Assembly: GCF_011604685.1 (NCBI RefSeq)
Contig: NZ_CP050063.1
Coordinates: forward strand, 6,923,001 to 6,987,000
Direction: 5' to 3'
DNA from: Spirosoma aureum
GTDB lineage: Bacteria; Bacteroidota; Bacteroidia; Cytophagales; Spirosomataceae
DNA: 64,000 nucleotides
Within the stretch, counting starts at the first letter, position 1; each line of letters starts with the position of its first letter. Below, piece after piece: positions 1 through 64,000 of this stretch. The notes beneath the pieces were generated by a model. The model worked only from the letters and a program-made list of their open reading frames with translations, had not been told where the DNA came from and searched no databases. The position numbers and the translations under genes were made by a program.

Positions 1-403
1 TACAGGATTATCCAAACGATACCAGCAACCACATTACTCAGGATCCACTTCAGCAAAAATTCTGGCTTTCCCGCTCTGATTATCAGCGGGATGAATAGGG
101 TGTTAATGAGTTGGCCCACATAATAGGCAACAACGCCATTATGGATCGTTTGCTGTTTTACGGTCACTAAATAGGGTCCCAATTTCACCCAGATAAAAAT
201 GTAACAGGAATCGTAATGAACCACAGACCGGGTCGGGCAACGGCCGGGTGACTTCTGAAAACCAGATATTGTGCTACCGTTACCAGAATGGGGAAGAGTA
301 ATATACCCATTAATCCCGTCATCCAGCTCAGCATATGAGCCAACACGGGTAGTAAGACCCAGCGCTGATACATTCGATCATCAAAAATGCATAGGACTGC
401 CAT
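1..403 (-). pseudogene. Multi-pass membrane protein, frameshifted and cut by the window edge
   Basis: Reading starts at an ATG at 403, inside the end of the upstream DCC gene (23-base overlap), and gives hydrophobic helices for about 70 residues until TGA at 185-187. The next frame then continues without a stop to position 1, with fluent coding sequence (motifs such as KLGPYLVTVKQ and GQLINTLFIPLIIR). One extra A in the five-A run at 195-199 would join both parts through PVTFFIWVKLG. I therefore read one membrane protein broken by a one-base loss in a homopolymer, or a sequencing error. It is the third gene of an operon with the GbsR regulator and the DCC protein. The family is not recognised and the C-terminus lies outside the window. 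Confidence 0.6.
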
Positions 404-1169
404 AACTGTCCAGTAGTAAAAGACTTAAAATCGTGAAGCAGACGCTTAGCCAGGGACTTAGACCAAGTCGGTAGGTCCGGATAAAATGCTGGCCAATCAG
501 GAGAGCAAAGCCAACCAGAGGCAGAATCGCCCAGCCTGTTATTGCTCCCAGTATAGTAATGGTTCCTCCTATCAGCAGGCTCATTCCTAAATGGCCTGTA
601 TAGTCCAGCATTGTTTCGAGCAGGTTATGGCGGTGCGTAAGGATAAAGTATAGCCCGGCTAAAGTCAGTTGCCCGACTACCAATCCTAAAAATGCGGGTG
701 GCCAGACATGGACATATCCTGTAGCGAAAAGGCCGGAAACAAGGCCAAAGATGACCAGGATGAAGGCAAGCCGTTGCCCAATGTGAAACTCCGGCTGAAG
801 ATCCAGTAACTGCCACCGGCCGGGTGCCGATGTAATAATAATCCGACGGTTATAGGAAATGAAGGCGTATAGTTTCTGCAAAATCACCTTGACCAATGTA
901 AACGACAACAGCTTTTCGATCCGATCGCTCCGTCGGCCAAACGCGTAAATCCAGGTATCAACTCCATATAATGTCTCTCCGCCATCCAGGTCGACCATGG
1001 GTATTTCGTGACGGGCCCGTTGTTGGTCTAACCGACTGATTATAGTATGTTGCACCAGTTGGTCGTTGCTTAGTCGGGTTAAGCTCCCGCTCTGATCGGC
1101 GGCTACCATGCCTTTCGTATAAAGTCGACACATCGGGCAGCTTCCGTCATAGATAATTAGTTTATTCAT
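381..1169 (-). CDS. DCC-family thiol-disulfide oxidoreductase-like protein with C-terminal membrane domain
   Basis: The 262-residue protein starts with the hallmark of the DUF393/DCC family, DGSCPMC at residues 8-14, where the CxxC pair is the presumed redox centre. The soluble DCC part covers about residues 1-130; after it come roughly five hydrophobic segments (about 130-262). Members are thought to act as thiol-disulfide oxidoreductases, but substrates are generally unknown. It lies 52 bases after the GbsR gene and overlaps the next membrane protein, which suggests an operon. A degenerate copy of the GbsR-type palindrome (1188-1205) sits just upstream, so the same regulator may act here. 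Family call is firm; biochemical role is not. Confidence 0.85.
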   Translation of the reverse strand: MNKLIIYDGSCPMCRLYTKGMVAADQSGSLTRLSNDQLVQHTIISRLDQQRARHEIPMVDLDGGETLYGVDTWIYAFGRRSDRIEKLLSFTLVKVILQKLYAFISYNRRIIITSAPGRWQLLDLQPEFHIGQRLAFILVIFGLVSGLFATGYVHVWPPAFLGLVVGQLTLAGLYFILTHRHNLLETMLDYTGHLGMSLLIGGTITILGAITGWAILPLVGFALLIGQHFIRTYRLGLSPWLSVCFTILSLLLLDSYGSPMHF

Positions 1170-1187
1170 AACTTATTGTTTTTAAAT

Positions 1188-1205
1188 TTTCAAAAACAAT
1201 TGAAA
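1188..1205. promoter_or_regulatory. Degenerate GbsR-type operator upstream of the DCC gene
   Basis: The 18 bases TTTCAAAAACAATTGAAA match the core of the perfect palindrome in front of the GbsR gene (TTTCAAAATATTTTGAAA at 1751-1768) at 14 of 18 positions with identical length. It lies in the 52-base gap before the DCC gene. Site function is inferred. Confidence 0.45.
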
Positions 1206-1221
1206 TATAGGGGCAAAAAAA

Positions 1222-1722
1222 TCATCGGAATACTTTCAAAAACTGCCCCATCAGCCAGTTTTCTTCTGCTTTAATGACCGCGTTGAGGGTGTTATCCGCA
1301 AAGCCAACCACGCTACTTAAACCTGTCATTACCCGCTGGAATTCCTGTGCTTCGGGTGTGTCGGCCGGTATCGATTTAAGCTCATTCAATACCTCAACAA
1401 CTGGCGTAATCTCACGGCGTCGACGTTCTTTAGCCACCTGACGCGCTACTTTCCAGATGTCCTTTTCGGCAATAAAAAATTCCCTACGCTCACCGGGTTT
1501 GAGGTGTTTGTAAATTAACCCCCAATCCATCAGATCGCGCAGGTTCATGCTGGCATTACCCCGCGAGATCTGCAACTGTTCCATGACATCTTCCGTCGCC
1601 AGCGGATCGGGCGAGATCAACAGCAACGCGTGGAGTTGCGCCATCGAACGATTAATACCCCACTGGGTCGCCAACGTTCCCCAGGTGTGTATAAATTTGT
1701 CTTTTGCTTCTTCGAATGTCAT
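1222..1722 (-). CDS. GbsR/MarR-family transcriptional regulator
   Basis: A winged-helix regulator of the GbsR branch of the MarR superfamily. The helix-turn-helix covers about residues 30-95 (LLISPDPLATEDVMEQLQ then ISRGNASMNLRDLMDWGLI), followed by a wing and helices used for dimerisation. In this family small ligands or stress signals release DNA. I start it at the ATG at 1722 (MTFEEAKDKF), not at the TTG two codons upstream. A TACCTTTG element ends four bases before the ATG and an AAACTTTG lies further upstream, so the leader is very short whichever is used. A perfect 24-base palindrome directly upstream suggests autoregulation. It heads the operon with the DCC protein. Confidence 0.85.
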   Translation of the reverse strand: MTFEEAKDKFIHTWGTLATQWGINRSMAQLHALLLISPDPLATEDVMEQLQISRGNASMNLRDLMDWGLIYKHLKPGERREFFIAEKDIWKVARQVAKERRRREITPVVEVLNELKSIPADTPEAQEFQRVMTGLSSVVGFADNTLNAVIKAEENWLMGQFLKVFR

Positions 1723-1747
1723 GCCCAAAGGTAGGTCAAAGTTTTTT

Positions 1748-1771
1748 ATCTTTCAAAATATTTTGAAAGAT
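1748..1771. promoter_or_regulatory. Perfect 24-bp palindrome, likely GbsR autoregulatory operator
   Basis: Two 12-base arms (ATCTTTCAAAAT and its exact complement) meet without a spacer. The site is 25 bases upstream of the regulator's ATG and just upstream of an ACTTTG element (1742-1737 on the minus strand), a place where a bound dimer would block the -33 region. AT-rich perfect palindromes of this size are typical MarR-type operators; binding itself is inferred. Confidence 0.65.
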
Positions 1772-1851
1772 TTATACAATCAAAAAAGATGAGTAGTTGA
1801 TTAACCATAGTTGCTTAACAAGACCATAACATACCAGATTCGAATCAATCT

Positions 1852-1859
1852 TAACTTTG
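1852..1859 (+). promoter_or_regulatory. Bacteroidota -7 element (TAACTTTG)
   Basis: TAACTTTG fits the Bacteroidota -7 consensus TAnnTTTG and lies 18 bases before the ATG of the YncE-like gene. No clear TTG-type -33 box is visible at the expected distance. Confidence 0.4.
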
Positions 1860-1877
1860 CCAAAAACATCCTTTGTT

Positions 1878-4277
1878 ATGCGTATTCTACTTTCGGCATT
1901 TCTTCTCATTAGTACGCATGTATTCGTCCTTGCCCAAACGCCCAAGACGGTCTCCCGTCTGACGCTACCCAATGGGTGGGGACTAACCCCTGTTGGTAGA
2001 TCGATACCGCTGGGTGATTTGCCACTCAATCTGGCAGTTTCACCAAATAGCAAACGACTGGCGGTCACAAACAATGGACAAAGCACGCAGAGCATACAGC
2101 TGATTGATCTATCGGAAGAAAAAGTATTGAGTGAGGTAGAGATTGCGAAGTCGTGGGTTGGCCTGCGGTTCAGTCCGGATGGCAAAAAACTGCTCGCGTC
2201 GGGTGGCAACGATAACCGCGTGCTTATTTACGACGTAACGGGCGACAAGCTTACTAAAATAGATTCAGTTGTACTCGGAAAACCCTGGCCAAACCGTATT
2301 TCGGTAGCCGGCATCGAAACAGACAAAACCGGATCAACGCTCTATGCCGTCACTAAAGATGACAGTATGCTGTATGTCTGCGACCTGGCGACAAAGCAGG
2401 TTAAAAACCGTATAAAGTTGCCTGCCGAAGCGTATACCTGCCTGCGCTCACCGATATCCGACGAGCTATTTATTACGGTATGGGGTGGCGACAAAGTATT
2501 GATTTACGATCCCAAACAGCAGAAAATAACCGGGGAAATTAGCACCGGCAGTCGCCCGAATGACCTCGTTTTTACCCGAAATGGCAAATTCCTGTTTGTG
2601 GCCAATGCCAATGAAAACTCGGTTTCGGTTATTGATGTCAAGACCCGGAAGGTTCTGGAAACCGTCACGACGGCACTCTATCCAGACGCACCAGCAGGTA
2701 GTACACCCAATGGACTGGCCCTCTCAAGCGACCAGAAATCATTATTGGTTGCCAACGCCGATAATAACTGCCTGGCCGTATTCGACGTATCAAATCCCGG
2801 CCGTAGCCGGTCACTCGGATTCATTCCGACCGGCTGGTACCCGACGGCCGTGAAGGTCGTTGGCAAAAAGGTGCTGGTTGCCAATGGCAAAGGATTTTCG
2901 TCTAAAGCAAATCCGAATGGGCCAAACCCCTACAAACGGCGTGAAAGTGGAACGGAATACATCGCTGGTCTTTTTAAAGGCACGCTGTCTTTGTTTGATT
3001 TACCCAAACCCGCCGAACTGACAAGCTTGACTAAGCTGGTTTACCAGAATACGCCCTACACAAAGGAGAAGGAAAAACTGGCAGCTGGCGAGCAGAATAA
3101 TCCAATTCCGAAACGGGTGGGCGAAAAATCAGCGCAAATCAAGTACGTTTTTTACATTATCAAGGAGAATCGCACCTACGACCAGGTTTTCGGAGATATG
3201 CCGGGCGGTAATGGCGACACTTCCTTGTGTTTGTTTCCGGAGAAAGTTACGCCTAATCAACATGCGCTGGCCCGCGAGTTTATTCTGCTCGACAATTTCT
3301 ACGTCGATGCCGAAGTGAGCGCCGATGGACACAACTGGTCAACAGCTGCCTATGCCAATGATTATGTTGAAAAGAACTGGCCTACCAGCTATGGCGGCCG
3401 GGGTGGCACTTACGATTTTGAAGGAAGCCGTCCGATCGCGTATCCAAAGAAAGGCTTCATCTGGGATTATTGCCAGCGGGCGGGTGTTCGTTACCGAAGC
3501 TACGGTGAGTTCGAAGCCTATTCGAAACGAAAAGGGTCAGCATTAGATGGCCGGTTTGCACCAAATTATCCCGACTACGATCTGAAAATCAAAGATATCG
3601 ACCGGGTAGACGTCTGGAAGAAAGACATTGACTCACTGATTGCGGCCAATGCGGTTCCGCACTTCAGCAGCATCCGGCTTGGCAATAACCACACCAGCGG
3701 TGCCCGAATTGGCGCACCAACGCCAGCTGCCCACGTGGCGGATAATGATCTGGCGTTAGGCCGTTTTATCGAGTACCTGTCCAAGAGCCCAATCTGGAAA
3801 GAATCGGCCGTATTTGTGCTCGAAGACGACGCCCAGAATGGGGCCGATCATGTTGACGCCCACCGATCACCCGCGCTGGTAATCAGTCCTTACACCAAAC
3901 GGAAACACGTAGAACATACCATGTACTCAACCTCAGGAATGCTGCGCACAATGGAGCTAATTTTAGGTCTCCCGCCCATGAGCCAGTACGATGCGGCCGC
4001 AACCCCCATGTTTGCCTGTTTCACCAATACCCCTACCCTGACCCCCTATACACACATTCCTGCCAATATTGATCTCGATGCCAAGAACACAGCCATGACT
4101 GAGCCGGCGCGCCAGTCCGAAAAACTGGATCTGCGTTTTGCCGACAAAATCGACGATCGGTTGTTTAACGAGATCATCTGGAAGGCGGTTAAAGGTGAAC
4201 ACTCGATTATGCCAGCACCCAGACGGGGCGCCTTCTTGCAGGTGGCTGAAGCCGACGATGATGACGACGATAAGTGA
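1878..4277 (+). CDS. Secreted YncE-like beta-propeller fused to a phosphoesterase domain
   Basis: From the ATG at 1878 the protein is 799 residues with a clear signal peptide (MRILLSAFLLISTHVFVLAQ). About residues 40-360 hold YVTN/YncE-type propeller repeats (for example LFVANANENSVSVIDVKTRK and LLVANADNNCLAVFDVS). From about 400 onwards comes a phosphoesterase/alkaline-phosphatase-like domain (YIIKENRTYDQVFGDMPGG, VFVLEDDAQNGADHVDAHRS). This bifunctional layout is well known in Bacteroidota; the substrate is unknown. The C-terminus is acidic (DDDDDDK). The longer reading from TTG at 1857 would put extra residues before the signal peptide, so I reject it. It stands alone and ends at a strong two-way terminator. 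Confidence 0.85.
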   Translation: MRILLSAFLLISTHVFVLAQTPKTVSRLTLPNGWGLTPVGRSIPLGDLPLNLAVSPNSKRLAVTNNGQSTQSIQLIDLSEEKVLSEVEIAKSWVGLRFSPDGKKLLASGGNDNRVLIYDVTGDKLTKIDSVVLGKPWPNRISVAGIETDKTGSTLYAVTKDDSMLYVCDLATKQVKNRIKLPAEAYTCLRSPISDELFITVWGGDKVLIYDPKQQKITGEISTGSRPNDLVFTRNGKFLFVANANENSVSVIDVKTRKVLETVTTALYPDAPAGSTPNGLALSSDQKSLLVANADNNCLAVFDVSNPGRSRSLGFIPTGWYPTAVKVVGKKVLVANGKGFSSKANPNGPNPYKRRESGTEYIAGLFKGTLSLFDLPKPAELTSLTKLVYQNTPYTKEKEKLAAGEQNNPIPKRVGEKSAQIKYVFYIIKENRTYDQVFGDMPGGNGDTSLCLFPEKVTPNQHALAREFILLDNFYVDAEVSADGHNWSTAAYANDYVEKNWPTSYGGRGGTYDFEGSRPIAYPKKGFIWDYCQRAGVRYRSYGEFEAYSKRKGSALDGRFAPNYPDYDLKIKDIDRVDVWKKDIDSLIAANAVPHFSSIRLGNNHTSGARIGAPTPAAHVADNDLALGRFIEYLSKSPIWKESAVFVLEDDAQNGADHVDAHRSPALVISPYTKRKHVEHTMYSTSGMLRTMELILGLPPMSQYDAAATPMFACFTNTPTLTPYTHIPANIDLDAKNTAMTEPARQSEKLDLRFADKIDDRLFNEIIWKAVKGEHSIMPAPRRGAFLQVAEADDDDDDK

Positions 4278-4310
4278 GTCGGAATATAGTCATGCCCCAA
4301 TTGCCTGCTA

Positions 4311-4350
4311 CCAAAAAGCCCTGCCGGACTGTTCCGGCAGGGCTTTTTGG
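4311..4350. terminator. Bidirectional intrinsic terminator
   Basis: Perfect 18-bp stem (4311-4328 with 4333-4350) around a four-base loop; the arms begin with CCAAAAAG and end with CTTTTTGG, so each strand has a U-rich tail. It sits between convergent genes (YncE-like on plus, fatty acid hydroxylase on minus). Confidence 0.9.
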
Positions 4351-4366
4351 TGATTGATTCGTACGA

Positions 4367-5014
4367 TTACTTCTGAAACGACCTGAAAATATAATCCCAC
4401 ATTGGCGACGAAACGCCGTAATTGCTTTCAGGATTCTTGTAATGGTGAACACTGTGATTGATCCACAGCTGCTTAAAGAAATTCTTGGGCGGAGCGTAGG
4501 CATGAACGATAAAGTGTACCGCCAGATAGCCCGAATAACCTACCAGAAAACCAGGGAAGAACGCATAAGCGGCTTCACCCATGATCAGGAAAAATAGGCC
4601 GAAGAAAGCGCCAGCCACAAAAATAGCCAGAGCCGGAGGCATGGCCAGCCGGGTTTTATCCTTCGGATATTCGTGGTGGATACCGTGAAATGTGTACTGA
4701 ATTTTAGCGCGTTTCGGCGTGGTAGGTGCCAGATGATATAAGTAGCGGTGTAAAACGTATTCAAACAGGGTGAATACCAGTAAACCCGTTATGAATAGCG
4801 TAGCAATAGTGCTCGTACTCATAGCTGTATACGTGAAAGCATACCAACCTAGAAAGACGGACAGAACCAACCACATCGAGATAGGAACCATGATGTGGGT
4901 ACGCGAAAGTGCTTCAAGTATTGGGTTATCAAATAGTTTTTTCGTGCCGCTGTTTTTTGGTCGGGTTTTACCATGGCCGGCCATTGTTTGCAACTTCTCG
5001 GTAGTTGATTCCAT
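4367..5014 (-). CDS. Fatty acid hydroxylase / sterol desaturase family protein
   Basis: A 215-residue integral membrane di-iron enzyme. The histidine clusters of the family are visible: HRYLYH near residue 108, HGIHHE near 130, HFIVHA near 170 and NHSVHHY near 190. Four hydrophobic segments lie between them. Family members hydroxylate or desaturate fatty acids, sphingolipids or carotenoids at the membrane; the substrate here cannot be told. It is monocistronic and shares a terminator with the convergent YncE-like gene. Confidence 0.88.
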   Translation of the reverse strand: MESTTEKLQTMAGHGKTRPKNSGTKKLFDNPILEALSRTHIMVPISMWLVLSVFLGWYAFTYTAMSTSTIATLFITGLLVFTLFEYVLHRYLYHLAPTTPKRAKIQYTFHGIHHEYPKDKTRLAMPPALAIFVAGAFFGLFFLIMGEAAYAFFPGFLVGYSGYLAVHFIVHAYAPPKNFFKQLWINHSVHHYKNPESNYGVSSPMWDYIFRSFQK

Positions 5015-5108
5015 AGAGCAGATACGTTGACAATAAAGTAATAGTGCAAAATTACAACGAAAATTGGGTTCGTCATCCCAGATAGTAAATTTGGTTTACT
5101 ATCTCAAT

Positions 5109-6446
5109 TCATGTTTTGCTAACCTCCAACTGGTCGGATAGTTTTTCCTGCATCGCCATCAGGTTTCCCTTAGGCAATTTAGGCTTGATTATTAATCGTA
5201 GTGAATTACTATAGGTCAGATAGTTAAACATCCAGTTCAGGAATATAGCCAGACGGTTTTTCACACCAACTATTGACATTAAGTGAACAAACAACCATGT
5301 TAGCCACGCAAAAAATCCCTGAAACTTAAAAAATGGCAAATCGACTACAGCCAGTCCACGACCGATAGTAGCCATTGTGCCCAGATCATGATAGGTAAAC
5401 TCCTCTAACGGTTCGTTCCGAATCAGATGAAAAAGGTTTTTAGCCAGATGGCGTCCCTGCTGAATAGCCGGTTGTGCCACCTGCGGATGCCCATTCGGCC
5501 ATTTCTCTTCAGTCATCAGCGCCACGTCGCCAATGGCAAATATATCGGTAAAGCCCTGAACCTGGTTATAGCGATTGACCAGCACGCGTCCACCCCGCCC
5601 AATGACCTCCGCAGGAAGCCCCGCGAGGGGATTCGCCTTAACGCCAGCTGCCCAGATCAGGTTATTCGTTCGCAATGTCGACCCATCGTTCATGGTAACG
5701 ATTTTCCCGTCAAAATCTTTTACCCGCGTGTTCAGCCGAACATTCACGCCCAGTTCTTTCAGATAGGCCAATGAGTGCTCCTGTGATTCGACCGACATTG
5801 GCCCCAATAGCTCCCCGCCCGACTCGATGAGGTAGATATCCATCATCTTAAAGTCCAATTCTGGGTAATCCTTGGGCAGAACGGTCCGACGCATTTCGGC
5901 CAGTGTACCACAAAGCTCCACGCCCGTTGGCCCTCCCCCAACGACGACCACATCCATAAGCCCCTCTTTTTCGTCCTCGGTTTCGACACTCAGCGCATCT
6001 TCGAAGTTTTGCAGCATCCGGTTGCGTAACGCAATCGCTTCCGAAACCGACTTCATTGACAGCGCTTTTTCAATAATGTTCTGCTGATTAAAAAAATTAG
6101 TGTCGGCACCGGTAGCCATGACGAGGTAATCGTACGTAATCGGTCCCAGTTCGGTATCAACTGTTTTGTCGACGGTACGAACACCCGTTACGCTAGTTAC
6201 CCTGATGTGTACGTTCTTGCAGTTGCCAAACACCGTCCGTAGCGGAAACAGAATAGAATTGGCCTCCAGCCCGGCCGTAGCCACCTGGTAATACAGGGGC
6301 TGAAATTCATGGTAGTTCTGCTTATTGATCAGTACGACCTGAAATTCTTTTTTTCGGGATAACTTACGGGCTAGTTTCAAGCCACCAAAGCCTGCGCCGA
6401 CAATAACAACGCGCTTCCTATCCGTTTGGGGTATGTTTGGGTTCAT
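5109..6446 (-). CDS. ndh: Type II NADH dehydrogenase (NDH-2), NAD(P)/FAD-dependent
   Basis: A 445-residue flavoprotein with two dinucleotide-binding motifs: GAGFGG at residues 17-22 for FAD and VVVGGGPTGVELCG near 165-180 for NADH. The segment FAIGDVALM is the usual C-terminal FAD-contact motif, and AQPAIQQGRHLAKN is characteristic of NDH-2. The last 60 residues hold a hydrophobic and amphipathic stretch fitting membrane attachment. NDH-2 passes electrons from NADH to quinone without pumping protons. It lies about 100 bases after the BshA gene on the same strand and may be a separate unit. Confidence 0.88.
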   Translation of the reverse strand: MNPNIPQTDRKRVVIVGAGFGGLKLARKLSRKKEFQVVLINKQNYHEFQPLYYQVATAGLEANSILFPLRTVFGNCKNVHIRVTSVTGVRTVDKTVDTELGPITYDYLVMATGADTNFFNQQNIIEKALSMKSVSEAIALRNRMLQNFEDALSVETEDEKEGLMDVVVVGGGPTGVELCGTLAEMRRTVLPKDYPELDFKMMDIYLIESGGELLGPMSVESQEHSLAYLKELGVNVRLNTRVKDFDGKIVTMNDGSTLRTNNLIWAAGVKANPLAGLPAEVIGRGGRVLVNRYNQVQGFTDIFAIGDVALMTEEKWPNGHPQVAQPAIQQGRHLAKNLFHLIRNEPLEEFTYHDLGTMATIGRGLAVVDLPFFKFQGFFAWLTWLFVHLMSIVGVKNRLAIFLNWMFNYLTYSNSLRLIIKPKLPKGNLMAMQEKLSDQLEVSKT

Positions 6447-6542
6447 GGATTGAGTTACGATTTATAAGAGGTCTATGACGATTTAAAGGGATTTAAATGG
6501 CCTGCCGTCCCTCATAAATCGTTCTGCCACTCTGTTTGTTCA

Positions 6543-7679
6543 CTACACTGCCAGCCGGGACTCTTTCAACACCCGCTCATAGTGAGCTTCATAAAGCGGC
6601 AAGATACGGGATAACTCGAATTCCTTGGCTCTTGCCAGCGCATTTGCCTTGAAAGTAGGCAGATGTTCATCGTCTAAAACATAGAGTGCGTTTTTGACCA
6701 TGTCATCTACATCGCCAACCGGGCTCAGGAAACCCGTTACGCCCTGCACGTTCAATTCAGGAAGCCCTCCGGCGTTTGATGTGATCAGCGGTACTTCGCA
6801 CGCCATTGCTTCGAGGGCGGCCAGGCCAAAACTCTCGTTTTCAGAAGGCATCACGAATAAATCGGCTACCGACAACACTTCTTCGACCGCATCCAGTTTA
6901 CCCAGAAACCGCACCTGATCGTAGATCCCCAGGTCGCGCACCAACCGCTCTATTCGCGCACGTTCGGGCCCATCGCCAACCAGCAATAGCTTTGCCGGTA
7001 TCTGTTTCTGAATATGAAAAAACATCATAACAGCATCGTCGATCCGCTTTACCCGACGGAAGTTTGACGTGTGCACAATCAGCTTTTCACCGTTCGGGCA
7101 GATCGCTTTCTTGAAGTGCTCTTTCTGCTGACGCCGGAATCGATCCAGATCAATGAAGTTTGGAATGACTTCAATATCGCGGTGAACCTTAAAATGTGCG
7201 TACGTATCCTGCCGAAGATTTTCGGAAACCGACGTAACACCATCCGACTCGTTGATACTGAACGTCACCACGGGCTCATACGATGCATCCTTACCAACAA
7301 GTGTGATGTCAGTACCATGAAGTGTTGTTACAACAGGCACATTCCGCCCCTGCGAGCGTAGAATCATTTTAGCCATATAAGCCGCAGATGCGTGCGGAAT
7401 AGCATAGTGAACGTGTAGTAAATCTACGTTTTCGTTCGTTACTACATTAACCATTTCGCTGGCCAGAGCCGACTCATAGGGAGCGTACTGAAAGAGCGGA
7501 TATGATGGTATATTTACTTCGTGATAAAAAACGTTTTCGTTGAAAAAATCGAGCCGAGGTGGTTGTTGATAGGTGATGAAGTGAATCTGGTGGCCATTTT
7601 TAGCCAGTGCTTTACCAAGTTCGGTGGCGACAACGCCACTGCCCCCAAAAGTCGGGTAGCATACAATACCGATTTTCAT
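6543..7679 (-). CDS. bshA: N-acetyl-alpha-D-glucosaminyl L-malate synthase, bacillithiol pathway
   Basis: A GT4-family glycosyltransferase of 378 residues. The N-terminus MKIGIVCYPTFGGSGVVATE and the segments LLHVHYAIPHASAAYMAK and TTLHGTDITLVGKD are characteristic of BshA, which joins UDP-GlcNAc and L-malate in the first step of bacillithiol synthesis. The donor-site motif PSENESFGLAALEAM (EX7E) is near residue 280. Family members are about 375-385 residues, so it is full length. Bacillithiol is the low-molecular-weight thiol of many Bacteroidota, so the cytosolic redox buffer is probably bacillithiol. bshB and bshC are not in the window. Confidence 0.93.
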   Translation of the reverse strand: MKIGIVCYPTFGGSGVVATELGKALAKNGHQIHFITYQQPPRLDFFNENVFYHEVNIPSYPLFQYAPYESALASEMVNVVTNENVDLLHVHYAIPHASAAYMAKMILRSQGRNVPVVTTLHGTDITLVGKDASYEPVVTFSINESDGVTSVSENLRQDTYAHFKVHRDIEVIPNFIDLDRFRRQQKEHFKKAICPNGEKLIVHTSNFRRVKRIDDAVMMFFHIQKQIPAKLLLVGDGPERARIERLVRDLGIYDQVRFLGKLDAVEEVLSVADLFVMPSENESFGLAALEAMACEVPLITSNAGGLPELNVQGVTGFLSPVGDVDDMVKNALYVLDDEHLPTFKANALARAKEFELSRILPLYEAHYERVLKESRLAV

Positions 7680-7882
7680 GTATTAAGCCCTGTGGGCTGG
7701 GAACGATTTGTTCGAACAACACCAAACATATACCAAAAGAATCCCGAAGGCTAGGATTTGGTAATTGGCCTAATCCGGGTAAATACATTATTGGCCGATT
7801 GGTTCTCTGCCCAGTTGCGTGAATCAATTACCGAATTACACCAATCACCAGATTCCGGTAGTTACCTAATCACGAAAACCCT

Positions 7883-7890
7883 TATTTTTG
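7883..7890 (+). promoter_or_regulatory. Bacteroidota -7 element (TATTTTTG)
   Basis: TATTTTTG fits TAnnTTTG and lies 12 bases before the ATG of the UbiA gene. It gives a very short leader. Confidence 0.4.
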
Positions 7891-7902
7891 CAAAAAAACG
7901 CC

Positions 7903-8777
7903 ATGTCTACGCGTCAGCCTATCCCCTTTTCGGCCTTCGCATTCGGATTCCTGCGGCTGATCCGAGTGCAGAATCTGCTGATTGTGGTATTGACGCAATT
8001 TCTGGCCCGGCTTGTTCTGGTTGGCCCTCGCGAAGCCTGGCCCCGGCTTCTGACCGACCCAACCATTTGGCTCCTTTCGTTATCGACCGTTTGTATTGCA
8101 GCAGCGGGTTACATCATCAACGACTATTTCGACATCAAGATTGATCTCGTCAATAAGCCCGACCGCGTGGTCATAGGTCGTTATCTGAAGCGTCGGGTAG
8201 CCATTGGCACGCATCAACTCCTCAACATAATCGGCTGTCTGATTGGCTTATATCTGAGTAAGTGGGTATTTCTGACCGATGTTATTTCGGTATCACTTTT
8301 GTGGCTTTATTCAGCCCAGCTAAAGCGACAGCCTTTCATCGGAAACATTGTTGTTTCGCTGTTAACTGCGTTGTCGCTTATCGTTCTGGCGGTTTATTAC
8401 CGTCAGAATGCCGAAATGCTACTTATTTATGCCCTGTTTTCGTTCGGCATTTCGCTTGTCCGTGAAATCATCAAAGACATGCAGGATGTTCGGGGGATGC
8501 CCGGTTCGGGTGCCGCACATTGCCGATCGTCTGGGGCCTGCGCCGAACCAAATACCTGCTCTACGTACTCATCGGGTCATTTATTTTCTGTATGTTTCTT
8601 ATTGCCGATTCGCTTAGTAATCTGCGTCTTGGCCTGATCTTCCTAGTACTTCTGATTCCGCTCATCTGGCTCACCTACCGTCTTGTTTTTGCCGACACCC
8701 GACGTGACTTCGGCTACCTGAGCAACCTCTGTAAGCTTATTATGCTTCTGGGTGTTGTAAGCATGGTATGGGCATAA
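7903..8777 (+). pseudogene. UbiA-family prenyltransferase broken by a one-base frameshift
   Basis: From the ATG at 7903 the protein is a typical polytopic UbiA enzyme, closest to geranylgeranylglycerol-phosphate geranylgeranyltransferase-like members. The first aspartate motif NDYFDIKID is intact. In the second motif (KDMQDVRGD) the frame breaks at a run of five G at 8492-8496. Adding one G restores VRGDARFGCRTLPIVWGLRR and the frame then runs to the stop at 8777, with the last transmembrane helices. As written, the first frame ends in unrelated residues at 8637. The break removes the last catalytic Asp and the C-terminal helices, so if real the enzyme is dead. A homopolymer sequencing error is equally possible. 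Confidence 0.8.
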
Positions 8778-8888
8778 AGACAGGTTGTTCACGAAATACC
8801 GCCTGCTGAGAACTACCTGCTACCGTTTACTCAAGAGCCTGACTATTAATTGTTAGTTACATATACATTTGTTTTCATCAGGCTTTGT

Positions 8889-8945
8889 GCAGAATCCGTG
8901 CTACGGTTAAGCCTGACGATCAATAAACCGTGGCACGGATTCTGC
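8889..8945. repeat. Intergenic inverted repeat, 20-bp arms
   Basis: Arms 8889-8908 and 8926-8945 pair at 19 of 20 positions around a 17-base loop; the core is CAGAATCCGTGC. There is no clear T-tract, so it is more like a mobile palindromic repeat or RNA hairpin than a standard terminator. It lies between UbiA and the next gene. Confidence 0.65.
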
Positions 8946-8978
8946 CTGAGGCTTATTCCAACTAAACTCGTCTTTTGT

Positions 8979-9677
8979 ATGAAAACGCTTGCCTTTGCAC
9001 TGCTCGCCATTTGCATGACCATAAGCCGTAGCCAGTCGCAGGACTGTATGGGCATTACGTTTAAAGCCGGAATGAACTTTGAAATGAGCACATTCAGCGG
9101 TAAAGATAAACCTACGGGCAAAATCATCTATCAGGTAAAAGATGTCCACAAAGAAGGCAGTTCAACTATTATGGACATAGTGGCTCAGTTTCAGGACGAA
9201 AAAGGCAATCAACGGCCCTCGTATCCGATTCACTATACCTGCACGGGCGATGAGCTGGTGGCCGACTTATCGGGCATGGCGCAGGGCATGCAGAGTAGTA
9301 TGAAGGATATGGAAATGAAGCTGAAAACAAACAAACTGGTTTATCCGGGCAAACTCAGCGTCGGCCAGAAACTATCAGATGGACAAATGGACGCTGATAT
9401 GCTGAGCAATGGGAATACGATGATGACAATGTCGATGACGATGAGTAACCGGCAGGTCGAAGGTCAGCAATCAGTCACCACACCCGCCGGTACGTTCGAT
9501 ACCTACAAAGTCACGTCCGACATGAATTTTGAGAACCGCATGATGGGCATTCCTATCCGGGGCACCATGCGTGTGGTAAGCTACCGGGCCAACAATCAGC
9601 TGCTGGACATTAAGTCAGAAACCTACAACAAGAATGGTAAACTGATGGGTTACACGCTGTTAAGCAAGGTGAACTAA
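8979..9677 (+). CDS. Secreted DUF3108-like hypothetical protein
   Basis: Start chosen at the ATG at 8979, which gives a signal peptide (MKTLAFALLAICMTISRSQSQ) and a 232-residue protein; the longer open frame upstream runs through the hairpin at 8889-8945 and has no such N-terminus. The rest is beta-rich and unusually rich in methionine in two places (MAQGMQSSMKDMEMKLK and NTMMTMSMTMSNR). The segment TPAGTFDTYKVTSDM resembles the DUF3108 group of periplasmic beta-barrel-like proteins. Function is unknown. Met-rich patches can bind Cu(I) or Ag(I), which would suit the metal genes downstream, but this is only a hint. Confidence 0.7.
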   Translation: MKTLAFALLAICMTISRSQSQDCMGITFKAGMNFEMSTFSGKDKPTGKIIYQVKDVHKEGSSTIMDIVAQFQDEKGNQRPSYPIHYTCTGDELVADLSGMAQGMQSSMKDMEMKLKTNKLVYPGKLSVGQKLSDGQMDADMLSNGNTMMTMSMTMSNRQVEGQQSVTTPAGTFDTYKVTSDMNFENRMMGIPIRGTMRVVSYRANNQLLDIKSETYNKNGKLMGYTLLSKVN

Positions 9678-9718
9678 TTTATTTCCGTACGGCCTCTGGT
9701 AGATGTAGAACAAAAAAT

Positions 9719-9740
9719 TATATTTGCGCAACTTTGTTGC
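9719..9740 (+). promoter_or_regulatory. MerC promoter with overlapping GCAAC-N3-GTTGC operator
   Basis: TATATTTG (9719-9726) fits the -7 consensus. Directly after it, covering the expected start of transcription, is GCAACTTTGTTGC (9728-9740), a 5-3-5 palindrome. The same 5-3-5 core is the centre of the large palindrome at 25024-25068. A Zur/Fur-type metal regulator is a reasonable but unproven owner. Confidence 0.55.
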
Positions 9741-9799
9741 AAAAAAGCCGGTTAAGAGAAGGTACGATTGACCGAAGCATCGTACTTTTGCGTTTGCCC

Positions 9800-10180
9800 A
9801 TGAAAACAGATATTCTCTCTCGCAAAGCTGACTACATTGGCATTACCGGGTCGGTATTGTGTATTATCCACTGCCTGATTACGCCTATTCTATTGATGTC
9901 CACTGCTTTGCTTCAGGATGAACACCTTCGCTTCGGTTACCTGAGCCTGGACTACCTCTTTATCGGCGTCAACATTGTTGCCGTTTATTCGGCAACACGC
10001 CATTATGCGCTACCAGCCGTCAAAAAATCACTCTGGGGCTTTCTAAGCCTGTTCACCATCGCCATTTTGATGGAAGACGTTAGCCCAATCTTTGAATACA
10101 TAGGCTATGCAGCGTCGGCGGGTCTGGTGATTACCCATCTGATCAACATCCGCCAGCACCGTTTACAGCACGTTCATTAA
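9800..10180 (+). CDS. MerC-domain small membrane protein
   Basis: A 126-residue protein with about four transmembrane helices. The first helix carries the Cys-His pair of MerC proteins (GSVLCIIHCLITP), the metal-binding element used by MerC in mercuric ion uptake. In Bacteroidota such genes are often near metal-homeostasis genes and are more likely to serve zinc or another metal than mercury, as no mer operon is present. The ATG at 9800 is chosen because the longer frame begins inside the promoter. The operator-like GCAAC-N3-GTTGC upstream suggests metal control. The C-terminus is His-rich (RQHRLQHVH). Confidence 0.75.
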   Translation: MKTDILSRKADYIGITGSVLCIIHCLITPILLMSTALLQDEHLRFGYLSLDYLFIGVNIVAVYSATRHYALPAVKKSLWGFLSLFTIAILMEDVSPIFEYIGYAASAGLVITHLINIRQHRLQHVH

Positions 10181-10285
10181 TCTGAATCGGGATTACGCAG
10201 ATTTGAGGATTAATCTGATTTTGTTAATCAATTTGCTGAAAGCAAAATCCCGAAAATCCTCAAATCTGCGTAATCCCGGTTCTGA
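10181..10285. repeat. Long intergenic inverted repeat filling a convergent gap
   Basis: Arms 10181-10211 and 10255-10285 match at 29 of 31 positions, core GGGATTACGCAGATTTGAGG, with a 43-base loop. It fills nearly the whole gap between the MerC stop and the MbnH stop. It may end transcription from both sides, but lacks U-tracts; the motif resembles palindromic intergenic repeats seen in many Bacteroidota genomes. Confidence 0.75.
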
Positions 10286-10290
10286 CCTTA

Positions 10291-11400
10291 CTAATTCGGC
10301 CCGAATGCCCGATTGGTTATAAACGTGTTATCGGTCAGCGTTTTCAGGAAGCTGATCACCTGTTGCTGTTCGGTGGCAGTTAATGCAATGCCGAGCTGAC
10401 CACTTGCTTTCAGAGCCGGATCGAGCGTAGGACTGTCTTTCACTCCTGTAGAATAGTGGTTGAGCACCTGCTCCAAAGTTGTGAAGCGTCCATCGTGCAT
10501 GTAAGGAAATGTGCGTTCAACATTGCGCAGGCTGGGCACTTTAAATTTCAGCCGATCGACTTCATTGAGCGTAATTGTATAACGCCCCTGATCGTTGATG
10601 CTACTTGCAGGAAGCCCGTTATTGCGATAGCTGTAATCCGTGAATAAATCGGTGGCATGACAGGTCGCACACTTCTGCTTGAATAGCGTCAGTCCCGCCA
10701 GTTCATCACTTGTCAGATCGCCCCCGGATTCTTTCCGTACGTATTTATCATAGCGCGAATCAGCGGAAACGAGCGTCAGGACAAACTGCGAAATCGCTTT
10801 CAGGAACTGCGCCGTCGTAACGGTGTCTGAACCAAAGGCGGACTTAAACATTTGCGGATATTTGGGACTTTGCTGCACCCGCGCCAGGACATTGGCAAAC
10901 TTCATGTCCATTTCAACCGGATTGGTGAGCGGGGCAATAAACAGTGTGTTTAGATCCGTGATACCACCATCCCAGAAAAACTCGCGCCCCCAGGCCGCAT
11001 TTTGCAGACTGGGCACGTTACGCGTTCCAAATTTATTGTCTATTCCATGACTCAGCGCATGGTCGGAGTGGGCAAAACCGGCGAACTGCTGGTGACAGAA
11101 TCCACAACTGACCGTGCTATCGCGAGACAGCTGGGTGTCATAAAATAACGACTTTCCTAGAGCTACGCCCTCAACCGTGAGCTGGTTCTGACTAAGGTCG
11201 TAAACGGGACTGGGAAAATTGGCCGGTTTCCGTAACGGAACCGGCGTAGTATGAAATTGCACACCACCCGTATCTGTCGTATCGGGAGCGGGGTCATCAC
11301 TACCGCCCGATTTTGTTTGACAGGCCACGGCAAGCCCAAACAAAAAGAGACTGATGACCAGTCCTAGCTTTTTAGCGCTATGAAAAGTACATCGCGTCAT
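10291..11400 (-). CDS. Di-heme cytochrome c peroxidase-like lipoprotein (MbnH/MauG type)
   Basis: A 369-residue lipoprotein (lipobox ending at Cys27, FGLAVAC) with two c-type heme sites, CGFCH at 99-103 and CATCH at 244-248, and the GRNVPSLQNAAW-type region of the CCP/MauG family (here FGTRNVPSLQNAAW). The start overlaps the MbnP stop by ATGA, the standard MbnP-MbnH pairing. Known MbnH proteins oxidise a tryptophan of MbnP to kynurenine, which creates a copper site. It probably acts in the periplasm or on the outer membrane as the last gene of the copper-type operon. A role as a plain cytochrome c peroxidase is the alternative. Confidence 0.85.
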   Translation of the reverse strand: MTRCTFHSAKKLGLVISLFLFGLAVACQTKSGGSDDPAPDTTDTGGVQFHTTPVPLRKPANFPSPVYDLSQNQLTVEGVALGKSLFYDTQLSRDSTVSCGFCHQQFAGFAHSDHALSHGIDNKFGTRNVPSLQNAAWGREFFWDGGITDLNTLFIAPLTNPVEMDMKFANVLARVQQSPKYPQMFKSAFGSDTVTTAQFLKAISQFVLTLVSADSRYDKYVRKESGGDLTSDELAGLTLFKQKCATCHATDLFTDYSYRNNGLPASSINDQGRYTITLNEVDRLKFKVPSLRNVERTFPYMHDGRFTTLEQVLNHYSTGVKDSPTLDPALKASGQLGIALTATEQQQVISFLKTLTDNTFITNRAFGPN

Positions 11401-12212
11401 TGGTTTGCCTGAATCCGGTCGTAACTAAACATGGCTGCGTAATTATTGGCAATATTTGTCGAATAGGGATCAAACATAACTGATGAATTCTGGGCAATAC
11501 TCAGTTTTGTCGAGCCATTAAATACCTTCAATACATCGGTCTTCAGTTGAACTTTAGGTTTGACAGCAGGGTCAACTTTTACCACATCGCCGTTAAACGA
11601 TAACGAGATCGTACGTAGGTTATTAATCGTCTTTTTCCCGTTGAATCCTCCGCCAAAACCACCGATATGGTAAAAGAAGGTATTATTCTGAGCGGCCGGT
11701 GCCAGTGGCGATGTACCTTCCAGTTTCATAAAAATATATCCTGAATTCCATTCCCAGTACATCCCATCGTTTAAAGCAGGGTCGAGCACACCCGTTCGCA
11801 GGCTAATGTCGGCCAGACTACGCAGGCTGTCTACACCCACCACAAATGTCATTCCCGTATAGTTTCCGGATGGTATGCTTGCCAGCGTCAGCGAGAGTGA
11901 AGCGGGCTTCTCTTCTTCAACCAGAAAATAGCTGGCTGCCTGCGGTAGCGTATACGTACTGCCATCTTCTTTTTTGAGCTGAATGTTACTTACAAAATAA
12001 TTGAATTTCGTAACAACAAACGACTCTCCGACTGCATTCTGATAGGTGGTGGCGTTTAGCTTAAGGTCCTGATTACCTGCAATGTTGTCGAATGTCAGCG
12101 ATAATGAGCCAATCGGTTCAGGGGGAACATAGGGATTGGTTGTGTCGCAGGAAAAGACGGCGAATCCAATTGTCCCCATCAACACCAGTGATAAAAGGAA
12201 ATAATTTTTCAT
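11397..12212 (-). CDS. MbnP-family copper-binding lipoprotein
   Basis: A 271-residue lipoprotein (MKNYFLLSLVLMGTIGFAVF then Cys22). The body matches the MbnP family: FNYFVSNIQLKKEDG, GVDSLRS, the tryptophan-rich GMYWEWNSGYIFMKLEG and FFYHIGGFGG. In characterised pairs MbnP binds Cu(I) after its partner MbnH modifies one of the tryptophans. The following gene is such a partner, overlapping by four bases. Together with the TonB receptor upstream this suggests copper binding or import at the outer envelope. Call of the family is firm; metal identity is inferred. Confidence 0.88.
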   Translation of the reverse strand: MKNYFLLSLVLMGTIGFAVFSCDTTNPYVPPEPIGSLSLTFDNIAGNQDLKLNATTYQNAVGESFVVTKFNYFVSNIQLKKEDGSTYTLPQAASYFLVEEEKPASLSLTLASIPSGNYTGMTFVVGVDSLRSLADISLRTGVLDPALNDGMYWEWNSGYIFMKLEGTSPLAPAAQNNTFFYHIGGFGGGFNGKKTINNLRTISLSFNGDVVKVDPAVKPKVQLKTDVLKVFNGSTKLSIAQNSSVMFDPYSTNIANNYAAMFSYDRIQANQ

Positions 12213-12253
12213 GACGCCAAGTTTCGAGGTTACTTTACTCGCAATACGTTGAT

Positions 12254-12457
12254 TTACCTTAACCCGTTGCGGCTATAAAGGATAATTAATGTCACGATAC
12301 TCCCGCTAACGATCATCAGGAACAGCCAGATAAGCGCATTCGCTGCACTAAAGGGTTGTTGTGTACATTCGTTCAGAAAGCCTGCCAGGGTACCCATGCA
12401 GATGCCAATCATACAAACGAAAATAAACTGAATAATGGGCGGTAATCGACGCAGCAT
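12254..12457 (-). CDS. Small two-helix membrane protein, hypothetical
   Basis: 67 residues with two hydrophobic helices (IIQFIFVCMIGICMGTLAGF and ALIWLFLMIVSGSIVTLIIL) joined by a polar loop NECTQQPFS. It lies 41 bases before MbnP and 132 bases after the BNR-repeat gene on the same strand. I do not recognise a family. Coding nature is supported by hydrophobic helix pattern and operon position only. Confidence 0.5.
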   Translation of the reverse strand: MLRRLPPIIQFIFVCMIGICMGTLAGFLNECTQQPFSAANALIWLFLMIVSGSIVTLIILYSRNGLR

Positions 12458-12589
12458 AGCCGTTGGGACGTAAGAATAACGAACCGGTTACTATTCTATT
12501 TTTAGTGTTCACCAGTTCGTTCAGGAAGAAATTGTCCGGCATGTATTTCGACTATCGGTTGCCTGTTTACCAACCTGCCAGAACCAATT

Positions 12590-13819
12590 CTATAGTGTAT
12601 CCACTAACCGGGTCACTATCAGCGTATTCTGCGAATTTGTTGTCTGTTCATACGCAATAAGTAGACCTCTTTTCGTGGCCAGCACAGCCGGATACATCGC
12701 ATCGGCAGTTTCGGTTGTCAGGTACGTTGTTGAACCCACGTCCTTTCCCAATACCGTTCGCATCCCGATCCGCTGAACAAATGACCCCATTTCGCCAGAG
12801 CCGTCTTTAGAAACCGATTCATCCCAGAGCCAAACGATTCGCCCATTCGCCGTTGCTACCTGCGGATGTTTCGCCCGGCTCGTCAATACGCTTGCCACCA
12901 ACTTTTCGGAACCTAACCGGGCCAATCGAAGTCCTGGCGCGTCTTCTTTTCCCGAAAACCACGTCATCAATAGATCATTGCCCAATTCAGTTACTACCGG
13001 CCCCGCGTGTGGACAAGCATTCACCTGCCAATGATCGGCAAATACAAGCTGCGGTTTGCTGAACGTTTTGCCGCCGTCGGTCGAAACAGCCGTACTGATG
13101 TCGCGGGAAGCAACCTCACCCGATCTGGTGGCAGGGATCAGGTCGCGATACGTCAGATGAATGTTTTTCCTGGCATCGACAAATACGTTCGTCCGGCAAC
13201 ACTGGCAGGCATTATTATCCACCAGCACAGCCGGGCCGAACCCTTTGCCTTCGGCAGTCTGAGCAAATACGACCGGACGGCCTTCCAGACCGGGCAATTT
13301 CTCATCAAGCCACACTACACCGATTTCACCGTTAGACAGACGCGCCATATCCGCAAACGAATGGCTTTTCCCCGGCGTTGCATCCTGATGAACTGGCTTC
13401 GGTTCCGTCCAGTTTTTGCCCTGATCGGTTGACATGGTGTACAGTAAATCACCAGCAAAGCGCGACGCTGACGTAGGGCGCGGTACTTCAAAAATGGCGA
13501 TGAGCGTACCATCTGCTTTGACCGCAATTTTAGGCATTCCTTCCGCGTGGGCAGCGATGTTTGCCGGCGCTTTCACACGAATTTTCGGACCAAATGCGGG
13601 GGCCGTTCCGTCGCCACGATCATTCGCCGATATAGCAAAGTAGAATGCAGTTCCTTTTTCCCCGTCTTTTTCCACCCAGCTCAGGAGTGGATTTCCGACC
13701 GCATCGGTCGTCAGACGAGGGGTTGCACCAACGAATTGTGGATTAGAAACGGTTGTTTCGGTAGCCGGTGCAAAGGCCATCAACCAACCAAGAAGAGCGA
13801 TTAGAAATGAGTATGTCAT
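12590..13819 (-). CDS. Exported BNR-repeat (sialidase-like) protein with CxCC motif
   Basis: A 409-residue protein with signal peptide (MTYSFLIALLGWLMAFAPA) and Asp-box/BNR propeller repeats (STDQGKNW at about 130, STDGGKTF near 250). It is named exo-alpha-sialidase in many databases but I see no sialidase Arg triad with confidence. A Cys cluster ACQCCRT at 204-210 and NACPHAG near 270 could bind metal or heme. It lies between a TonB receptor and MbnP in one operon, so a role in metal handling is more likely than sugar cleavage. The function is inferred from context only. Confidence 0.75.
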   Translation of the reverse strand: MTYSFLIALLGWLMAFAPATETTVSNPQFVGATPRLTTDAVGNPLLSWVEKDGEKGTAFYFAISANDRGDGTAPAFGPKIRVKAPANIAAHAEGMPKIAVKADGTLIAIFEVPRPTSASRFAGDLLYTMSTDQGKNWTEPKPVHQDATPGKSHSFADMARLSNGEIGVVWLDEKLPGLEGRPVVFAQTAEGKGFGPAVLVDNNACQCCRTNVFVDARKNIHLTYRDLIPATRSGEVASRDISTAVSTDGGKTFSKPQLVFADHWQVNACPHAGPVVTELGNDLLMTWFSGKEDAPGLRLARLGSEKLVASVLTSRAKHPQVATANGRIVWLWDESVSKDGSGEMGSFVQRIGMRTVLGKDVGSTTYLTTETADAMYPAVLATKRGLLIAYEQTTNSQNTLIVTRLVDTL

Positions 13820-13866
13820 GTTGTTTATGGTTTATGGAAGCCAGTCCAAGCGAACCGGCCGCATTG

Positions 13867-16224
13867 TCATTTACCGGAAAAACTATACTGAATGCCGAAC
13901 ACAAATGTGCGGGGAGCTGCCGGGGTATAGGTGGTTCGATCAGTGGCATTATTGCCCCGTGTTGCATTTGTGGCGAATAGCGCATCGGTAACATTGAGTA
14001 GGTTCGAATACAGTTCAATACCCTTCCATTGATACCCGATTCGTGCATTGGCAAAGTCATAGCCACCATAGCTAACCGTATTGGTCTGATTTTGAAACCA
14101 GCTCGACACGTGCTGCCATTCTACCGACATCCGGAAGTTTTTCAGCCAGGCCGGATAGTAACTGATCTCCGTATTCCAGAGGGTGCGAGGAGCCGAAGGC
14201 ATATCTTTACCATCAACGTTCTGCACCGCATCGGATGCCCGTTGACTAAGCGTAAATTCCACAAACCGATGCACAACGTGCGTCCCTCCAAACCGGAAGA
14301 ATACCTGTTTTGAAGGCCGGTACGTGACGCCCAGTTCAACACCCCGATGCATTGTCCGGCCCGCTGACTGGTAGTCGGTTGAGTTATCGGGCTGGCGGAT
14401 GTTGAGCAGTTCGTTCCTGCCGTTCATCTGATAGAGCGCTCCATCAACGTACACCTTATTGTTGAACAATGAAGCCCAGCCGCCGATTTCCGTATTGTCG
14501 AAGGTGGCTGGTTGAAGATTGTAGTAGAACAAATCGCCGGAAGCCGTTGGTACGGTTCGCTTTATGAAAATCGACGTAAGGGCCGGGGGCGAAAAACCCT
14601 TCGAATAATTAGCATACAGACCCATACTGGATGGTCCCTTCCCATTTCCCAGATCATACGTGACCCCGATTTTTGGCGTAGCCTGACTATATGATTTATC
14701 GCCTGAACTCTTATCCAGTGCATTAATATAGTCGAAGGCCATCCGGTCGTAGCGGAGCCCCGCCGATACCCGCAGTTTGGGCAATGGCTCGAAATCATAT
14801 TGCAGATAAGCTGCTATGTTGTGAATATCGGCCTGATAATTAGCGAGCTGAATGTCTGGTCTTTCTTTTATCAGCGTGTATTTCGCAACTGATTTTTTGT
14901 CGGCTCGTAATTCAGCCGCCATATCGGTCTGATAGGCATAATATGTATTTGGCGACAGGTCGAGTGTGGCCCCGACAAGTAGCTTGCTGTTCAGAAAACT
15001 TAGCTTTTGTGTATGCTGGGCAATGAAGCCATAACTCTTGAAATCGTTGCTGTTAATTTGCCCCGTAGCGGTTGAAGAACCCGTTGTCCAGCGAATCGCA
15101 TAGGCGGGGTTTTGCCCCACACTGTTATTCCGCACAAAGGCCGTTATGAACGATTGTGATCCATCTTTCCAATCCTGTTCGAGCGTCAGGCGACTACGGA
15201 GTGAGAACGTTTTTCGATAGGTAAAGTCAGTTGTGCTGACGTACTGACGGGCAAAAAACGCGGTACTATCGACGCTACCGCTAGTCTGCGAATTGTAGTC
15301 GTTGTAGGAGAGCGTTCCCGTCAGGCGCGTACGGGGTGTAAACGCATAGTCGAGCCGGGCAAAATAAGAAGACTTGTCGTAGTCAGAGCTGGCCAGCCAG
15401 GAATCACGCTGCTGGGACACAAACCCTCCCAGATAAATACCAAATTTACCCTGTTGAACTCCCGTACCAAATTGAAGCCGCTGGTATCCCCATTGGTCGA
15501 ACTGGATGCCCACTCGGGCAGTTGGCACAGCAGTTGGGCGTTGGGTGATGAAGTTTACGGCTCCGCCCACTGCCTCTGGCCCATAAATTGAGGATACTGG
15601 TCCCTTCACTACCTCGATGGAGCTAACCGTAAACTGATTCAATTCGAGCAAGGCGTTGTGATTGAACACGCCCATTGGCCGAATCGGAACGCCATCTTCC
15701 AGGTATAGAAAATACGCATTGGTGGTCATCGGCTGCCGAATCGCCATCATGTGCTGCTCATTGTTCAGGTTAACCATCAGCACACCCGGTGTTTTATTGA
15801 TCACCTCATAAATACTGGTCGGCTTTGTCTCTTCGATTAGTCTGGGCGACAGTTTTGAGATAGCAATCGGTGTTTCGGTACGCAACGCGGCTTCCCGATT
15901 GCCTGTTACCACAACCGTCTGTAAGTCTTCAACGGCTGGTTCAAGAGCGATGTGTAGGGGCTGATTGGGCGTTAACGTCACTTGTTGTCGGCGATATCCC
16001 ACAGCCGACACAATGACCTCGTTAACAGTGGGCGTAAGTGAGAACCGTCCGTTTGCGTCCGTAACGACACCGGATTTTCCATCGGGAGCCGCCAGGGTTA
16101 CACCGGGTATGGGTTCTTTGGTCTGTGCGTCAAAAATCAGCCCTTGACGATTGGATTGAGCAGTTGCCCCCAAGGCAATCGCAACCCATATGCCAATGGC
16201 TATTAGCAACTTATACGTTTTCAC
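13867..16224 (-). CDS. TonB-dependent receptor of the MbnP/MbnH (copper-type) operon
   Basis: 785 residues: signal peptide (MKTYKLLIAIGIWVAIALGATAQ), a CarboxypepD_reg-like domain (about 25-105), plug (about 115-230; VEVVKGPVSSIYGPEAVGGAVN) and a beta-barrel that ends with a terminal Phe motif (FVFGIQYSFSGK). The plug has a Met-rich segment (HMMAIRQPMTTNAYF), reminiscent of copper-linked receptors. No SusD partner is present, so glycan import is unlikely. Forty-seven bases separate it from the BNR-repeat gene, in one unit with MbnP/MbnH. I infer import of copper or a copper chelate; other metals are possible. Confidence 0.88.
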   Translation of the reverse strand: MKTYKLLIAIGIWVAIALGATAQSNRQGLIFDAQTKEPIPGVTLAAPDGKSGVVTDANGRFSLTPTVNEVIVSAVGYRRQQVTLTPNQPLHIALEPAVEDLQTVVVTGNREAALRTETPIAISKLSPRLIEETKPTSIYEVINKTPGVLMVNLNNEQHMMAIRQPMTTNAYFLYLEDGVPIRPMGVFNHNALLELNQFTVSSIEVVKGPVSSIYGPEAVGGAVNFITQRPTAVPTARVGIQFDQWGYQRLQFGTGVQQGKFGIYLGGFVSQQRDSWLASSDYDKSSYFARLDYAFTPRTRLTGTLSYNDYNSQTSGSVDSTAFFARQYVSTTDFTYRKTFSLRSRLTLEQDWKDGSQSFITAFVRNNSVGQNPAYAIRWTTGSSTATGQINSNDFKSYGFIAQHTQKLSFLNSKLLVGATLDLSPNTYYAYQTDMAAELRADKKSVAKYTLIKERPDIQLANYQADIHNIAAYLQYDFEPLPKLRVSAGLRYDRMAFDYINALDKSSGDKSYSQATPKIGVTYDLGNGKGPSSMGLYANYSKGFSPPALTSIFIKRTVPTASGDLFYYNLQPATFDNTEIGGWASLFNNKVYVDGALYQMNGRNELLNIRQPDNSTDYQSAGRTMHRGVELGVTYRPSKQVFFRFGGTHVVHRFVEFTLSQRASDAVQNVDGKDMPSAPRTLWNTEISYYPAWLKNFRMSVEWQHVSSWFQNQTNTVSYGGYDFANARIGYQWKGIELYSNLLNVTDALFATNATRGNNATDRTTYTPAAPRTFVFGIQYSFSGK

Positions 16225-16398
16225 GAGAAGCTAGTTTAAGTCAAGAAAATAAAATGGAGAAGGCTACTGGGATGAAGCCCAGGGATGCCATTTGTATCAT
16301 TTCCGCACTAGAAACCACTTGTAGTTCATGGACAGGAATAGCTCCTGCGTCTGCACGACAAAAATTGCTCCAAATGACGGATAGATAAACGACTTGAC

Positions 16399-16776
16399 TT
16401 AAAACCGCGGAGGGCGGAAGAACCCCATCAACGGGGTCAGAGCAATCGAACGTGTATACTCGAAGAAATTTATTGACTGAGCCTCCGTCCAGACGGGGCC
16501 AAACGAATACTGTTGACTAACCTCAAAGAACAACTGCAAAACGGGCGAATTTTGAACTCGTTCGGTGGTTTCCTTATCCTGCTTGTCCTGTTGGGCTTTT
16601 AGCTGCTTAGCCAGATAGCATTGGCCATCGCAGTGGAGTTGGGGCTTATCGCGATTTTCGCACAAAACACGGGCGATATAGTCTCTATTGGCATGATAAT
16701 ACGCAATGGTCCCCCACTGACTGACCGTTGGCAGCAGTGTTGCAACGAGGAGTACAAAGACCAGTACGTTTTTCAT
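16399..16776 (-). CDS. Small Cys-rich secreted or membrane-anchored protein of the metal locus
   Basis: 125 residues from the ATG at 16776 (the frame extends to TTG at 16785, which lies in the promoter). One N-terminal hydrophobic segment is followed by a cysteine signature CENRDKPQLHCDGQCYLAKQ, with C-x9-C-x3-C spacing, and a charged helix. Small proteins with this CENxxxPxLxCxGxCxL signature are known in Bacteroidota beside TonB receptors and metal genes, but have no assigned function that I know. A TATATTTG element ends six bases before the ATG, implying an almost leaderless transcript. It may start the copper-type operon or bind metal itself. Confidence 0.7.
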   Translation of the reverse strand: MKNVLVFVLLVATLLPTVSQWGTIAYYHANRDYIARVLCENRDKPQLHCDGQCYLAKQLKAQQDKQDKETTERVQNSPVLQLFFEVSQQYSFGPVWTEAQSINFFEYTRSIALTPLMGFFRPPRF

Positions 16777-16782
16777 GATGAG

Positions 16783-16790
16783 CAAATATA
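16783..16790 (-). promoter_or_regulatory. -7 element (TATATTTG) next to the start codon
   Basis: TATATTTG on the minus strand fits TAnnTTTG; only six bases separate it from the ATG at 16776, so the mRNA should be leaderless or nearly so. Confidence 0.5.
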
Positions 16791-16944
16791 GAGCATGATC
16801 GCTTTGGTCTGGCTGTTTTAAGTGGAGAAAAATTAAAGTATGCGCTAGAAACTCAGTCTATTGATAGGGGGAATACCTGGTTCTCATGCTGGCGGCATCC
16901 TGGCTGACATCCAGTACATCATAATGAACAGTAAACTATCCTGT

Positions 16945-17262
16945 CTACTCTTTCTCAACCTCATCGATAAGTTGCCGAATCGCGAATTGCTGTTCAGGCA
17001 ACAACGAATCCAGACTACCGTTCAGTGATTGTTTAAGCTGCTCCCACTGGTGCGGTTGCAGAAAAATTAGCTCCGTACTGAAATCGACCGTGTTCTCACT
17101 GGGCACTTGCATATGATCATTGCGATTAATCGGCAAATGGGGTGTCAGGGCTTTGATTAACTGTTGAGATAGTTCGCTTCGGATGTATTGATCCAGTGTG
17201 TGCTCAGGCACTCTCCCCTCTGTATCCGCTTTCTTGAGGGTTGTAATGGCTTTATAATTCAT
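16945..17262 (-). CDS. Hypothetical protein, 105 residues
   Basis: A soluble, helical, charged protein (ALTPHLPINRNDHM, QHWEQLKQ-like segments such as LQPHQWEQLKQSLNG, and IRQLIDEVEKE). No signal peptide, no membrane segment, no recognised domain. It lies 27 bases after the thioesterase gene on the same strand, so it is probably the last gene of the metE operon. The clean start and close spacing favour a real gene. Confidence 0.55.
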   Translation of the reverse strand: MNYKAITTLKKADTEGRVPEHTLDQYIRSELSQQLIKALTPHLPINRNDHMQVPSENTVDFSTELIFLQPHQWEQLKQSLNGSLDSLLPEQQFAIRQLIDEVEKE

Positions 17263-17289
17263 AAGCTCCGGTTGCCGGTATCGCCTGTT

Positions 17290-17691
17290 TTACAAAATGC
17301 GGATTGGTTTTTTATCTTCATCCAGCGCAACGAAAGTAAACGTACCATGAATGGCCTGGTGACGTTCCATCGAGTACATCTCTTCGACATAAATCTCGAC
17401 TGCGATTCGGATGCTGGTATTGCCGACATAATCAACCCGGCCAACGAGTTCAATAATGGTACCCGCCGGGATGGACTTCGTAAAATTGATTTTATCGGAC
17501 GACACGGTAACCATGCGTTTACGCGCAAACCGTGTAGCCGTGATAAAGGCAACTTCATCCATTAATTGCATGGCAGTACCCCCAAAGAGCGTGTCGTAAT
17601 GGTTCGTCGTACTGGGAAATACAGCTTTAAATATGCGCGTTTCGGCCGCTGAAATTCGATCCGCAATAGCGGTTGTTTCGTCAATGCCCAT
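17290..17691 (-). CDS. Acyl-CoA thioesterase, hotdog fold (YciA-like)
   Basis: 133 residues matching single-domain hotdog acyl-CoA thioesterases: the catalytic region NHYDTLFGGTAMQLMDEVAF (with the Asp in MDEVAF-type helix), then TVSSDKINFTKSIPAGTIIE and VEIYVEEM. Such enzymes hydrolyse acyl-CoA in the cytosol and work as hexamers. The start overlaps the end of the CWC gene by 11 bases, so they are translated together. Substrate chain length cannot be read from sequence. Confidence 0.88.
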   Translation of the reverse strand: MGIDETTAIADRISAAETRIFKAVFPSTTNHYDTLFGGTAMQLMDEVAFITATRFARKRMVTVSSDKINFTKSIPAGTIIELVGRVDYVGNTSIRIAVEIYVEEMYSMERHQAIHGTFTFVALDEDKKPIRIL

Positions 17692-17929
17692 GCAGCAGTC
17701 GATTTACTTTCTTCTGGTGGTTAAGTTGATTATATTCTGATCGAAGAACATGCAAACAAGCTGCGCACAGACACCCCTGATACAGCGAATTGATATACTG
17801 TCGCTGGTCATCGCTTAGCGTAAGCGTCTGACACTGACACAGGTTGATACTGCCTACGCGGCACTCGAAAGAGCGTTGACAGCGTGGGCAAGTCGTATGC
17901 TCATGTTTATTGATGGCTATAGCGGTCAT
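17681..17929 (-). CDS. Cysteine-rich CWC-family protein
   Basis: 82 residues with three Cys pairs: TCPRCQRSFECR, NLCQCQTL and CLCAACLHVL. This matches the small cysteine-rich CWC family, probably a zinc-ribbon-like metal-binding protein of unknown function. It overlaps the PAS gene upstream by 23 bases and the thioesterase downstream by 11, so it is part of a tightly packed operon. Confidence 0.75.
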   Translation of the reverse strand: MTAIAINKHEHTTCPRCQRSFECRVGSINLCQCQTLTLSDDQRQYINSLYQGCLCAACLHVLRSEYNQLNHQKKVNRLLHGH

Positions 17930-18479
17930 CTGATTCTATTTCCTGTTCAAAGGCAACAAAATTAACTACTTGTCTCTGTCGATTAACGATGGGACGGATA
18001 ATGATATGACACCAGTATGCTGTCTGGTCTTTGCGATAATTCAGTATTCGTTCGTCAACGATCTTCTGCTGGTCAATCGCCTTCCTGATCCGCTGCCTCG
18101 ACACGGGATCGGTCTTGATTCCCTGCAAAAAATCGGGTCGACGGCCCATTGCTTCGTGGTTTTTGTAACCCGTCATTCGCTCGAACTGGTTATTTACATA
18201 GCGAATAATCTGCGACGTATCCGTTATAACAATGGCCCATTCACCACTTATCAAATCACGACGGACTGGAGCTGACAACTCCCAATCATACGTTTTCGCC
18301 AACGCCAGCCAACCCGCTGTACCAGTCGATAACGCTGGCTTCTGTCTGAACTCCCAACCACCCCACAACGGTGTGATCTGGGTTACTCGATAGGTGTTCG
18401 CTACTTGTTTGTCGTATGGTCCGCAAAAATCCATAATATGGGCGATTAAGGCCTTCTGCCCGTTTGGACAGAAGGCCAT
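17907..18479 (-). CDS. Single PAS-domain protein, LOV-like but lacking the photoactive cysteine
   Basis: 190 residues with one PAS domain (about 72-185). The segment GRRPDFLQGIKTDP followed by ILNYRKDQTAYWCHI closely matches LOV photosensor domains, whose signature is GRNCRFLQG; here proline (residue 115) replaces the adduct-forming cysteine. No kinase, cyclase or DNA-binding domain follows, so it is a stand-alone sensor or binding protein. Ligand could be flavin without photochemistry or something else. It starts six bases after metE and overlaps the CWC gene, placing it under the cobalamin riboswitch. An internal ATG at 18434 is a possible alternative start. Confidence 0.75.
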   Translation of the reverse strand: MAFCPNGQKALIAHIMDFCGPYDKQVANTYRVTQITPLWGGWEFRQKPALSTGTAGWLALAKTYDWELSAPVRRDLISGEWAIVITDTSQIIRYVNNQFERMTGYKNHEAMGRRPDFLQGIKTDPVSRQRIRKAIDQQKIVDERILNYRKDQTAYWCHIIIRPIVNRQRQVVNFVAFEQEIESDDRYSHQ

Positions 18480-18485
18480 GACTAG

Positions 18486-20813
18486 TTACACTGTCTCTGT
18501 AACTAAATCGCGGGCTGTTTGGGCAGCCTGAACCATATTTTTCAGCGCATCGGCTGTTTCTGACCACCGGCGTGTTTTCAATCCACAGTCTGGATTCACC
18601 CACAAATTGCGGGCAGGTAAGACATTTGTTGCCTTTTGTAAAAGCTCAACCATTTCGTCAACCGTTGGCACACGTGGGCTGTGAATGTCATAAACACCGG
18701 GGCCTATTTCGTTGGGATAAGCAAATTTCCCGAACGCGTCAAGCAGTTCCATCTGCGATCGGGACGTTTCAATGGTGATCACATCAGCATCCAGGCCGGC
18801 AATCGCACCGATAATATCGTTGAACTCGGCATAGCACATATGCGTATGGATCTGCGTATGATCCTGAACACCCGAAGCCGCCACCCGAAAAGCCATAACC
18901 GCCCAGGCAAGATAAGCGTCCCAGTTCTCCCGACGCAGCGGAAGTCCTTCCCGCAGCGCAGGTTCGTCGATCTGAATAATGCCGATACCAGCCGCTTCCA
19001 AGTCGACAACCTCATCATGAATCGCCAGTGCAATCTGTAGACAGGTATCCCGACGCGGCTGATCGTCGCGCACAAACGACCATTGCAGAATGGTAACTGG
19101 CCCGGTAAGCATTCCTTTAAGCGGCTTATTGGTCAGCGATTGGGCATATTGCGACCAGCGCACGGTCATTGGCGCGGGGCGATACACATCTCCGTAAATG
19201 ATAGGTGGTTTCACGCAGCGTGACCCATAGCTCTGTACCCATCCGTTTTCGCTAAATGCGAATCCATCGAGCAGTTCTCCGAAATATTCGACCATATCGT
19301 TCCGTTCAAACTCGCCATGAACCAGTACATCCAGGCCAATTTCTTCCTGCCATCGAATCGCCTGCTCAGTTTCGGCTCGAATAAAGTCTTCATACTGTTC
19401 CAACGTCCTGTCGCCTTTTTTGAATTTGGCACGGTTGGTCCGGACCGCATCCGTCTGCGGAAACGACCCAATCGTCGTTGTTGGGTATAATGGTAATTTG
19501 AGTCGATGATGTTGCAGAGCCTGGCGCTGGGCGAACGCTCCATGCCGACGGGCATCCTGATCTGTCATCAAGGCGAGACGAGCCTGCACGGTTGGGCGGT
19601 TGATTAGCGGAGACTGTCGGCGGGAAGACAAAGCGGCCTGATTGGCGGCCAGGGCTTCTGTTGCCTGCCCGTTATTCGGTTCCCGGAACAGTGTAACCAA
19701 CGTGGAAACCTCATCCAGCTTTTGCCGGGCGAAGGCCAGCCACTGCTTTATTTCGGGCGTCAGGCTCTTTCCATTGGTTTCTGAATTCAGATCACAGGGA
19801 ACATGCAGCAGCGAACAGGATGGCGCAAGTAACAGGCGCTCTGCTCCTATCACAGCGGCTGCCCGCTGGATCATAGTCAGGGACCGCTCCAGATCATTGA
19901 TCCAGATGTTGCGCCCATCTACCACGCCCAATGACAGGTGGGTCTGTTGATTGACGAAATCGGTTTTCAATAAGTCCTCCAGCTGGCTTGGGCACCTGAC
20001 CAGATCAAGATGCAGGGCATCGACGGGCAGTTGAACCACCAGATTCAGATTAGCCCCATAGCATTCGAAGTAGGAGGCCAGCAGGAATTTAAGTTGGGAA
20101 AACTGGCCTTTCAGTCGATTATACGTTACAGCAAAGGCTTCCCGCTGCCGATCGGTCAGATCGAGTGACAGACAAGGCTCATCGATCTGAATCCAGTCAG
20201 CTCCCAGCGCCTGAAGGTGGGTCAATACCTGTTCATAAACCGGCAACAACCGATCCAGCAAATCCAGCCGATCGAAACCAGATTCTTTTTCTTTACCCAA
20301 AAGCAGGTACGACACTGGGCCGATCAATACGGGTTTGGGCGTTGTGCCGAGTGTTTGTTGCGCTTCTTCAAAGTCAGTAAAAATCGTATTGGAGAAGAGT
20401 TCAAACGACTGATCGGCGGTAAACTCCGGAACGATGTAATGATAATTGGTATCGAACCACTTGGTCATTTCCATCGCTTTCAGGTCCAGACCATCCTGCT
20501 GATACCCGCGTGCCATGGCAAAGTAAAGCGTCAGCCGGTCAACGTCGGGCCGGTCGAGTAGCGGCTGAAACCGCTTCGGAATGGCTCCTACGGTCAGGGA
20601 CATATCCAGTACCTGGTCGTAGAACGAGAAGTCGTTGCAGGGAACCAGCGTAATGCCAGCCTGCTGTTGAGTCAGCCAGTTGGTCTGTTGGATTTGCCGA
20701 CCGATTTCCTGCAATTGCTGACGCGTGATTTTGTTAGCCCACAACTGTTCACAGGCCCTTTTGAGTTCGCGGTGGCTACCGATTCGTGGATAGCCGAGAT
20801 TGTGTGCGATCAT
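18486..20813 (-). CDS. metE: Cobalamin-independent methionine synthase
   Basis: 5-methyltetrahydropteroyltriglutamate-homocysteine methyltransferase. Both halves of MetE are present: N-terminal barrel beginning NLGYPRIGSHRELKRACE, and the C-terminal catalytic barrel with zinc ligands in IHTHMCYAEFND and PDCGLKTRRW, plus YPTTTIGSFPQT. I start it at the ATG at 20813 (MIAHNLGYPRIG), giving 775 residues, as the family starts just before NLGYPRIG; the frame also opens at 20861 with 16 extra residues. A cobalamin riboswitch upstream would shut it off when B12 is present, the classic logic when a B12-dependent MetH also exists. It leads an operon with PAS, CWC and thioesterase genes. Confidence 0.96.
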   Translation of the reverse strand: MIAHNLGYPRIGSHRELKRACEQLWANKITRQQLQEIGRQIQQTNWLTQQQAGITLVPCNDFSFYDQVLDMSLTVGAIPKRFQPLLDRPDVDRLTLYFAMARGYQQDGLDLKAMEMTKWFDTNYHYIVPEFTADQSFELFSNTIFTDFEEAQQTLGTTPKPVLIGPVSYLLLGKEKESGFDRLDLLDRLLPVYEQVLTHLQALGADWIQIDEPCLSLDLTDRQREAFAVTYNRLKGQFSQLKFLLASYFECYGANLNLVVQLPVDALHLDLVRCPSQLEDLLKTDFVNQQTHLSLGVVDGRNIWINDLERSLTMIQRAAAVIGAERLLLAPSCSLLHVPCDLNSETNGKSLTPEIKQWLAFARQKLDEVSTLVTLFREPNNGQATEALAANQAALSSRRQSPLINRPTVQARLALMTDQDARRHGAFAQRQALQHHRLKLPLYPTTTIGSFPQTDAVRTNRAKFKKGDRTLEQYEDFIRAETEQAIRWQEEIGLDVLVHGEFERNDMVEYFGELLDGFAFSENGWVQSYGSRCVKPPIIYGDVYRPAPMTVRWSQYAQSLTNKPLKGMLTGPVTILQWSFVRDDQPRRDTCLQIALAIHDEVVDLEAAGIGIIQIDEPALREGLPLRRENWDAYLAWAVMAFRVAASGVQDHTQIHTHMCYAEFNDIIGAIAGLDADVITIETSRSQMELLDAFGKFAYPNEIGPGVYDIHSPRVPTVDEMVELLQKATNVLPARNLWVNPDCGLKTRRWSETADALKNMVQAAQTARDLVTETV

Positions 20814-20988
20814 GTTGTTAATTGATAAAAATGATTGATCGCGTTCGTTGCCGAACTCCATACGCCTATCACTTTACCAGTACTTTATCAACACGACACA
20901 CCACCCCCATCCCCGCCGTAAGAAGAGAAAAGAAGAAGCGGTCAATCTTGATGAAGCCTAATAGCGTGTAGGCGCAATCAGCAGGGCT

Positions 20989-21182
20989 AAGGCAAGTCTC
21001 CTGGCTTGTGACGGTATTTGCCGTCCTTCTCATCCCTTCACAACGGCGAACCGCTGTTGGAACAATGGACATCGAGGGCAAACCCTTTTCTAACGGTCAC
21101 TGACAGTAGCAACGTCTGCTCGTGATTCTCACACGATTCCTTTTTAATTTCCTGAAGCTCTCAGGAAAACCATAGCCTGTTT
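20989..21182 (-). ncRNA. Cobalamin riboswitch controlling metE
   Basis: Read on the minus strand, the region holds the conserved parts of the adenosylcobalamin aptamer in the right order: an AAAAAGGAATC segment, a short stem around TCGTGTGAGAATCACGA, then GAGCAGACGTTGCTACTGT (the B12-box-like part), GAAGGGATGAGAAGG, and the 3-prime closing part AAGCCAGGAGACTTGCC. The last part ends about 175 bases before the chosen metE start. It should repress metE when B12 is available. Borders are approximate. Confidence 0.9.
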
Positions 21183-21318
21183 GACGGAAAACAAAGAACG
21201 TTGGGGCAAACTAACTGGATTGGCCCGGTAAAAACAAGGAATAAATCAACATAATGCCCCCTATCTGCTTCTGTTAACGTTTTTGACTACCTGTTGCATT
21301 AACTCATGCTTTACATTT

Positions 21319-21651
21319 ATGCGTATGAAGTTGGTCGTATACCTTTTTTCGTTTTGGCTGTTGCTGCTGGCGGGTCTCCCCTGTCCGGATGCCGACTGCC
21401 ATGCGCATGAGCGTATCGCGTCTACCACTGAAGTTCCTCATCCGGCCGACGATCATGATCATGGGCACAAAGCACCTTGCAGTCCATTTTGCCACTGCGC
21501 CACCTGCGCTGGCTTTTCCATTCCCCGGATTTTCAGCTACAGCCTGTCGGTTAAGCTGACGACCCTTTTTCCCATCCGTCAGTTTTTTGCGTATCAGTCT
21601 CCCAATCATGCGGATGTAATTCAATCCGTCTGGCAGCCGCCCAAATTATAA
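21319..21651 (+). CDS. DUF6660-family small protein, His/Cys-rich
   Basis: 110 residues starting at the ATG at 21319 with an N-terminal hydrophobic signal (MRMKLVVYLFSFWLLLLAGL), then Cys- and His-rich stretches: PCPDADCHAHE, DDHDHGHKAPCSPFCHCATC. This matches the DUF6660 family of Bacteroidota, found upstream of TonB receptors and metal exporters. Likely an exported metal-binding protein. It precedes the TonB receptor by 71 bases and the CDF exporter follows directly, so the three genes probably respond to zinc or a similar divalent metal. Confidence 0.78.
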   Translation: MRMKLVVYLFSFWLLLLAGLPCPDADCHAHERIASTTEVPHPADDHDHGHKAPCSPFCHCATCAGFSIPRIFSYSLSVKLTTLFPIRQFFAYQSPNHADVIQSVWQPPKL

Positions 21652-21722
21652 CCGTTTTTCATGGATTTCATCACGGCCAATCATCCATTGGCTGAATTGT
21701 TCCATTGTATTCATCCGACAGC

Positions 21723-23924
21723 ATGAAAAACGTTTTTCTATTCCTATTGCTTCTGGCAGCTGTTTTCCGAACCACGGCTTCTCAGGGGCAGGATACATTA
21801 CACATTACGGTACGCCACGCGACCACAAACCAACCGATTCCCGGTGCTACCGTCCTGATCATAGGCACCACAAACGGCGCAGTTACCGATACGGCCGGAA
21901 ACGCCCAGCTTCGGCTACCAACTGCTGGCTCCTATAAAATCAGGGCATCGGCGGTGAGTTTCCTGTCTGTTACGCAAACGATTAATTTACCCATCAGCGA
22001 TACAATTCGTTTTGCGCTCGAAACCTCCGAAGAAGCCCTGGAAGAGGTTACCGTTTCATCTACCCGCAGCGGCCGAACGGTAGCCGACGAACCAACTCGC
22101 GTTGAGGTTATTGACGGCGAAGAACTCGATGAAAAAGCCAATATGCAACCGGCCAACATCGCCGTGATTCTACGTGAAAGTCCGGGCATTCAGGTTCAAC
22201 AGACATCGGTTATGTCGGCCAATGCAACCTTCCGGATTCAGGGGCTCGATGGTCGCTACACGCAACTGTTGCAGGATGGCTTACCACTTTACAGCGGTTT
22301 TTCGAGTGGGTTGAGCCTTATGCAGGTGCCACCCCTTAACCTGAAACAGGTGGAAGTGGTGAAAGGCTGTCAGTCTACGTTATATGGCAGTGGAGCCATT
22401 GCGGGGCTGGTCAATCTGGTTACGAAAGAACCGACTCGTCAACGCGACCTGTCATTCCTGATCAACGGCACGTCGGCGCTGGGCCTTGATCTGAATGGGT
22501 ATTATGCCCAGCGAAACGATAAAATTGGGATTACGCTTTATGCTACCCGTAATCTGCAACGTGCTTTCGACCCGAACCACGACCAGTTTTCTGATCTGCC
22601 CCAAACGGCCCGTACTACGCTGCAACCCAAACTATTCTGGTATCCAAACGCCACCATGACTGTATCGGCGGGGCTGATCTGGTCAAATGAACAGCGTACG
22701 GGTGGTTATCTGCCAACTATCCGGAATGAATCGGCAACTGGCTATACGGAGGCCAATGATTCGCGACGGTTAGCGACGCAATTCCGGCTGGAAAAGCGAT
22801 TTACCAATGATGCGGTGCTGACCGTAAAAAACAGTTACAGCAGCTTTAACCGAGCCATTGTTCTGCCCGATTATCGGTTCGATGGTCTGCAACATTCATC
22901 GTTCACTGAACTCAGTTACTTCAAACATCAGCCAAAATCGGACTGGATCGTGGGTTTAAATGTCTGGACCGATGGTTTTCGCGACAACAGCCCTCAGTCG
23001 ACCTTTGCCGATCCTTCCGTCTATCGACAGAGTATTGTCGGTGTGTTCGTGCAGAATACGCTGACGCTCTCGGAACACTTGAGCCTGGAAACGGGTCTAC
23101 GTGGAGACGTTGTTACCACACGCGTTGGCGGAACGACTGATTCAGATTCACCAAAGGCATTTTTACTGCCCCGCTTTTCATTGCTCTACCACGCTACAGA
23201 ACACTGGTCGAGCCGGTTGGGGGGCGGATTGGGCTACAAAGCCCCAACCCTTTTTACGGAAGATGCCGAACGGTTATCGTTCCGGGGAGTCAACCTGCGC
23301 TCTATCCAGAGCAATCAGACCGAATCATCCATCGGTCTGAACTGGGATATAAATTACCGCACAGAGCTAGGAAACGAAACCACACTGTCGATCAATCAGT
23401 TGTTCTTCTATACGCAGTTGAATCGCCTGACGGTGCTGAGTCCCCAGACCGATGGCTATGCCTTTCGTACGGCCGCAGGTCACCTCAACACGCGGGGTTT
23501 CGAAACGAATGTTCGATTGGTCTATCATGACATTCATGCGTTTTTGGGCTATTCATTTATTGACACCCAGCGCCGATACGATAATCTGACGGGCATGATT
23601 CCATTAACGGCCAAACACCGGCTTTACTTTACAACGCTCTACGAGACGGATAAGCTGAAAACCGGCTTTGAAGCATTTTATTCAGGTCAGCAACAACGCA
23701 CGGATGGCTCCATTACGCGCTCATACTGGACGATGGGCTATATGATCGAACGGAAATGGTCCTTTGGGAGCATTTTTATTAACTTCGAGAACTTCCTGGA
23801 TGTCCGGCAATCGCGTTTTGAACCGATGGTTCGTGGTACGCCCACGCAGCCAACATTTGTAACGGATATTTATGCGCCAACCGATGGCCGAATTATCAAC
23901 GGAGGTATTAAACTGAAACTATAA
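21723..23924 (+). CDS. TonB-dependent receptor of the DUF6660-TonB-CDF operon
   Basis: 733 residues from the ATG at 21723, with signal peptide (MKNVFLFLLLLAAVFRTTAS), CarboxypepD_reg-like domain (about 27-110), plug (about 110-240; VEVVKGCQSTLYGSGAIAGL) and beta-barrel closing with GGIKLKL. No SusD gene follows. The stop is two bases before the CDF exporter start, so the two are translationally linked. I infer transport of a divalent metal or its chelate; the pairing of an importer with an exporter is known in other Bacteroidota metal loci but its logic is unclear. Confidence 0.9.
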   Translation: MKNVFLFLLLLAAVFRTTASQGQDTLHITVRHATTNQPIPGATVLIIGTTNGAVTDTAGNAQLRLPTAGSYKIRASAVSFLSVTQTINLPISDTIRFALETSEEALEEVTVSSTRSGRTVADEPTRVEVIDGEELDEKANMQPANIAVILRESPGIQVQQTSVMSANATFRIQGLDGRYTQLLQDGLPLYSGFSSGLSLMQVPPLNLKQVEVVKGCQSTLYGSGAIAGLVNLVTKEPTRQRDLSFLINGTSALGLDLNGYYAQRNDKIGITLYATRNLQRAFDPNHDQFSDLPQTARTTLQPKLFWYPNATMTVSAGLIWSNEQRTGGYLPTIRNESATGYTEANDSRRLATQFRLEKRFTNDAVLTVKNSYSSFNRAIVLPDYRFDGLQHSSFTELSYFKHQPKSDWIVGLNVWTDGFRDNSPQSTFADPSVYRQSIVGVFVQNTLTLSEHLSLETGLRGDVVTTRVGGTTDSDSPKAFLLPRFSLLYHATEHWSSRLGGGLGYKAPTLFTEDAERLSFRGVNLRSIQSNQTESSIGLNWDINYRTELGNETTLSINQLFFYTQLNRLTVLSPQTDGYAFRTAAGHLNTRGFETNVRLVYHDIHAFLGYSFIDTQRRYDNLTGMIPLTAKHRLYFTTLYETDKLKTGFEAFYSGQQQRTDGSITRSYWTMGYMIERKWSFGSIFINFENFLDVRQSRFEPMVRGTPTQPTFVTDIYAPTDGRIINGGIKLKL

Positions 23925-23926
23925 GT

Positions 23927-24862
23927 ATGGCTCACGATCACCACGACTCTGCCCCTAGTCACGCAGGCCATAGCCACGGCCCTACGGTTCTGACATCCGT
24001 TAATCGGGCGTTGATTATCGGGGCTGTGCTAAATTCGGTTTATGTAGTGGTTGAATTCGGTATGGGATTCTATTACAATTCGCTGGCACTGATTGCTGAT
24101 GCGGGACATAATCTGAGTGATGTAGCCAGTTTGCTTCTTTCGCTGTTGGCCTTTCGCCTTGCGCGTGTTCGGCAAACACCGAGTTTCACCTATGGATACC
24201 GGAAAAGCACGGTATTGGCTTCATTGACCAACGCCGTCATTTTGCTGGTTACGATCGGGGCTATTTTGTGGGAAAGTATCCAGCGTTTCAAGCACCCGGA
24301 GCCGGTTGCCGGTGGACCCGTTGCCTGGGTTGCCGGATTTGGTATACTCATCAATGCGTCTTCGGCCTTGTTGTTCTTCCGGGATAAAGACCACGATCTG
24401 AACGTTAAAGGCGCTTATCTGCATCTGGCAGCCGACGCGCTGGTGTCGCTTGGCGTGGTCATAGCCGGTGTTGTTATCAGTTATACGGGCTGGGTCTGGC
24501 TCGATCCGGCTATTGGATTGGCTGTTGCTGCCGTCATTCTGGGTTCGACCTGGGGGCTACTCAATGATAGTTTGCGGCTCTCGCTCGATGGCGTTCCGGC
24601 CGATATCGACCTACCTGCAGTGCTGGCCGATCTGCGCACAGTTGCAGGTGTGCGCGATGTGCATCACGTTCATGTGTGGGCTATGAGTACGACCGAAAAT
24701 GCGCTTACGGCTCACCTTGTCTTACAACCCGGTCTGTCCGACAGTGCCGAAACGGCTCTTAAGGCTGATGTTCGCCATCGATTATTACACCGTAACATTG
24801 GCCATGCCACGCTTGAAACAGAAGTAACGACAGAGGCTGACTGCGGAGCCGAAGACTGTTGA
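23927..24862 (+). CDS. Cation diffusion facilitator (zinc/cobalt exporter, CzcD/ZitB type)
   Basis: 311 residues with six transmembrane helices. A His-rich N-terminus (MAHDHHDSAPSHAGHSHG) binds metal; the transport site residues are seen as ALIADAGHNLSD in TM2 and HLAADALVSLG in TM5. The C-terminal cytoplasmic domain has DVHHVHVWAMS and ends in TEADCGAEDC with two Cys. CDF proteins of this type export Zn, Co or Cd in exchange for protons. The start is two bases after the TonB stop. Confidence 0.93.
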   Translation: MAHDHHDSAPSHAGHSHGPTVLTSVNRALIIGAVLNSVYVVVEFGMGFYYNSLALIADAGHNLSDVASLLLSLLAFRLARVRQTPSFTYGYRKSTVLASLTNAVILLVTIGAILWESIQRFKHPEPVAGGPVAWVAGFGILINASSALLFFRDKDHDLNVKGAYLHLAADALVSLGVVIAGVVISYTGWVWLDPAIGLAVAAVILGSTWGLLNDSLRLSLDGVPADIDLPAVLADLRTVAGVRDVHHVHVWAMSTTENALTAHLVLQPGLSDSAETALKADVRHRLLHRNIGHATLETEVTTEADCGAEDC

Positions 24863-24944
24863 CGAGGAAATGACTCCCGGTTTGTAAAGCGTTAACAGAA
24901 ACTTTATTCGTTTTCGTACTACCATCTCAAATACTTGTGGCGAT

Positions 24945-24962
24945 CGCCACAACAAGCTAAAC
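24945..24962. repeat. Perfect 18-bp palindrome TTGTGGCGATCGCCACAA
   Basis: Perfect self-complementary site with no spacer in the gap between the CDF gene and the flavoprotein gene. It could be an operator or a weak terminator stem (no T-tract follows). Confidence 0.5.
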
Positions 24963-25023
24963 TACTGAAAATCATACAATTAATCCGTTTTTTTTTATTT
25001 TAAGTAACCCAGAATCGTTGGCT

Positions 25024-25079
25024 CATCGGGTCTACTTATGCAACATTGTTGCATAAGTAGACCCGATGCTGTATTTTTG
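25024..25079 (+). promoter_or_regulatory. Large palindromic operator over the -33 region plus -7 box of the flavoprotein gene
   Basis: Arms 25024-25044 and 25048-25068 are perfectly complementary over 21 bases around the loop ATT. The centre is GCAACATTGTTGC, the 5-3-5 core also seen at the MerC promoter (9728-9740). A TATTTTTG -7 box lies at 25072-25079, and the TTG inside the right arm (25049-25051) has the right distance to be the -33 box, so a bound protein would block the polymerase. In RNA it would form a very stable hairpin if transcribed. Confidence 0.8.
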
Positions 25080-25098
25080 CTAAAACAATATAGAAATC

Positions 25099-26037
25099 AT
25101 GGGTACAACAGATACATTCGACGTTGTCATTGTTGGGGGGAGTTATGCTGGTTTGAGTGCGGCTTTACTTCTCGGACGATCGTTAAGAAAAGTGCTTGTC
25201 ATCGATAGTGGCCAGCCCTGCAATCAGCAGACACCTCACTCCCATAGCTTTCTGACCCGCGACGGTGAAACGCCCGCCCAGATTGCATCCATCGCCAAAG
25301 AGCAACTGCTGCATTACCCAACGGTTTCATTCGTAAATGATCTGGCAACAGAAGCCCGAGCCGAGTCGAACGAGTTTACCGTGGAAACCGCAACCGGGCA
25401 TCAGGTCCGATCGCGCAAACTGCTATTGGCAACTGGTATTTACGATATCATGCCAGCAATCGACGGGTTTGCCGAATGCTGGGGACGATCTGTTTTGCAC
25501 TGCCCCTATTGTCATGGCTATGAAGTTCATGGTCAACGACTTGGCATAATCGCCAACGGAGATGTTGCCCACAAAATGGTGCGGCTTATTCAACACTGGA
25601 GCTCAGATTTAACGCTGTTTACAAACGGCCCTGCCACCCTAACAGCTGAGCAATGGCAAACGACACAACAGCTTGGCATACCGGTTATTGAAACCGAAAT
25701 CGCGGCTGTCGAGCATCAGCAAGGTCAGCTAAAAAACCTTCGCTTTCCAGACGGATCGATCCATGAAGTGGACGCCATTTTCAGCCCTATTCCGTTTCGG
25801 CAACATAGTGATCTGGCAGCCCAACTTGGGTGTGATTTCGACGAATCTGGCCTGATTAAGGTCGGTGAATTCGGCCAAACCAGCATACCAGGTTTGTTTG
25901 CAGCCGGAGATAATAGCACTCCCTTTCGGCAGGTGTCGATCGCTGCGACGAACGGAGGTAAAGCCGGAGTCTGGATGAACCATGAGTTGATCGATGAAGA
26001 TATTGCTCACCGGCTGCATACCAGCGTTTTGGATTAG
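25099..26037 (+). CDS. Thioredoxin-reductase-like NAD(P)/FAD-dependent oxidoreductase
   Basis: 312 residues. FAD motif GGSYAGLSAA at 13-22, redox-active pair CPYC at 135-138 (HCPYCHGYE), and the C-terminal FAD motif GLFAAGDNSTPFRQ. This is the short thioredoxin-reductase-like class; in Bacteroidota relatives often reduce unknown disulfides, and bacillithiol disulfide reductase (Bdr/YpdA) is a related class, though the CPYC pair argues for a TrxR-like mechanism. It stands alone behind a very strong operator, so it is tightly controlled, perhaps by metal or redox state. Confidence 0.85.
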   Translation: MGTTDTFDVVIVGGSYAGLSAALLLGRSLRKVLVIDSGQPCNQQTPHSHSFLTRDGETPAQIASIAKEQLLHYPTVSFVNDLATEARAESNEFTVETATGHQVRSRKLLLATGIYDIMPAIDGFAECWGRSVLHCPYCHGYEVHGQRLGIIANGDVAHKMVRLIQHWSSDLTLFTNGPATLTAEQWQTTQQLGIPVIETEIAAVEHQQGQLKNLRFPDGSIHEVDAIFSPIPFRQHSDLAAQLGCDFDESGLIKVGEFGQTSIPGLFAAGDNSTPFRQVSIAATNGGKAGVWMNHELIDEDIAHRLHTSVLD

Positions 26038-26153
26038 TTGTTCATAGACGTCACCTGGTGCATTTTCGTTGCCAGATAGCTGCGCTATTAGCCAAAAGCG
26101 ATAAGTACATAATCAGTTGTGATGGGCATCCAGAACAAGACACTGTTCACTGC

Positions 26154-26214
26154 TATTTCAGAGTTAAGGGTAATTATACTTTCACAATAACAAATTATCT
26201 TTAACCCTGAAATA
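26154..26214. promoter_or_regulatory. Imperfect inverted repeat before the GH43 gene
   Basis: Arms 26154-26175 and 26193-26214 match at 19 of 22 positions (core TATTTCAG and GTTAA), 17-base spacer. It ends 13 bases before the GH43 ATG. It may be a regulator site or a leader hairpin covering the ribosome entry region. Confidence 0.5.
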
Positions 26215-26227
26215 ACAACTGATTTTT

Positions 26228-28033
26228 ATGCGTTTATCGCTCTATCTGGTTCTTCTGTTCATTTCTTCCTATCCGTCCGTCGCTCAGCAAAGAACTTACT
26301 GCAACCCGATGGACATCAGTTATCGGTACAACTTCGAGCAGCTCAACGAGAAAATTTCGTATCGGTCCGGCGCCGATCCCGTCATTGTTAACCACAAGAA
26401 GGAATATTACCTCTTCGTCACCATCCAGGGTGGCTGGTGGCACTCCAAAGACCTAATTAACTGGAACTATATCGTACCTGACAAATGGCCAATGGAGGAC
26501 ATGTGTGCTCCGGCGGCCATGTCGGTCCGCGATACGCTGTATCTGTTTCAGTCTACCTTCGAGCAACGGCCCATTTTTATTTCGACGGAACCCGAAAAAG
26601 GAAAACTCAAATTTTATAATCGCTGGCTACCCCGTCTACCCAAAGACATTGGCCCCTGGGACCCGGCTCTGTTTCACGACGATGATACCGACAAATGGTA
26701 TATGTACTGGGGATCATCGAATGTATACCCGATTTTCGGAGCCGAGCTGGATAAGAGCCGCAATCTGACCTATGCAGGCAACAATCCAGCCCAGGCTTAT
26801 AAAGCCATGCTCTGGCTAGACCCGTATAAACACGGCTGGGAACGCTTCGGCCCTAACCATTCCGACCCGTTCAAACCCTTTACGGAGGGCGCCTGGATGA
26901 CTAAATATAAGGGCAAATATTACCTGCAATATGGCGCGCCCGGCACTGAGTATAACGTATATGGCAATGGTACTTATGTTAGCAACGATCCGCTGGGGCC
27001 GTTTGAGTATGCACCTTATAATCCGGTTGCTTACAAGCCGGGCGGTTTCGCTACCGGTTGCGGACATGGCAATACGTTCCAGGACAATTTCGGTAACTAT
27101 TGGAATACGGGCACCACCTGGATTGGCTACAATTGGGGCATGGAACGCCGAATTGTGATGAATCCGGCAGGTTTCGACAAAGACGACCATATGTTTGCCA
27201 ACACGCGGTTTGGCGACTTTCCGCATTACCTACCTACCCAAAAAATTCCCAACCAGAACGGTACGGAAAGTGATGCACTGTTTACGGGCTGGATGCTTCT
27301 CAACTACAAAAAACCGGTCGTCGCTTCTTCGACCCTATCGACCCCCACCGATACCGTTCGAGTTGCAGCAAATGTAGCCGACGAAAATCCGCGCACATTC
27401 TGGGTCGCAGCTCAGAACAAACCAGGTGAAACCCTAACCGCTGACTTAGGAACGGAACGTGAGATACGGGCTGTTCAGGTCGATTACATCGACTATAAAC
27501 AAACCGTTTATGATTCCGATTCGACCGTGTACACGCAGTTCAAAATCCTGACCTCAACCGACAATAAAAAGTGGGATGTTGTTGCCGATCTCACGAAAGA
27601 ACCCAAACGCGACCGGGCCTGCGCCTATGTACAGCTGGACAAACCCGTTCGGGCGCGGTTTGTGCGATACGAGCACGTTTACGTTGCGGGTTCGCATCTG
27701 GCCATCAATGCATTCCGCATATTTGGCAATGGATTCGGGAAAGCCCCGGCAGCGCCCGCTACGCTTACCGCTAAACGGCAGAAAGACCAGCGCAATGCCG
27801 ACCTGTCGTGGAGTAAGGTTCCCGGTGTTGTCGGCTACAACATCCGCTGGGGCATTGCCCCCGACAAACTTTATCAGAACTACCAGTTCTGGAACGACGA
27901 GGCCAATAGCTTCGAACTTAGGGCGCTAAACGTTGACGTACCGTATTATTTTGCGATCGAAGCCTTCGACGAAAATGGCGTATCCGTGTTGAGTAAAGTC
28001 ACAGATGATGGATCGGGTTTGGGGAAAAAGTGA
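26228..28033 (+). CDS. Secreted glycoside hydrolase, GH43 family, with discoidin-like and Fn3-like domains
   Basis: 601 residues with signal peptide (MRLSLYLVLLFISSYPSVAQ). The five-bladed propeller (about 25-370) carries the expected acids: Asp50 in SGADPVI, Asp145 in GPWDPALF and Glu220 in TEGAW. A galactose-binding/discoidin-like domain follows (about 375-510; TLTADLGTEREIRAVQVDY), then a fibronectin-III-like domain to the end. GH43 enzymes cut arabinan, xylan or galactan side chains; the exact substrate is not readable. There is no SusC/SusD pair next to it, so it is an isolated enzyme. A GNAT gene follows after 12 bases. Confidence 0.88.
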   Translation: MRLSLYLVLLFISSYPSVAQQRTYCNPMDISYRYNFEQLNEKISYRSGADPVIVNHKKEYYLFVTIQGGWWHSKDLINWNYIVPDKWPMEDMCAPAAMSVRDTLYLFQSTFEQRPIFISTEPEKGKLKFYNRWLPRLPKDIGPWDPALFHDDDTDKWYMYWGSSNVYPIFGAELDKSRNLTYAGNNPAQAYKAMLWLDPYKHGWERFGPNHSDPFKPFTEGAWMTKYKGKYYLQYGAPGTEYNVYGNGTYVSNDPLGPFEYAPYNPVAYKPGGFATGCGHGNTFQDNFGNYWNTGTTWIGYNWGMERRIVMNPAGFDKDDHMFANTRFGDFPHYLPTQKIPNQNGTESDALFTGWMLLNYKKPVVASSTLSTPTDTVRVAANVADENPRTFWVAAQNKPGETLTADLGTEREIRAVQVDYIDYKQTVYDSDSTVYTQFKILTSTDNKKWDVVADLTKEPKRDRACAYVQLDKPVRARFVRYEHVYVAGSHLAINAFRIFGNGFGKAPAAPATLTAKRQKDQRNADLSWSKVPGVVGYNIRWGIAPDKLYQNYQFWNDEANSFELRALNVDVPYYFAIEAFDENGVSVLSKVTDDGSGLGKK

Positions 28034-28045
28034 TAGATTCAACCC

Positions 28046-28555
28046 ATGCAATTCTTCTTCCGAAACGACCAGCCCGAAGTGGCCGTTGATCTATTACGCG
28101 AAGTCGGTCAATGGCTTGTTGACAATGATCGCGAACTCTGGACTGTTGACGCCCTGACACTCGACAACCTCATCGACGATTTTACCCGCGATAAGCTCTA
28201 TGTGATGTATACCGACCGCGGTAACGGAACAGCACCAGAACCAGCAGCAGCCTTCATACTTCAATGGGAAGACCCGCATTACTGGCCCGATATTCCGGCC
28301 AACACGTCGGGCTTTATCCATAAATTAGCGATCAGGCGTCCGTTTAATGGGCAAAACCTGTTCGCGCTGATTCTGGAGTTTAGCCGGGAGGAATGCCTCA
28401 AACGAGGTATTTACACGCTTCAGCTTGAAACCGACGCGGGGCGACCTAAACTCATGCAGTTTTACGAACGATATGGATTTCAGCCTACTTATCAGCATGA
28501 TATGAGCGAATTCGGCAAGTCGTTTACCTGTCAGTTTTACATCATGACGTTTTAA
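28046..28555 (+). CDS. GNAT-family N-acetyltransferase
   Basis: 169 residues of GNAT fold. The acetyl-CoA region is IHKLAIRRPFNGQNLFALIL (motif A, with a degenerate Q/RxxGxG/A) and the end LMQFYERYGFQPTYQHD is a typical motif B. Substrate unknown. It follows the GH43 gene by 12 bases, probably on the same transcript. Confidence 0.8.
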   Translation: MQFFFRNDQPEVAVDLLREVGQWLVDNDRELWTVDALTLDNLIDDFTRDKLYVMYTDRGNGTAPEPAAAFILQWEDPHYWPDIPANTSGFIHKLAIRRPFNGQNLFALILEFSREECLKRGIYTLQLETDAGRPKLMQFYERYGFQPTYQHDMSEFGKSFTCQFYIMTF

Positions 28556-28642
28556 TCAGACATCGCGGCCTGGAAAGTCCAGGCAAAACTAGCTTTGGCC
28601 AAATAAAACAGGACTTTTGCGTTCCAATTAATCAGTTCATCC

Positions 28643-29875
28643 ATGACGCAACCGCGCCAGCGGAAAGTCCGTGACTTTCGACTGCCTCAGATTTATGCCA
28701 TTATCCTGATCGACGTCATTGTTGGTTCAGCCGTTGGGCCAATTTTACCCGAATTCGTAAAAGGCCTGCAACGCCCACAATTATGGCTTTCTGCTGGTAC
28801 GGCTTTGTTTTTAGGCATGCAATTGTTCTCCGCTCCTTTGCTGGGGAAGCTCTCAGATGGCTACGGCCGACGACCTATTTTTATTCTCTCATCGGTCGGT
28901 ACGTTTCTGGCCGATTGCTTTCTGTTGCCTGTTCGGGTAGGCTTTTATTTTGCGAACCGCATCAGCGACGGCACAACCAACGGCATGTATGCAACGGTGC
29001 GATCGGCGATAACCGACATTTCCCCCAAAGATCAGCTATTCAAAAACCTCGGCATCGAAGGAGCTATAATCTCGCTTGGTTTTGTCCTTGGGCCAGCCGT
29101 ATCAGGTCTGCTTCTGACCACGTTTGATGTCGTTCAGGGCAATCAGGCAAAGGTTGTAGCGATTATGGCGGTCACGCTCTCTTGCGTGAATATGCTCCTG
29201 AGCTGGACGCTTCGCGAAACTCACCCAAACCCGCCCGGCGTTGACACATCAGCGCTCAAAAACGAACTGATTCAATCGCTGAATGTGCATTTGCTCTGGA
29301 GTCGCCTGACGGCGAAAGACAGCAAATACCTGGGCTTGAAACAACTAGTGCTCATGCAATTAGCGCTAACTTTCAGCATTGGTTATTACAATTACTTCGT
29401 AATCTTCGCCAGTTTCGGGGAACTGAAAATGGATGCGAAGGCTATCTCTTACTTTTTCATGTACTTCGGCGCTCTGAGCGTGGTCATCAGTTATGTCTTT
29501 TACGCCTACATTGCCGACCGGATTAACCAGCAGCGGGCCATTTTCTGGCTGGCATTTATCGGAGTCCCCGTGCTGGGTGGCTACGGGCTGGTTGGTTCAT
29601 CACTGGTTTGGCTGTATATCCTGATTACCATAGACTGCCTGACCTTATCGCTAATTCAGGGATTGATCGAAGGGCTAATGGCTCAGCTAACAACCGACGA
29701 AGACCGGGGCGAAGTTTTCGGTATCAATCAGGCGTTGCAGGGATTGGGGAGCTTTGCTACCACATTGATCTTTGGGGCTTTGTCACTACTCGATCTGCGG
29801 CTACCGTTTGCGTGGTTTGCCGTTTGTCTGGCCATTGTAGCCTGGCTGGCGAATCAGAAACTCAAAAAACTATAA
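28643..29875 (+). CDS. MFS transporter, TetA/DHA1-like
   Basis: 410 residues with twelve predicted helices and the MFS signature GKLSDGYGRRPIF between TM2 and TM3; TM4-5 contain NRISDGTTNGMYATVRSAITD and GFVLGPAVSG, the DHA1 motif C. This group exports drugs or small metabolites by proton exchange. Its own promoter probably lies in the 87-base gap after the GNAT gene. Confidence 0.85.
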   Translation: MTQPRQRKVRDFRLPQIYAIILIDVIVGSAVGPILPEFVKGLQRPQLWLSAGTALFLGMQLFSAPLLGKLSDGYGRRPIFILSSVGTFLADCFLLPVRVGFYFANRISDGTTNGMYATVRSAITDISPKDQLFKNLGIEGAIISLGFVLGPAVSGLLLTTFDVVQGNQAKVVAIMAVTLSCVNMLLSWTLRETHPNPPGVDTSALKNELIQSLNVHLLWSRLTAKDSKYLGLKQLVLMQLALTFSIGYYNYFVIFASFGELKMDAKAISYFFMYFGALSVVISYVFYAYIADRINQQRAIFWLAFIGVPVLGGYGLVGSSLVWLYILITIDCLTLSLIQGLIEGLMAQLTTDEDRGEVFGINQALQGLGSFATTLIFGALSLLDLRLPFAWFAVCLAIVAWLANQKLKKL

Positions 29876-30007
29876 ATCAAACCCATACAGCCCATTTTCA
29901 ATTTCCGGGTTATAGCCGTTCACTCAAAAGCCGTATACTCCGAGTAAGCGATTCATTATTTTTATAAAAAATCAACAATTATTTATATAGTCACTATTCT
30001 CAACAAC

Positions 30008-30460
30008 ATGACTAACTGGCGAACTTACCGGCACAAGCTAGTTTATAGTGTAATGATTGCCCTACTTGGCGGCCTGTTAATATCCGGGTGTTCGAAATGG
30101 AATCTGGAGCCTAAAGAAATAACACCCACTTCGTCGTCGACCCTTCCCACCGTAACCATTACGAACGTGGATAATTTTTCGATAACCGGACGTGGTACTG
30201 TGGTGACCTTTACCTTCAACGTAACCTCGGTACCCCGCGTAACCGTCAAAGAGCTGGGTGTTTGTTATTCAACTACGAATAAAACTCCATCGCTGGCCGA
30301 TGCATCAGGAACAACAGCCCTTGCAAAAGCTAAAGATCTGACTTTACCCAGCTCAATAGGCATTACCCTTACAGCAAAAGGAACGTACTATTACCGAGCC
30401 TATGCGCTTCTCGACGATGGGCGAGTCAGTTATAGCAAACTCGATTCGTTTGTGATTTGA
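30008..30460 (+). CDS. Hypothetical lipoprotein with an Ig/Fn3-like segment
   Basis: 150 residues; N-terminal hydrophobic segment with lipobox LLISGC (Cys28) and then a beta-rich domain with VKELGVCYSTTNKTPSLAD and GTYYYRAYALLDDGRVSYS. This pattern is common in Bacteroidota surface lipoproteins with fibronectin-like repeats, where a single or several copies occur. Function unknown. Confidence 0.7.
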   Translation: MTNWRTYRHKLVYSVMIALLGGLLISGCSKWNLEPKEITPTSSSTLPTVTITNVDNFSITGRGTVVTFTFNVTSVPRVTVKELGVCYSTTNKTPSLADASGTTALAKAKDLTLPSSIGITLTAKGTYYYRAYALLDDGRVSYSKLDSFVI

Positions 30461-30498
30461 CTATCAAAAGACACTTTTGAAGGGAGTCAGTGGGCTCC

Positions 30499-33400
30499 TT
30501 ATTGAACCCGAATCAGCGCTGAACCAACCACCGGCCGACCTTCGGCGGTGATGCCCTGCACCGTTATGCGCAACGTTCTGACTACATCCGACAGTGGAAA
30601 CTGCAACTGACTATGTCCCTGCCCATCCGTTTGAATCAGTGGTTTCCAGTATAAAACATCCCGGCGATCAACCCGCGACGAAACTTCGGGAGGTGTTGTT
30701 TCATCAGGTTTACTGTCATAGCGCGGCACGTAGAACTCCCGCAGCACCGATGGATACCCAATCAATTGCAGGGGCTTTGTTCCCGTTTTTTTACTGGTCG
30801 ATGATTTATCGGGCCGAAACACTTTCGAGTAAAAAGCGATGACGCCATTTCCACCCCGAACGCCATAAATGCCAGCGGTCCCAGCATTTTTCAACAACTC
30901 GACGCGCTCAATATCACTGGGATTGAAATTTAACAAACCCGTTCCATCCATATCCTGAACGGGCATTCCGTCCATCAGAAACAAGGGCTGTGAGCCGCTC
31001 ATAATACTCCCCGATCCTCGCACAACTACCTGATAACCACCAGTCAACATTTGTGTGACACCTACTCCGGCAAACCGCCCGCGAATCATTTCATACAGGT
31101 TCGGAAATCGGGGGGATTTTTCGTCGAACACAAGCGTAGCATCAGCATTACTATGCAAACTCCTTCGTTTAATGTCATCCGGACGTTCTTCAACTTTTCG
31201 GGCGCGGACAATGACTTCTTTCAGGAGTTTAACGGTTTTGTCCCGGTAAAAAGCGGCATCGTCTTCCTGACGGATTTTCGCTGCAGCTATCTGCATGTGT
31301 AAAGCCTGCCAATTTGAGGGTATACGGCTGGTGTCTACATCCCACGTTCGACCAGGTCCACTCAGCACAAAATGAGCTTCATCATTCAGAAACGGCTTCA
31401 ATTCCCGGTTAGTCAGTTGAGCTAACAGCTGCATCGTATCGGCAACATCTAAACCCGCTAATCGAAACCATCCTTTTTCATCAGCCCCCGCTGACTTCAG
31501 GAATGACTTCTGCGTAGCCATTGAGGCAATCATGACCTGCGCTCCAGGAATAGGCTCATTTTTCTGGTTCAGCACTCGTCCAATCAACGACACCCCTCCC
31601 AGCAGTTCGTTATCGGGTGTGCCGCTTACGCGACGCCAGCCCTGAGTCAACAGCAGATCGTCTAAAGCCCGACGTGTTTCAGCCGAGTTGTCTTTAAGGT
31701 ATACATTGGGTTGCTCAACCCGCCCCCGTAATTCACCGCTCAGCAGCAGATGCGTCTGGATGGTAGCCGCAGCGGTATCGTCGGGAACCTGTCCGGCATC
31801 GGTTATTGAAGCAGACAATACGGCAACAGCAGGAAGCCCATCGTCATTCAGCGTAACACTCAAAATAGCCTGTTCGCGCGGTTGATAACGGGTTTTGTTG
31901 AGAGACATCAGCACACGAACAGCGGCTAATCGTTCTGGCAAAAACACCAGTCGCTCGGCCTTTGGACGGGCAGAGGCATCATAAAGGGTGAGTTGATTCA
32001 GTCCGGGTGGCAAAGCGGCAATGGGTAAACTGATCCGTGCCACGCCATTCTGCAATTGAAATTTTCGCTGATCGACTACCCGGCCCTGTTGCTGTATCAA
32101 CACATAAGCCGAATCGACGGCCGGACGATTTGTTCCCGTAATCGTGATAATCAGCCGACTGCTATCACTAACAACATCGGCTGATAGCAGCAATCCATCG
32201 GCTTCGGCAGGAGGTAGCTGAGCTGAGCCGGTCAACCGGTTATTCGCTTCCGGTTGTAAAGCCGTTACCTGTGCCCGGTAGGTATGGCCTTGAACCGGCG
32301 CCAGCACCACACTGCCAAGCCCCATCGGATTTGTTGTAAATCGAGCCACTTCCGCACCCGCATCATCAATAATTCGGCCTGCCACCTGCCGACCAAGGCC
32401 ATCAGGTGCTACCACTTTTATTCCAAATCGAGACCGGACCCCAACCACCCAATGACCGCCTTCGGGCAACAGTTGTACGTCCAGCGGTTTTTGTGCTGTG
32501 TCCGCTATTGCCTGATTTTGCGACTGAATCAGATTATATACGGCAATGGATCGTTCAAAAGCAGGTCGATGTTGCCCATCGTCTTCGTCGGTATAAGCCC
32601 TCAAATGATACGTTCCTGAAGCCAGCGAATCCGACAGTCGAAAATCACCAGCCGCCCGACCATCCGATATTTTCAGCCACTGATGCTGAACGAGCCGCCC
32701 GGTAGCCGTCATCAGGGTTACATGAATTGCCGTTTCGCCAACGGGTCGGCGATTGGTAGCCGCATCGAGCAGGTAGGCACTTAGCCAGATTCGATCACCC
32801 GTCGCGTAGAATGGCTTATCGGTATGCACAAACAGAACCGGTGCCAGCGCATGAAAACGCTCCTTAAAAGCCGTAACAATTCGCTCCATTCGGGCATCGG
32901 GTGGCAATAGCTTTCCCTGTGCAGCCACCGGGACATTTGTTGGGGTAGTTGTCTTCTCCTGATCGGGCTTCCAGTCGGCAGGAAGCATCGTCGATAGGCG
33001 ATCGTCGGCCAGTGAACCCTGTATTTCCGATCCATAAGGTAGCGTAATGACGCCATCGGTGGTCATCTGCATTTGTCCCGCAGGAAGTTTGATTTGCGAA
33101 TAAGCGTACCTGGCATCGCTATAGGGCGAGTAAGGCGACATCGCATTGGTGTAAAAAACGATCAGCTGCCGGTCAGAAACCAGCCGGCGCTCAAACGGTA
33201 ATCGACCTGGCTGGATCAGTTTTTTTATGCTCAGCGGCTTCAGGTGCCCTCTTATTGAACCATACAAGGTTGCCCGATTATCTTTACCTCTGGCGATCGG
33301 TACAGTTAAGTCTTCCTGATAGACCAGAAAGCCTTCCTGCTCATAGGTACTGTCGATCAGCGTGACCATCAGATGCCGGACCGAGCCCAGATAGGCACGC

Positions 33401-34062
33401 ATCCGATTTCGCTTAAATCGATTAGCCTGTCGTTCATCGGCTGCTTTTAGCTCTTCGAAGCGCGTCGACCCGGCATAAAAGACCTTTTGGAACGTCCCAT
33501 CAAAATAGGCCAGTTCATACCAGAGCTTATAACCCAACGCATGGTTTTCGATAACAAGCGGCTCAGTAGCAACGGCTTTCAGATGTCCGTTTTCTTCGGA
33601 AAAACTGAGTACATCAGTGTTCATGATTTCGCACTGCCCGCCAAATGGTTCGCCAAGCAGTTGCTTTTTAAACTGACGAAGATGCCGCTCCCACTTCTTG
33701 AGATTGCCCCGAACAGTTACGGTAGCCAGTAATTGTCCGCCGGGTTTCAGTCGAAAATTGATTGTCTTCGCCTGGTCGTCGTTGAGTCGTAATGTCTGGT
33801 GCGCTGGCTGATAGCCGACAAAAGAAGCCACAACCTCTACTGTCCCCAACGGAACACCCGTTAATGAAAAGTGTCCCTGCTCATTGGTAATGGAACCCCG
33901 CGTAGAACCGTTGAGGTATACATTGGCAAAAGGCATTGGCTTACCGGTCGTAGCGTCGGTCACAAAGCCGGATAGCGTAGTGGTCATTTGTGCATACGCC
34001 CCCGAAACCAGCCCGAACGTCAGACAGGCAATCAACCCAACGACAGTTAGCCAACGATACAT
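30499..34062 (-). CDS. Large envelope protein: CarboxypepD_reg, MG2-like and TonB plug domains without a barrel
   Basis: 1187 residues. Signal peptide (ends GLVSGAYAQ), CarboxypepD_reg-like domain (about 27-110), a middle region similar to DUF-type domains, an MG2/alpha-2-macroglobulin-like region (about 410-520; LFVHTDKPFYATGDRIWLSA), further beta domains, a second CarboxypepD_reg-like segment near 855 and a TonB plug-like domain near 1000-1090 (YQVVVRGSGSIMSGSQPLFL, VELLKNAGTAGIYGVRGGNG). No beta-barrel follows, so it cannot be a receptor by itself. Such proteins are known in Bacteroidota; roles in surface assembly or protein export are speculative. It is monocistronic. Confidence 0.82.
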   Translation of the reverse strand: MYRWLTVVGLIACLTFGLVSGAYAQMTTTLSGFVTDATTGKPMPFANVYLNGSTRGSITNEQGHFSLTGVPLGTVEVVASFVGYQPAHQTLRLNDDQAKTINFRLKPGGQLLATVTVRGNLKKWERHLRQFKKQLLGEPFGGQCEIMNTDVLSFSEENGHLKAVATEPLVIENHALGYKLWYELAYFDGTFQKVFYAGSTRFEELKAADERQANRFKRNRMRAYLGSVRHLMVTLIDSTYEQEGFLVYQEDLTVPIARGKDNRATLYGSIRGHLKPLSIKKLIQPGRLPFERRLVSDRQLIVFYTNAMSPYSPYSDARYAYSQIKLPAGQMQMTTDGVITLPYGSEIQGSLADDRLSTMLPADWKPDQEKTTTPTNVPVAAQGKLLPPDARMERIVTAFKERFHALAPVLFVHTDKPFYATGDRIWLSAYLLDAATNRRPVGETAIHVTLMTATGRLVQHQWLKISDGRAAGDFRLSDSLASGTYHLRAYTDEDDGQHRPAFERSIAVYNLIQSQNQAIADTAQKPLDVQLLPEGGHWVVGVRSRFGIKVVAPDGLGRQVAGRIIDDAGAEVARFTTNPMGLGSVVLAPVQGHTYRAQVTALQPEANNRLTGSAQLPPAEADGLLLSADVVSDSSRLIITITGTNRPAVDSAYVLIQQQGRVVDQRKFQLQNGVARISLPIAALPPGLNQLTLYDASARPKAERLVFLPERLAAVRVLMSLNKTRYQPREQAILSVTLNDDGLPAVAVLSASITDAGQVPDDTAAATIQTHLLLSGELRGRVEQPNVYLKDNSAETRRALDDLLLTQGWRRVSGTPDNELLGGVSLIGRVLNQKNEPIPGAQVMIASMATQKSFLKSAGADEKGWFRLAGLDVADTMQLLAQLTNRELKPFLNDEAHFVLSGPGRTWDVDTSRIPSNWQALHMQIAAAKIRQEDDAAFYRDKTVKLLKEVIVRARKVEERPDDIKRRSLHSNADATLVFDEKSPRFPNLYEMIRGRFAGVGVTQMLTGGYQVVVRGSGSIMSGSQPLFLMDGMPVQDMDGTGLLNFNPSDIERVELLKNAGTAGIYGVRGGNGVIAFYSKVFRPDKSSTSKKTGTKPLQLIGYPSVLREFYVPRYDSKPDETTPPEVSSRVDRRDVLYWKPLIQTDGQGHSQLQFPLSDVVRTLRITVQGITAEGRPVVGSALIRVQ

Positions 34063-34134
34063 GGCAGTTCAGGGGTTTTATGGTGAGCGGATCCCCTAAA
34101 CCAAAAGGCTCAAAAGCTACTGATTTACTTGCGC

Positions 34135-34446
34135 TTAAGCCATATCGATCTGTGTTACTGTTTCCAGGTTTTCGCCCGAGAAGGCAATAGCCCGTTCGGC
34201 AAACAATACTTTTGTAGCAGCCCATGTTGAACGAAAAAGCTCACTCTGCCGGTAATCGTCAAGCGCATCGGCTGAGTCCCAGAGGCTGTAGGTCATTCGT
34301 ACGTCGGGCCGATCGGGATCGCTAAGAAGCTGAAGATGCCGGTTTCCGGGAAAGGCCCGGATCAGGTACTTGGAGTTATCAAAAATGGCATGAAAATCGG
34401 CAAGTTTATCTTCCTGAAATGTCATGCGAACAATGCGAACAAGCAT
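34135..34446 (-). CDS. Antibiotic biosynthesis monooxygenase (ABM) domain protein
   Basis: 103 residues with the dimeric ferredoxin-like ABM fold: MLVRIVRMTFQEDKLADFHA, HLQLLSDPDRPDVRMTYSLW and DALDDYRQSELFRSTW. Family members are small cofactor-free oxygenases or heme-binding proteins of varied role. The gene stands 73 bases beyond the start of the large envelope gene on the same strand and may be co-transcribed with it. Confidence 0.78.
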   Translation of the reverse strand: MLVRIVRMTFQEDKLADFHAIFDNSKYLIRAFPGNRHLQLLSDPDRPDVRMTYSLWDSADALDDYRQSELFRSTWAATKVLFAERAIAFSGENLETVTQIDMA

Positions 34447-34528
34447 ATTTTTTTAGTATTTATTCTGTACTTATAACATCCATTCAGTTAAACAACCCTG
34501 CTACAGCAATCGCAAAACTCAGCATCGA

Positions 34529-34721
34529 TCAAGCCTGTACTGTTTTTTCTGGAAAGTGTTTTTAAGGAATGCCTTACTCACGAATTACTTAGTAGCGATC
34601 GATGGAACGTCAGGTTGAAATTCCGGTTGTTTATAAAGGCAAGAAAATCTATAAGTCATTTTTCGCGGATTCGCTCGTTGATACTGCCATTGATCAGAAG
34701 TCGAAGCAATTGACAGCGTAG
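34529..34721 (+). pseudogene. Remnant of a GxxExxY-family protein
   Basis: One frame reads FFLESVFKECLTHELLSSD (about 34531-34596), which matches the LLESVYEECLxYEL region of GxxExxY proteins. A second frame starting at 34602 reads MERQVEIPVVYKGKKIYKSF and then FADSLVD, the next conserved part, before diverging and stopping at 34719-34721. The two parts are in different frames and the N-terminal GxxExxY motif and C-terminus are missing. This is a decayed gene, not a functional product. Confidence 0.65.
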
Positions 34722-34865
34722 GGTTTATCGCCATTAAGCCGCCTGGAAAGCAGGATTGCGAATCAATTTGATCCTGGCTCCGGTTTATCAAAACAGCCAA
34801 CGGACGATTGATCAAAACCTCAATGGCCAGTGGCTTGTTTTCGAATCTCAACCGTAAACCATCTT

Positions 34866-34915
34866 GGGTTAATCAAAAAACTCTGTGTTCTTTGTGTCTC
34901 TGTGTTTAATAACCC
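34866..34915. repeat. Intergenic CTCTGTGTTCTTTGTGTCTCTG-type repeat
   Basis: A degenerate tract of CTCTGTG and CTTTGTG units (34881-34905) is flanked by GGGTTA and TAACCC. This wording recurs in intergenic DNA of many unrelated bacteria. It directly precedes the aldo/keto reductase ATG and may influence its expression. The rest of the gap from 34722 shows no gene. Confidence 0.45.
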
Positions 34916-34922
34916 CTAACAA

Positions 34923-35894
34923 ATGAATTATCGTACATTCGGCCGCACGGGCTGGGAAATCTCTGAAATTGGCTATGGCATGTGGGGCCTCGCCGACTGG
35001 ACTGGTTCAGAACGGCCACAAATCGAAAAAGCACTCGATCTGGCGGTTGAACGGGGCTGCAATTTTTTCGATACGGCCTGGGGCTATGGCTCCGGTCTGA
35101 GCGAACAGATTCTGGGCGATCTGCTCAAACGGAACCCTGACAAAATTCTCTATACAGCCACCAAAATTCCACCCAAAAATCGCATCTGGCCTTCGAGACC
35201 TGACTTCCAGTTAGACGATGTATTCCCGGCCGACTACATTGTTGAATATACCGAAAAAAGCCTGCAAAACCTTGGTGTCGAAACCATCGACCTGATGCAG
35301 TTTCACGTCTGGGAAGATGCCTGGGCCGACCGCGACGACTGGCAGGAAGCGATCACGAAACTGACGCAGCAAGGCAAAGTGCGGGCCTGGGGCCTATCTG
35401 TTAATCGCTGGGAGCCAGACAATAGTCTGAACACCCTTCGAACCGGCCTGATCGACGCCGTACAGGTGATCTACAACATCTTCGATCAAAATCCGGAAGA
35501 TCATTTATTTCCCCTCTGTAAACAACTGAACCTCGGCATTATTGCCCGCGTACCCTTTGATGAAGGTACGCTTACCGGCACATTTACAAAAGAAACCACC
35601 TTTCCGGCCAACGACTGGCGTTCGACCTATTTCGTTCCTGAAAACCTTAACAGCAGTGTCGATCATGCCGATGCGTTACGACCCCTGATCCCGGCGGATA
35701 TGACAATGCCCGAAATGGCGCTGCGGTTCATTTTAAGCAACCCCGATGTTCATACGACGATTCCGGGCATGCGTCAACTCCGAAACGTAGAGGCAAACAC
35801 GGCCGTTAGTGACGGGCGCGGCCTGTCGCCGGAGTTACTGCACGAACTAAAAGGTCATCGCTGGGATCGGACACCAACGGACTGGAGTCAGTAG
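34923..35894 (+). CDS. Aldo/keto reductase
   Basis: 323 residues of the AKR barrel. The start MNYRTFGRTGWEISEIGYGM is typical; catalytic residues are seen in NFFDTAWGYGSGLSEQILG (Asp, Tyr) and in TATKIPP (Lys) and MQFHVW (His). The NADPH-binding end is IPGMRQLRNVEAN. Substrate unknown. It stands alone, convergent with an SDR gene. Confidence 0.88.
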   Translation: MNYRTFGRTGWEISEIGYGMWGLADWTGSERPQIEKALDLAVERGCNFFDTAWGYGSGLSEQILGDLLKRNPDKILYTATKIPPKNRIWPSRPDFQLDDVFPADYIVEYTEKSLQNLGVETIDLMQFHVWEDAWADRDDWQEAITKLTQQGKVRAWGLSVNRWEPDNSLNTLRTGLIDAVQVIYNIFDQNPEDHLFPLCKQLNLGIIARVPFDEGTLTGTFTKETTFPANDWRSTYFVPENLNSSVDHADALRPLIPADMTMPEMALRFILSNPDVHTTIPGMRQLRNVEANTAVSDGRGLSPELLHELKGHRWDRTPTDWSQ

Positions 35895-35976
35895 AGCTTT
35901 GAGCGGTTGTACCAGGCTACCTGGGCAACCCTCGAAGGCCAACTTGTATAGCTGACGTTGAACTATAGATGGTAGA

Positions 35977-36014
35977 TAGTGTAAGCTATAGGATACACCT
36001 TATAGCTTACACTA
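35977..36014. terminator. Hairpin between convergent genes
   Basis: A perfect 14-bp stem (35977-35990 with 36001-36014), ten-base loop, lies between the aldo/keto reductase and SDR stops. AT-rich, no long T-run, so strength is uncertain. Confidence 0.6.
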
Positions 36015-36020
36015 CATCCC

Positions 36021-36743
36021 TCAATACTCCTGCTCCAGCGGATGTACCATAAATTCATCAATCACAACGTGAGCCGGGCGGCTGACGATGAACAGCATCG
36101 ATTCGGCCATGTCTTCGTTTTTGAGCCAGTTTTGTGACGTTTCGTGACCATGACCTTTTTCGTGGAAGTGCGAATCGACCAGGCCCGAATAAACGCCCGT
36201 CACTTTAATACCAAACGGCCGGACTTCCTTACGCAACGCCCCCATAAACGCTTCCTGCGCGTACTTGCTGGCCGTGTAGAGCGATCCACCCGCGAAGGTC
36301 CGCTTGGCTACATCCGATGCCACGACAACAATATGACCGGAGCCATGTGCTTTCATCGACGGAAGCGCAGCCTTTGTCAGAATAAACGTCCCTTTCACGT
36401 TGGTAGCCATCAGGTCATCCCACTCACTGACCGTGATTTCATCGACGTTTTTGAAAACCCCATACCCTGCGTTGTTGATCACAACATCAATGCGCCTGAA
36501 CTGATCGAGCGCGGCCTTAACGACTTCGGCCATATCGGCTTCATTGGCGACATCGCCCGGAACTGTTACGATCTTTCCCCGAACAGAGCCTTCGGTCGCC
36601 GTCACTTCGAGTTGTTTAAGATCGTCAGCATTACGGGCGGTAGCAACAACATTGGCACCGTGCTGGGCCAGCAATAAAGCCGTTGCCCGGCCAATACCCC
36701 GCGATGCCCCTGAAATAATAATGGTTTTGTTTTCGACGTTCAT
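36021..36743 (-). CDS. Short-chain dehydrogenase/reductase (SDR)
   Basis: 240 residues from ATG at 36743 (another ATG two codons upstream). Classical SDR: cofactor motif GASRGIGRAT, NNAGYG, catalytic Ser in VVASDVAKR region and YTASKYAQEAF with Tyr and Lys. Substrate not readable. Monocistronic, divergent from tryptophan 2,3-dioxygenase. Confidence 0.88.
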   Translation of the reverse strand: MNVENKTIIISGASRGIGRATALLLAQHGANVVATARNADDLKQLEVTATEGSVRGKIVTVPGDVANEADMAEVVKAALDQFRRIDVVINNAGYGVFKNVDEITVSEWDDLMATNVKGTFILTKAALPSMKAHGSGHIVVVASDVAKRTFAGGSLYTASKYAQEAFMGALRKEVRPFGIKVTGVYSGLVDSHFHEKGHGHETSQNWLKNEDMAESMLFIVSRPAHVVIDEFMVHPLEQEY

Positions 36744-36773
36744 ACGCATTCAGTTGAGCCGTAGTAGCGGCCA

Positions 36774-36838
36774 GCGCAAAGGTCGTAAAGAGATCGCACA
36801 AAATTCGCAAAGAAGTTATCGGCTTACGACCTTTACGC
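36774..36838. repeat. Inverted repeat in the divergent SDR/TDO promoter region
   Basis: Arms 36774-36788 and 36824-36838 match at 14 of 15 (GCGCAAAGGTCGTAA), enclosing further CGCAAAG-like units. It may be an intergenic repeat or an operator shared by both genes. Confidence 0.5.
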
Positions 36839-36859
36839 CATCGACAAAACTCACTCGCC

Positions 36860-37792
36860 ATGCACGAATCACTAACCGACAAACTAAATCAGCTCGAGCA
36901 GAAATTTGCGGCTATGGGGCAGGATATGGCGTCATACCTCGAAGGGTTGCTCCAGGCCGATTACCTGACCTATTGGGACTACATCCACCTCGAAACGCTG
37001 CTGTCTCTGCAAAACCCCAAAACAGCCTACCCCGACGAGTTGATCTTCGTTACCTATCATCAGATTACCGAATTATACTTCAAGCTTATTCTGCACGAAA
37101 TTGACCAGATCGCTCATGCCGAGCCGTTGACCGCTGATTTTTTCGTTGCCCGAATGGGGAGACTGAACCGTTATTTTACCCTGCTGGAAGAATCGTTCAG
37201 CGTTATGATTACGGGTATGGAACGCGACCAGTTTCTGAAATTCAGAATGGCGCTTTTGCCATCGAGTGGGTTTCAGTCGGTGCAGTTCCGGCAGATCGAG
37301 ATCGTATCGACTGACTTCCGAAACCTGTTGATCGCTGCTCCTGAGGAACCAGCGTATATTTCGGATCTGTATGAGTTTATGTACTGGAAACTGGGAGCTA
37401 CTGAGCTGGCAACTCAGCAAAAAACGCTTACCCTCCGACAGTTCGATCAACACAATAGCTCGCATCTGATTCGGCTCGCAGAAGACTATCAATTCAAAAA
37501 CGTACTCCATCGTTATCAAAAACTGGAACATGATGGGCAAAGTACATCTGAATTAGTCACAGCACTGCGTGAATATGACTGGCGGGTAAATGTGCGCTGG
37601 AAATTGGCCCATTTGCGATCGGCGGTGCAATACCTGCACAAACAACCGGAAGACATCCGTGCTACGGGCGGAACGAACTGGCAAACGTACCTGCCGCCCA
37701 GACAACAGCAAATCGTTTTCTTTCCAGAACTCTGGACAGAAGACGAATTAAGTAACTGGGGTCAGTCGACAAGCCCGCCCGAACCATTATAA
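36860..37792 (+). CDS. Tryptophan 2,3-dioxygenase family protein
   Basis: 310 residues of the heme-dependent TDO family. Typical segments are LTYWDYIHLETLLSLQ, DELIFVTYHQITELYFKLIL, the loop RQIEIVSTDFRNL and WRVNVRWKLAHLRSAVQY. TDO opens the indole ring of L-tryptophan to N-formylkynurenine. No other kynurenine gene is nearby, so either the pathway is scattered or the enzyme has another indole-like substrate. Family firm. Confidence 0.85.
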   Translation: MHESLTDKLNQLEQKFAAMGQDMASYLEGLLQADYLTYWDYIHLETLLSLQNPKTAYPDELIFVTYHQITELYFKLILHEIDQIAHAEPLTADFFVARMGRLNRYFTLLEESFSVMITGMERDQFLKFRMALLPSSGFQSVQFRQIEIVSTDFRNLLIAAPEEPAYISDLYEFMYWKLGATELATQQKTLTLRQFDQHNSSHLIRLAEDYQFKNVLHRYQKLEHDGQSTSELVTALREYDWRVNVRWKLAHLRSAVQYLHKQPEDIRATGGTNWQTYLPPRQQQIVFFPELWTEDELSNWGQSTSPPEPL

Positions 37793-37887
37793 ATACAAAA
37801 AACTACAGGCATTATTCTACTGAAGTCAACATTTTTTTTAGACGAGCCTAAAAATAAATAAAACGACGTCTACTAACGTATGTTTCT

Positions 37888-37895
37888 TATATTTG
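37888..37895 (+). promoter_or_regulatory. -7 element (TATATTTG)
   Basis: Fits TAnnTTTG, 46 bases before the ATG at 37942; likely promoter of the small protein and TonB receptor pair. Confidence 0.45.
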
Positions 37896-37941
37896 GTAGA
37901 AAATTGACGCACAGAAGCATAGCTACTAGCGTACAAGGAAG

Positions 37942-38310
37942 ATGATCGATTGGCTTCATATACATCGATTCCGGGTAGCCCGTATCCTGCTTGGCCTATT
38001 TCTGGCCATGTGGCTTAACGGGGTGGTGTTTCGCCACGCACACCGGTTAACGGATGGGCGGCTGATCGTTCATGCTCACCCTTACTGGCCCTTTGGTAAA
38101 GGCCCGATTCTACCAAATTCCCATACGGCCCAGGAGATTTTATTGCTTGATTTGGCAGGGCATCTCCCCATTGTTGTCAGTGCTTTTTTTGCTTTTCTTT
38201 TTCTACTACGAAGCTATCACCAGGCTGTTTTTCGGTTTGCTGATCGTACGTATCACACAGTCTCCTCTTTTTACTGTTTCTCGCATCGGGGCCCACCGAT
38301 CGTTTGGTAA
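37942..38310 (+). CDS. Small conserved protein encoded before a TonB receptor (HAHP / RGPP motifs)
   Basis: 122 residues with N-terminal hydrophobic helix (VARILLGLFLAMWLNGVVF), a His-rich part (RHAHRLTDGRLIVHAHPYWP), a second hydrophobic helix and a C-terminal HRGPPIVW. I recall small proteins with a HAHP segment and a C-terminal RGPP encoded before TonB receptors in Bacteroidota; none has a function known to me. The histidines suggest metal binding. The TonB receptor starts 85 bases later. Confidence 0.65.
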   Translation: MIDWLHIHRFRVARILLGLFLAMWLNGVVFRHAHRLTDGRLIVHAHPYWPFGKGPILPNSHTAQEILLLDLAGHLPIVVSAFFAFLFLLRSYHQAVFRFADRTYHTVSSFYCFSHRGPPIVW

Positions 38311-38395
38311 TTTCCTGATTGGCGCTCACCGGCTTCTCAACCGGTGCATGTTGCTGCATTCCATCAGAGCACTCAACCAAACGAAGACATCCTGA

Positions 38396-40870
38396 ATGAA
38401 ATTATTTTTCCTGTTCATTAGCATAGGGCTAATGGGAAGGCTTGCATATGCACAGCCAACTCCCAATCGAATTATTCGCGGATCGGTGATTGATGCCGAT
38501 AACCGGAAGCCAATTCCTTTTGGTACAATTACCCTCATCGGAAGCACAAAAGGAGCTTTGACCGATGCCAGAGGCCAATTTTCATTATCGATAAAAGCTG
38601 ATTCGTTAACTCATAAACTGGTTATTTCCTGCGTCGGCTTTCAATCGGATACGTTACTGATCCAACCCGGCACCGATTCGTATTCGGTCGACATGCTGCC
38701 CAATACAAACACACTCAATGAGGTAGTCGTTACGGGTGTTACGCGGGGCACACTGCTTCGCCAAAATCCAGTGGCCGTTCTCGCTATTTCGCGCCGGGCA
38801 ATCGAAGGCACTGCCAGTAGTAATATTATCGATGTACTCGTTAAGAATGCCCCCGGTTTGAACGCGGTTAAAACCGGGCCTAATATCTCAAAACCCTTTA
38901 TTCGGGGACTAGGCTATAACCGGGTCCTGACACTCTACGATGGCGTTCGGCAGGAAGGCCAGCAATGGGGTGATGAACACGGTATTGAGGTCGATAATTA
39001 CAATATTGACCGCGCTGAAGTCATTAAAGGGCCAGCCAGCCTGATGTATGGCTCCGATGCGCTGGCGGGTGTGGTCAGTATGATGCCGAACTATCCGAAA
39101 GACACAGAAGGGAAAATCAAAGTAGGCATTGTGACTGAATACCAGTCGAATAACCGATTGCTGGGTGAGTCGATGAGTTTAGCATCCGGTGGAGCTCGCT
39201 GGGCCTGGAATCTGCGTGGTTCGCTACGGGCCGCTACGAATTATCAGAATAAAATCGACGGGCGCGTCTATAACACCGGGTTTTCGGAAAAAACGCTGAC
39301 GGCAATGCTAGGCTATTCGGGGCAACGCGGCTACTCGCGCTTCGGGGCTTCACTCTACGACAATTTGCAGGGTATTCCAGACGGAAGCCGTGATTCGCTG
39401 ACCCGTCAATTTACGAAGCAGGTCGCCGAATCGGGCCTGGATGATATTCAAAATCGGCCTATTGTGCCAGCCAGCGATCTGTCTCCGTATAAGCTTGGCC
39501 CGCTACATCAGCGTATTCAGCACTACCGGCTCCATACCAACAATCACTACCAGATCGGTAACGGCGAAATCGATGTATTGCTGGCCTTCCAGCAAAACGT
39601 ACGTCGGGAATACAACCACCCTACGCAACCTGATCAGCCGGGGCTATATGTACGCCTGAATACCCTCAACTATGGTGTTCGCTACAACCTGCCTACCCTG
39701 TCGAACATTTCGACTACAGTGGGGGTAAACGGTATGTATCAGAGCAATAAAAACAAGAATGGCACCAACTTCCCGATTCCAGACTATACGCTCTTCGATG
39801 TCGGCACGTTCGTTTTCCTGAAATGGCAGGTAGATAAACTGACCTTGAGCGGGGGTGCTCGTTATGACCAGCGTCAGCTACGTGGCGATGATTTTTACGT
39901 TCGTGCCAATGTTCGGGATGGCTTCGATGAGCATGTTACCCTCCCCGATACAGCCGGGGCAACCTTACAATTCCCTCGTTTGCATCAGTCCTTTACCGGT
40001 GTTTCAATGAGCGTGGGGCTCACCTATGAGTTCTCCGACAAACTGGCTCTAAAAGCCAATATTGCACGGGGTTATCGGGCACCCAGCATTACCGAAATTG
40101 CATCGAATGGGCTCGATCCCGGTGCCCACATTGTGTATATGGGAAACCGAAATTTCAAACCCGAATTCAGCTTACAGGAAGATATTGGCCTGACGCTCAC
40201 CCTTCCCGATGTGAATGTGGGGGTCAGTGTATTCAACAACTACATTCAGAACTACATATCGCTGGCGCAGTTAGTTGATGCACAAGGCAACCCGGTGGTC
40301 ATTGTGCCGGGGAACAAAACGTTTCAGTATCAGCAGGCATCGGCACAACTTTATGGGTTCGAAACCCAGTTCAGTATTCATCCAACCGGCTGGCGGGGCT
40401 TCAGTTTCGATAATAGTATAGCTGTTGTCTATGGTTTCAATCGTGGGAGCCGTTTTGCAGAAACGGGCGTACATGGTGAATATTTACCTTTTATTCCTCC
40501 GCTGCGCATCTCGACGGGTGTTAGTCAGCTCATTCCGACGAAAAGTCAGTGGCTCTCGGAACTGACGGTTAAAGCGGATGTCGATCACAATGCCCGTCAG
40601 GATCGGTATCTGGGCCTGAACAATACCGAAACAGCCACAGCAGCCTATACGCTCGTCAATGCCGGGATCGATGGTGCGATTCATATTGGCCAGAACCGGC
40701 CCGCGCTACGCGTTTTGTTCCAGGTCAATAATTTGTTCGATGTTGCTTATCAGTCCAATCTGAGCCGATTGAAGTATTTCGAATACTTTACGCATTCGCC
40801 CAATGGGCATCTGGGCATATACGGCATGGGCCGGAACATGTGTGTGAAAGTAACAATTCCGTTTAACTGA
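38396..40870 (+). CDS. TonB-dependent receptor paired with the HAHP/RGPP protein
   Basis: 824 residues: signal peptide (MKLFFLFISIGLMGRLAYAQ), CarboxypepD_reg-like domain (about 25-110), plug (about 120-230; AEVIKGPASLMYGSDALAGV) and barrel ending MCVKVTIPFN. Clusters such as RGLGYNRVLTLYDGVRQEGQ and WGDEHGIEVD are like those of metal-associated receptors. No SusD follows. A metal or metal chelate substrate is inferred from the small His-rich partner. Confidence 0.88.
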   Translation: MKLFFLFISIGLMGRLAYAQPTPNRIIRGSVIDADNRKPIPFGTITLIGSTKGALTDARGQFSLSIKADSLTHKLVISCVGFQSDTLLIQPGTDSYSVDMLPNTNTLNEVVVTGVTRGTLLRQNPVAVLAISRRAIEGTASSNIIDVLVKNAPGLNAVKTGPNISKPFIRGLGYNRVLTLYDGVRQEGQQWGDEHGIEVDNYNIDRAEVIKGPASLMYGSDALAGVVSMMPNYPKDTEGKIKVGIVTEYQSNNRLLGESMSLASGGARWAWNLRGSLRAATNYQNKIDGRVYNTGFSEKTLTAMLGYSGQRGYSRFGASLYDNLQGIPDGSRDSLTRQFTKQVAESGLDDIQNRPIVPASDLSPYKLGPLHQRIQHYRLHTNNHYQIGNGEIDVLLAFQQNVRREYNHPTQPDQPGLYVRLNTLNYGVRYNLPTLSNISTTVGVNGMYQSNKNKNGTNFPIPDYTLFDVGTFVFLKWQVDKLTLSGGARYDQRQLRGDDFYVRANVRDGFDEHVTLPDTAGATLQFPRLHQSFTGVSMSVGLTYEFSDKLALKANIARGYRAPSITEIASNGLDPGAHIVYMGNRNFKPEFSLQEDIGLTLTLPDVNVGVSVFNNYIQNYISLAQLVDAQGNPVVIVPGNKTFQYQQASAQLYGFETQFSIHPTGWRGFSFDNSIAVVYGFNRGSRFAETGVHGEYLPFIPPLRISTGVSQLIPTKSQWLSELTVKADVDHNARQDRYLGLNNTETATAAYTLVNAGIDGAIHIGQNRPALRVLFQVNNLFDVAYQSNLSRLKYFEYFTHSPNGHLGIYGMGRNMCVKVTIPFN

Positions 40871-40888
40871 ATAAGCCAGGTAACTTAA

Positions 40889-40927
40889 TTGTCCTGCTGA
40901 TGAAGGAAATTTTCGTCAGCAGGACAA
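40889..40927. terminator. Hairpin terminator between convergent genes
   Basis: Stem of 12 perfect pairs (TTGTCCTGCTGA with its complement) extended by four more pairs including one G-T. It lies between the TonB receptor and the YdeI-family gene stops. Confidence 0.75.
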
Positions 40928-40931
40928 CTAA

Positions 40932-41453
40932 TTACTGCTGATTTTTAAAGTATCGAATCATCTCACCATACCCCATTCCCATCGACAATCCCCTCAAGGC
41001 TTTGGTAATGCGATTGGCTTTGGTTTCGGTAGTTTTGGCGTCTTCGATCCATTTGCTGAAGTAGTTCTGGTGGCCTTTGGGCAACGTTTCAAAGAATTTG
41101 AATGCATCAGGATCATCCTGCAAACACGCCAGAAAGTCGGCGGATAAGGGTAACGGCGAATCGTCTACATCAATGGTAATCCGCACCGATGCGCCTTCTT
41201 CTTTCCGAATACTACGGCGCATGGTTGCGTTAACGGGCATAATAAACGCCCCTTCCGAATCGCCCGATCGCCCCATCGGGATCAGGGCTACCTGTTTAAT
41301 TTCCAGATTATCCAGCGTTCCTTTAACCCGAAAAGACGTTTTCTGTCCGGGTTTTAGCACATCCGTCACATCAATCGGCAGTTCGATGTATGTCCAGCCG
41401 GTTTTCTCGCCTTTTTTGTCAAACTTCTGAAGAATGGTTGTAAACGTGGGCAT
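40932..41453 (-). CDS. YdeI/OmpD-associated family protein with DUF1905 domain
   Basis: 173 residues from ATG at 41453. The N-terminal DUF1905 part (TGWTYIELPIDVTDVLKPGQ, FRVKGTLDNLEIKQVALIP, MRRSIRKEEGASVRI) is followed by the YdeI C-terminal helical part (LPKGHQNYFSKWIEDAKTTE, KANRITKALRGLSMGM). Function is unknown; family members are small cytosolic proteins. It lies 18 bases after the WYL regulator gene on the same strand, so both form an operon. Confidence 0.85.
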   Translation of the reverse strand: MPTFTTILQKFDKKGEKTGWTYIELPIDVTDVLKPGQKTSFRVKGTLDNLEIKQVALIPMGRSGDSEGAFIMPVNATMRRSIRKEEGASVRITIDVDDSPLPLSADFLACLQDDPDAFKFFETLPKGHQNYFSKWIEDAKTTETKANRITKALRGLSMGMGYGEMIRYFKNQQ

Positions 41454-41471
41454 AGTCAAGTTATCGATAAG

Positions 41472-42494
41472 TCAATACCGCGCCAGTGTAGCCATTAGCG
41501 ACTCTTTAATAGCCTGAGCTAAACTGGCAGGCTGTATTACGGTCAGGTGTTCGCCATAGCTGCGTAGATGCATCAGCAAATCGCGGTTGGGTGCCAGTCG
41601 CAGCCGGACAACACATTCTTCATCCGTGTCACGGATAACCTCCTGCGTCTGATGAATCGGTTTTGCCGTTACATAGCGACCAAACAGGGGAGAAAATGAC
41701 AATATAATCTCTTCGACCGGCCCGCTGCTATCCGTAATGCCATAAATATGCTCAAACAATTCACTGACATTCGTTAACACATCGGGTGGAACAGCGCAAA
41801 GATCATCCGCAATTTCCAGATCACTCATTCGATCAAGCGCAAAGGTTCGCTCTTTGCCCGAAGGTTCGTCATAGCCAATCACGTACCAGCTATCGGCCAC
41901 TTCGCGCAGTAAGATGGGGTGCAGCGTTCGTAGTTTCGGTACCTCAGCCAATGGATCGGGCATAGTGACTGCCGTTTCGTGTTTTAAATAGCGAAAGGTA
42001 ATCTGCCGGTTCTGGTTAATGGCCCGAATCAGAACCGGTACATAATGGCGATTCCCGCCCAGCACACGCTCTTCAACATACACAACGCGTCGCGTCAGAC
42101 CTTCTGTTTTTACCTCTCGAATAATATCCAGGCTTTGCCGCACTTTCTGCAGGGCGTTGGCCAGCTCACCTGCTACCGATGCCCCTTGTGTAGCTGTCAG
42201 CACCTCACGGGCGTAATCGAGGGCTTCCATGTCGTCGGGCGAGAGCATCAGCCGGAGCAACCGAAACTGCGGATCGGTGTAGTAATAGCCGTTGCGCCGT
42301 TTGTCGTAGGCAATGGGCGCATCATGATCTTCGCGCAATCGCTGAATGTCTTTCTCCAGGGATGAAATGGAGCGAATCCCGCACTTGTCGCGGCAGAGAT
42401 CGAACAGTTTCTGTTTGGAAAACTGGCGGGGATATCGGCTGATGATTTCGTCGATGAGTCGGTAACGCTGAAAGGCTGATCGGGTAATAGGCAT
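41472..42494 (-). CDS. WYL-domain transcriptional regulator
   Basis: 340 residues: N-terminal helix-turn-helix (about 1-90; FSKQKLFDLCRDKCGIRSIS, DAPIAYDKRRNGYYYTD), then the WYL domain (about 150-230; QITFRYLKHE, LHPILLREVADSWYVIGYDE, ERTFALDRMSDLEI) and a WCX-like C-terminal part. WYL regulators bind nucleotide or nucleic-acid ligands and often control stress and phage-defence loci. The gene is divergent from paralog A, with 192 bases between start codons that contain the CGTAA-N5-TTACG site. It could regulate the PARP locus, itself, or both. Confidence 0.88.
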   Translation of the reverse strand: MPITRSAFQRYRLIDEIISRYPRQFSKQKLFDLCRDKCGIRSISSLEKDIQRLREDHDAPIAYDKRRNGYYYTDPQFRLLRLMLSPDDMEALDYAREVLTATQGASVAGELANALQKVRQSLDIIREVKTEGLTRRVVYVEERVLGGNRHYVPVLIRAINQNRQITFRYLKHETAVTMPDPLAEVPKLRTLHPILLREVADSWYVIGYDEPSGKERTFALDRMSDLEIADDLCAVPPDVLTNVSELFEHIYGITDSSGPVEEIILSFSPLFGRYVTAKPIHQTQEVIRDTDEECVVRLRLAPNRDLLMHLRSYGEHLTVIQPASLAQAIKESLMATLARY

Positions 42495-42623
42495 ACGAAT
42501 GATGAATGAGATAAATCATCTGGAAAAATCGGCTCCGTTTGTCAGAATTAAAATCCAGACAGACAGTCAGGGTGCAAAGCCCGGCACAAAAAAGAGAAAA
42601 ATATTTTCACAAAAAAAGAAGGG

Positions 42624-42658
42624 CGTAAAAAGATTACGTTTTACCCGATAGAACTTTG
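42624..42658 (+). promoter_or_regulatory. Shared operator (copy 1): CGTAA-N5-TTACG with ACTTTG element
   Basis: CGTAA (42624-42628), five bases, TTACG (42634-42638); ACTTTG begins at 42653, 15 bases after the last base of the repeat. The same arrangement with identical spacing precedes the second paralog at 45563. The repeat lies where the -33 box should be. Confidence 0.65.
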
Positions 42659-42686
42659 TTCTGTGAATTTTTAAACAACCATACTA

Positions 42687-43163
42687 ATGAACACTTTCTT
42701 TCGCCCCAATCAGAATCGCGCTGCCAGCTCAGCACCATCTCTTTTTCCAGCGCTTAACACCGCTGCTCAATGGACAGCGGCAGCCGTTACGCCCCGACCA
42801 TCGAAACGAGCTACGTTGTCGGCAGGACAGCTACTCGACATCGAACTGGGCTTGTTTCTGTTATCACAACTTCTGCCAACGGCCCCTCCCGATGCCCTGC
42901 CGGGTTTACTGACCGACACCGATTCGTCGTTTCTGGAGCGGCCAACCTGGACTCCCAAGCAACTCAAATTACTGAACCGGGGCCGGGTTGTGCTAAGCCA
43001 TATTCAGCAACGCAATGTATGGACAGCGTTGCTGGATGCCTACACCACCATCCCCGACCGGTTACAAGCCTATGACATCAGTACCGATCGCAGCCGATTC
43101 TGCGAAAAGACGGTTGGCTTTTTCCGTAACCGGATTATTACGTTGAAGCAGATTGTGAGCTAA
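42687..43163 (+). CDS. Hypothetical protein, paralog A of the PARP locus
   Basis: 158 residues with a low-complexity N-terminus and a conserved core: LLDIELGLFLLSQLLPTAPP, LPGLLTD, WTPKQLKLLNRGRVVLSHIQ, VWTALLDAYTTIPDRLQAYD. The core aligns throughout with the protein at 45627-46088 (LLNVELGLYMMAELLPLAP, WSPRQHRTLSQARVLL, VWFKALDKYATLSPELRIYS). I do not recognise the family; it appears helical and cytosolic. It is preceded by the CGTAA-N5-TTACG promoter and followed after 99 bases by the PARP gene. Confidence 0.75.
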   Translation: MNTFFRPNQNRAASSAPSLFPALNTAAQWTAAAVTPRPSKRATLSAGQLLDIELGLFLLSQLLPTAPPDALPGLLTDTDSSFLERPTWTPKQLKLLNRGRVVLSHIQQRNVWTALLDAYTTIPDRLQAYDISTDRSRFCEKTVGFFRNRIITLKQIVS

Positions 43164-43262
43164 CCACTAACCGACGGTTCCCTTTTTTATCCCTTGCATT
43201 GCTGTTTTACGCGATGACAGGCCTTTTATTGCCCATTCACCTGCCTTCAATTCCCTTTCTCT

Positions 43263-44603
43263 ATGCTCACGAACCTGCTCCAGCGTGTCCAGAATTACTT
43301 CGATCCATCACTATCTCTAAAAAAATTACAACCCACAACCGCTTGTCCAACATCACAACCCACACAGCTGCCTCCACCGACTAAATCATTCCGCACGTTG
43401 AAATTGATCATGGTAACGGCAGAAAACAACAACAAATACTATGAAATGCACGAGCAGGAGAATGATACGTTTACTGTTCACTATGGGCGGGTGGGCGGCA
43501 CAAAAAGTGTAGCCACCTATCCTATAGCGCAATGGAATAAAAAGTTTCGCGAGAAAGTAGCGAAAGGCTACGTCGATCAGACTCATCTCTATGCCGATAC
43601 GACGGTAACCTCAGATGCCAGTACCATTGCCGATCCTTTGGTGCGCGGCCTGATGAGTCGGCTGATGGACTTCGCAAACCAGTCAATTTACCAGAACTAC
43701 GTTGTTACAGCCCAGCAGGTAACGCGTAAACAAGTCGAAACGGCCCAGCAACTACTCGATGAGCTAGCTAAACTGGTTGCGCTGGGCGTAGACATATCGG
43801 CCTACAACAGCAAACTGCTCGATCTCTTTAAAGTCATTCCCCGAAAAATGGGGAAAGTCGGTCAGCATTTGGTTGCTCAGGTCCCTCAAACGGCGGATGA
43901 GTTACAGACATTGCATACCCAGTTAGCCAGCGAGCAGGATACGCTCGACGTTATGCGTGGACAGGTCGAACTAGCCCAGTCGAAAACGGACAGTAACCTA
44001 CCTCCGCCGGGCCTGCTGGAAACAATGAACCTCAGGGTCGAACCGGTCACTGACCAACGCGTGCTCAATCTCATCAAGCAGATGATGGGACCAGATGTCG
44101 ATAAGTTCGATGCGGCCTTCAGTGTTCAGCAGGCGGCAACTCAGGCCGCTTTCGACGTCCACATAAAACAGGCCAAAAAACCCAAAACACAGCTTCTGTG
44201 GCACGGAAGCCGCAGCGAAAACTGGATGTCTATTTTAAAAACGGGCCTTGTGCTGCGTCCGGCCAATGCAGTCATTACCGGCAAAATGTTTGGCTATGGC
44301 ATCTATTTCGCCGATCAGTTCAGCAAATCATTGAACTATACTTCCCTGCATGGCTCGGTCTGGGCCAATGGGAAGCAAAGAGAAGGCTATCTCGGTATTT
44401 ATGAGGTACATGTGGGTGAACAAATGGTGGTAAGCCAGCACGAAGCCCGGTATCAACTGCTCGACAGCGACACCCTTAAACGCATTAATCCAGCCTACGA
44501 TTCGGTCTTTGCCCAACGTGGGGTCAGTCTATTGAAAAACGAGTTCATTGTTTACAACCAGGCTCAATGCACGGTTCGGTACATGGTTAAAATTAAGATC
44601 TGA
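43263..44603 (+). CDS. Bacterial poly(ADP-ribose) polymerase: WGR-like, helical regulatory and ART catalytic domains
   Basis: 446 residues. After a Pro-rich N-terminus (1-50) comes a WGR-like domain (about 55-115) with YGRVGG at 74-79 and FREKVAKGYVD. A helical regulatory domain follows (about 122-245; VTRKQVETAQQLLDEL, like the PARP1 regulatory helices). The ART domain (about 255-446) has the H-Y-E triad: His314 in LLWHGSR, Tyr348 in FGYGIYFAD and Glu427 in LKNEFIVYN, with VRYMVKIKI at the end. The Glu suggests chain-forming activity. PARPs transfer ADP-ribose from NAD+ to proteins or DNA, usually upon DNA breaks. A later ATG at 43410 would drop only the N-terminal tail. Confidence 0.93.
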   Translation: MLTNLLQRVQNYFDPSLSLKKLQPTTACPTSQPTQLPPPTKSFRTLKLIMVTAENNNKYYEMHEQENDTFTVHYGRVGGTKSVATYPIAQWNKKFREKVAKGYVDQTHLYADTTVTSDASTIADPLVRGLMSRLMDFANQSIYQNYVVTAQQVTRKQVETAQQLLDELAKLVALGVDISAYNSKLLDLFKVIPRKMGKVGQHLVAQVPQTADELQTLHTQLASEQDTLDVMRGQVELAQSKTDSNLPPPGLLETMNLRVEPVTDQRVLNLIKQMMGPDVDKFDAAFSVQQAATQAAFDVHIKQAKKPKTQLLWHGSRSENWMSILKTGLVLRPANAVITGKMFGYGIYFADQFSKSLNYTSLHGSVWANGKQREGYLGIYEVHVGEQMVVSQHEARYQLLDSDTLKRINPAYDSVFAQRGVSLLKNEFIVYNQAQCTVRYMVKIKI

Positions 44604-44604
44604 C

Positions 44605-44853
44605 ATGAACGCATCACTGAAGCAAATAACACCCTCTGTCGTCTGTCTGGCAGCCACTACGTTGATCCTGGCTGAAGGGGCAACCAGCTCGCTCATTGTA
44701 AAGCAATTCCTGCGCAATCGGGGCTACCGGGCCTATCAGTCGGAGATATCGAACTGGTTGTTTACAGTAGCCTTGCAGGAAGGCTGGGCCATCAACGACA
44801 ACGGTATGTTTCGGGTCTACTACTTTCCCACGCTCAAGGCATTGCCCCAGTAA
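44605..44853 (+). CDS. Small protein following PARP, possible winged-helix fold
   Basis: 82 residues; the ATG is one base after the PARP stop, so it is translationally coupled. Sequence such as SSLIVKQFLRNRGYRAYQSE and ISNWLFTVALQEGWAIND then FRVYYFP looks like helices followed by a beta hairpin, similar to a small winged helix. No family recognised. Tight coupling points to a partner of PARP, for example in DNA binding or regulation. Confidence 0.7.
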   Translation: MNASLKQITPSVVCLAATTLILAEGATSSLIVKQFLRNRGYRAYQSEISNWLFTVALQEGWAINDNGMFRVYYFPTLKALPQ

Positions 44854-44955
44854 CACGAAGCAAGGCCTGAAACGCCGGCCGTCAAGAGTAAACGTCCCTG
44901 TTCTTTTCGTCCATTTTATTGGGTGAGCTATCTCAACCTTAAACGATTTTTACTC

Positions 44956-45291
44956 ATGACGCCTATTCAGCCACTATCGTTTAATGCCCATCTTGAGCAC
45001 TATCAGAATCAGACCGAGACACTCAAAAAATCCCGCCATTTTACTGATAATCAATCAATTCAATAGATCCAGAAACCTAAACTAACCTTTCGTCACTTGC
45101 CGGGAGATGGCTTTCACGGGCAATGATTTACCCGCGCCGACGCTCAGCAGTTCATTGCCCATGTCTACGGATTCGAGAACGGTAAAGAGCTGGCTAATGA
45201 TGCCGATCAGGTAACAAAGGCGCAATCGGTGGTGTGGCAGTTCGAATCAGCCATTGAAGCAATGCTCATGGGTGATGAAACCACATTTTAG
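44956..45291 (+). pseudogene. Decayed reading frame with two internal stop codons
   Basis: From ATG 44956 to TAG 45289-45291 there are 112 codons in one frame, interrupted only by TAG at 45064-45066 and TGA at 45124-45126. The part after the second stop is clearly protein-like (FTRADAQQFIAHVYGFENGK, VTKAQSVVWQFESAIEAMLM), and so is the part before the first (LSFNAHLEHYQNQTETLKKS). CAG to TAG and TGG to TGA changes would explain both. Family not recognised. The shorter 36-codon product could still be made. Confidence 0.6.
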
Positions 45292-45392
45292 TCGCTATAC
45301 GTATTGAAGAAATGCTCCGGCGGTACGGAGTGCAATCATGATGATTTGTTGGACACTACGCATGCATATAGGACTACTACTATGGGGGCTAA

Positions 45393-45554
45393 CGATTAGT
45401 CGCCACCTCTATTGGCATTACCTGGCAGTATGTGGATCAGTGGTTTGCCAATCCAGCCTGCTCTGCTGGGCCTATCAGCCGAGGTTACGATCCATTGCTC
45501 AAAAGCTTGCAAGACCCTGGTAAGATTGGGGCGAAAAATATTTTTTTGCACTAG
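45393..45554 (+). pseudogene. Possible gene fragment of unknown origin
   Basis: A frame without start codon, open from 45393 to TAG at 45552-45554, reads GITWQYVDQWFANPACSAGP and then ISRGYDPLLKSLQDPGKIGA, which looks coding in composition. Nothing upstream joins in frame. The other parts of 45292-45392 show no convincing gene. Confidence 0.3.
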
Positions 45555-45562
45555 CCGAACAA

Positions 45563-45597
45563 CGTAAGAAATTTACGTTCTTCTAGTTGCAACTTTG
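45563..45597 (+). promoter_or_regulatory. Shared operator (copy 2): CGTAA-N5-TTACG with ACTTTG element
   Basis: CGTAA (45563-45567), five bases, TTACG (45573-45577), extended to AACGTAA/TTACGTT. ACTTTG begins at 45592, the same 15-base distance as copy 1 at 42624-42658. The ATG at 45600 would lie inside the promoter, so the next ATG (45627) is the likely start, 29 bases after ACTTTG ends, similar to copy 1 (28 bases). Confidence 0.65.
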
Positions 45598-45626
45598 ACA
45601 TGAACAACGAACAACAAGATCAACTA

Positions 45627-46088
45627 ATGAACGCGCAATTAACCTCCTATCCCACCACAGCCCGCCCGGCCCTGTCCAGCCTTTTGCGCTGGCAGGAGCC
45701 GCTGGCGACTCGGCTACGCTACCGCCATGCGCTGCCTGGCATGGTAGCCAACCGGCTGCTCAACGTCGAACTGGGCCTGTATATGATGGCCGAATTGCTA
45801 CCCCTGGCTCCGGCGGTATCCCTCCCCGACCTGCTCAACGGTCAGGGTCCGGCCTATCGTCAGCGCACCATCTGGTCGCCCCGACAACACCGCACCCTGA
45901 GTCAGGCGCGGGTACTGCTGGCTCCCTACCGCGACCGGGCGGTCTGGTTTAAAGCCCTGGACAAATACGCTACTTTATCGCCGGAATTACGGATTTACTC
46001 CCTGAAAGGCGGTGGTGGCTGGAATCCCGACGTCAGCAGCTACGTCATGCGCGAGCGCCTGAGCCTGTTTCAGGATGCGCTGGCCTAG
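45627..46088 (+). CDS. Hypothetical protein, paralog B of the PARP locus
   Basis: 153 residues from the ATG at 45627. The core (LLNVELGLYMMAELLPLAPA, LPDLLNG, WSPRQHRTLSQARVLL, WFKALDKYATLSPELRIYSL) aligns with paralog A over its full length. The start is chosen because both genes then have ACTAATGAAC at the initiation codon and nearly the same distance to the ACTTTG element; the frame also opens at 45600. The coding region is GC-richer than the decayed stretch before it. Function unknown; shared promoter suggests it responds with the PARP operon. Confidence 0.75.
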   Translation: MNAQLTSYPTTARPALSSLLRWQEPLATRLRYRHALPGMVANRLLNVELGLYMMAELLPLAPAVSLPDLLNGQGPAYRQRTIWSPRQHRTLSQARVLLAPYRDRAVWFKALDKYATLSPELRIYSLKGGGGWNPDVSSYVMRERLSLFQDALA

Positions 46089-46150
46089 GAAACCGCAACC
46101 GCCGGGGAGATTTTACCCAAGTTTACAAATCGAACTAATCGCCTTTTATC

Positions 46151-46501
46151 ATGAAGTTTCTATCACTTGAGCCCTTCATTCCATCAGGGAATAATTTTGA
46201 AGGCACTAAGCAACTTTTTCTGGAATTAGGGTTCACCATCAATTGGGATGCAGGTGACTATGTTGGTTTTGAGCGAGACGGGTGTAAATTCATTTTACAG
46301 AAATTTGACAACGTCGAGTTTGCTCAAAATCTCATGGTGAATGTACGGATCAGCGACGCCGATAAATTCTGGCGGGAGGTAACGGAGAAAAAGCTCCCTG
46401 AAACGTTTGGCATCCGACTCAGTAAACCAATCGACCAGCCCTACGGCCGGGAAGTGAACCTAATTGATCTGGCTGGCGTCTGCTGGCATTTTGTGGAATA
46501 A
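46151..46501 (+). CDS. VOC-family (glyoxalase/bleomycin-resistance-like) protein
   Basis: 116 residues with the paired beta-alpha-beta3 pattern of the VOC fold: FEGTKQLFLELGFTINWDAG, FILQKFDN, LMVNVRISDADKFWREV and REVNLIDLAGVCWHFVE. Many such proteins bind a metal and act on small molecules or bind drugs. Substrate unknown. Confidence 0.8.
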   Translation: MKFLSLEPFIPSGNNFEGTKQLFLELGFTINWDAGDYVGFERDGCKFILQKFDNVEFAQNLMVNVRISDADKFWREVTEKKLPETFGIRLSKPIDQPYGREVNLIDLAGVCWHFVE

Positions 46502-46605
46502 TGGATTGGGGTAATAAATAACGCTTCTTAAACGGCCTTATGCGAAAGGGTGCTTAACTTCAGGGCTAGTTAACAGATAGGTCCAGCATTCGCCCCACTC
46601 TTTTT

Positions 46606-48222
46606 ATGAACCGACGGAGTTTTGTTAAAGCCAGTTCAGTCTTTTCAGCATCTGCTGCAACATTGACAGCCTGCTCATCACCAAAATCAGCAGGTAACGA
46701 AACCGACTCCGCCCCTTTTGTGGACGAGTTTGCGCTCAATGAACTTACCATCAACGACCTGCAGAAAAAAATGCAGTCGGGAGAATACACCTCCGCAGCC
46801 ATCACCCAACTCTACCTGGACCGTATTGAGGCTATAGACAAAAACGGTCCCCGCCTGAACGCCGTCATTGAGATCAACCCCGACGCCCTGGCCATAGCCA
46901 AAACGATGGATCAGGAACGAAAGGATGGTAAGCTCCGTGGGCCCATGCATGGTATTCCGGTACTGATCAAGGATAACATCGACACCGGCGATCAACAGAT
47001 GACAACCGCTGGGGCCTTAGCGCTGGAAGGCCATAAAGCGGCTAAAGACGCCTTTATTGTTGCCCAATTGCGGAAGGCTGGCGCGGTCATTCTGGGAAAA
47101 ACCAACCTCAGCGAGTGGGCAAACTTTCGATCGACCCGTTCCAGCAGCGGCTGGAGTAGTCGAGGTGGTCAAACCCGAAACCCTTACATTCTGGATCGCA
47201 ATCCGAGCGGCTCCAGTTCGGGCTCCGGCTCAGCAGCTTCTGCAAATTTATGCGTCGTAGCGGTGGGCACCGAAACGGATGGCTCTATCATTGCCCCTTC
47301 CTCACATTGTGGTCTGGTTGGCCTCAAGCCAACGGTAGGGCTGGTCAGTCGCAGTGGCATTATTCCCATCTCCCACACGCAGGATACTGCCGGACCCATG
47401 ACCCGCACCATAACCGATGCGGCTATTTTGCTGGGTGCGCTGGTGGGCGTCGATCCCGACGATGCCGTGACGCTCGAAAGCCGTGGCAAGAGTGCCACCG
47501 ATTACACACAGTTTCTGAAAAAAGAAGGTTTGTCAGGCAAACGGATCGGGATTGAGAAATCGTTCCTAAAGGGGCACGAAGGTGTTGTTGCTCTATACAA
47601 AGAAGCCATTGACGTTCTGAAAAAGCAGGGAGCTACCATCGTGGAAGTCGAGTTAATGAAAGAGCTTCAGGGCATGGGCGGGGCCGAATTTACCGTGCTG
47701 CAATTTGAGTTCAAAGATGGCGTAAACCGCTACTTATCGACAGCCAATGCCAGGGTAAAGACCTTAGCCGATGTGATTGCCTACAATCAAAAGAATCAGG
47801 CAAAAGCCATGCCTTTCTTTAAACAGGAAACGCTTGAAAGCAGTGAAGCCAAAGGCGATTTGACCAGTAAAGAATACACCGAAGCGCTCGCCAAAACACG
47901 AAACTGGCAACAACGCATCGACCGGCTGATGGCGACTAATAAGCTGGATGCGATTGGCGGAACCAGCATCGGCCCAGCCGGTTGCATCGACCTGATCAAC
48001 GGCGACTACGACACCGGCTTTTACTTCTGCCCACCGGCCGCCATGGCTGGCTACCCTCACCTGACCATCCCCATGGGAACCGTTCATGGCTTACCGGTCG
48101 GTTTCTCACTCATCGCCGGTGCGTATCAGGAAGGCGCGTTATTAGCAATGGGTTATAACTATGAACAGGCCTCTGAAAAGCGGGAGCGGCCGGGGTTTGT
48201 GGGGTCGTTGATTTCAGGATAG
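46606..48222 (+). CDS. Tat-exported amidase (amidase signature family)
   Basis: 538 residues. The N-terminus MNRRSFVKASSVFSASAATL then TAC has a twin-arginine motif and a lipobox-like Cys23, so it is exported and possibly lipid-anchored. The Ser-Ser-Lys centre of amidase signature enzymes is present: Lys in PVLIKDNIDT, Ser in SSSGSGSAAS, and the nucleophile in TDGSIIAPSSHCGLVGLKPT (typical GSIRxP motif here GSIIAP). It hydrolyses amides in the cell envelope; exact substrate unknown. Monocistronic. Confidence 0.9.
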   Translation: MNRRSFVKASSVFSASAATLTACSSPKSAGNETDSAPFVDEFALNELTINDLQKKMQSGEYTSAAITQLYLDRIEAIDKNGPRLNAVIEINPDALAIAKTMDQERKDGKLRGPMHGIPVLIKDNIDTGDQQMTTAGALALEGHKAAKDAFIVAQLRKAGAVILGKTNLSEWANFRSTRSSSGWSSRGGQTRNPYILDRNPSGSSSGSGSAASANLCVVAVGTETDGSIIAPSSHCGLVGLKPTVGLVSRSGIIPISHTQDTAGPMTRTITDAAILLGALVGVDPDDAVTLESRGKSATDYTQFLKKEGLSGKRIGIEKSFLKGHEGVVALYKEAIDVLKKQGATIVEVELMKELQGMGGAEFTVLQFEFKDGVNRYLSTANARVKTLADVIAYNQKNQAKAMPFFKQETLESSEAKGDLTSKEYTEALAKTRNWQQRIDRLMATNKLDAIGGTSIGPAGCIDLINGDYDTGFYFCPPAAMAGYPHLTIPMGTVHGLPVGFSLIAGAYQEGALLAMGYNYEQASEKRERPGFVGSLISG

Positions 48223-48347
48223 CTATAAACGACCTGAATCCCCTAATCAATCGTTATATCGACAGTAAGTAACTACAGTTGTTTATGATGCCTTGACTTA
48301 CTATGCAAATCAAACATTCAGATGTTGCCCAGTCGACACAAACCAAT

Positions 48348-50201
48348 TTACGCAAAATAATACAGCACCCATACACTTGCCCCCGTCAGCAAGCCCGCCC
48401 ATAGCAGGTCACCGTCAAGGCCGAAACGGGCGCGGACGGCGTTCTGACCGTTAGTTAGCGTGGCCAGTTCAGAAGCGGGCCGTTTGTGCAGAAAGAATAA
48501 GCCAAACGTGGACAATGCAGCCCAGACAGCTACACTTTTGGGTGAGACGCCAGTCAGAAAAATCAACCCAATAAATATGCTCTGCAACGCCAGAAATAAA
48601 CCAACTGCCCGCACCAGTTGTCCGGCCTTTATGCTGACGCGTAATCGTTCGAAGCCTTCAGGGTTGCGATTTGGAAATAGCGTTCGGCTGAGCGCAATGA
48701 GTGTTGTGAGGCTGAGCACAAATGTCAGAAAGACCCGGTGCATAAAATTCAGATTCGTACCAAAAAAGGCGGCAACAGTGGCGTTTGTACCCAGGAAATT
48801 GTTATAGATAAATTCCACCAATAAGCCATAGAACGGAGCAGCGGCCATGGCAATCACAGCTGCCCGCGCCGAAGCGCCACGCCAGAGAATGCCCAGAAAA
48901 AAGGCGACCATAATGCCCGGTGTGAAGTAGGATAACTGGGCCGACACCTTCAGCATGAAGTTGTTCGTGCGGTCGGGGGTATAGGTCCATAACGCCAGCC
49001 CAATGCTGGCAAGCACCATCACCACGATCATTAACCGACCGAAGCCAACAATTTGTTTATCGCTGGCTTTTGGGTTTATGTATTTCTGGTACACATCAAC
49101 GGTCAGCAGGGTTGTAGCTGCGTTCATCATCGAATCCACCGACGAAAATGTAGCCGCAGTCAATCCAGCCAGAATCATACCGACCAGACCCGTACCGTGC
49201 GGTATTACAGTTTCGACCAGTTTCAAAAAGGCATTGTCGGACTGAGCCGACATTCGGATAAAGTCCATTTCTCCAAAGCGGGCCCGAAACAGGTAATAGG
49301 CCGCTACACCGGCCGAAATGCTGAAGAAAGGAATTGTCAGTTTCAGAAATCCGCTGGCAATTACCCCGCGCCGGGCATCAGTGTCGGAGTTAGCGGCCAG
49401 TACGCGTTGGACCAGAAACTGGTTTGTCGAAAAGTTAAAGCAGTGCTGGAGCAGCAGCCCCGTGAAAATACCCGTCCAGGGCAGATTTGGGTGATTTGAT
49501 GGCAAATACAGATGCATCTTCTGCAACGTACGAGGCTGTGCGGCATCGAGGTGTAACAAGCCTGTAAAGCCCCCTATTTCAGGCTGACTAAGCGTGAAAT
49601 ACGCAACGGCAGTACCAGCCGCCAGCATCATCACGGTCTGAATGGTATCGGTAACGACAATGGACTCCATGCCGCCCCAGATTGTATAGCTACACGTAAT
49701 CAGGCCAATTAGCAGGAGACCTGTGGCATATGACATCTCGAATCCCGGTCCGCCAAACAGCCATTGCAGCGTGATACTGCCCACATAAAATGAACCCACT
49801 AACTGTACCAGAATAATCAGAATTAGTAAAATGGTATAAAGCAGCCGGGCTTTATCGTTATAACGAACCTCCAGATATTGTGAAAGCGTAAATACATCGA
49901 GTCGCCGGTATGAACCCAGAAAGACAAAACACAGCAGTAGAATAGCCGGAAAGACAATTTCGTAATGGGCCTGTACAAAGCCAATCGAGTAACCGATACC
50001 AAGCATCCCGATGAGGTGAAACGACGAGATATTGGTACCAAAAACCGATCCTGCCACCGCCCACCATCGGATAGAGCGGCCAGCCAGAAAATAATCTTCA
50101 GCGCTCTTTTTCCGTAAGGCAATAACGATACCAGCCATCGGCATAATGGCCAGCATAAGCACCAGAACGACAATATCGATGGTTTGAAGTTGGGAAAGCA
50201 T
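48348..50201 (-). CDS. Sodium:solute symporter (SSS family)
   Basis: 617 residues from ATG at 50201 (MLSQLQTIDIVVLVLMLAIM), with about 13-15 hydrophobic helices. Typical SSS segments are KKSAEDYFLAGRSIRWWAV, GSVFGTNISSFHLIGM and SSVDSMMNAATTLLTVDVYQ. Such proteins import sugars, amino acids or other solutes with Na+. The frame runs on to 50252, but those 17 residues are not part of a normal start. Substrate unknown; no linked catabolic genes. Confidence 0.88.
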   Translation of the reverse strand: MLSQLQTIDIVVLVLMLAIMPMAGIVIALRKKSAEDYFLAGRSIRWWAVAGSVFGTNISSFHLIGMLGIGYSIGFVQAHYEIVFPAILLLCFVFLGSYRRLDVFTLSQYLEVRYNDKARLLYTILLILIILVQLVGSFYVGSITLQWLFGGPGFEMSYATGLLLIGLITCSYTIWGGMESIVVTDTIQTVMMLAAGTAVAYFTLSQPEIGGFTGLLHLDAAQPRTLQKMHLYLPSNHPNLPWTGIFTGLLLQHCFNFSTNQFLVQRVLAANSDTDARRGVIASGFLKLTIPFFSISAGVAAYYLFRARFGEMDFIRMSAQSDNAFLKLVETVIPHGTGLVGMILAGLTAATFSSVDSMMNAATTLLTVDVYQKYINPKASDKQIVGFGRLMIVVMVLASIGLALWTYTPDRTNNFMLKVSAQLSYFTPGIMVAFFLGILWRGASARAAVIAMAAAPFYGLLVEFIYNNFLGTNATVAAFFGTNLNFMHRVFLTFVLSLTTLIALSRTLFPNRNPEGFERLRVSIKAGQLVRAVGLFLALQSIFIGLIFLTGVSPKSVAVWAALSTFGLFFLHKRPASELATLTNGQNAVRARFGLDGDLLWAGLLTGASVWVLYYFA

Positions 50202-50472
50202 TGAGGGATGTAGACAAGGACACAAAATAAACAGTTTGTGCGCAATCGACATTCGCTGCCGCCAATTATCTCTGACAATGGGTTGCCAACCTCTATTACA
50301 GGTTCAATCGGGACAATTAAATAGCTCTATCAAAACAGGGAAAGCAAATGTATTTCCTTAATAAAATGTGCCTATTTCTAATCCATTTATCGTTTATTTA
50401 AAAGATCATTCGCAACGGAATCATTTTTTTACAAACAGGTTTAGGCAACGATCAAAAAAAACTTACTATTTT

Positions 50473-51090
50473 CTATTTACCGACTAATACGTTATACGCT
50501 TCAGGAATTGTCATCCCGGCAAACTGATTCGTCAATCCGTATAGGATCAGAAGTGCCAGAATAAACCCGGTATATACGAGTAATTTTGCCTGAATTTGGG
50601 GGGATAAACCAACTATACTGGCTGTCATTTTCTTTCTGTGTACGGCTGCAATGTGCCCCCACACAGCCATAATAGCGAAACTGTAGTAAGGAATAAAAAA
50701 CAGGTTGAACGGGAATGTATTGATGCCGGCTGCACCAAAGTATAGATTTGTATCAAGATGCAGAACAAGCCGCCCGATCAAAACGGCCGATACATGAACC
50801 AGAAGAAAAAAAGCCAGATAGAGGCCAGTCCATACCTGTAGCTTATCAAACAAGCCGTTTACGACCTTTCGTTTACGAAAAAACAAGCGCAAACCTGACG
50901 TAATCTGAACCGCTACAGCCAGTAATAAAAATGACTCAACAATACGATTCCGGTATAGATGGCGCAGAAACGCCATTGTCTTTAGATGCGCTTCTTCGCC
51001 CAGTATGCTGACAACATGATTGGCCAGGTGAATGCCAATAAAAATTGATAGTGTTATCCCCGATATGTAATGAATTCGCTTCCAGTCCAT
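50473..51090 (-). CDS. Hypothetical membrane protein with five helices and histidine pairs
   Basis: 205 residues with about five transmembrane helices. Histidines lie inside helices (His21 and His25 in IHLANHVV; FFLLVHVSAVL), a pattern that can bind heme b as in succinate dehydrogenase cytochrome b-like proteins. I do not recognise a named family. It follows the Crp/Fnr gene after 57 bases on the same strand, so it may be its target or operon partner. Confidence 0.65.
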   Translation of the reverse strand: MDWKRIHYISGITLSIFIGIHLANHVVSILGEEAHLKTMAFLRHLYRNRIVESFLLLAVAVQITSGLRLFFRKRKVVNGLFDKLQVWTGLYLAFFLLVHVSAVLIGRLVLHLDTNLYFGAAGINTFPFNLFFIPYYSFAIMAVWGHIAAVHRKKMTASIVGLSPQIQAKLLVYTGFILALLILYGLTNQFAGMTIPEAYNVLVGK

Positions 51091-51147
51091 TGGATCTCAT
51101 TTTTTCACAAAGGTTGGGCTAAAATGAGGGGCTTCATTTGATCCAGA

Positions 51148-51735
51148 TCAAATTCGTTTTTTCGGATGTCTAATTCGACTTAACGTCTCCAGCGTTATTC
51201 CTAAATAAGAAGCAATATGCCCAAGAGGAACCCGATTCGTGATGTCGGGGCGGATTGCCAGCAGGTTTTCGAGTTTCTGGTGCGCTGGCTCAAACTGAAC
51301 AGACACAATCCGTTGTTGCAGCTGTAACATCGTTTTGGTGACTATAACCCGGCATAACCGCTCAAAACTATGATGCTTATCGCATAACTCAAGCATCGTA
51401 TCTCGGGAAACTTCTATTAGTATTGACGGCTCGATTAGTTCAATAAAATGAGGGCTTGGTACATCGAGAAAAAAGCTATTAATGGACGAAATAAAATCGT
51501 TTTCAAAAGCAAACCAATCGGTAATTTCTTTACCGCCTTTTAAGTAATATGCCCTGGCTGCGCCCTCAGCAATAAAAAACGTTTTATCTGAATATTGTCC
51601 CTCTTTTACCAGGATTCTATTTTTCCCATATTGAATAACTTTACAACGATCAATTAAATCCTGAGCGGCATCGGTAGATAATTCTGAATAAACTAATTTG
51701 ATTGCATCAAGAAAATTATGCACTGTAGTTTCCAT
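51148..51735 (-). CDS. Crp/Fnr-family transcriptional regulator
   Basis: 195 residues: N-terminal cyclic-nucleotide-binding-like domain (about 25-120; RILVKEGQYSDKTFFIAEGA, SINSFFLDVPSPHFIELIE) and C-terminal helix-turn-helix (VPLGHIASYLGITLETLSRI). No cysteine cluster for an iron-sulfur centre, so oxygen sensing of the FNR type is unlikely. It sits between ThuA (21 bases upstream) and the membrane protein. Confidence 0.88.
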   Translation of the reverse strand: METTVHNFLDAIKLVYSELSTDAAQDLIDRCKVIQYGKNRILVKEGQYSDKTFFIAEGAARAYYLKGGKEITDWFAFENDFISSINSFFLDVPSPHFIELIEPSILIEVSRDTMLELCDKHHSFERLCRVIVTKTMLQLQQRIVSVQFEPAHQKLENLLAIRPDITNRVPLGHIASYLGITLETLSRIRHPKKRI

Positions 51736-51756
51736 TCAGTATTTAATAAAGAAAGA

Positions 51757-52611
51757 CTAATTTTTAGCTTTAATTTTTGACGCTTTGCCCAGCCACAATA
51801 AGCTGTCGATAATCAATTTATTCTGCGTTTCGCTCGTAAATGTAAATGACAGCTCTTTATTGGTTTTGTTTTCATAATCAATATCATTATGCCCCATGTT
51901 TGCATAAATCATGTTGTATTTTCTATTCGTCCAGACTACCGGATAATAACCGCTATGCCATATTTCGTGCGGTTTGGGGCCCGTTCCCAATGGGTAACTC
52001 GTTGAGTCAATGGAAAGCAGTATTTTAATATCCGGATTCGTACGCAGATCATTCGTCCACCTATACCATTCATTCGGTGTCGATTTATATGTTTCGGGTA
52101 AATGCCGGGTGGCCGGGTGTTTCCGATCCTCAACCCGTAAGATAGCCGGGGTGGGTCGCCAGGTATTGCTTTTATATTGACCTGATCCTAAAAACTGGTT
52201 ATGATACCAGTCCCAGTTCTGCGGAAAAGCGGATGGAGTCAAGGCAAACCCCGCGAAATGAAAACCCATCCAGGCACCGCCCTTTTCCATGTACTGCTGG
52301 AATGCTTGCCGCTGGGCAGGCTCCTCCGGCCGGCTGTCTAAAAACAAAACAACCTGATAATTGGCCAGAAAATCAGCATTCAGATTCGTCCAGTTGTCGG
52401 TCGAATCGTAGTTAAAATTATGGCTGGCAGCTTCTTTAGGAAACCACCGATTTGCTTCGTGTACGTAGCTAATGTGCGCCTGATCGTTTTTGGCCCTATA
52501 AAAAGCGATCACGTTAAACTTGCCCGCCTTACTCTGCGCCTGTATAGTGGAGATGAAACAAATGTGGCAAAAAACAATGGCTATAAGCTCCTTACTGCTA
52601 ACTAAGCGCAT
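51757..52611 (-). CDS. Secreted ThuA-domain protein
   Basis: 284 residues from ATG at 52611, which gives a clean signal peptide (MRLVSSKELIAIVFCHICFI, then STIQAQ); the frame also opens at 52635. The ThuA-like glutamine-amidotransferase fold is shown by FNVIAFYRAKNDQAHISYVH, VVLFLDSRPEEPAQRQAFQQ, GAWMGFHFAG and VVWTNRKYNMIYANMGHND. ThuA proteins are linked to trehalose/disaccharide use; many Bacteroidota copies are of unknown role. Next to Crp/Fnr on the same strand. Confidence 0.82.
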   Translation of the reverse strand: MRLVSSKELIAIVFCHICFISTIQAQSKAGKFNVIAFYRAKNDQAHISYVHEANRWFPKEAASHNFNYDSTDNWTNLNADFLANYQVVLFLDSRPEEPAQRQAFQQYMEKGGAWMGFHFAGFALTPSAFPQNWDWYHNQFLGSGQYKSNTWRPTPAILRVEDRKHPATRHLPETYKSTPNEWYRWTNDLRTNPDIKILLSIDSTSYPLGTGPKPHEIWHSGYYPVVWTNRKYNMIYANMGHNDIDYENKTNKELSFTFTSETQNKLIIDSLLWLGKASKIKAKN

Positions 52612-52697
52612 ACAAAATCGGTAGATGAGATCCATCAGGTAAGGCCAGATTCAGGCAAACCTACTCACCTTTAACCAGGCTAGTCCCGGGTCTTTCG

Positions 52698-53870
52698 CTA
52701 CGAATAAGTCAATGCGCCAAACGTCAACGGTGTTTCGGGTACGTGTGTAGGCCGACGGCCCTGAACATCGCTCAATCGTACTGTTGGCAGATGCGGCAAA
52801 ACCAATTTCCCAACATATTCGCACTCCTCAATAAGTGGATAACCCGAGAAAATAAACGACCGGATACCCATGTCCATGTAGCGGCTGAGCTGGGCCAGAA
52901 TCTGCTCTGGCGTTCCAACCAATGCGCCACCAGCCCCCGACCGTGCCCGCCCTATTTCCGTCCACAGAATTGGCTCCACAAAACCTTCCTCATCGGCTCC
53001 CTGCCGCATCTCATCCTGCCGCAACACACCCAGAGATTTACCGTCCTGGGTACGTTGTTTCAGCGCTTCAGCCTGTTGCGCATTAAATTTGCTCATTAAT
53101 CGTCGGGTGTATGCACGGGCCTCAGCTTCCGTTTCGCGCACAACGATGTGAATCCTCAGGCCAAAATCAATCGTCCGGCCGTGGCGTGCCGCCCGAGCCG
53201 ACACATCCTGCATGGTGGCATACAGGCTTTCCTCTTTCTCGGGCCACATCAGAAATACATCACAGTATTGCGCACAAACTTCACGAGCCCCATCAGCTAT
53301 TCCACCAAAATATAACAGCGGCCCGCCCTTTTGCTGATAGGGCTTAACGGGATCGGTAGCCATCGTAAACTGCCCATAGACCGGTCCATTGTGTATAATT
53401 TGATTTTGAGTCCAGCCCTGGCGCAAAATCTCAATGGTTTCAGAACATCGCTGGTAACGAAGTGCTCCATCCTCTTTATAACCGGGAAGGTCGGAGTTAA
53501 TAATATTGATTGTCAGCCGTCCTTCGAGCAGATGGTCGAGTGTACTGATAGCCCGCGCCAGCATGGGTGGATGGAATTCTCCGGTACGAATCGCAACCAG
53601 CAAACTAATATCCTGCGTCAGGTGAGCCACTGCCGATGCAAACGCAATCGGCTCCTGCCCAACGACGTAGGAGGTCGGTAGCAAAATATTCTTGAAGCCC
53701 TGTTTTTCGGCGGTCAGTACGATGTCGCGACAATGCTCAAAACTACTGCGACGGTCCGGGTCAAGTTGGCCCAGAAATTCAGTATCTCCCCCGCAAAGAT
53801 CACAGAACCAGGCAATTTCAGCCACGCGATCGGCAGTGCGAACGGCGACAGATTTTATAGAATCGATCAT
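52698..53870 (-). CDS. LLM-class flavin-dependent monooxygenase (SsuD/SfnG-like)
   Basis: 390 residues of the bacterial luciferase-like TIM barrel. AEIAWFCDLCGGDTEF at the start, LLPTSYVVGQEPIAFASAVA, LVAIRTGEFHPPMLARAIST, GRLTINIINSDLPGY and LLYFGGIADGAREVCAQY match alkanesulfonate or dimethylsulfone monooxygenases (SsuD/SfnG). These cleave carbon-sulfur bonds with FMNH2 and O2. The TonB receptor gene upstream ends 70 bases before it, so both may serve uptake and use of an organosulfur compound. Substrate inferred from family only. Confidence 0.85.
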   Translation of the reverse strand: MIDSIKSVAVRTADRVAEIAWFCDLCGGDTEFLGQLDPDRRSSFEHCRDIVLTAEKQGFKNILLPTSYVVGQEPIAFASAVAHLTQDISLLVAIRTGEFHPPMLARAISTLDHLLEGRLTINIINSDLPGYKEDGALRYQRCSETIEILRQGWTQNQIIHNGPVYGQFTMATDPVKPYQQKGGPLLYFGGIADGAREVCAQYCDVFLMWPEKEESLYATMQDVSARAARHGRTIDFGLRIHIVVRETEAEARAYTRRLMSKFNAQQAEALKQRTQDGKSLGVLRQDEMRQGADEEGFVEPILWTEIGRARSGAGGALVGTPEQILAQLSRYMDMGIRSFIFSGYPLIEECEYVGKLVLPHLPTVRLSDVQGRRPTHVPETPLTFGALTYS

Positions 53871-53940
53871 ACAATTAATTCATAATCGGTTGCTTACCCG
53901 CCCCAACTCCATGGGTCGAGACTTGATACCGGCTCGTCTA

Positions 53941-56799
53941 CTATCGAAACAACTCATCAAACGTAACGCTCACGTAATACAACCCGCCGATCCGGGCAAG
54001 GCCATAGCCCTGAGCGTAGTATTTGTTGAGAACGTTCGTACCACCGAGTTTAACCGTCGATTTATAGTCCGGCACTTTATACGATACCTGCGCATCGACA
54101 CTGCTCCACGATGGAAGCCAGACGTCGCCCGCTGTAGTTCCCTGCTCAACCCACATCCGATCCGTCCAGCGATAGGTAATCGTGGCTCCGATCCGATCGG
54201 TCAGGCGTGCATTGTTCAGGCTAAGGTTATAGCGATTTTCGGGCGAGATAAAGAAGTTTCGACCTTTCTGTGACACTTCAGGGTTACTCATTTTCCGCTT
54301 TACGATATCGAGACCCGCATTGTCTTTAATGATGTTGCCCTGTGCATCGCGAAGCGTTACGGTGCCAACCTGATAGGTGTAATTACCACTGAGCGTAAAT
54401 CCCCGACCTAGTCCATACTCCAGACCAAACCCGGAGCCAGTTACGAATATCTCGTTGAAGTTGTTGAAATTGATCTGTAGTGTCCGGTAGGCATTCGTCG
54501 CAAAATCAGCAATCTGGCCATTGGTTGGTTGATAAAAGCTCTGAGCGGCAATGAAATCGGTGTATTTGCTGTAAAAATAGAAGGCGTCGATATACAGTTT
54601 ATTCTGAATCAGGGTTTTGTAGCCAACTTCCCAGGTTTTGATTTTTTCGGTCGTAAAATTAGCCGGATTATAGGCCCGACTACGCAGTTGAGCTTCTGTA
54701 ATGCGCCCAGCCGCAAAATCTTTAACGTCGCTATCCAGATAAGCCGGATTGGAAAATAATCCGGCTGACTCAGCCGCCAGACGTGCCCCACCGACTTCGC
54801 CCCCTTTGCCAGCCGCCGGAACGGAAAACAGTTGACCCGGTGATGGGTTCCGGAAAGCCGATTGCCACGAAGCCCGGAAATTATGAACACCAGCGCTTAT
54901 CACGGCCGAGGCTCTGGGCGTAAAACCACCACTGAAATACTGATTCTTATCGTATCGGATGGCCACTGTTGGCTTTATCGTTAGCGACGAGCCAAGCTTT
55001 ACTTCTTTGGCAACCTGTAAATAAGCCCCATATTCGTTGATGGTGTATTCTGAACCATCTGCTTTCAGCGTAATGGCGGTCCCACCGGTGTTCAGGGCAT
55101 AATGCCGGATACTGCCCCCTGCAATCACCTCAGCTACTTCGACCAGATTTGTGAAGTTGTACATACCTTCGTAGTGCCAAAGGGCTGAATTATCGCGAAA
55201 ACGTGTCCCTTTCGCACCTTTATAGCCAGGAACCGTATCGGTGTTGAAGGCATTAGCAAACAGATCCCGCACTAGATTAAAGCTCGTTGAACCGGGCAAA
55301 TAACGTCCACGATCAGCCTCATTCCGAGCCAGCCCGGCGCTTACTTTATTTTCTACGTATACCTGCCCAAACTCTGTGGCCCACTGCGTCAGTGGCTTCC
55401 AGGCATTATTAATCGCAACGGCGGTCTGACCAATGTTCCAGCCTTCGGCTCGCTGCTGGGTGGTATACGCCCGTAGAAAGAAATTTTCGCCCCGGATTTC
55501 AGCCTTGAACTGATGTCGCTGGTAGTCCGGAAAATACTCCCGGAAACCGGCCGTACGAATAAAATTGCCATTGCCGTAATACCAACCCAACGAGGCTTCA
55601 ATAGTGCTCGACAGTTTATAATGCAGGGATACGTTGGCGCGATTATTAAATACCTTACCATTGTTACCCAATAGGGCCAGTTCGGTATAGCCAGTGCGGG
55701 TTACCAGCTTGTTCTGCAAGGATGAATTGCCATAATTGGCAGGAAATGTGTAAGCACCTCCCGCATTGATGTCATCACCATAAACGTTCACGCCATCGTA
55801 CTGAAGGTTCGTATTGGAGTCATTGTTTGGCACAAAACCGATTCCGGTGGCAATGTTTCCCCGAGTGGCATCAGTTGCAAAAAAATTCTCCCGCGCACGG
55901 GTCGAGCGGTCGCTGTAGTCGTCGGCAATGAAATCAGTCCCACTTAATCGCTGGAAATTTACTTTAAACGCAAAGCGTGTTCCGAGCTGTTGGGCGTATC
56001 GGATGGCAAAATCACCATACCCTTTTGGCCCAAACCCTGATTTACCGACATTATTGACGCCTACTTTTACCTGAGCGCTCAGGCCCTGATACGTAAATGG
56101 ATTCTTGCTGGATGTTAGCATGAGTCCCTGCAAGGCGTCAGGCCCATACAGTGCCGACGACGCTCCCGGAATTAGTTCAATGCTCTCCACATCCAGATCA
56201 GAAATACCGGCTACATTGCCAAAGCCAAACCCTAATCCTGGAGAACGGTTGTCCATGCCATCGGTCAGTTGCAGAAAGCGATTGTTGTTGTTAGCCCCAA
56301 AGCCACGCAGATTAACCGATTTAAACGTCAGGCTTTGCGTCAGCAAATCGACTCCTTTCACATTTTGCAACGCATCAAACGGGCTGGCTGCTGGCGACTG
56401 CTGAAACTGTCTTGCACCGAGTTTTTCGACCGTTACGGAAGCTTTTCGAATATCTTCAGGAACGCGACTGGCCGATACTATCACCTCATCGGCAGTGATC
56501 GCTTCTTCGGTGAGCGTTACTGAAATACTGCGGAAATTATTTCCTCTTACCGTCACATCCTGACGGCGGTATCCGATAAACGAAATACTAATGGTCAGTG
56601 GTAGTGATTCTGTGGTTGGTAATCTAAAGTGCCCGTCTGGCTGCGTAACCGTACCTGTATTCGTGCCCCGAATAATAATGGTCACGCCCGCTAAAGGCTG
56701 ATCGTTTTCGTCAGTAACTCGGCCCTCGATATTTGTCTGTGCCCGGACACCAATCAGGCCGAACAGCAGAAATATCACAAGTAAAAGTAGTTTCTTCAT
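53941..56799 (-). CDS. TonB-dependent receptor upstream of the LLM monooxygenase
   Basis: 952 residues from ATG at 56799: signal peptide (MKKLLLLVIFLLFGLIGVRA), CarboxypepD_reg-like domain (about 22-105), plug (about 110-240; IELIPGASSALYGPDALQGL), and a long barrel ending LYYVSVTFDELFR. The large size matches Bacteroidota receptors for small organic molecules, but there is no SusD lipoprotein. Linked to the LLM monooxygenase, so an organosulfur substrate is plausible. The promoter likely lies just downstream of the terminator at 56860-56901 (TATTTTTG on the minus strand next to the hairpin). Confidence 0.88.
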   Translation of the reverse strand: MKKLLLLVIFLLFGLIGVRAQTNIEGRVTDENDQPLAGVTIIIRGTNTGTVTQPDGHFRLPTTESLPLTISISFIGYRRQDVTVRGNNFRSISVTLTEEAITADEVIVSASRVPEDIRKASVTVEKLGARQFQQSPAASPFDALQNVKGVDLLTQSLTFKSVNLRGFGANNNNRFLQLTDGMDNRSPGLGFGFGNVAGISDLDVESIELIPGASSALYGPDALQGLMLTSSKNPFTYQGLSAQVKVGVNNVGKSGFGPKGYGDFAIRYAQQLGTRFAFKVNFQRLSGTDFIADDYSDRSTRARENFFATDATRGNIATGIGFVPNNDSNTNLQYDGVNVYGDDINAGGAYTFPANYGNSSLQNKLVTRTGYTELALLGNNGKVFNNRANVSLHYKLSSTIEASLGWYYGNGNFIRTAGFREYFPDYQRHQFKAEIRGENFFLRAYTTQQRAEGWNIGQTAVAINNAWKPLTQWATEFGQVYVENKVSAGLARNEADRGRYLPGSTSFNLVRDLFANAFNTDTVPGYKGAKGTRFRDNSALWHYEGMYNFTNLVEVAEVIAGGSIRHYALNTGGTAITLKADGSEYTINEYGAYLQVAKEVKLGSSLTIKPTVAIRYDKNQYFSGGFTPRASAVISAGVHNFRASWQSAFRNPSPGQLFSVPAAGKGGEVGGARLAAESAGLFSNPAYLDSDVKDFAAGRITEAQLRSRAYNPANFTTEKIKTWEVGYKTLIQNKLYIDAFYFYSKYTDFIAAQSFYQPTNGQIADFATNAYRTLQINFNNFNEIFVTGSGFGLEYGLGRGFTLSGNYTYQVGTVTLRDAQGNIIKDNAGLDIVKRKMSNPEVSQKGRNFFISPENRYNLSLNNARLTDRIGATITYRWTDRMWVEQGTTAGDVWLPSWSSVDAQVSYKVPDYKSTVKLGGTNVLNKYYAQGYGLARIGGLYYVSVTFDELFR

Positions 56800-56859
56800 A
56801 GCTGAGTTATTAAAAGTGTAATTTTTTATTAAAGTTGGATACAAATGACACAAAAATAC

Positions 56860-56901
56860 GAAAGCTGACCACGTTAAATAAATTTAACGTGGTCAGCTTT
56901 C
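56860..56901 (-). terminator. Perfect hairpin after the carbonic anhydrase remnant
   Basis: A 19-bp perfect stem (56860-56878 with 56883-56901) with four-base loop, containing GACCACGTTAAA. On the minus strand it is followed by CGTATTTTTG, giving a short T-run. It ends the remnant gene and isolates the TonB receptor gene downstream. Confidence 0.8.
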
Positions 56902-56927
56902 TAAAATCAAGTCAATCTATTTATGCT

Positions 56928-57146
56928 CTAGTGCTCAGCAATGGCTCCTGCGGCCGTGGCCGCCGATACTTCAATCAACCTTCCGGTTCTAACGTCGTAG
57001 ATGTAGCCCTAAACGGCAATGTCATTCGGTACAAGCGGGTGGCTTTTGATACATTTAACATCTTCCGTTACGCTGTCTGCCAGGTTACTAATGGTCAGAA
57101 ACGAAACAAATTTAGCTTCGTCGGAACCACTTTCTTCTATTCCCAA
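56928..57146 (-). pseudogene. C-terminal remnant of a beta-carbonic anhydrase
   Basis: Minus-strand frame from 57146 to TAG at 56928-56930 reads LTISNLADSVTEDVKCIKSH then PLVPNDIAV, stop (TAG at 57009-57011), GYIYDVRTGRLIEVSAATAA. This is the C-terminal part of a beta-class carbonic anhydrase, in which the tract is normally VYGYIYDVKTGRL. The catalytic N-terminal half with the zinc ligands is missing and an internal TAG replaces the Tyr codon. A decayed gene. Confidence 0.75.
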
Positions 57147-57163
57147 CTAACTGATTGACCCCG

Positions 57164-59731
57164 TTAGAAGGTATACCGTAACGTAACGCCATAGGTACGT
57201 GGGTCACCTACAATGCCTGCATAATGGCCTGCGCTTCCGGGAGCCGCCAGTAACTGCTCAAAGTAATTGGTATTGAACAGGTTTCTGCTCCAGACAAAAA
57301 TCGAAATTCCGGTAGAAGCTCTAAAACCAAGCCGTCCATTTGCCAGGGTGTAAGCGTCAATATTTAAATACTGAGACGGTGATGGACTCGACGAAAAAGA
57401 GGAGCGATAAAAAGCATCTAAGCCAACAAAGTAATTTCCTTTTAAACTGATGAGCTTTCCTTTAGCGGTGACCTCGCCCCCTACCGAACCTGACCATTTT
57501 GAGATACCGGGTAACACCCCGCCTGAAATATCTTTAAAAGCTTGTTCTCCCCCCGTTTCTTCAAGCGGCACTGGCGCATTTTTAAATGTCACATACTTGC
57601 CATCTGTATAGGCAAAGGCTGCGTTCAGGGTTAACCGATTGGCTATCCGTACATTTCCATCGATCTCCACACCCATTACGCGCACTTTCTCAGCATTGGC
57701 CAGATAGCCTCTGTTCACGCCGGGTTCAGGCGTTTGTACCTGTGTCTGATAATCTTTAATCTCTGTATTATAGAATACCAGATTCAGGATCGAGTTAGGC
57801 GATGGTTTTGTTTTCAGGCCAAATTCGACGTGGTTTACATGCTCGGGCTTCACTCTGGCCAGGTCAAGTAATGTCTGTCCATTGGCTGTTGGTAATCCAC
57901 CAATATTAATCCCGACGGGTTTGTAGCTTATAGCATAGGTTGCAAAGGCATTGATCGCACTTCCTGCTCTGTATTGCAGAGTAACCTGTCCGGAAAAATT
58001 ATCCTCTGATACGTCCGTATCGAACGCCTGATTGGTATAAACCCCGTTCTTTAAGGCGATCAAAGCCGCATCGGTCGTTTGCAGACCTCCGTAGGTTTCC
58101 CGTTTATAGTTGGCTACTTTCTTGTCGTAATTATACCGGACACCTGGTAAAACGTGGATTTTATCTGTTAAAGCCCAGTCAAGTTGTCCAAATACCGCCA
58201 AGCCCGTACTCTTGATTCTATTGGTTGTCCGAATACCGAAGTTATCGAACAGGCCCGGCGTTTTCCAGAGGGCACTTGTCGAGCTTTGGGCAAAGCGCCA
58301 TTGGGCAGAACCGGCTTCTTCGGTCTGTACGGGGTCAGATTTCAAATCCTGCCAAAGGCCGAATAAGCCAACAACACCGCTCAACCGGGATGAAACTTTA
58401 CCCGCATACCGTATTTCCTGCGACCACTGGTCATGAACTGAATTACCTGCCGAAATCGTAAAGACGGGTAAACCGATGTAGTCGCGGTCATTCAGCGGGG
58501 TCCATTTCCAGTGACGCCAGGCTGTTGTAGAGGTTAGGGTACCACCTCCTATTTTAATATCGGCGTTCACTGATACGCCACCAAGCTGATTATCTGCTTT
58601 TGATGGCGTATCCAGGTCAACAATCCGTTCAAAAGCGCTTGAATACGGGAGTTTGTAATTTAAATCAGCAATAATGGCATTAAATTGTCGATAGGCAGCC
58701 CGCTTGGTGGGAACAACACCGGCTACTGGCCAGCCATAACCATTCGGTTTCTGATCAGAAACATCCCCGATTATGGTAATTCTTACATTATCGCTTGGCG
58801 TGTACAGGAGTTGCGCCCGCACACCAATATTATTAATGTCGTTGATTGGAAGCTGGGTATGTACATTGAAAAAAGTCCCGTTCCGTTGTGTACCCGTAAA
58901 CGATACCCGCGCGGCAAGCTTTTTACTCAGTGGTCCCGTGAGTGAGCCTTTAGCCTGGATATACCCGTAATTGCCATAACTTAATTCAAAGCTACCGCTT
59001 GGGGTAAAACCGGCAGGACGCGTGGTAATGTTGAAGGCTCCAGCTGTTGTGTTTTTACCAAACAACGTTCCCTGAGGCCCTCGTAACACCTCTACCTGTT
59101 CAATATCGATGAAATCGAGTGCTGTAGCCGCTGGACGGGCGTAGTAAACACCATCTACATAAAATCCGACGCCTGGATCAATACCATCGTTCGTTAAGCC
59201 ATACGTAGAGCCTAAGCCACGAATATTAAGCGTTGTATTTCGGGCATTGGAGGCATACAACTGAACGGTAGGTACCATTTCTTTCAATCGGTTCACGTTG
59301 AAAGCACCAGCATCTTCTGCCCGGTTACCACTGACAACCGAGATCGGGATAGGAACGTCCTGTGCCGACTCCTGACGGCGTCGGGACGTTATCACGACAT
59401 CGGCCAATTGATTGGCTCCCTCTTCAAGTTGAATTTCTGTGTTGTCATCAGATACCACCACTTCTTTGGTCTGATAACCCAGAAAAGACACAACCACTGC
59501 CAGGGGAAGCTTTTGAGCTGTCAGTAACTTGAATTGACCATTTTGATCCGTTGGTCCACCGTTGGTTGTTCCTTTAATTGTTACAGTGGCGCCAATTAAT
59601 AGTTCTTTCGTGCGGGCATCAATAACTTTCCCAGTAATAGTGGAATTGATAACGGGGGGATTTTGAGCTGATACGAATAAGGGTAAAAGAATAACCCCTA
59701 TCAGAAACATTGACTTTAAAACTTGTTTCAT
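57164..59731 (-). CDS. TonB-dependent receptor (FecA/ferrichrome-type barrel) with CarboxypepD_reg domain
   Basis: 855 residues: signal peptide (MKQVLKSMFLIGVILLPLFV, then SAQ), CarboxypepD_reg-like domain (about 30-115), plug (about 120-240; VEVLRGPQGTLFGKNTTAGA), and beta-barrel ending DPRTYGVTLRYTF. The plug wording GPQGTLFGKNTTAGAFNITT is like that of Proteobacterial receptors. No SusD. Substrate unknown; the neighbouring carbonic anhydrase gene is a remnant. Confidence 0.9.
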   Translation of the reverse strand: MKQVLKSMFLIGVILLPLFVSAQNPPVINSTITGKVIDARTKELLIGATVTIKGTTNGGPTDQNGQFKLLTAQKLPLAVVVSFLGYQTKEVVVSDDNTEIQLEEGANQLADVVITSRRRQESAQDVPIPISVVSGNRAEDAGAFNVNRLKEMVPTVQLYASNARNTTLNIRGLGSTYGLTNDGIDPGVGFYVDGVYYARPAATALDFIDIEQVEVLRGPQGTLFGKNTTAGAFNITTRPAGFTPSGSFELSYGNYGYIQAKGSLTGPLSKKLAARVSFTGTQRNGTFFNVHTQLPINDINNIGVRAQLLYTPSDNVRITIIGDVSDQKPNGYGWPVAGVVPTKRAAYRQFNAIIADLNYKLPYSSAFERIVDLDTPSKADNQLGGVSVNADIKIGGGTLTSTTAWRHWKWTPLNDRDYIGLPVFTISAGNSVHDQWSQEIRYAGKVSSRLSGVVGLFGLWQDLKSDPVQTEEAGSAQWRFAQSSTSALWKTPGLFDNFGIRTTNRIKSTGLAVFGQLDWALTDKIHVLPGVRYNYDKKVANYKRETYGGLQTTDAALIALKNGVYTNQAFDTDVSEDNFSGQVTLQYRAGSAINAFATYAISYKPVGINIGGLPTANGQTLLDLARVKPEHVNHVEFGLKTKPSPNSILNLVFYNTEIKDYQTQVQTPEPGVNRGYLANAEKVRVMGVEIDGNVRIANRLTLNAAFAYTDGKYVTFKNAPVPLEETGGEQAFKDISGGVLPGISKWSGSVGGEVTAKGKLISLKGNYFVGLDAFYRSSFSSSPSPSQYLNIDAYTLANGRLGFRASTGISIFVWSRNLFNTNYFEQLLAAPGSAGHYAGIVGDPRTYGVTLRYTF

Positions 59732-60020
59732 TCCGATTTTGTGGTAATAAATGTGATTAGTATGCCACGATGTTAGCCTTGCTTAATTGACGAAATCTCA
59801 ATAGTTGCGCGTACTTCCGTGCCAGTTCATTTTAGTGTTGTCTATGTATTCTCCCTATACTCCCGGTACTGGATAGACTATTAGTACTTATAATCTATTG
59901 ATATTATAGACTTTACAAAGGAACAACCACTTCCCTCTCTTTTCCAAACATTCACCTTGAAAAAATACTTAACCTGATGATTTTCTATACTTAAGAACTT
60001 CATTTAGTCGCAACAACCCG

Positions 60021-60755
60021 TTGAAGAAACTCTACATTCTGCTTTGTAGTCTGTTACTGATCAGTAGCCAGAGCAGGGGTCAGGTACTTAAAGATGTCAC
60101 GTCATCTAATCAGGTATGGATTGCCTATTACAATCAAACCCGGCTAAGTGATAAATGGAGTATCTGGTTCGACACGCACGCGCGACGTACTGATTTTCTG
60201 GGACGCTGGGCGACGCAGATTTTCAGACCTGGTGCCGTTTATCACTTATCCGATAAGGCGCGACTGATGGCTGGATACGCTTATGCCCGTTTTTACTCCA
60301 CTGAACCAGGGGGTGATGTTCAGCCAGAGCACCGCCCGTGGCAGCAGATAAACTGGGAAGGTAAACTGGGTCGATTTGAGACCAATCACTGGATACGAAT
60401 CGAGGAACGGTTTCGCCGGAATCTGGTCAATGAGCAATTGGCCCCCGGCTATGGCTTCAATTTTCGATTTCGGATCATGGTATCCGCCCAATTGCCACTC
60501 TGGGGTAAAGAAGCGAAGCCGGGTGTCCCGTCCGTACTTGTCCAGAACGAAATATGGTTTAACGCAGGTGGGGAAATCGTTTATAATTACTTCGATCAGA
60601 ACCGGTTATTTCTGGGGATCGTCTACCCATTTTCGGAGCAGCTACGGCTTCAGGCAGGTTATATGAACGTGTTTCAGCAGCAGGAAGAAGGGAATGAATT
60701 TCAGAACAAGCACGTTCTAAGGCTGTTTCTCTACCACGATCTTGATTTCAGATAG
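60021..60755 (+). CDS. DUF2490 outer-membrane-type protein, TTG start
   Basis: 244 residues. The start codon is TTG (60021), giving MKKLYILLCSLLLISSQSRG as a proper signal peptide; no ATG lies nearby in frame. The rest is beta-rich with regular aromatic residues (IWFDTHARRTDFLGRWATQI, RLQAGYMNVFQQQ) as in the DUF2490 family, which is predicted to form an outer-membrane barrel. Function unknown. The 289-base gap before it (59732-60020) shows no gene and holds the divergent promoters. Confidence 0.8.
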   Translation: MKKLYILLCSLLLISSQSRGQVLKDVTSSNQVWIAYYNQTRLSDKWSIWFDTHARRTDFLGRWATQIFRPGAVYHLSDKARLMAGYAYARFYSTEPGGDVQPEHRPWQQINWEGKLGRFETNHWIRIEERFRRNLVNEQLAPGYGFNFRFRIMVSAQLPLWGKEAKPGVPSVLVQNEIWFNAGGEIVYNYFDQNRLFLGIVYPFSEQLRLQAGYMNVFQQQEEGNEFQNKHVLRLFLYHDLDFR

Positions 60756-60775
60756 CGGCCGGAGCAGGCCTGTTT

Positions 60776-61369
60776 CTATTCAAAATAGCCAGTCAATTCG
60801 CCATAACCCAGAATGTGGCCTTTCATTGCATCTATAACCTGTTGTTTATTGGGCACATCCGTAAAGGAAAGCGCTTCATCGAGAGCATAGACACGAAATA
60901 CATAAGCATGGCGCCCTGCTGGTGGGCAAGGGGCGATAAACTTTAGATTACCAGTCGAGCTTTTCCCAATTTTACCACCCAGCAACTGCAATTGCTCGGT
61001 AGTTAGGGCTTCCGGAAGGCTACGAACTGATGCGGGTAAATTGTACAATACCCAGTGCGAAAGGTTGAATATTGGGAAAGTGGGGGTTGGCACATCGTAG
61101 TCAGTTACCAGAACAACGTAAGTCTCCGCATCGGCCTGATTGCTTTCCCACGCAAGCGCCGGTGATACACTGCTTCCACGGCAACTGCAATTGACAGGCA
61201 TATCGCCGTTGGGCGGGAATGAACCGCTGGAAACAGTGATGCTTTTTCGTAATGTGGTCAGGTAAGCTTCTTCGTCTTCATGCTGAGACTTTGCCCTAAA
61301 GTGCATTACTATCATAAATAGCCCGAAAAGCACAATCAAGCCAAATAGTATCCGAGTAATTATACGCAT
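60776..61369 (-). CDS. YbhB/YbcL-family Raf kinase inhibitor-like protein
   Basis: 197 residues from ATG at 61369 (MRIITRILFGLIVLFGLFMI), an N-terminal membrane anchor followed by the PEBP fold: GDMPVNCSCRGSSVSPALAW, VVLVTDYDVPTPTFPIFNLS, HWVLYNLP and GRHAYVFRVYALDEALSF. PEBP proteins bind small anions or phospholipid heads. The frame also opens at 61396 inside a terminator hairpin (61370-61408), so I start after it. Confidence 0.85.
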   Translation of the reverse strand: MRIITRILFGLIVLFGLFMIVMHFRAKSQHEDEEAYLTTLRKSITVSSGSFPPNGDMPVNCSCRGSSVSPALAWESNQADAETYVVLVTDYDVPTPTFPIFNLSHWVLYNLPASVRSLPEALTTEQLQLLGGKIGKSSTGNLKFIAPCPPAGRHAYVFRVYALDEALSFTDVPNKQQVIDAMKGHILGYGELTGYFE

Positions 61370-61408
61370 AAAAAAGCCGGCTAGGTACATTCGCATCCTT
61401 AACCGGCT
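61370..61408 (-). terminator. Intrinsic terminator ending directly at a start codon
   Basis: On the minus strand AGCCGG pairs with CCGGCT (61375-61380 with 61403-61408) and the stem extends with further weaker pairs up to AGG/CCT, followed by six T (61370-61375). The ATG of the Raf-kinase-inhibitor-like gene comes next (61369). It probably ends transcripts of the upstream gene (61481-62164) or acts as an attenuator. Confidence 0.65.
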
Positions 61409-61480
61409 GATAATAAATAAAGTTTATGAAGTTTCCAGCGTCTATTCCAAAAAAAATCAGGAAATAGGGCTTCTTACAGC

Positions 61481-62164
61481 CTACGCGGCCCGGCTACTCT
61501 GCGGACGGCGTAGCGTTGTTGTACGAAGCGACTGCGTATTGCTCCGTGCTTCTTCAATTACCTGCTCCGAAACAAGCCCAAGGTGATTGGCACGTTTCAG
61601 CACATAATCAAAGGGCAGGTTAAAATAATTAGCCACTTCGCTCCGGAAGCTTTCGGGAAATTTTGACAGACGCAAGCCAAAAAACTTACGGACTTCATCT
61701 TCTGGCAGCATAGCCGCCAATGCGACACGCTCTGCTTCGGCCAGTAATTCCAGTCGTGATGGATATAAATACTCCAATCCAATGGATGCTGACAGAATAT
61801 TGAGGAACAGGTTTTTATACATTGCCGACAGTTCGGCAGGCATGATTACCCAGCCCTGTTCGCGGAATTTTGCCGAGAAGCCCGTTAATCCCTGCTCCCC
61901 GCGAATTTCACCCGCAACAAGCTCAGTGGGAAAACGAAGTCTTTCGTCGGTTTTCTGTAGCCGGAAAACGACCGCTTCAACGGGGCTTTTGGTAAATAAT
62001 AAATCGGCAGGCAAGACCCGAGTGCTTTCCCACTGGTCGGTCATGCGCATAAACAGGCTTTCGTTGACTGGCAGATTTTCAGGGCTGCCAAGACTGATGA
62101 GTATCCGGCGGAAAGCCGCCAGAAAATCGATCTGGAGTTGGTTCGAATTTGAGCGTCGCTTCAT
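61481..62164 (-). CDS. ImmA/IrrE-like protein lacking the HExxH metal site
   Basis: 227 residues. The part from about 120 to 198 resembles the ImmA/IrrE peptidase C-terminal region: LNILSASIGLEYL where HELGHYLL would stand, then EAERVALAAMLPEDEVRKFF and VANYFNLPFDYVLKRANHLG. The zinc-binding HExxH is absent, so peptidase activity is unlikely. The N-terminal 110 residues are not recognised. Family call is tentative and rests on pattern resemblance only. It has its own 257-base upstream gap and a terminator downstream. Confidence 0.5.
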   Translation of the reverse strand: MKRRSNSNQLQIDFLAAFRRILISLGSPENLPVNESLFMRMTDQWESTRVLPADLLFTKSPVEAVVFRLQKTDERLRFPTELVAGEIRGEQGLTGFSAKFREQGWVIMPAELSAMYKNLFLNILSASIGLEYLYPSRLELLAEAERVALAAMLPEDEVRKFFGLRLSKFPESFRSEVANYFNLPFDYVLKRANHLGLVSEQVIEEARSNTQSLRTTTLRRPQSSRAA

Positions 62165-62421
62165 GCGGTTGGCTTGCCGGTCAATTGCTTTTCAATAGCC
62201 CCAAACCGGCATCATTAGTATGGTTGTCTGTTGGAAATTGGGGAGGTAAATATACACAACAGAACACGCAAAACAAAGCGTTAACGCCAACAATATCAGA
62301 CAACTTACCGAATCAATTTTACGACCAAACTTACGTTGATCCAGCGGCCAGTCCATGGTTGTTTACGCAAAAAATCATTACTGATCTGATCCGGCACAGC
62401 AACGGAAAGACCAGTACTTGT

Positions 62422-63516
62422 TCAGAGGCCAACTACGAATCGTAACCCTGGATACACTTTCTTAAAAAACCCATTCATGTACAACTCAGGCTGCACCTTA
62501 AACAACCCTTTCTGAAAAACTGTACCGCCCAGTCGGATCGTGTTTGACTCAAAATACGATCCTTCCCGATAAACCGGAATGCCAACATAAAACGAAGCGA
62601 TCTGGCGATTGAAATCGGTGGTCCGACCCGTTTTATTTTTATGATAAAAGACGACGCCAACATTCAGAAAGTCGTTTCTGAAAATCGAAAATCGATCGGT
62701 GGCAGTGGGTCTGTCAAAGAAGAAATTAGACGTGTAACCAACAACATACCCTACCCGCTGAAATTGACTGGGAATAAACTGAATATCGAAATTGAGCGAC
62801 GGCACCCATTGGTTCCGAATCAGGCCAACGCCAATACCGGGCGTAATTTCGAGAAACGGATTTTTTGCCGAACCCGGATTCAGGAATCTGGCTTTGTTGT
62901 CGGCGCTCTGAAGCAGAGTAAACGCCATTTTTGGGCTGGTCAGGTCATGGTTTTTGTATTCGCGCACCGATTCGAGTGCCTGATGCAGTTTCTGATTAAT
63001 TCCTCCTGCCTTCAGCAAGCGTTCAATATCGCTTAGGCTATTGACCAACAGATACACACTAAAAGTAGTGGGTGTATCTTGCGATTCCAGTGATGTCCAT
63101 ATAATCTGGAGAGTATCCTGCTGTGTTTTTACCTCAACCGGCTTGTCATCCTCCTGAAACTGGAAATTAGTTGTTGGCTGGGGAGTGTAGCGCAACGCCA
63201 GAGACTGACTGGTTTCGCCAAGCCGAAAGAGCGCATGGGTGGCCCGAGTCGGGTTTTGCGTTGTATCCTCCACTTTCTGATAGTCAGTCACGAACAGGCG
63301 TAATACCGAATCAATATTTTTTCGGGCCAGAACCTGTGCATATTGATCGAATGCGACAAGCAGTTTGTTTCGCTGACCTAAATCAATTTCGATACGGCTA
63401 AGACCCGGAAACTTCTGTCGAGCCTCCTGTTTCGCTAAACGTGGGTTGGTCGGTTGAGATATGACAATCCCGACTATGCTCAGCATGAGCATAGTAATCA
63501 AACAAAATAGACGCAT
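62422..63516 (-). CDS. Exported hypothetical protein with C-terminal outer-membrane-like region
   Basis: 364 residues with a signal peptide (MRLFCLITMLMLSIVGIVIS), a mixed N-terminal region (about 25-210) and a beta-rich C-terminal part with barrel-like strands (LNFDIQFIPSQFQRVGYVVG, RTTDFNRQIASFYVGIP). The end VYPGLRFVVGL fits an outer-membrane barrel terminus. No family recognised. It starts two bases before the stop of the next gene, so both are translated together. Confidence 0.65.
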   Translation of the reverse strand: MRLFCLITMLMLSIVGIVISQPTNPRLAKQEARQKFPGLSRIEIDLGQRNKLLVAFDQYAQVLARKNIDSVLRLFVTDYQKVEDTTQNPTRATHALFRLGETSQSLALRYTPQPTTNFQFQEDDKPVEVKTQQDTLQIIWTSLESQDTPTTFSVYLLVNSLSDIERLLKAGGINQKLHQALESVREYKNHDLTSPKMAFTLLQSADNKARFLNPGSAKNPFLEITPGIGVGLIRNQWVPSLNFDIQFIPSQFQRVGYVVGYTSNFFFDRPTATDRFSIFRNDFLNVGVVFYHKNKTGRTTDFNRQIASFYVGIPVYREGSYFESNTIRLGGTVFQKGLFKVQPELYMNGFFKKVYPGLRFVVGL

Positions 63517-63518
63517 GT

Positions 63519-64000
63519 TTATTGGTTTGGTTTACTCGTTAGGGGCATTATTAAGGTGGAACGACGCTCTTCCGGTACTGATTCTTCACTCCGCCCGATA
63601 CCTAACCGGACAAAGTTTTCAGTACGGTAAACTTTGGGGCGAGTTTCTTCTTCAGCCCGCAGTTCGTTTTCGTGAACGACCCGAAATCTTCGTTTTGGCG
63701 TAGTCGTCGCCACAGTCGGCTTACCGGATACGATGTGTTTATCAACAACTGGCAGAACTTCATCAGCCATTGGTAAAGAAGGAATTGGGGGTAATACCGC
63801 AATTGGCTCTGGATCGACTGGCGTTGCTAGTTGGTTCGGAATTTCTCTGGAATGACTAGTCGTTTGTAGTCGTACGGCTGATCGTCTTTTTCCAGAAAAT
63901 ACGATTTTCGGAGCGATAACCTCGTTAACCAGCCTCGCCTTACGACCGGCTTCTGAAGTTGTAGGTCCTTTACGGTTAGCGCGAGCTATGCTAATTTTAG
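63519..64000 (-). CDS. Pro-rich, charged hypothetical protein, N-terminus outside the window
   Basis: The frame is open from the window end (64000) to the TGA/TAA-type stop at 63519. The readable part is polar and Pro-rich (QLATPVDPEPIAVLPPIPSL, KHIVSGKPTVATTTPKRRFR) without membrane segments. This pattern resembles the periplasmic linker of anti-sigma or TonB-like envelope proteins, but no domain can be assigned. The stop lies just before the ATG of the next gene, so the pair is an operon. Confidence 0.6.
   Translation of the reverse strand, partial: KISIARANRKGPTTSEAGRKARLVNEVIAPKIVFSGKRRSAVRLQTTSHSREIPNQLATPVDPEPIAVLPPIPSLPMADEVLPVVDKHIVSGKPTVATTTPKRRFRVVHENELRAEEETRPKVYRTENFVRLGIGRSEESVPEERRSTLIMPLTSKPNQ

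Follow-up and report, generated by a model that had tools for sequence, protein, structure and literature searches.

The chemistry of bacterial poly(ADP-ribose) polymerases (PARPs) is known, but the portions of the literature available to us assign them no clear role. A locus in the stretch of DNA analyzed here (the window, 64 kb from Spirosoma aureum, whose 8.9 Mb genome is a single contig) raises the question of which proteins work with such an enzyme, when it is made and what is made alongside it. A constant partner, a defined operator and a linked regulator provide handles on all three, so that the control of a bacterial PARP and the identity of its partner become testable in soil bacteria of the Spirosoma family.

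Organization of the locus and its Z proteins

The locus has the following features, with positions counted from the first base of the window:

40932-41459, minus strand: DUF1905/OmdA (YdeI-type) protein (Pfam), 12 bases downstream of the WYL gene on the same strand
41472-42494, minus strand: WYL-family regulator with WYL and WCX domains (Pfam), divergent from A
42624-42638, plus strand: operator 1, CGTAAAAAGATTACG, in the promoter of A; site kept in relatives
42655-42658, plus strand: TTTG of the -7 element in the A promoter, 16 nt past operator 1
42687-43163, plus strand: Z paralog A, stand-alone pPIWI_RE_Z protein of 158 aa (PF18155, 7.7e-16)
43263-44603, plus strand: WGR-helical-ART PARP of 446 aa (Pfam; PARP2 chain alignment)
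44605-44853, plus strand: W82, predicted winged-helix protein of 82 aa (AlphaFold2; fold matches; PARP linkage)
45563-45577, plus strand: operator 2, CGTAAGAAATTTACG, in the promoter of B
45594-45597, plus strand: TTTG of the -7 element in the B promoter, 16 nt past operator 2
45627-46088, plus strand: Z paralog B, stand-alone pPIWI_RE_Z protein of 153 aa (PF18155, 1.3e-17)

The ORFs for A, the PARP, the 82-residue protein, B and the divergent WYL regulator all lie at the positions that a preliminary description of this DNA had given for them, and the regulator assignment is confirmed by Pfam (WYL 48.5 bits, WCX 45.9 bits, both above cut-off). The W82 ATG is one base past the PARP TGA. Only two bases separate an alternative in-frame ATG for B at 45600 from the promoter TTTG, which favours 45627 as the start. 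The DUF1905/OmdA gene is a frequent neighbour, found in many of the related loci although some lack it, and its membership in the system is uncertain.

A and B are 28% identical to each other and both exceed the pPIWI_RE_Z cut-off of 25 bits (58.9 and 64.7 bits, respectively), making them true paralogs as the preliminary description proposed. Their matches cover profile positions 4-115 and 4-117 (at most 4-122) of 167, so they hold only part of the Z domain. At E ≤ 0.001, 110 proteins are related to A; just two stand-alone Z genes were found in the S. aureum genome.

Of 74 distinct related loci, the analysis drew on the 43 Bacteroidota ones (L014-L056) and left out the 31 others, mostly from Actinobacteria. 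In 37 of the 43, WYL and Z genes are adjacent; the six loci without a WYL gene beside Z include a 3.3-kb contig (L050) and second Z places (L052, L054, L055, L056) in genomes whose main Z locus is a separate member of the set. The commonest gene order is that of the window: WYL (divergent), A, PARP, W82, B. Variants include B before A (L022 and L023), PARP and W82 after B (L026 and L027), a PARP flanked by W82 on both sides (L019), and A and B apart in Rudanella-type genomes.

The operator and its candidate regulator

Two copies of CGTAA-N5-TTACG occur in the window compared to 0.08 expected, a count reached in 0 of 100 shuffles, and at both A and B a TTTG lies exactly 16 nt past TTACG. The Bacteroidetes -7 element has the consensus TAnnTTTG, which we take the TTTG past each operator to represent; with its end 16 nt before TTTG, the operator occupies the place of the upstream promoter element. 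A and B therefore do share the identical promoter layout, palindrome and spacing alike, that had been claimed for them. Genome-wide, the bare palindrome shows no clear excess (11 places versus 9 for a reversed control). When the promoter element is required at the set spacing, the palindrome (up to 3 mismatches for the combined pattern) occurs at 4 places versus 0 for the reversed control, with TTTG kept only at A and B.

The 43 Bacteroidota loci contain 77 Z genes, 67 of which are preceded by the palindrome with up to 2 mismatches (perfect in 57). TTTG starts 16 nt past TTACG at every one of these 67 sites, compared to a background frequency of 0.0053 per base in the same loci, and the conserved bases of the operator reach AACGTAA-AAAGA-TTACGTT. 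The ten Z genes without a palindrome are six second genes of tandem Z pairs (L022, L023, L026, L027, L040, L047), B of Fibrisoma in two loci (L017, L018) and two extra Z copies (L035, L052).

WYL orthologs (E ≤ 1e-60) are found in exactly the 32 Z-bearing genomes of 121 examined in the family, one copy each, and in all 32 an operator separates WYL from its divergent Z neighbour. Operator matches were detected in six of the 89 family genomes lacking Z, all at 3 mismatches; the reversed control pattern matches in 16 of the 121. This coincidence of Z, WYL and operator, together with the equal spacing of 67/67 sites, strongly supports the earlier suggestion that A and B answer to one regulator. 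The module (WYL, Z protein or proteins, mostly two, and common operator) is present in 7 of the 36 family genera sampled. Stand-alone Z-domain proteins, whose label came from predicted RNA-guided restriction islands, are thus placed in a conserved regulatory setting.

The best candidate for the operator binder is the WYL protein, judging from its position in 32/32 genomes and from a precedent for the layout. The genotoxic-stress-induced WYL activator SiwR of Mycobacterium smegmatis uses a divergent promoter that contains an imperfect palindrome of 19 bp (PMC10693628). As here, the WYL gene is divergent from its target operon and the palindrome lies between promoter elements, a likeness of layout (PMC10693628); in contrast, the SiwR targets named in the accessible part of that report are DinB-superfamily genes rather than Z proteins or a PARP, and the phylum is another one (PMC10693628). 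A differing view comes from ADP-ribose-related systems, whose WYL regulators are predicted to act as repressors sensing ADP-ribose (PMC9503650).

It is rather unlikely that the binder is instead an unlinked regulator or the Z proteins, acting in auto-control, as the operator stands between WYL and a divergent Z gene in every Z genome. Against the Z proteins, A gives a weak fold match and a model of only fair quality (mean pLDDT 74.2). An unlinked LexA-type repressor was considered because the Bacteroidetes SOS box, CTAA-N5-TTAG (PMC8565304), has a similar TAA-N5-TTA layout; however, the operator here has a promoter element at set spacing, and no CGTAA-, GTAA- or CTAA-type N5 box was found upstream of the five S24-family genes of the S. 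aureum genome, making a LexA-type repressor at the operator unlikely. Among these five (named by eye) are umuD-like genes and one LexA-like gene, the latter transcribed divergently from a gene for a DinB-type polymerase.

The PARP and its partner W82

The PARP matches the Pfam catalytic PARP domain (97.1 bits; cut-off 26.7) and WGR (26.2 bits; cut-off 22), and alignment to PARP2 chains shows an intact catalytic triad, H314-Y348-E427. The preliminary description called it a full PARP: the WGR and ART parts are present, but no separate PARP_reg domain is matched by Pfam, although residues 108-281 fill the stretch between the two matches. The rarity attributed to such enzymes is relative: they occur in 16 of 121 genomes in the family and 6 of 395 across the phylum, but 3782 database proteins reach E ≤ 0.001 among the 7995 candidates scored. 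Microbial PARG (PF10021) occurs in 2 of the 121 family genomes, neither of which has a PARP, and so is absent from every PARP genome among them.

W82 is predicted to be a winged helix, both by its AlphaFold2 model (mean pLDDT 89.8) and by fold matches. The PARP gene is followed by W82 in 20/20 family loci and in 6/6 PARP genomes among the 395 phylum genomes, and the sole W82 match in 50,697 phage records is in the record with the best PARP match. The PARP-W82 operon is thus scattered more widely in Bacteroidota than the WYL/Z module, and the constant partner of the PARP is W82, which had been mentioned only in passing, not A and B. The proposal that A and B are a target, inhibitor or effector of the PARP is weakened from both sides: 17 of the 32 Z genomes lack a PARP, and no Z gene was found in four PARP genomes outside the family (395 phylum genomes sampled).

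The predicted linkage of PARP with A and B is supported as membership in a regulon, and the two do co-occur in relatives: 14 of the 15 PARPs of Z genomes lie within the Z locus, and the 15th has its own operator. This last case (G056) belongs to a set of 18 operator-like sites (up to 3 mismatches) that are not before a Z gene in Z-bearing genomes. The site, with 1 mismatch, starts 59 bases before the ORF of a PARP-W82 pair on a different contig from A and B. In genus g3, sites with 1-2 mismatches precede W82 homologs (49-53% identical) in 4/4 sampled genomes, lying roughly 9 and 15 kb away from Z or on a different contig; a PARP was not found in these four genomes. These PARP-W82 and W82 sites are the most independent evidence that a single regulator serves Z, PARP and W82.

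The PARP is optional in WYL/Z loci and at times decays. On a tree of 38 WYL proteins, full PARP presence requires 9 changes, at least 6 of them forced by supported branches. The H-Y-E triad is kept in 24 of 27 PARP ORFs examined (including that of the window). In the remaining three the tyrosine is replaced (H-R-E in L045 and L049, H-H-E in L138) and the helical stretch is mostly lost; the L045 and L049 ORFs as read also lack WGR.

With the PARP missing in 17/32 Z genomes and decayed in three loci, PARP and W82 could be chance neighbours, hitch-hiking on the promoter of A with no functional link. We regard this as very unlikely, since 14/15 PARPs of Z genomes are within the Z locus and the unlinked G056 pair carries its own operator.

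WGR-PARP_cat proteins of Cytophagales have been assigned to clade 1.1 (PMC5966428); the accessible part of that description mentions no winged-helix partner, WYL gene, Z proteins or common operator (PMC5966428). Likewise, among the titles and abstract beginnings retrieved by searches of the open literature, a scope that takes in few subscription papers, none ties a bacterial PARP to a WYL gene, Z proteins or a winged-helix partner.

Proposed function and alternatives

The reading that we favour, and consider rather likely, is that two modules are joined by one switch answering genotoxic stress. The first would consist of the WYL regulator, one or more Z proteins (A and B) and the common operator; the second would be the WGR-PARP and W82 operon, which in the Spirosoma family has apparently been put under the operator of the first, usually between A and B. 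Genotoxic stress would generate a nucleic-acid or nucleotide ligand of the WYL domain, and a WYL dimer on the palindrome would then activate, rather than repress, transcription of A, PARP-W82 and B. DNA ends would switch on the PARP through its WGR domain, and W82 may either take the PARP to DNA or hold it back. Genotoxic stress is ranked first among signals because of the WGR-PARP, the glyoxalase/bleomycin-resistance-fold genes (discussed below) and the SiwR precedent; SiwR does answer genotoxic stress (PMC10693628), a response proposed here for the present locus. The NAD-consuming phage or DNA-damage response suggested in the preliminary description is a plausible candidate function.

In eukaryotes, HPF1 is a co-factor of PARP. 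By analogy, and tentatively, the Bacteroidota PARP and W82 may form a two-part enzyme, with W82 as the winged-helix co-factor dedicated to the PARP. In an HPF1-like role, W82 would position the enzyme on DNA, or else complete its activity or keep it in check. In the Spirosomataceae, the pair would then have come under WYL control along with stand-alone Z proteins acting at the same damaged or foreign DNA.

A and B are related to a predicted bacterial defence module, and two further explanations were weighed. In one, phage defence by suicide, phage attack or DNA breaks would trigger the PARP, which would drain NAD or modify targets until the cell stops, with Z and W82 as sensors or antidotes. 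This seems unlikely: WYL adjoins a Z gene in 32/32 Z genomes, which looks more like an established part of the chromosome than a mobile island, and no REase, helicase or nuclease domain was found in eight scanned proteins (the locus and its flanks). PADLOC models match Z and WYL (a helicase model also hits A and B weakly, and a Cas3c model hits WYL), but none matches the PARP, W82 or OmdA, and the locus was not recognised as one known anti-phage system.

In the other, A and B would assist a pPIWI-RE-like system that is guided by nucleic acid and located elsewhere in the cell. pPIWI-RE islands of three genes (PMC3702460) and a PIWI-RE nuclease (PMC10991935) have been described. In two loci that we scanned for comparison, the Z domain, of the same Pfam family as A and B, forms the N-terminal part of a protein of ~1,100-1,200 residues after a Y-REase gene, and a pPIWI-RE gene follows in one of the two. 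Unlike these islands, the Z proteins here are stand-alone, in two copies of 158 and 153 aa that are not joined to a long helicase-slot protein, and neither REase nor pPIWI-RE genes were found among the eight proteins scanned by Pfam. In the S. aureum genome only the two stand-alone Z genes were found, matching no further than positions 4-122 of 167, and we consider this explanation very unlikely.

In the favoured two-module scheme, the WYL dimer would in several species also raise expression of a glyoxalase/bleomycin-resistance-fold gene. Operator-like sites precede eight such genes (G056, G008, G106, G026, G039, G068, G089 and S. aureum), with the fold confirmed by Pfam in G056, G106, G039 and S. 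aureum and judged by eye in the other four. The S. aureum site has 3 mismatches and starts 57 bases before the ORF; in G089 the called ORF overlaps the site. A glyoxalase-like gene is also near siwR in some Actinobacteria (PMC10693628). RibD_C-type genes have a site in G004 (Pfam-confirmed; site start 211 bases upstream) and putatively in G098 (>500 bases upstream). No suitable gene accompanies the remaining three of the 18 sites: one of G002, one within an ORF of G108, and one at position 7375153 of S. aureum, between AraC-type and glyoxalase-like genes.

Probably decayed sequence and possible PARP pseudo-enzymes

The long interval that separates the winged-helix protein W82 from the Z paralog B (44854-45560 in the window) has broken reading frames. 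In sequence comparisons, pieces of this interval are similar to stretches near B in loci L042 and L038, and also to the W82-B intervals of L014 and L016. Because of the broken frames and these resemblances, the gap looks like a set of decayed genes. The PARP open reading frames of three other loci (L045, L049, and L138) lack most of the helical stretch and carry a substitution of the triad tyrosine, with frames that are still open; these three proteins are possibly pseudo-enzymes.

Further operators, Z paralogs and a record label

A perfect second operator is found in L135 (G029:C100) at position 5017, between the genes for the WYL regulator and A, approximately 700 bases away from A's own operator. 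The S. aureum genome has two further near-operator sites: that at 5372604 (L007/L139) begins 57 bases upstream of a glyoxalase-fold gene, and that at 7375153 (L011/L140) is flanked by an AraC-type gene and a glyoxalase-like gene. Additional Z paralogs without an operator are present in L035 (near 16186) and in L052. The record labelled Flavobacterium sp. SUN052 (L021, L054) clusters with Rudanella in the tree of 38 WYL proteins; the label may be wrong.

Phage-borne PARP genes

A 462-kb uncultured phage (LR756500.1; L163 and record position 20019-20231) encodes both a PARP like that of the window and a W82 homolog, approximately 9 kb apart.

A PARP gene is also annotated in Cellulophaga phage phi4:1 (L164, 1750-5532), flanked on one side by a tRNA nucleotidyltransferase-like gene and on the other, one ORF on, by a DNA ligase gene.
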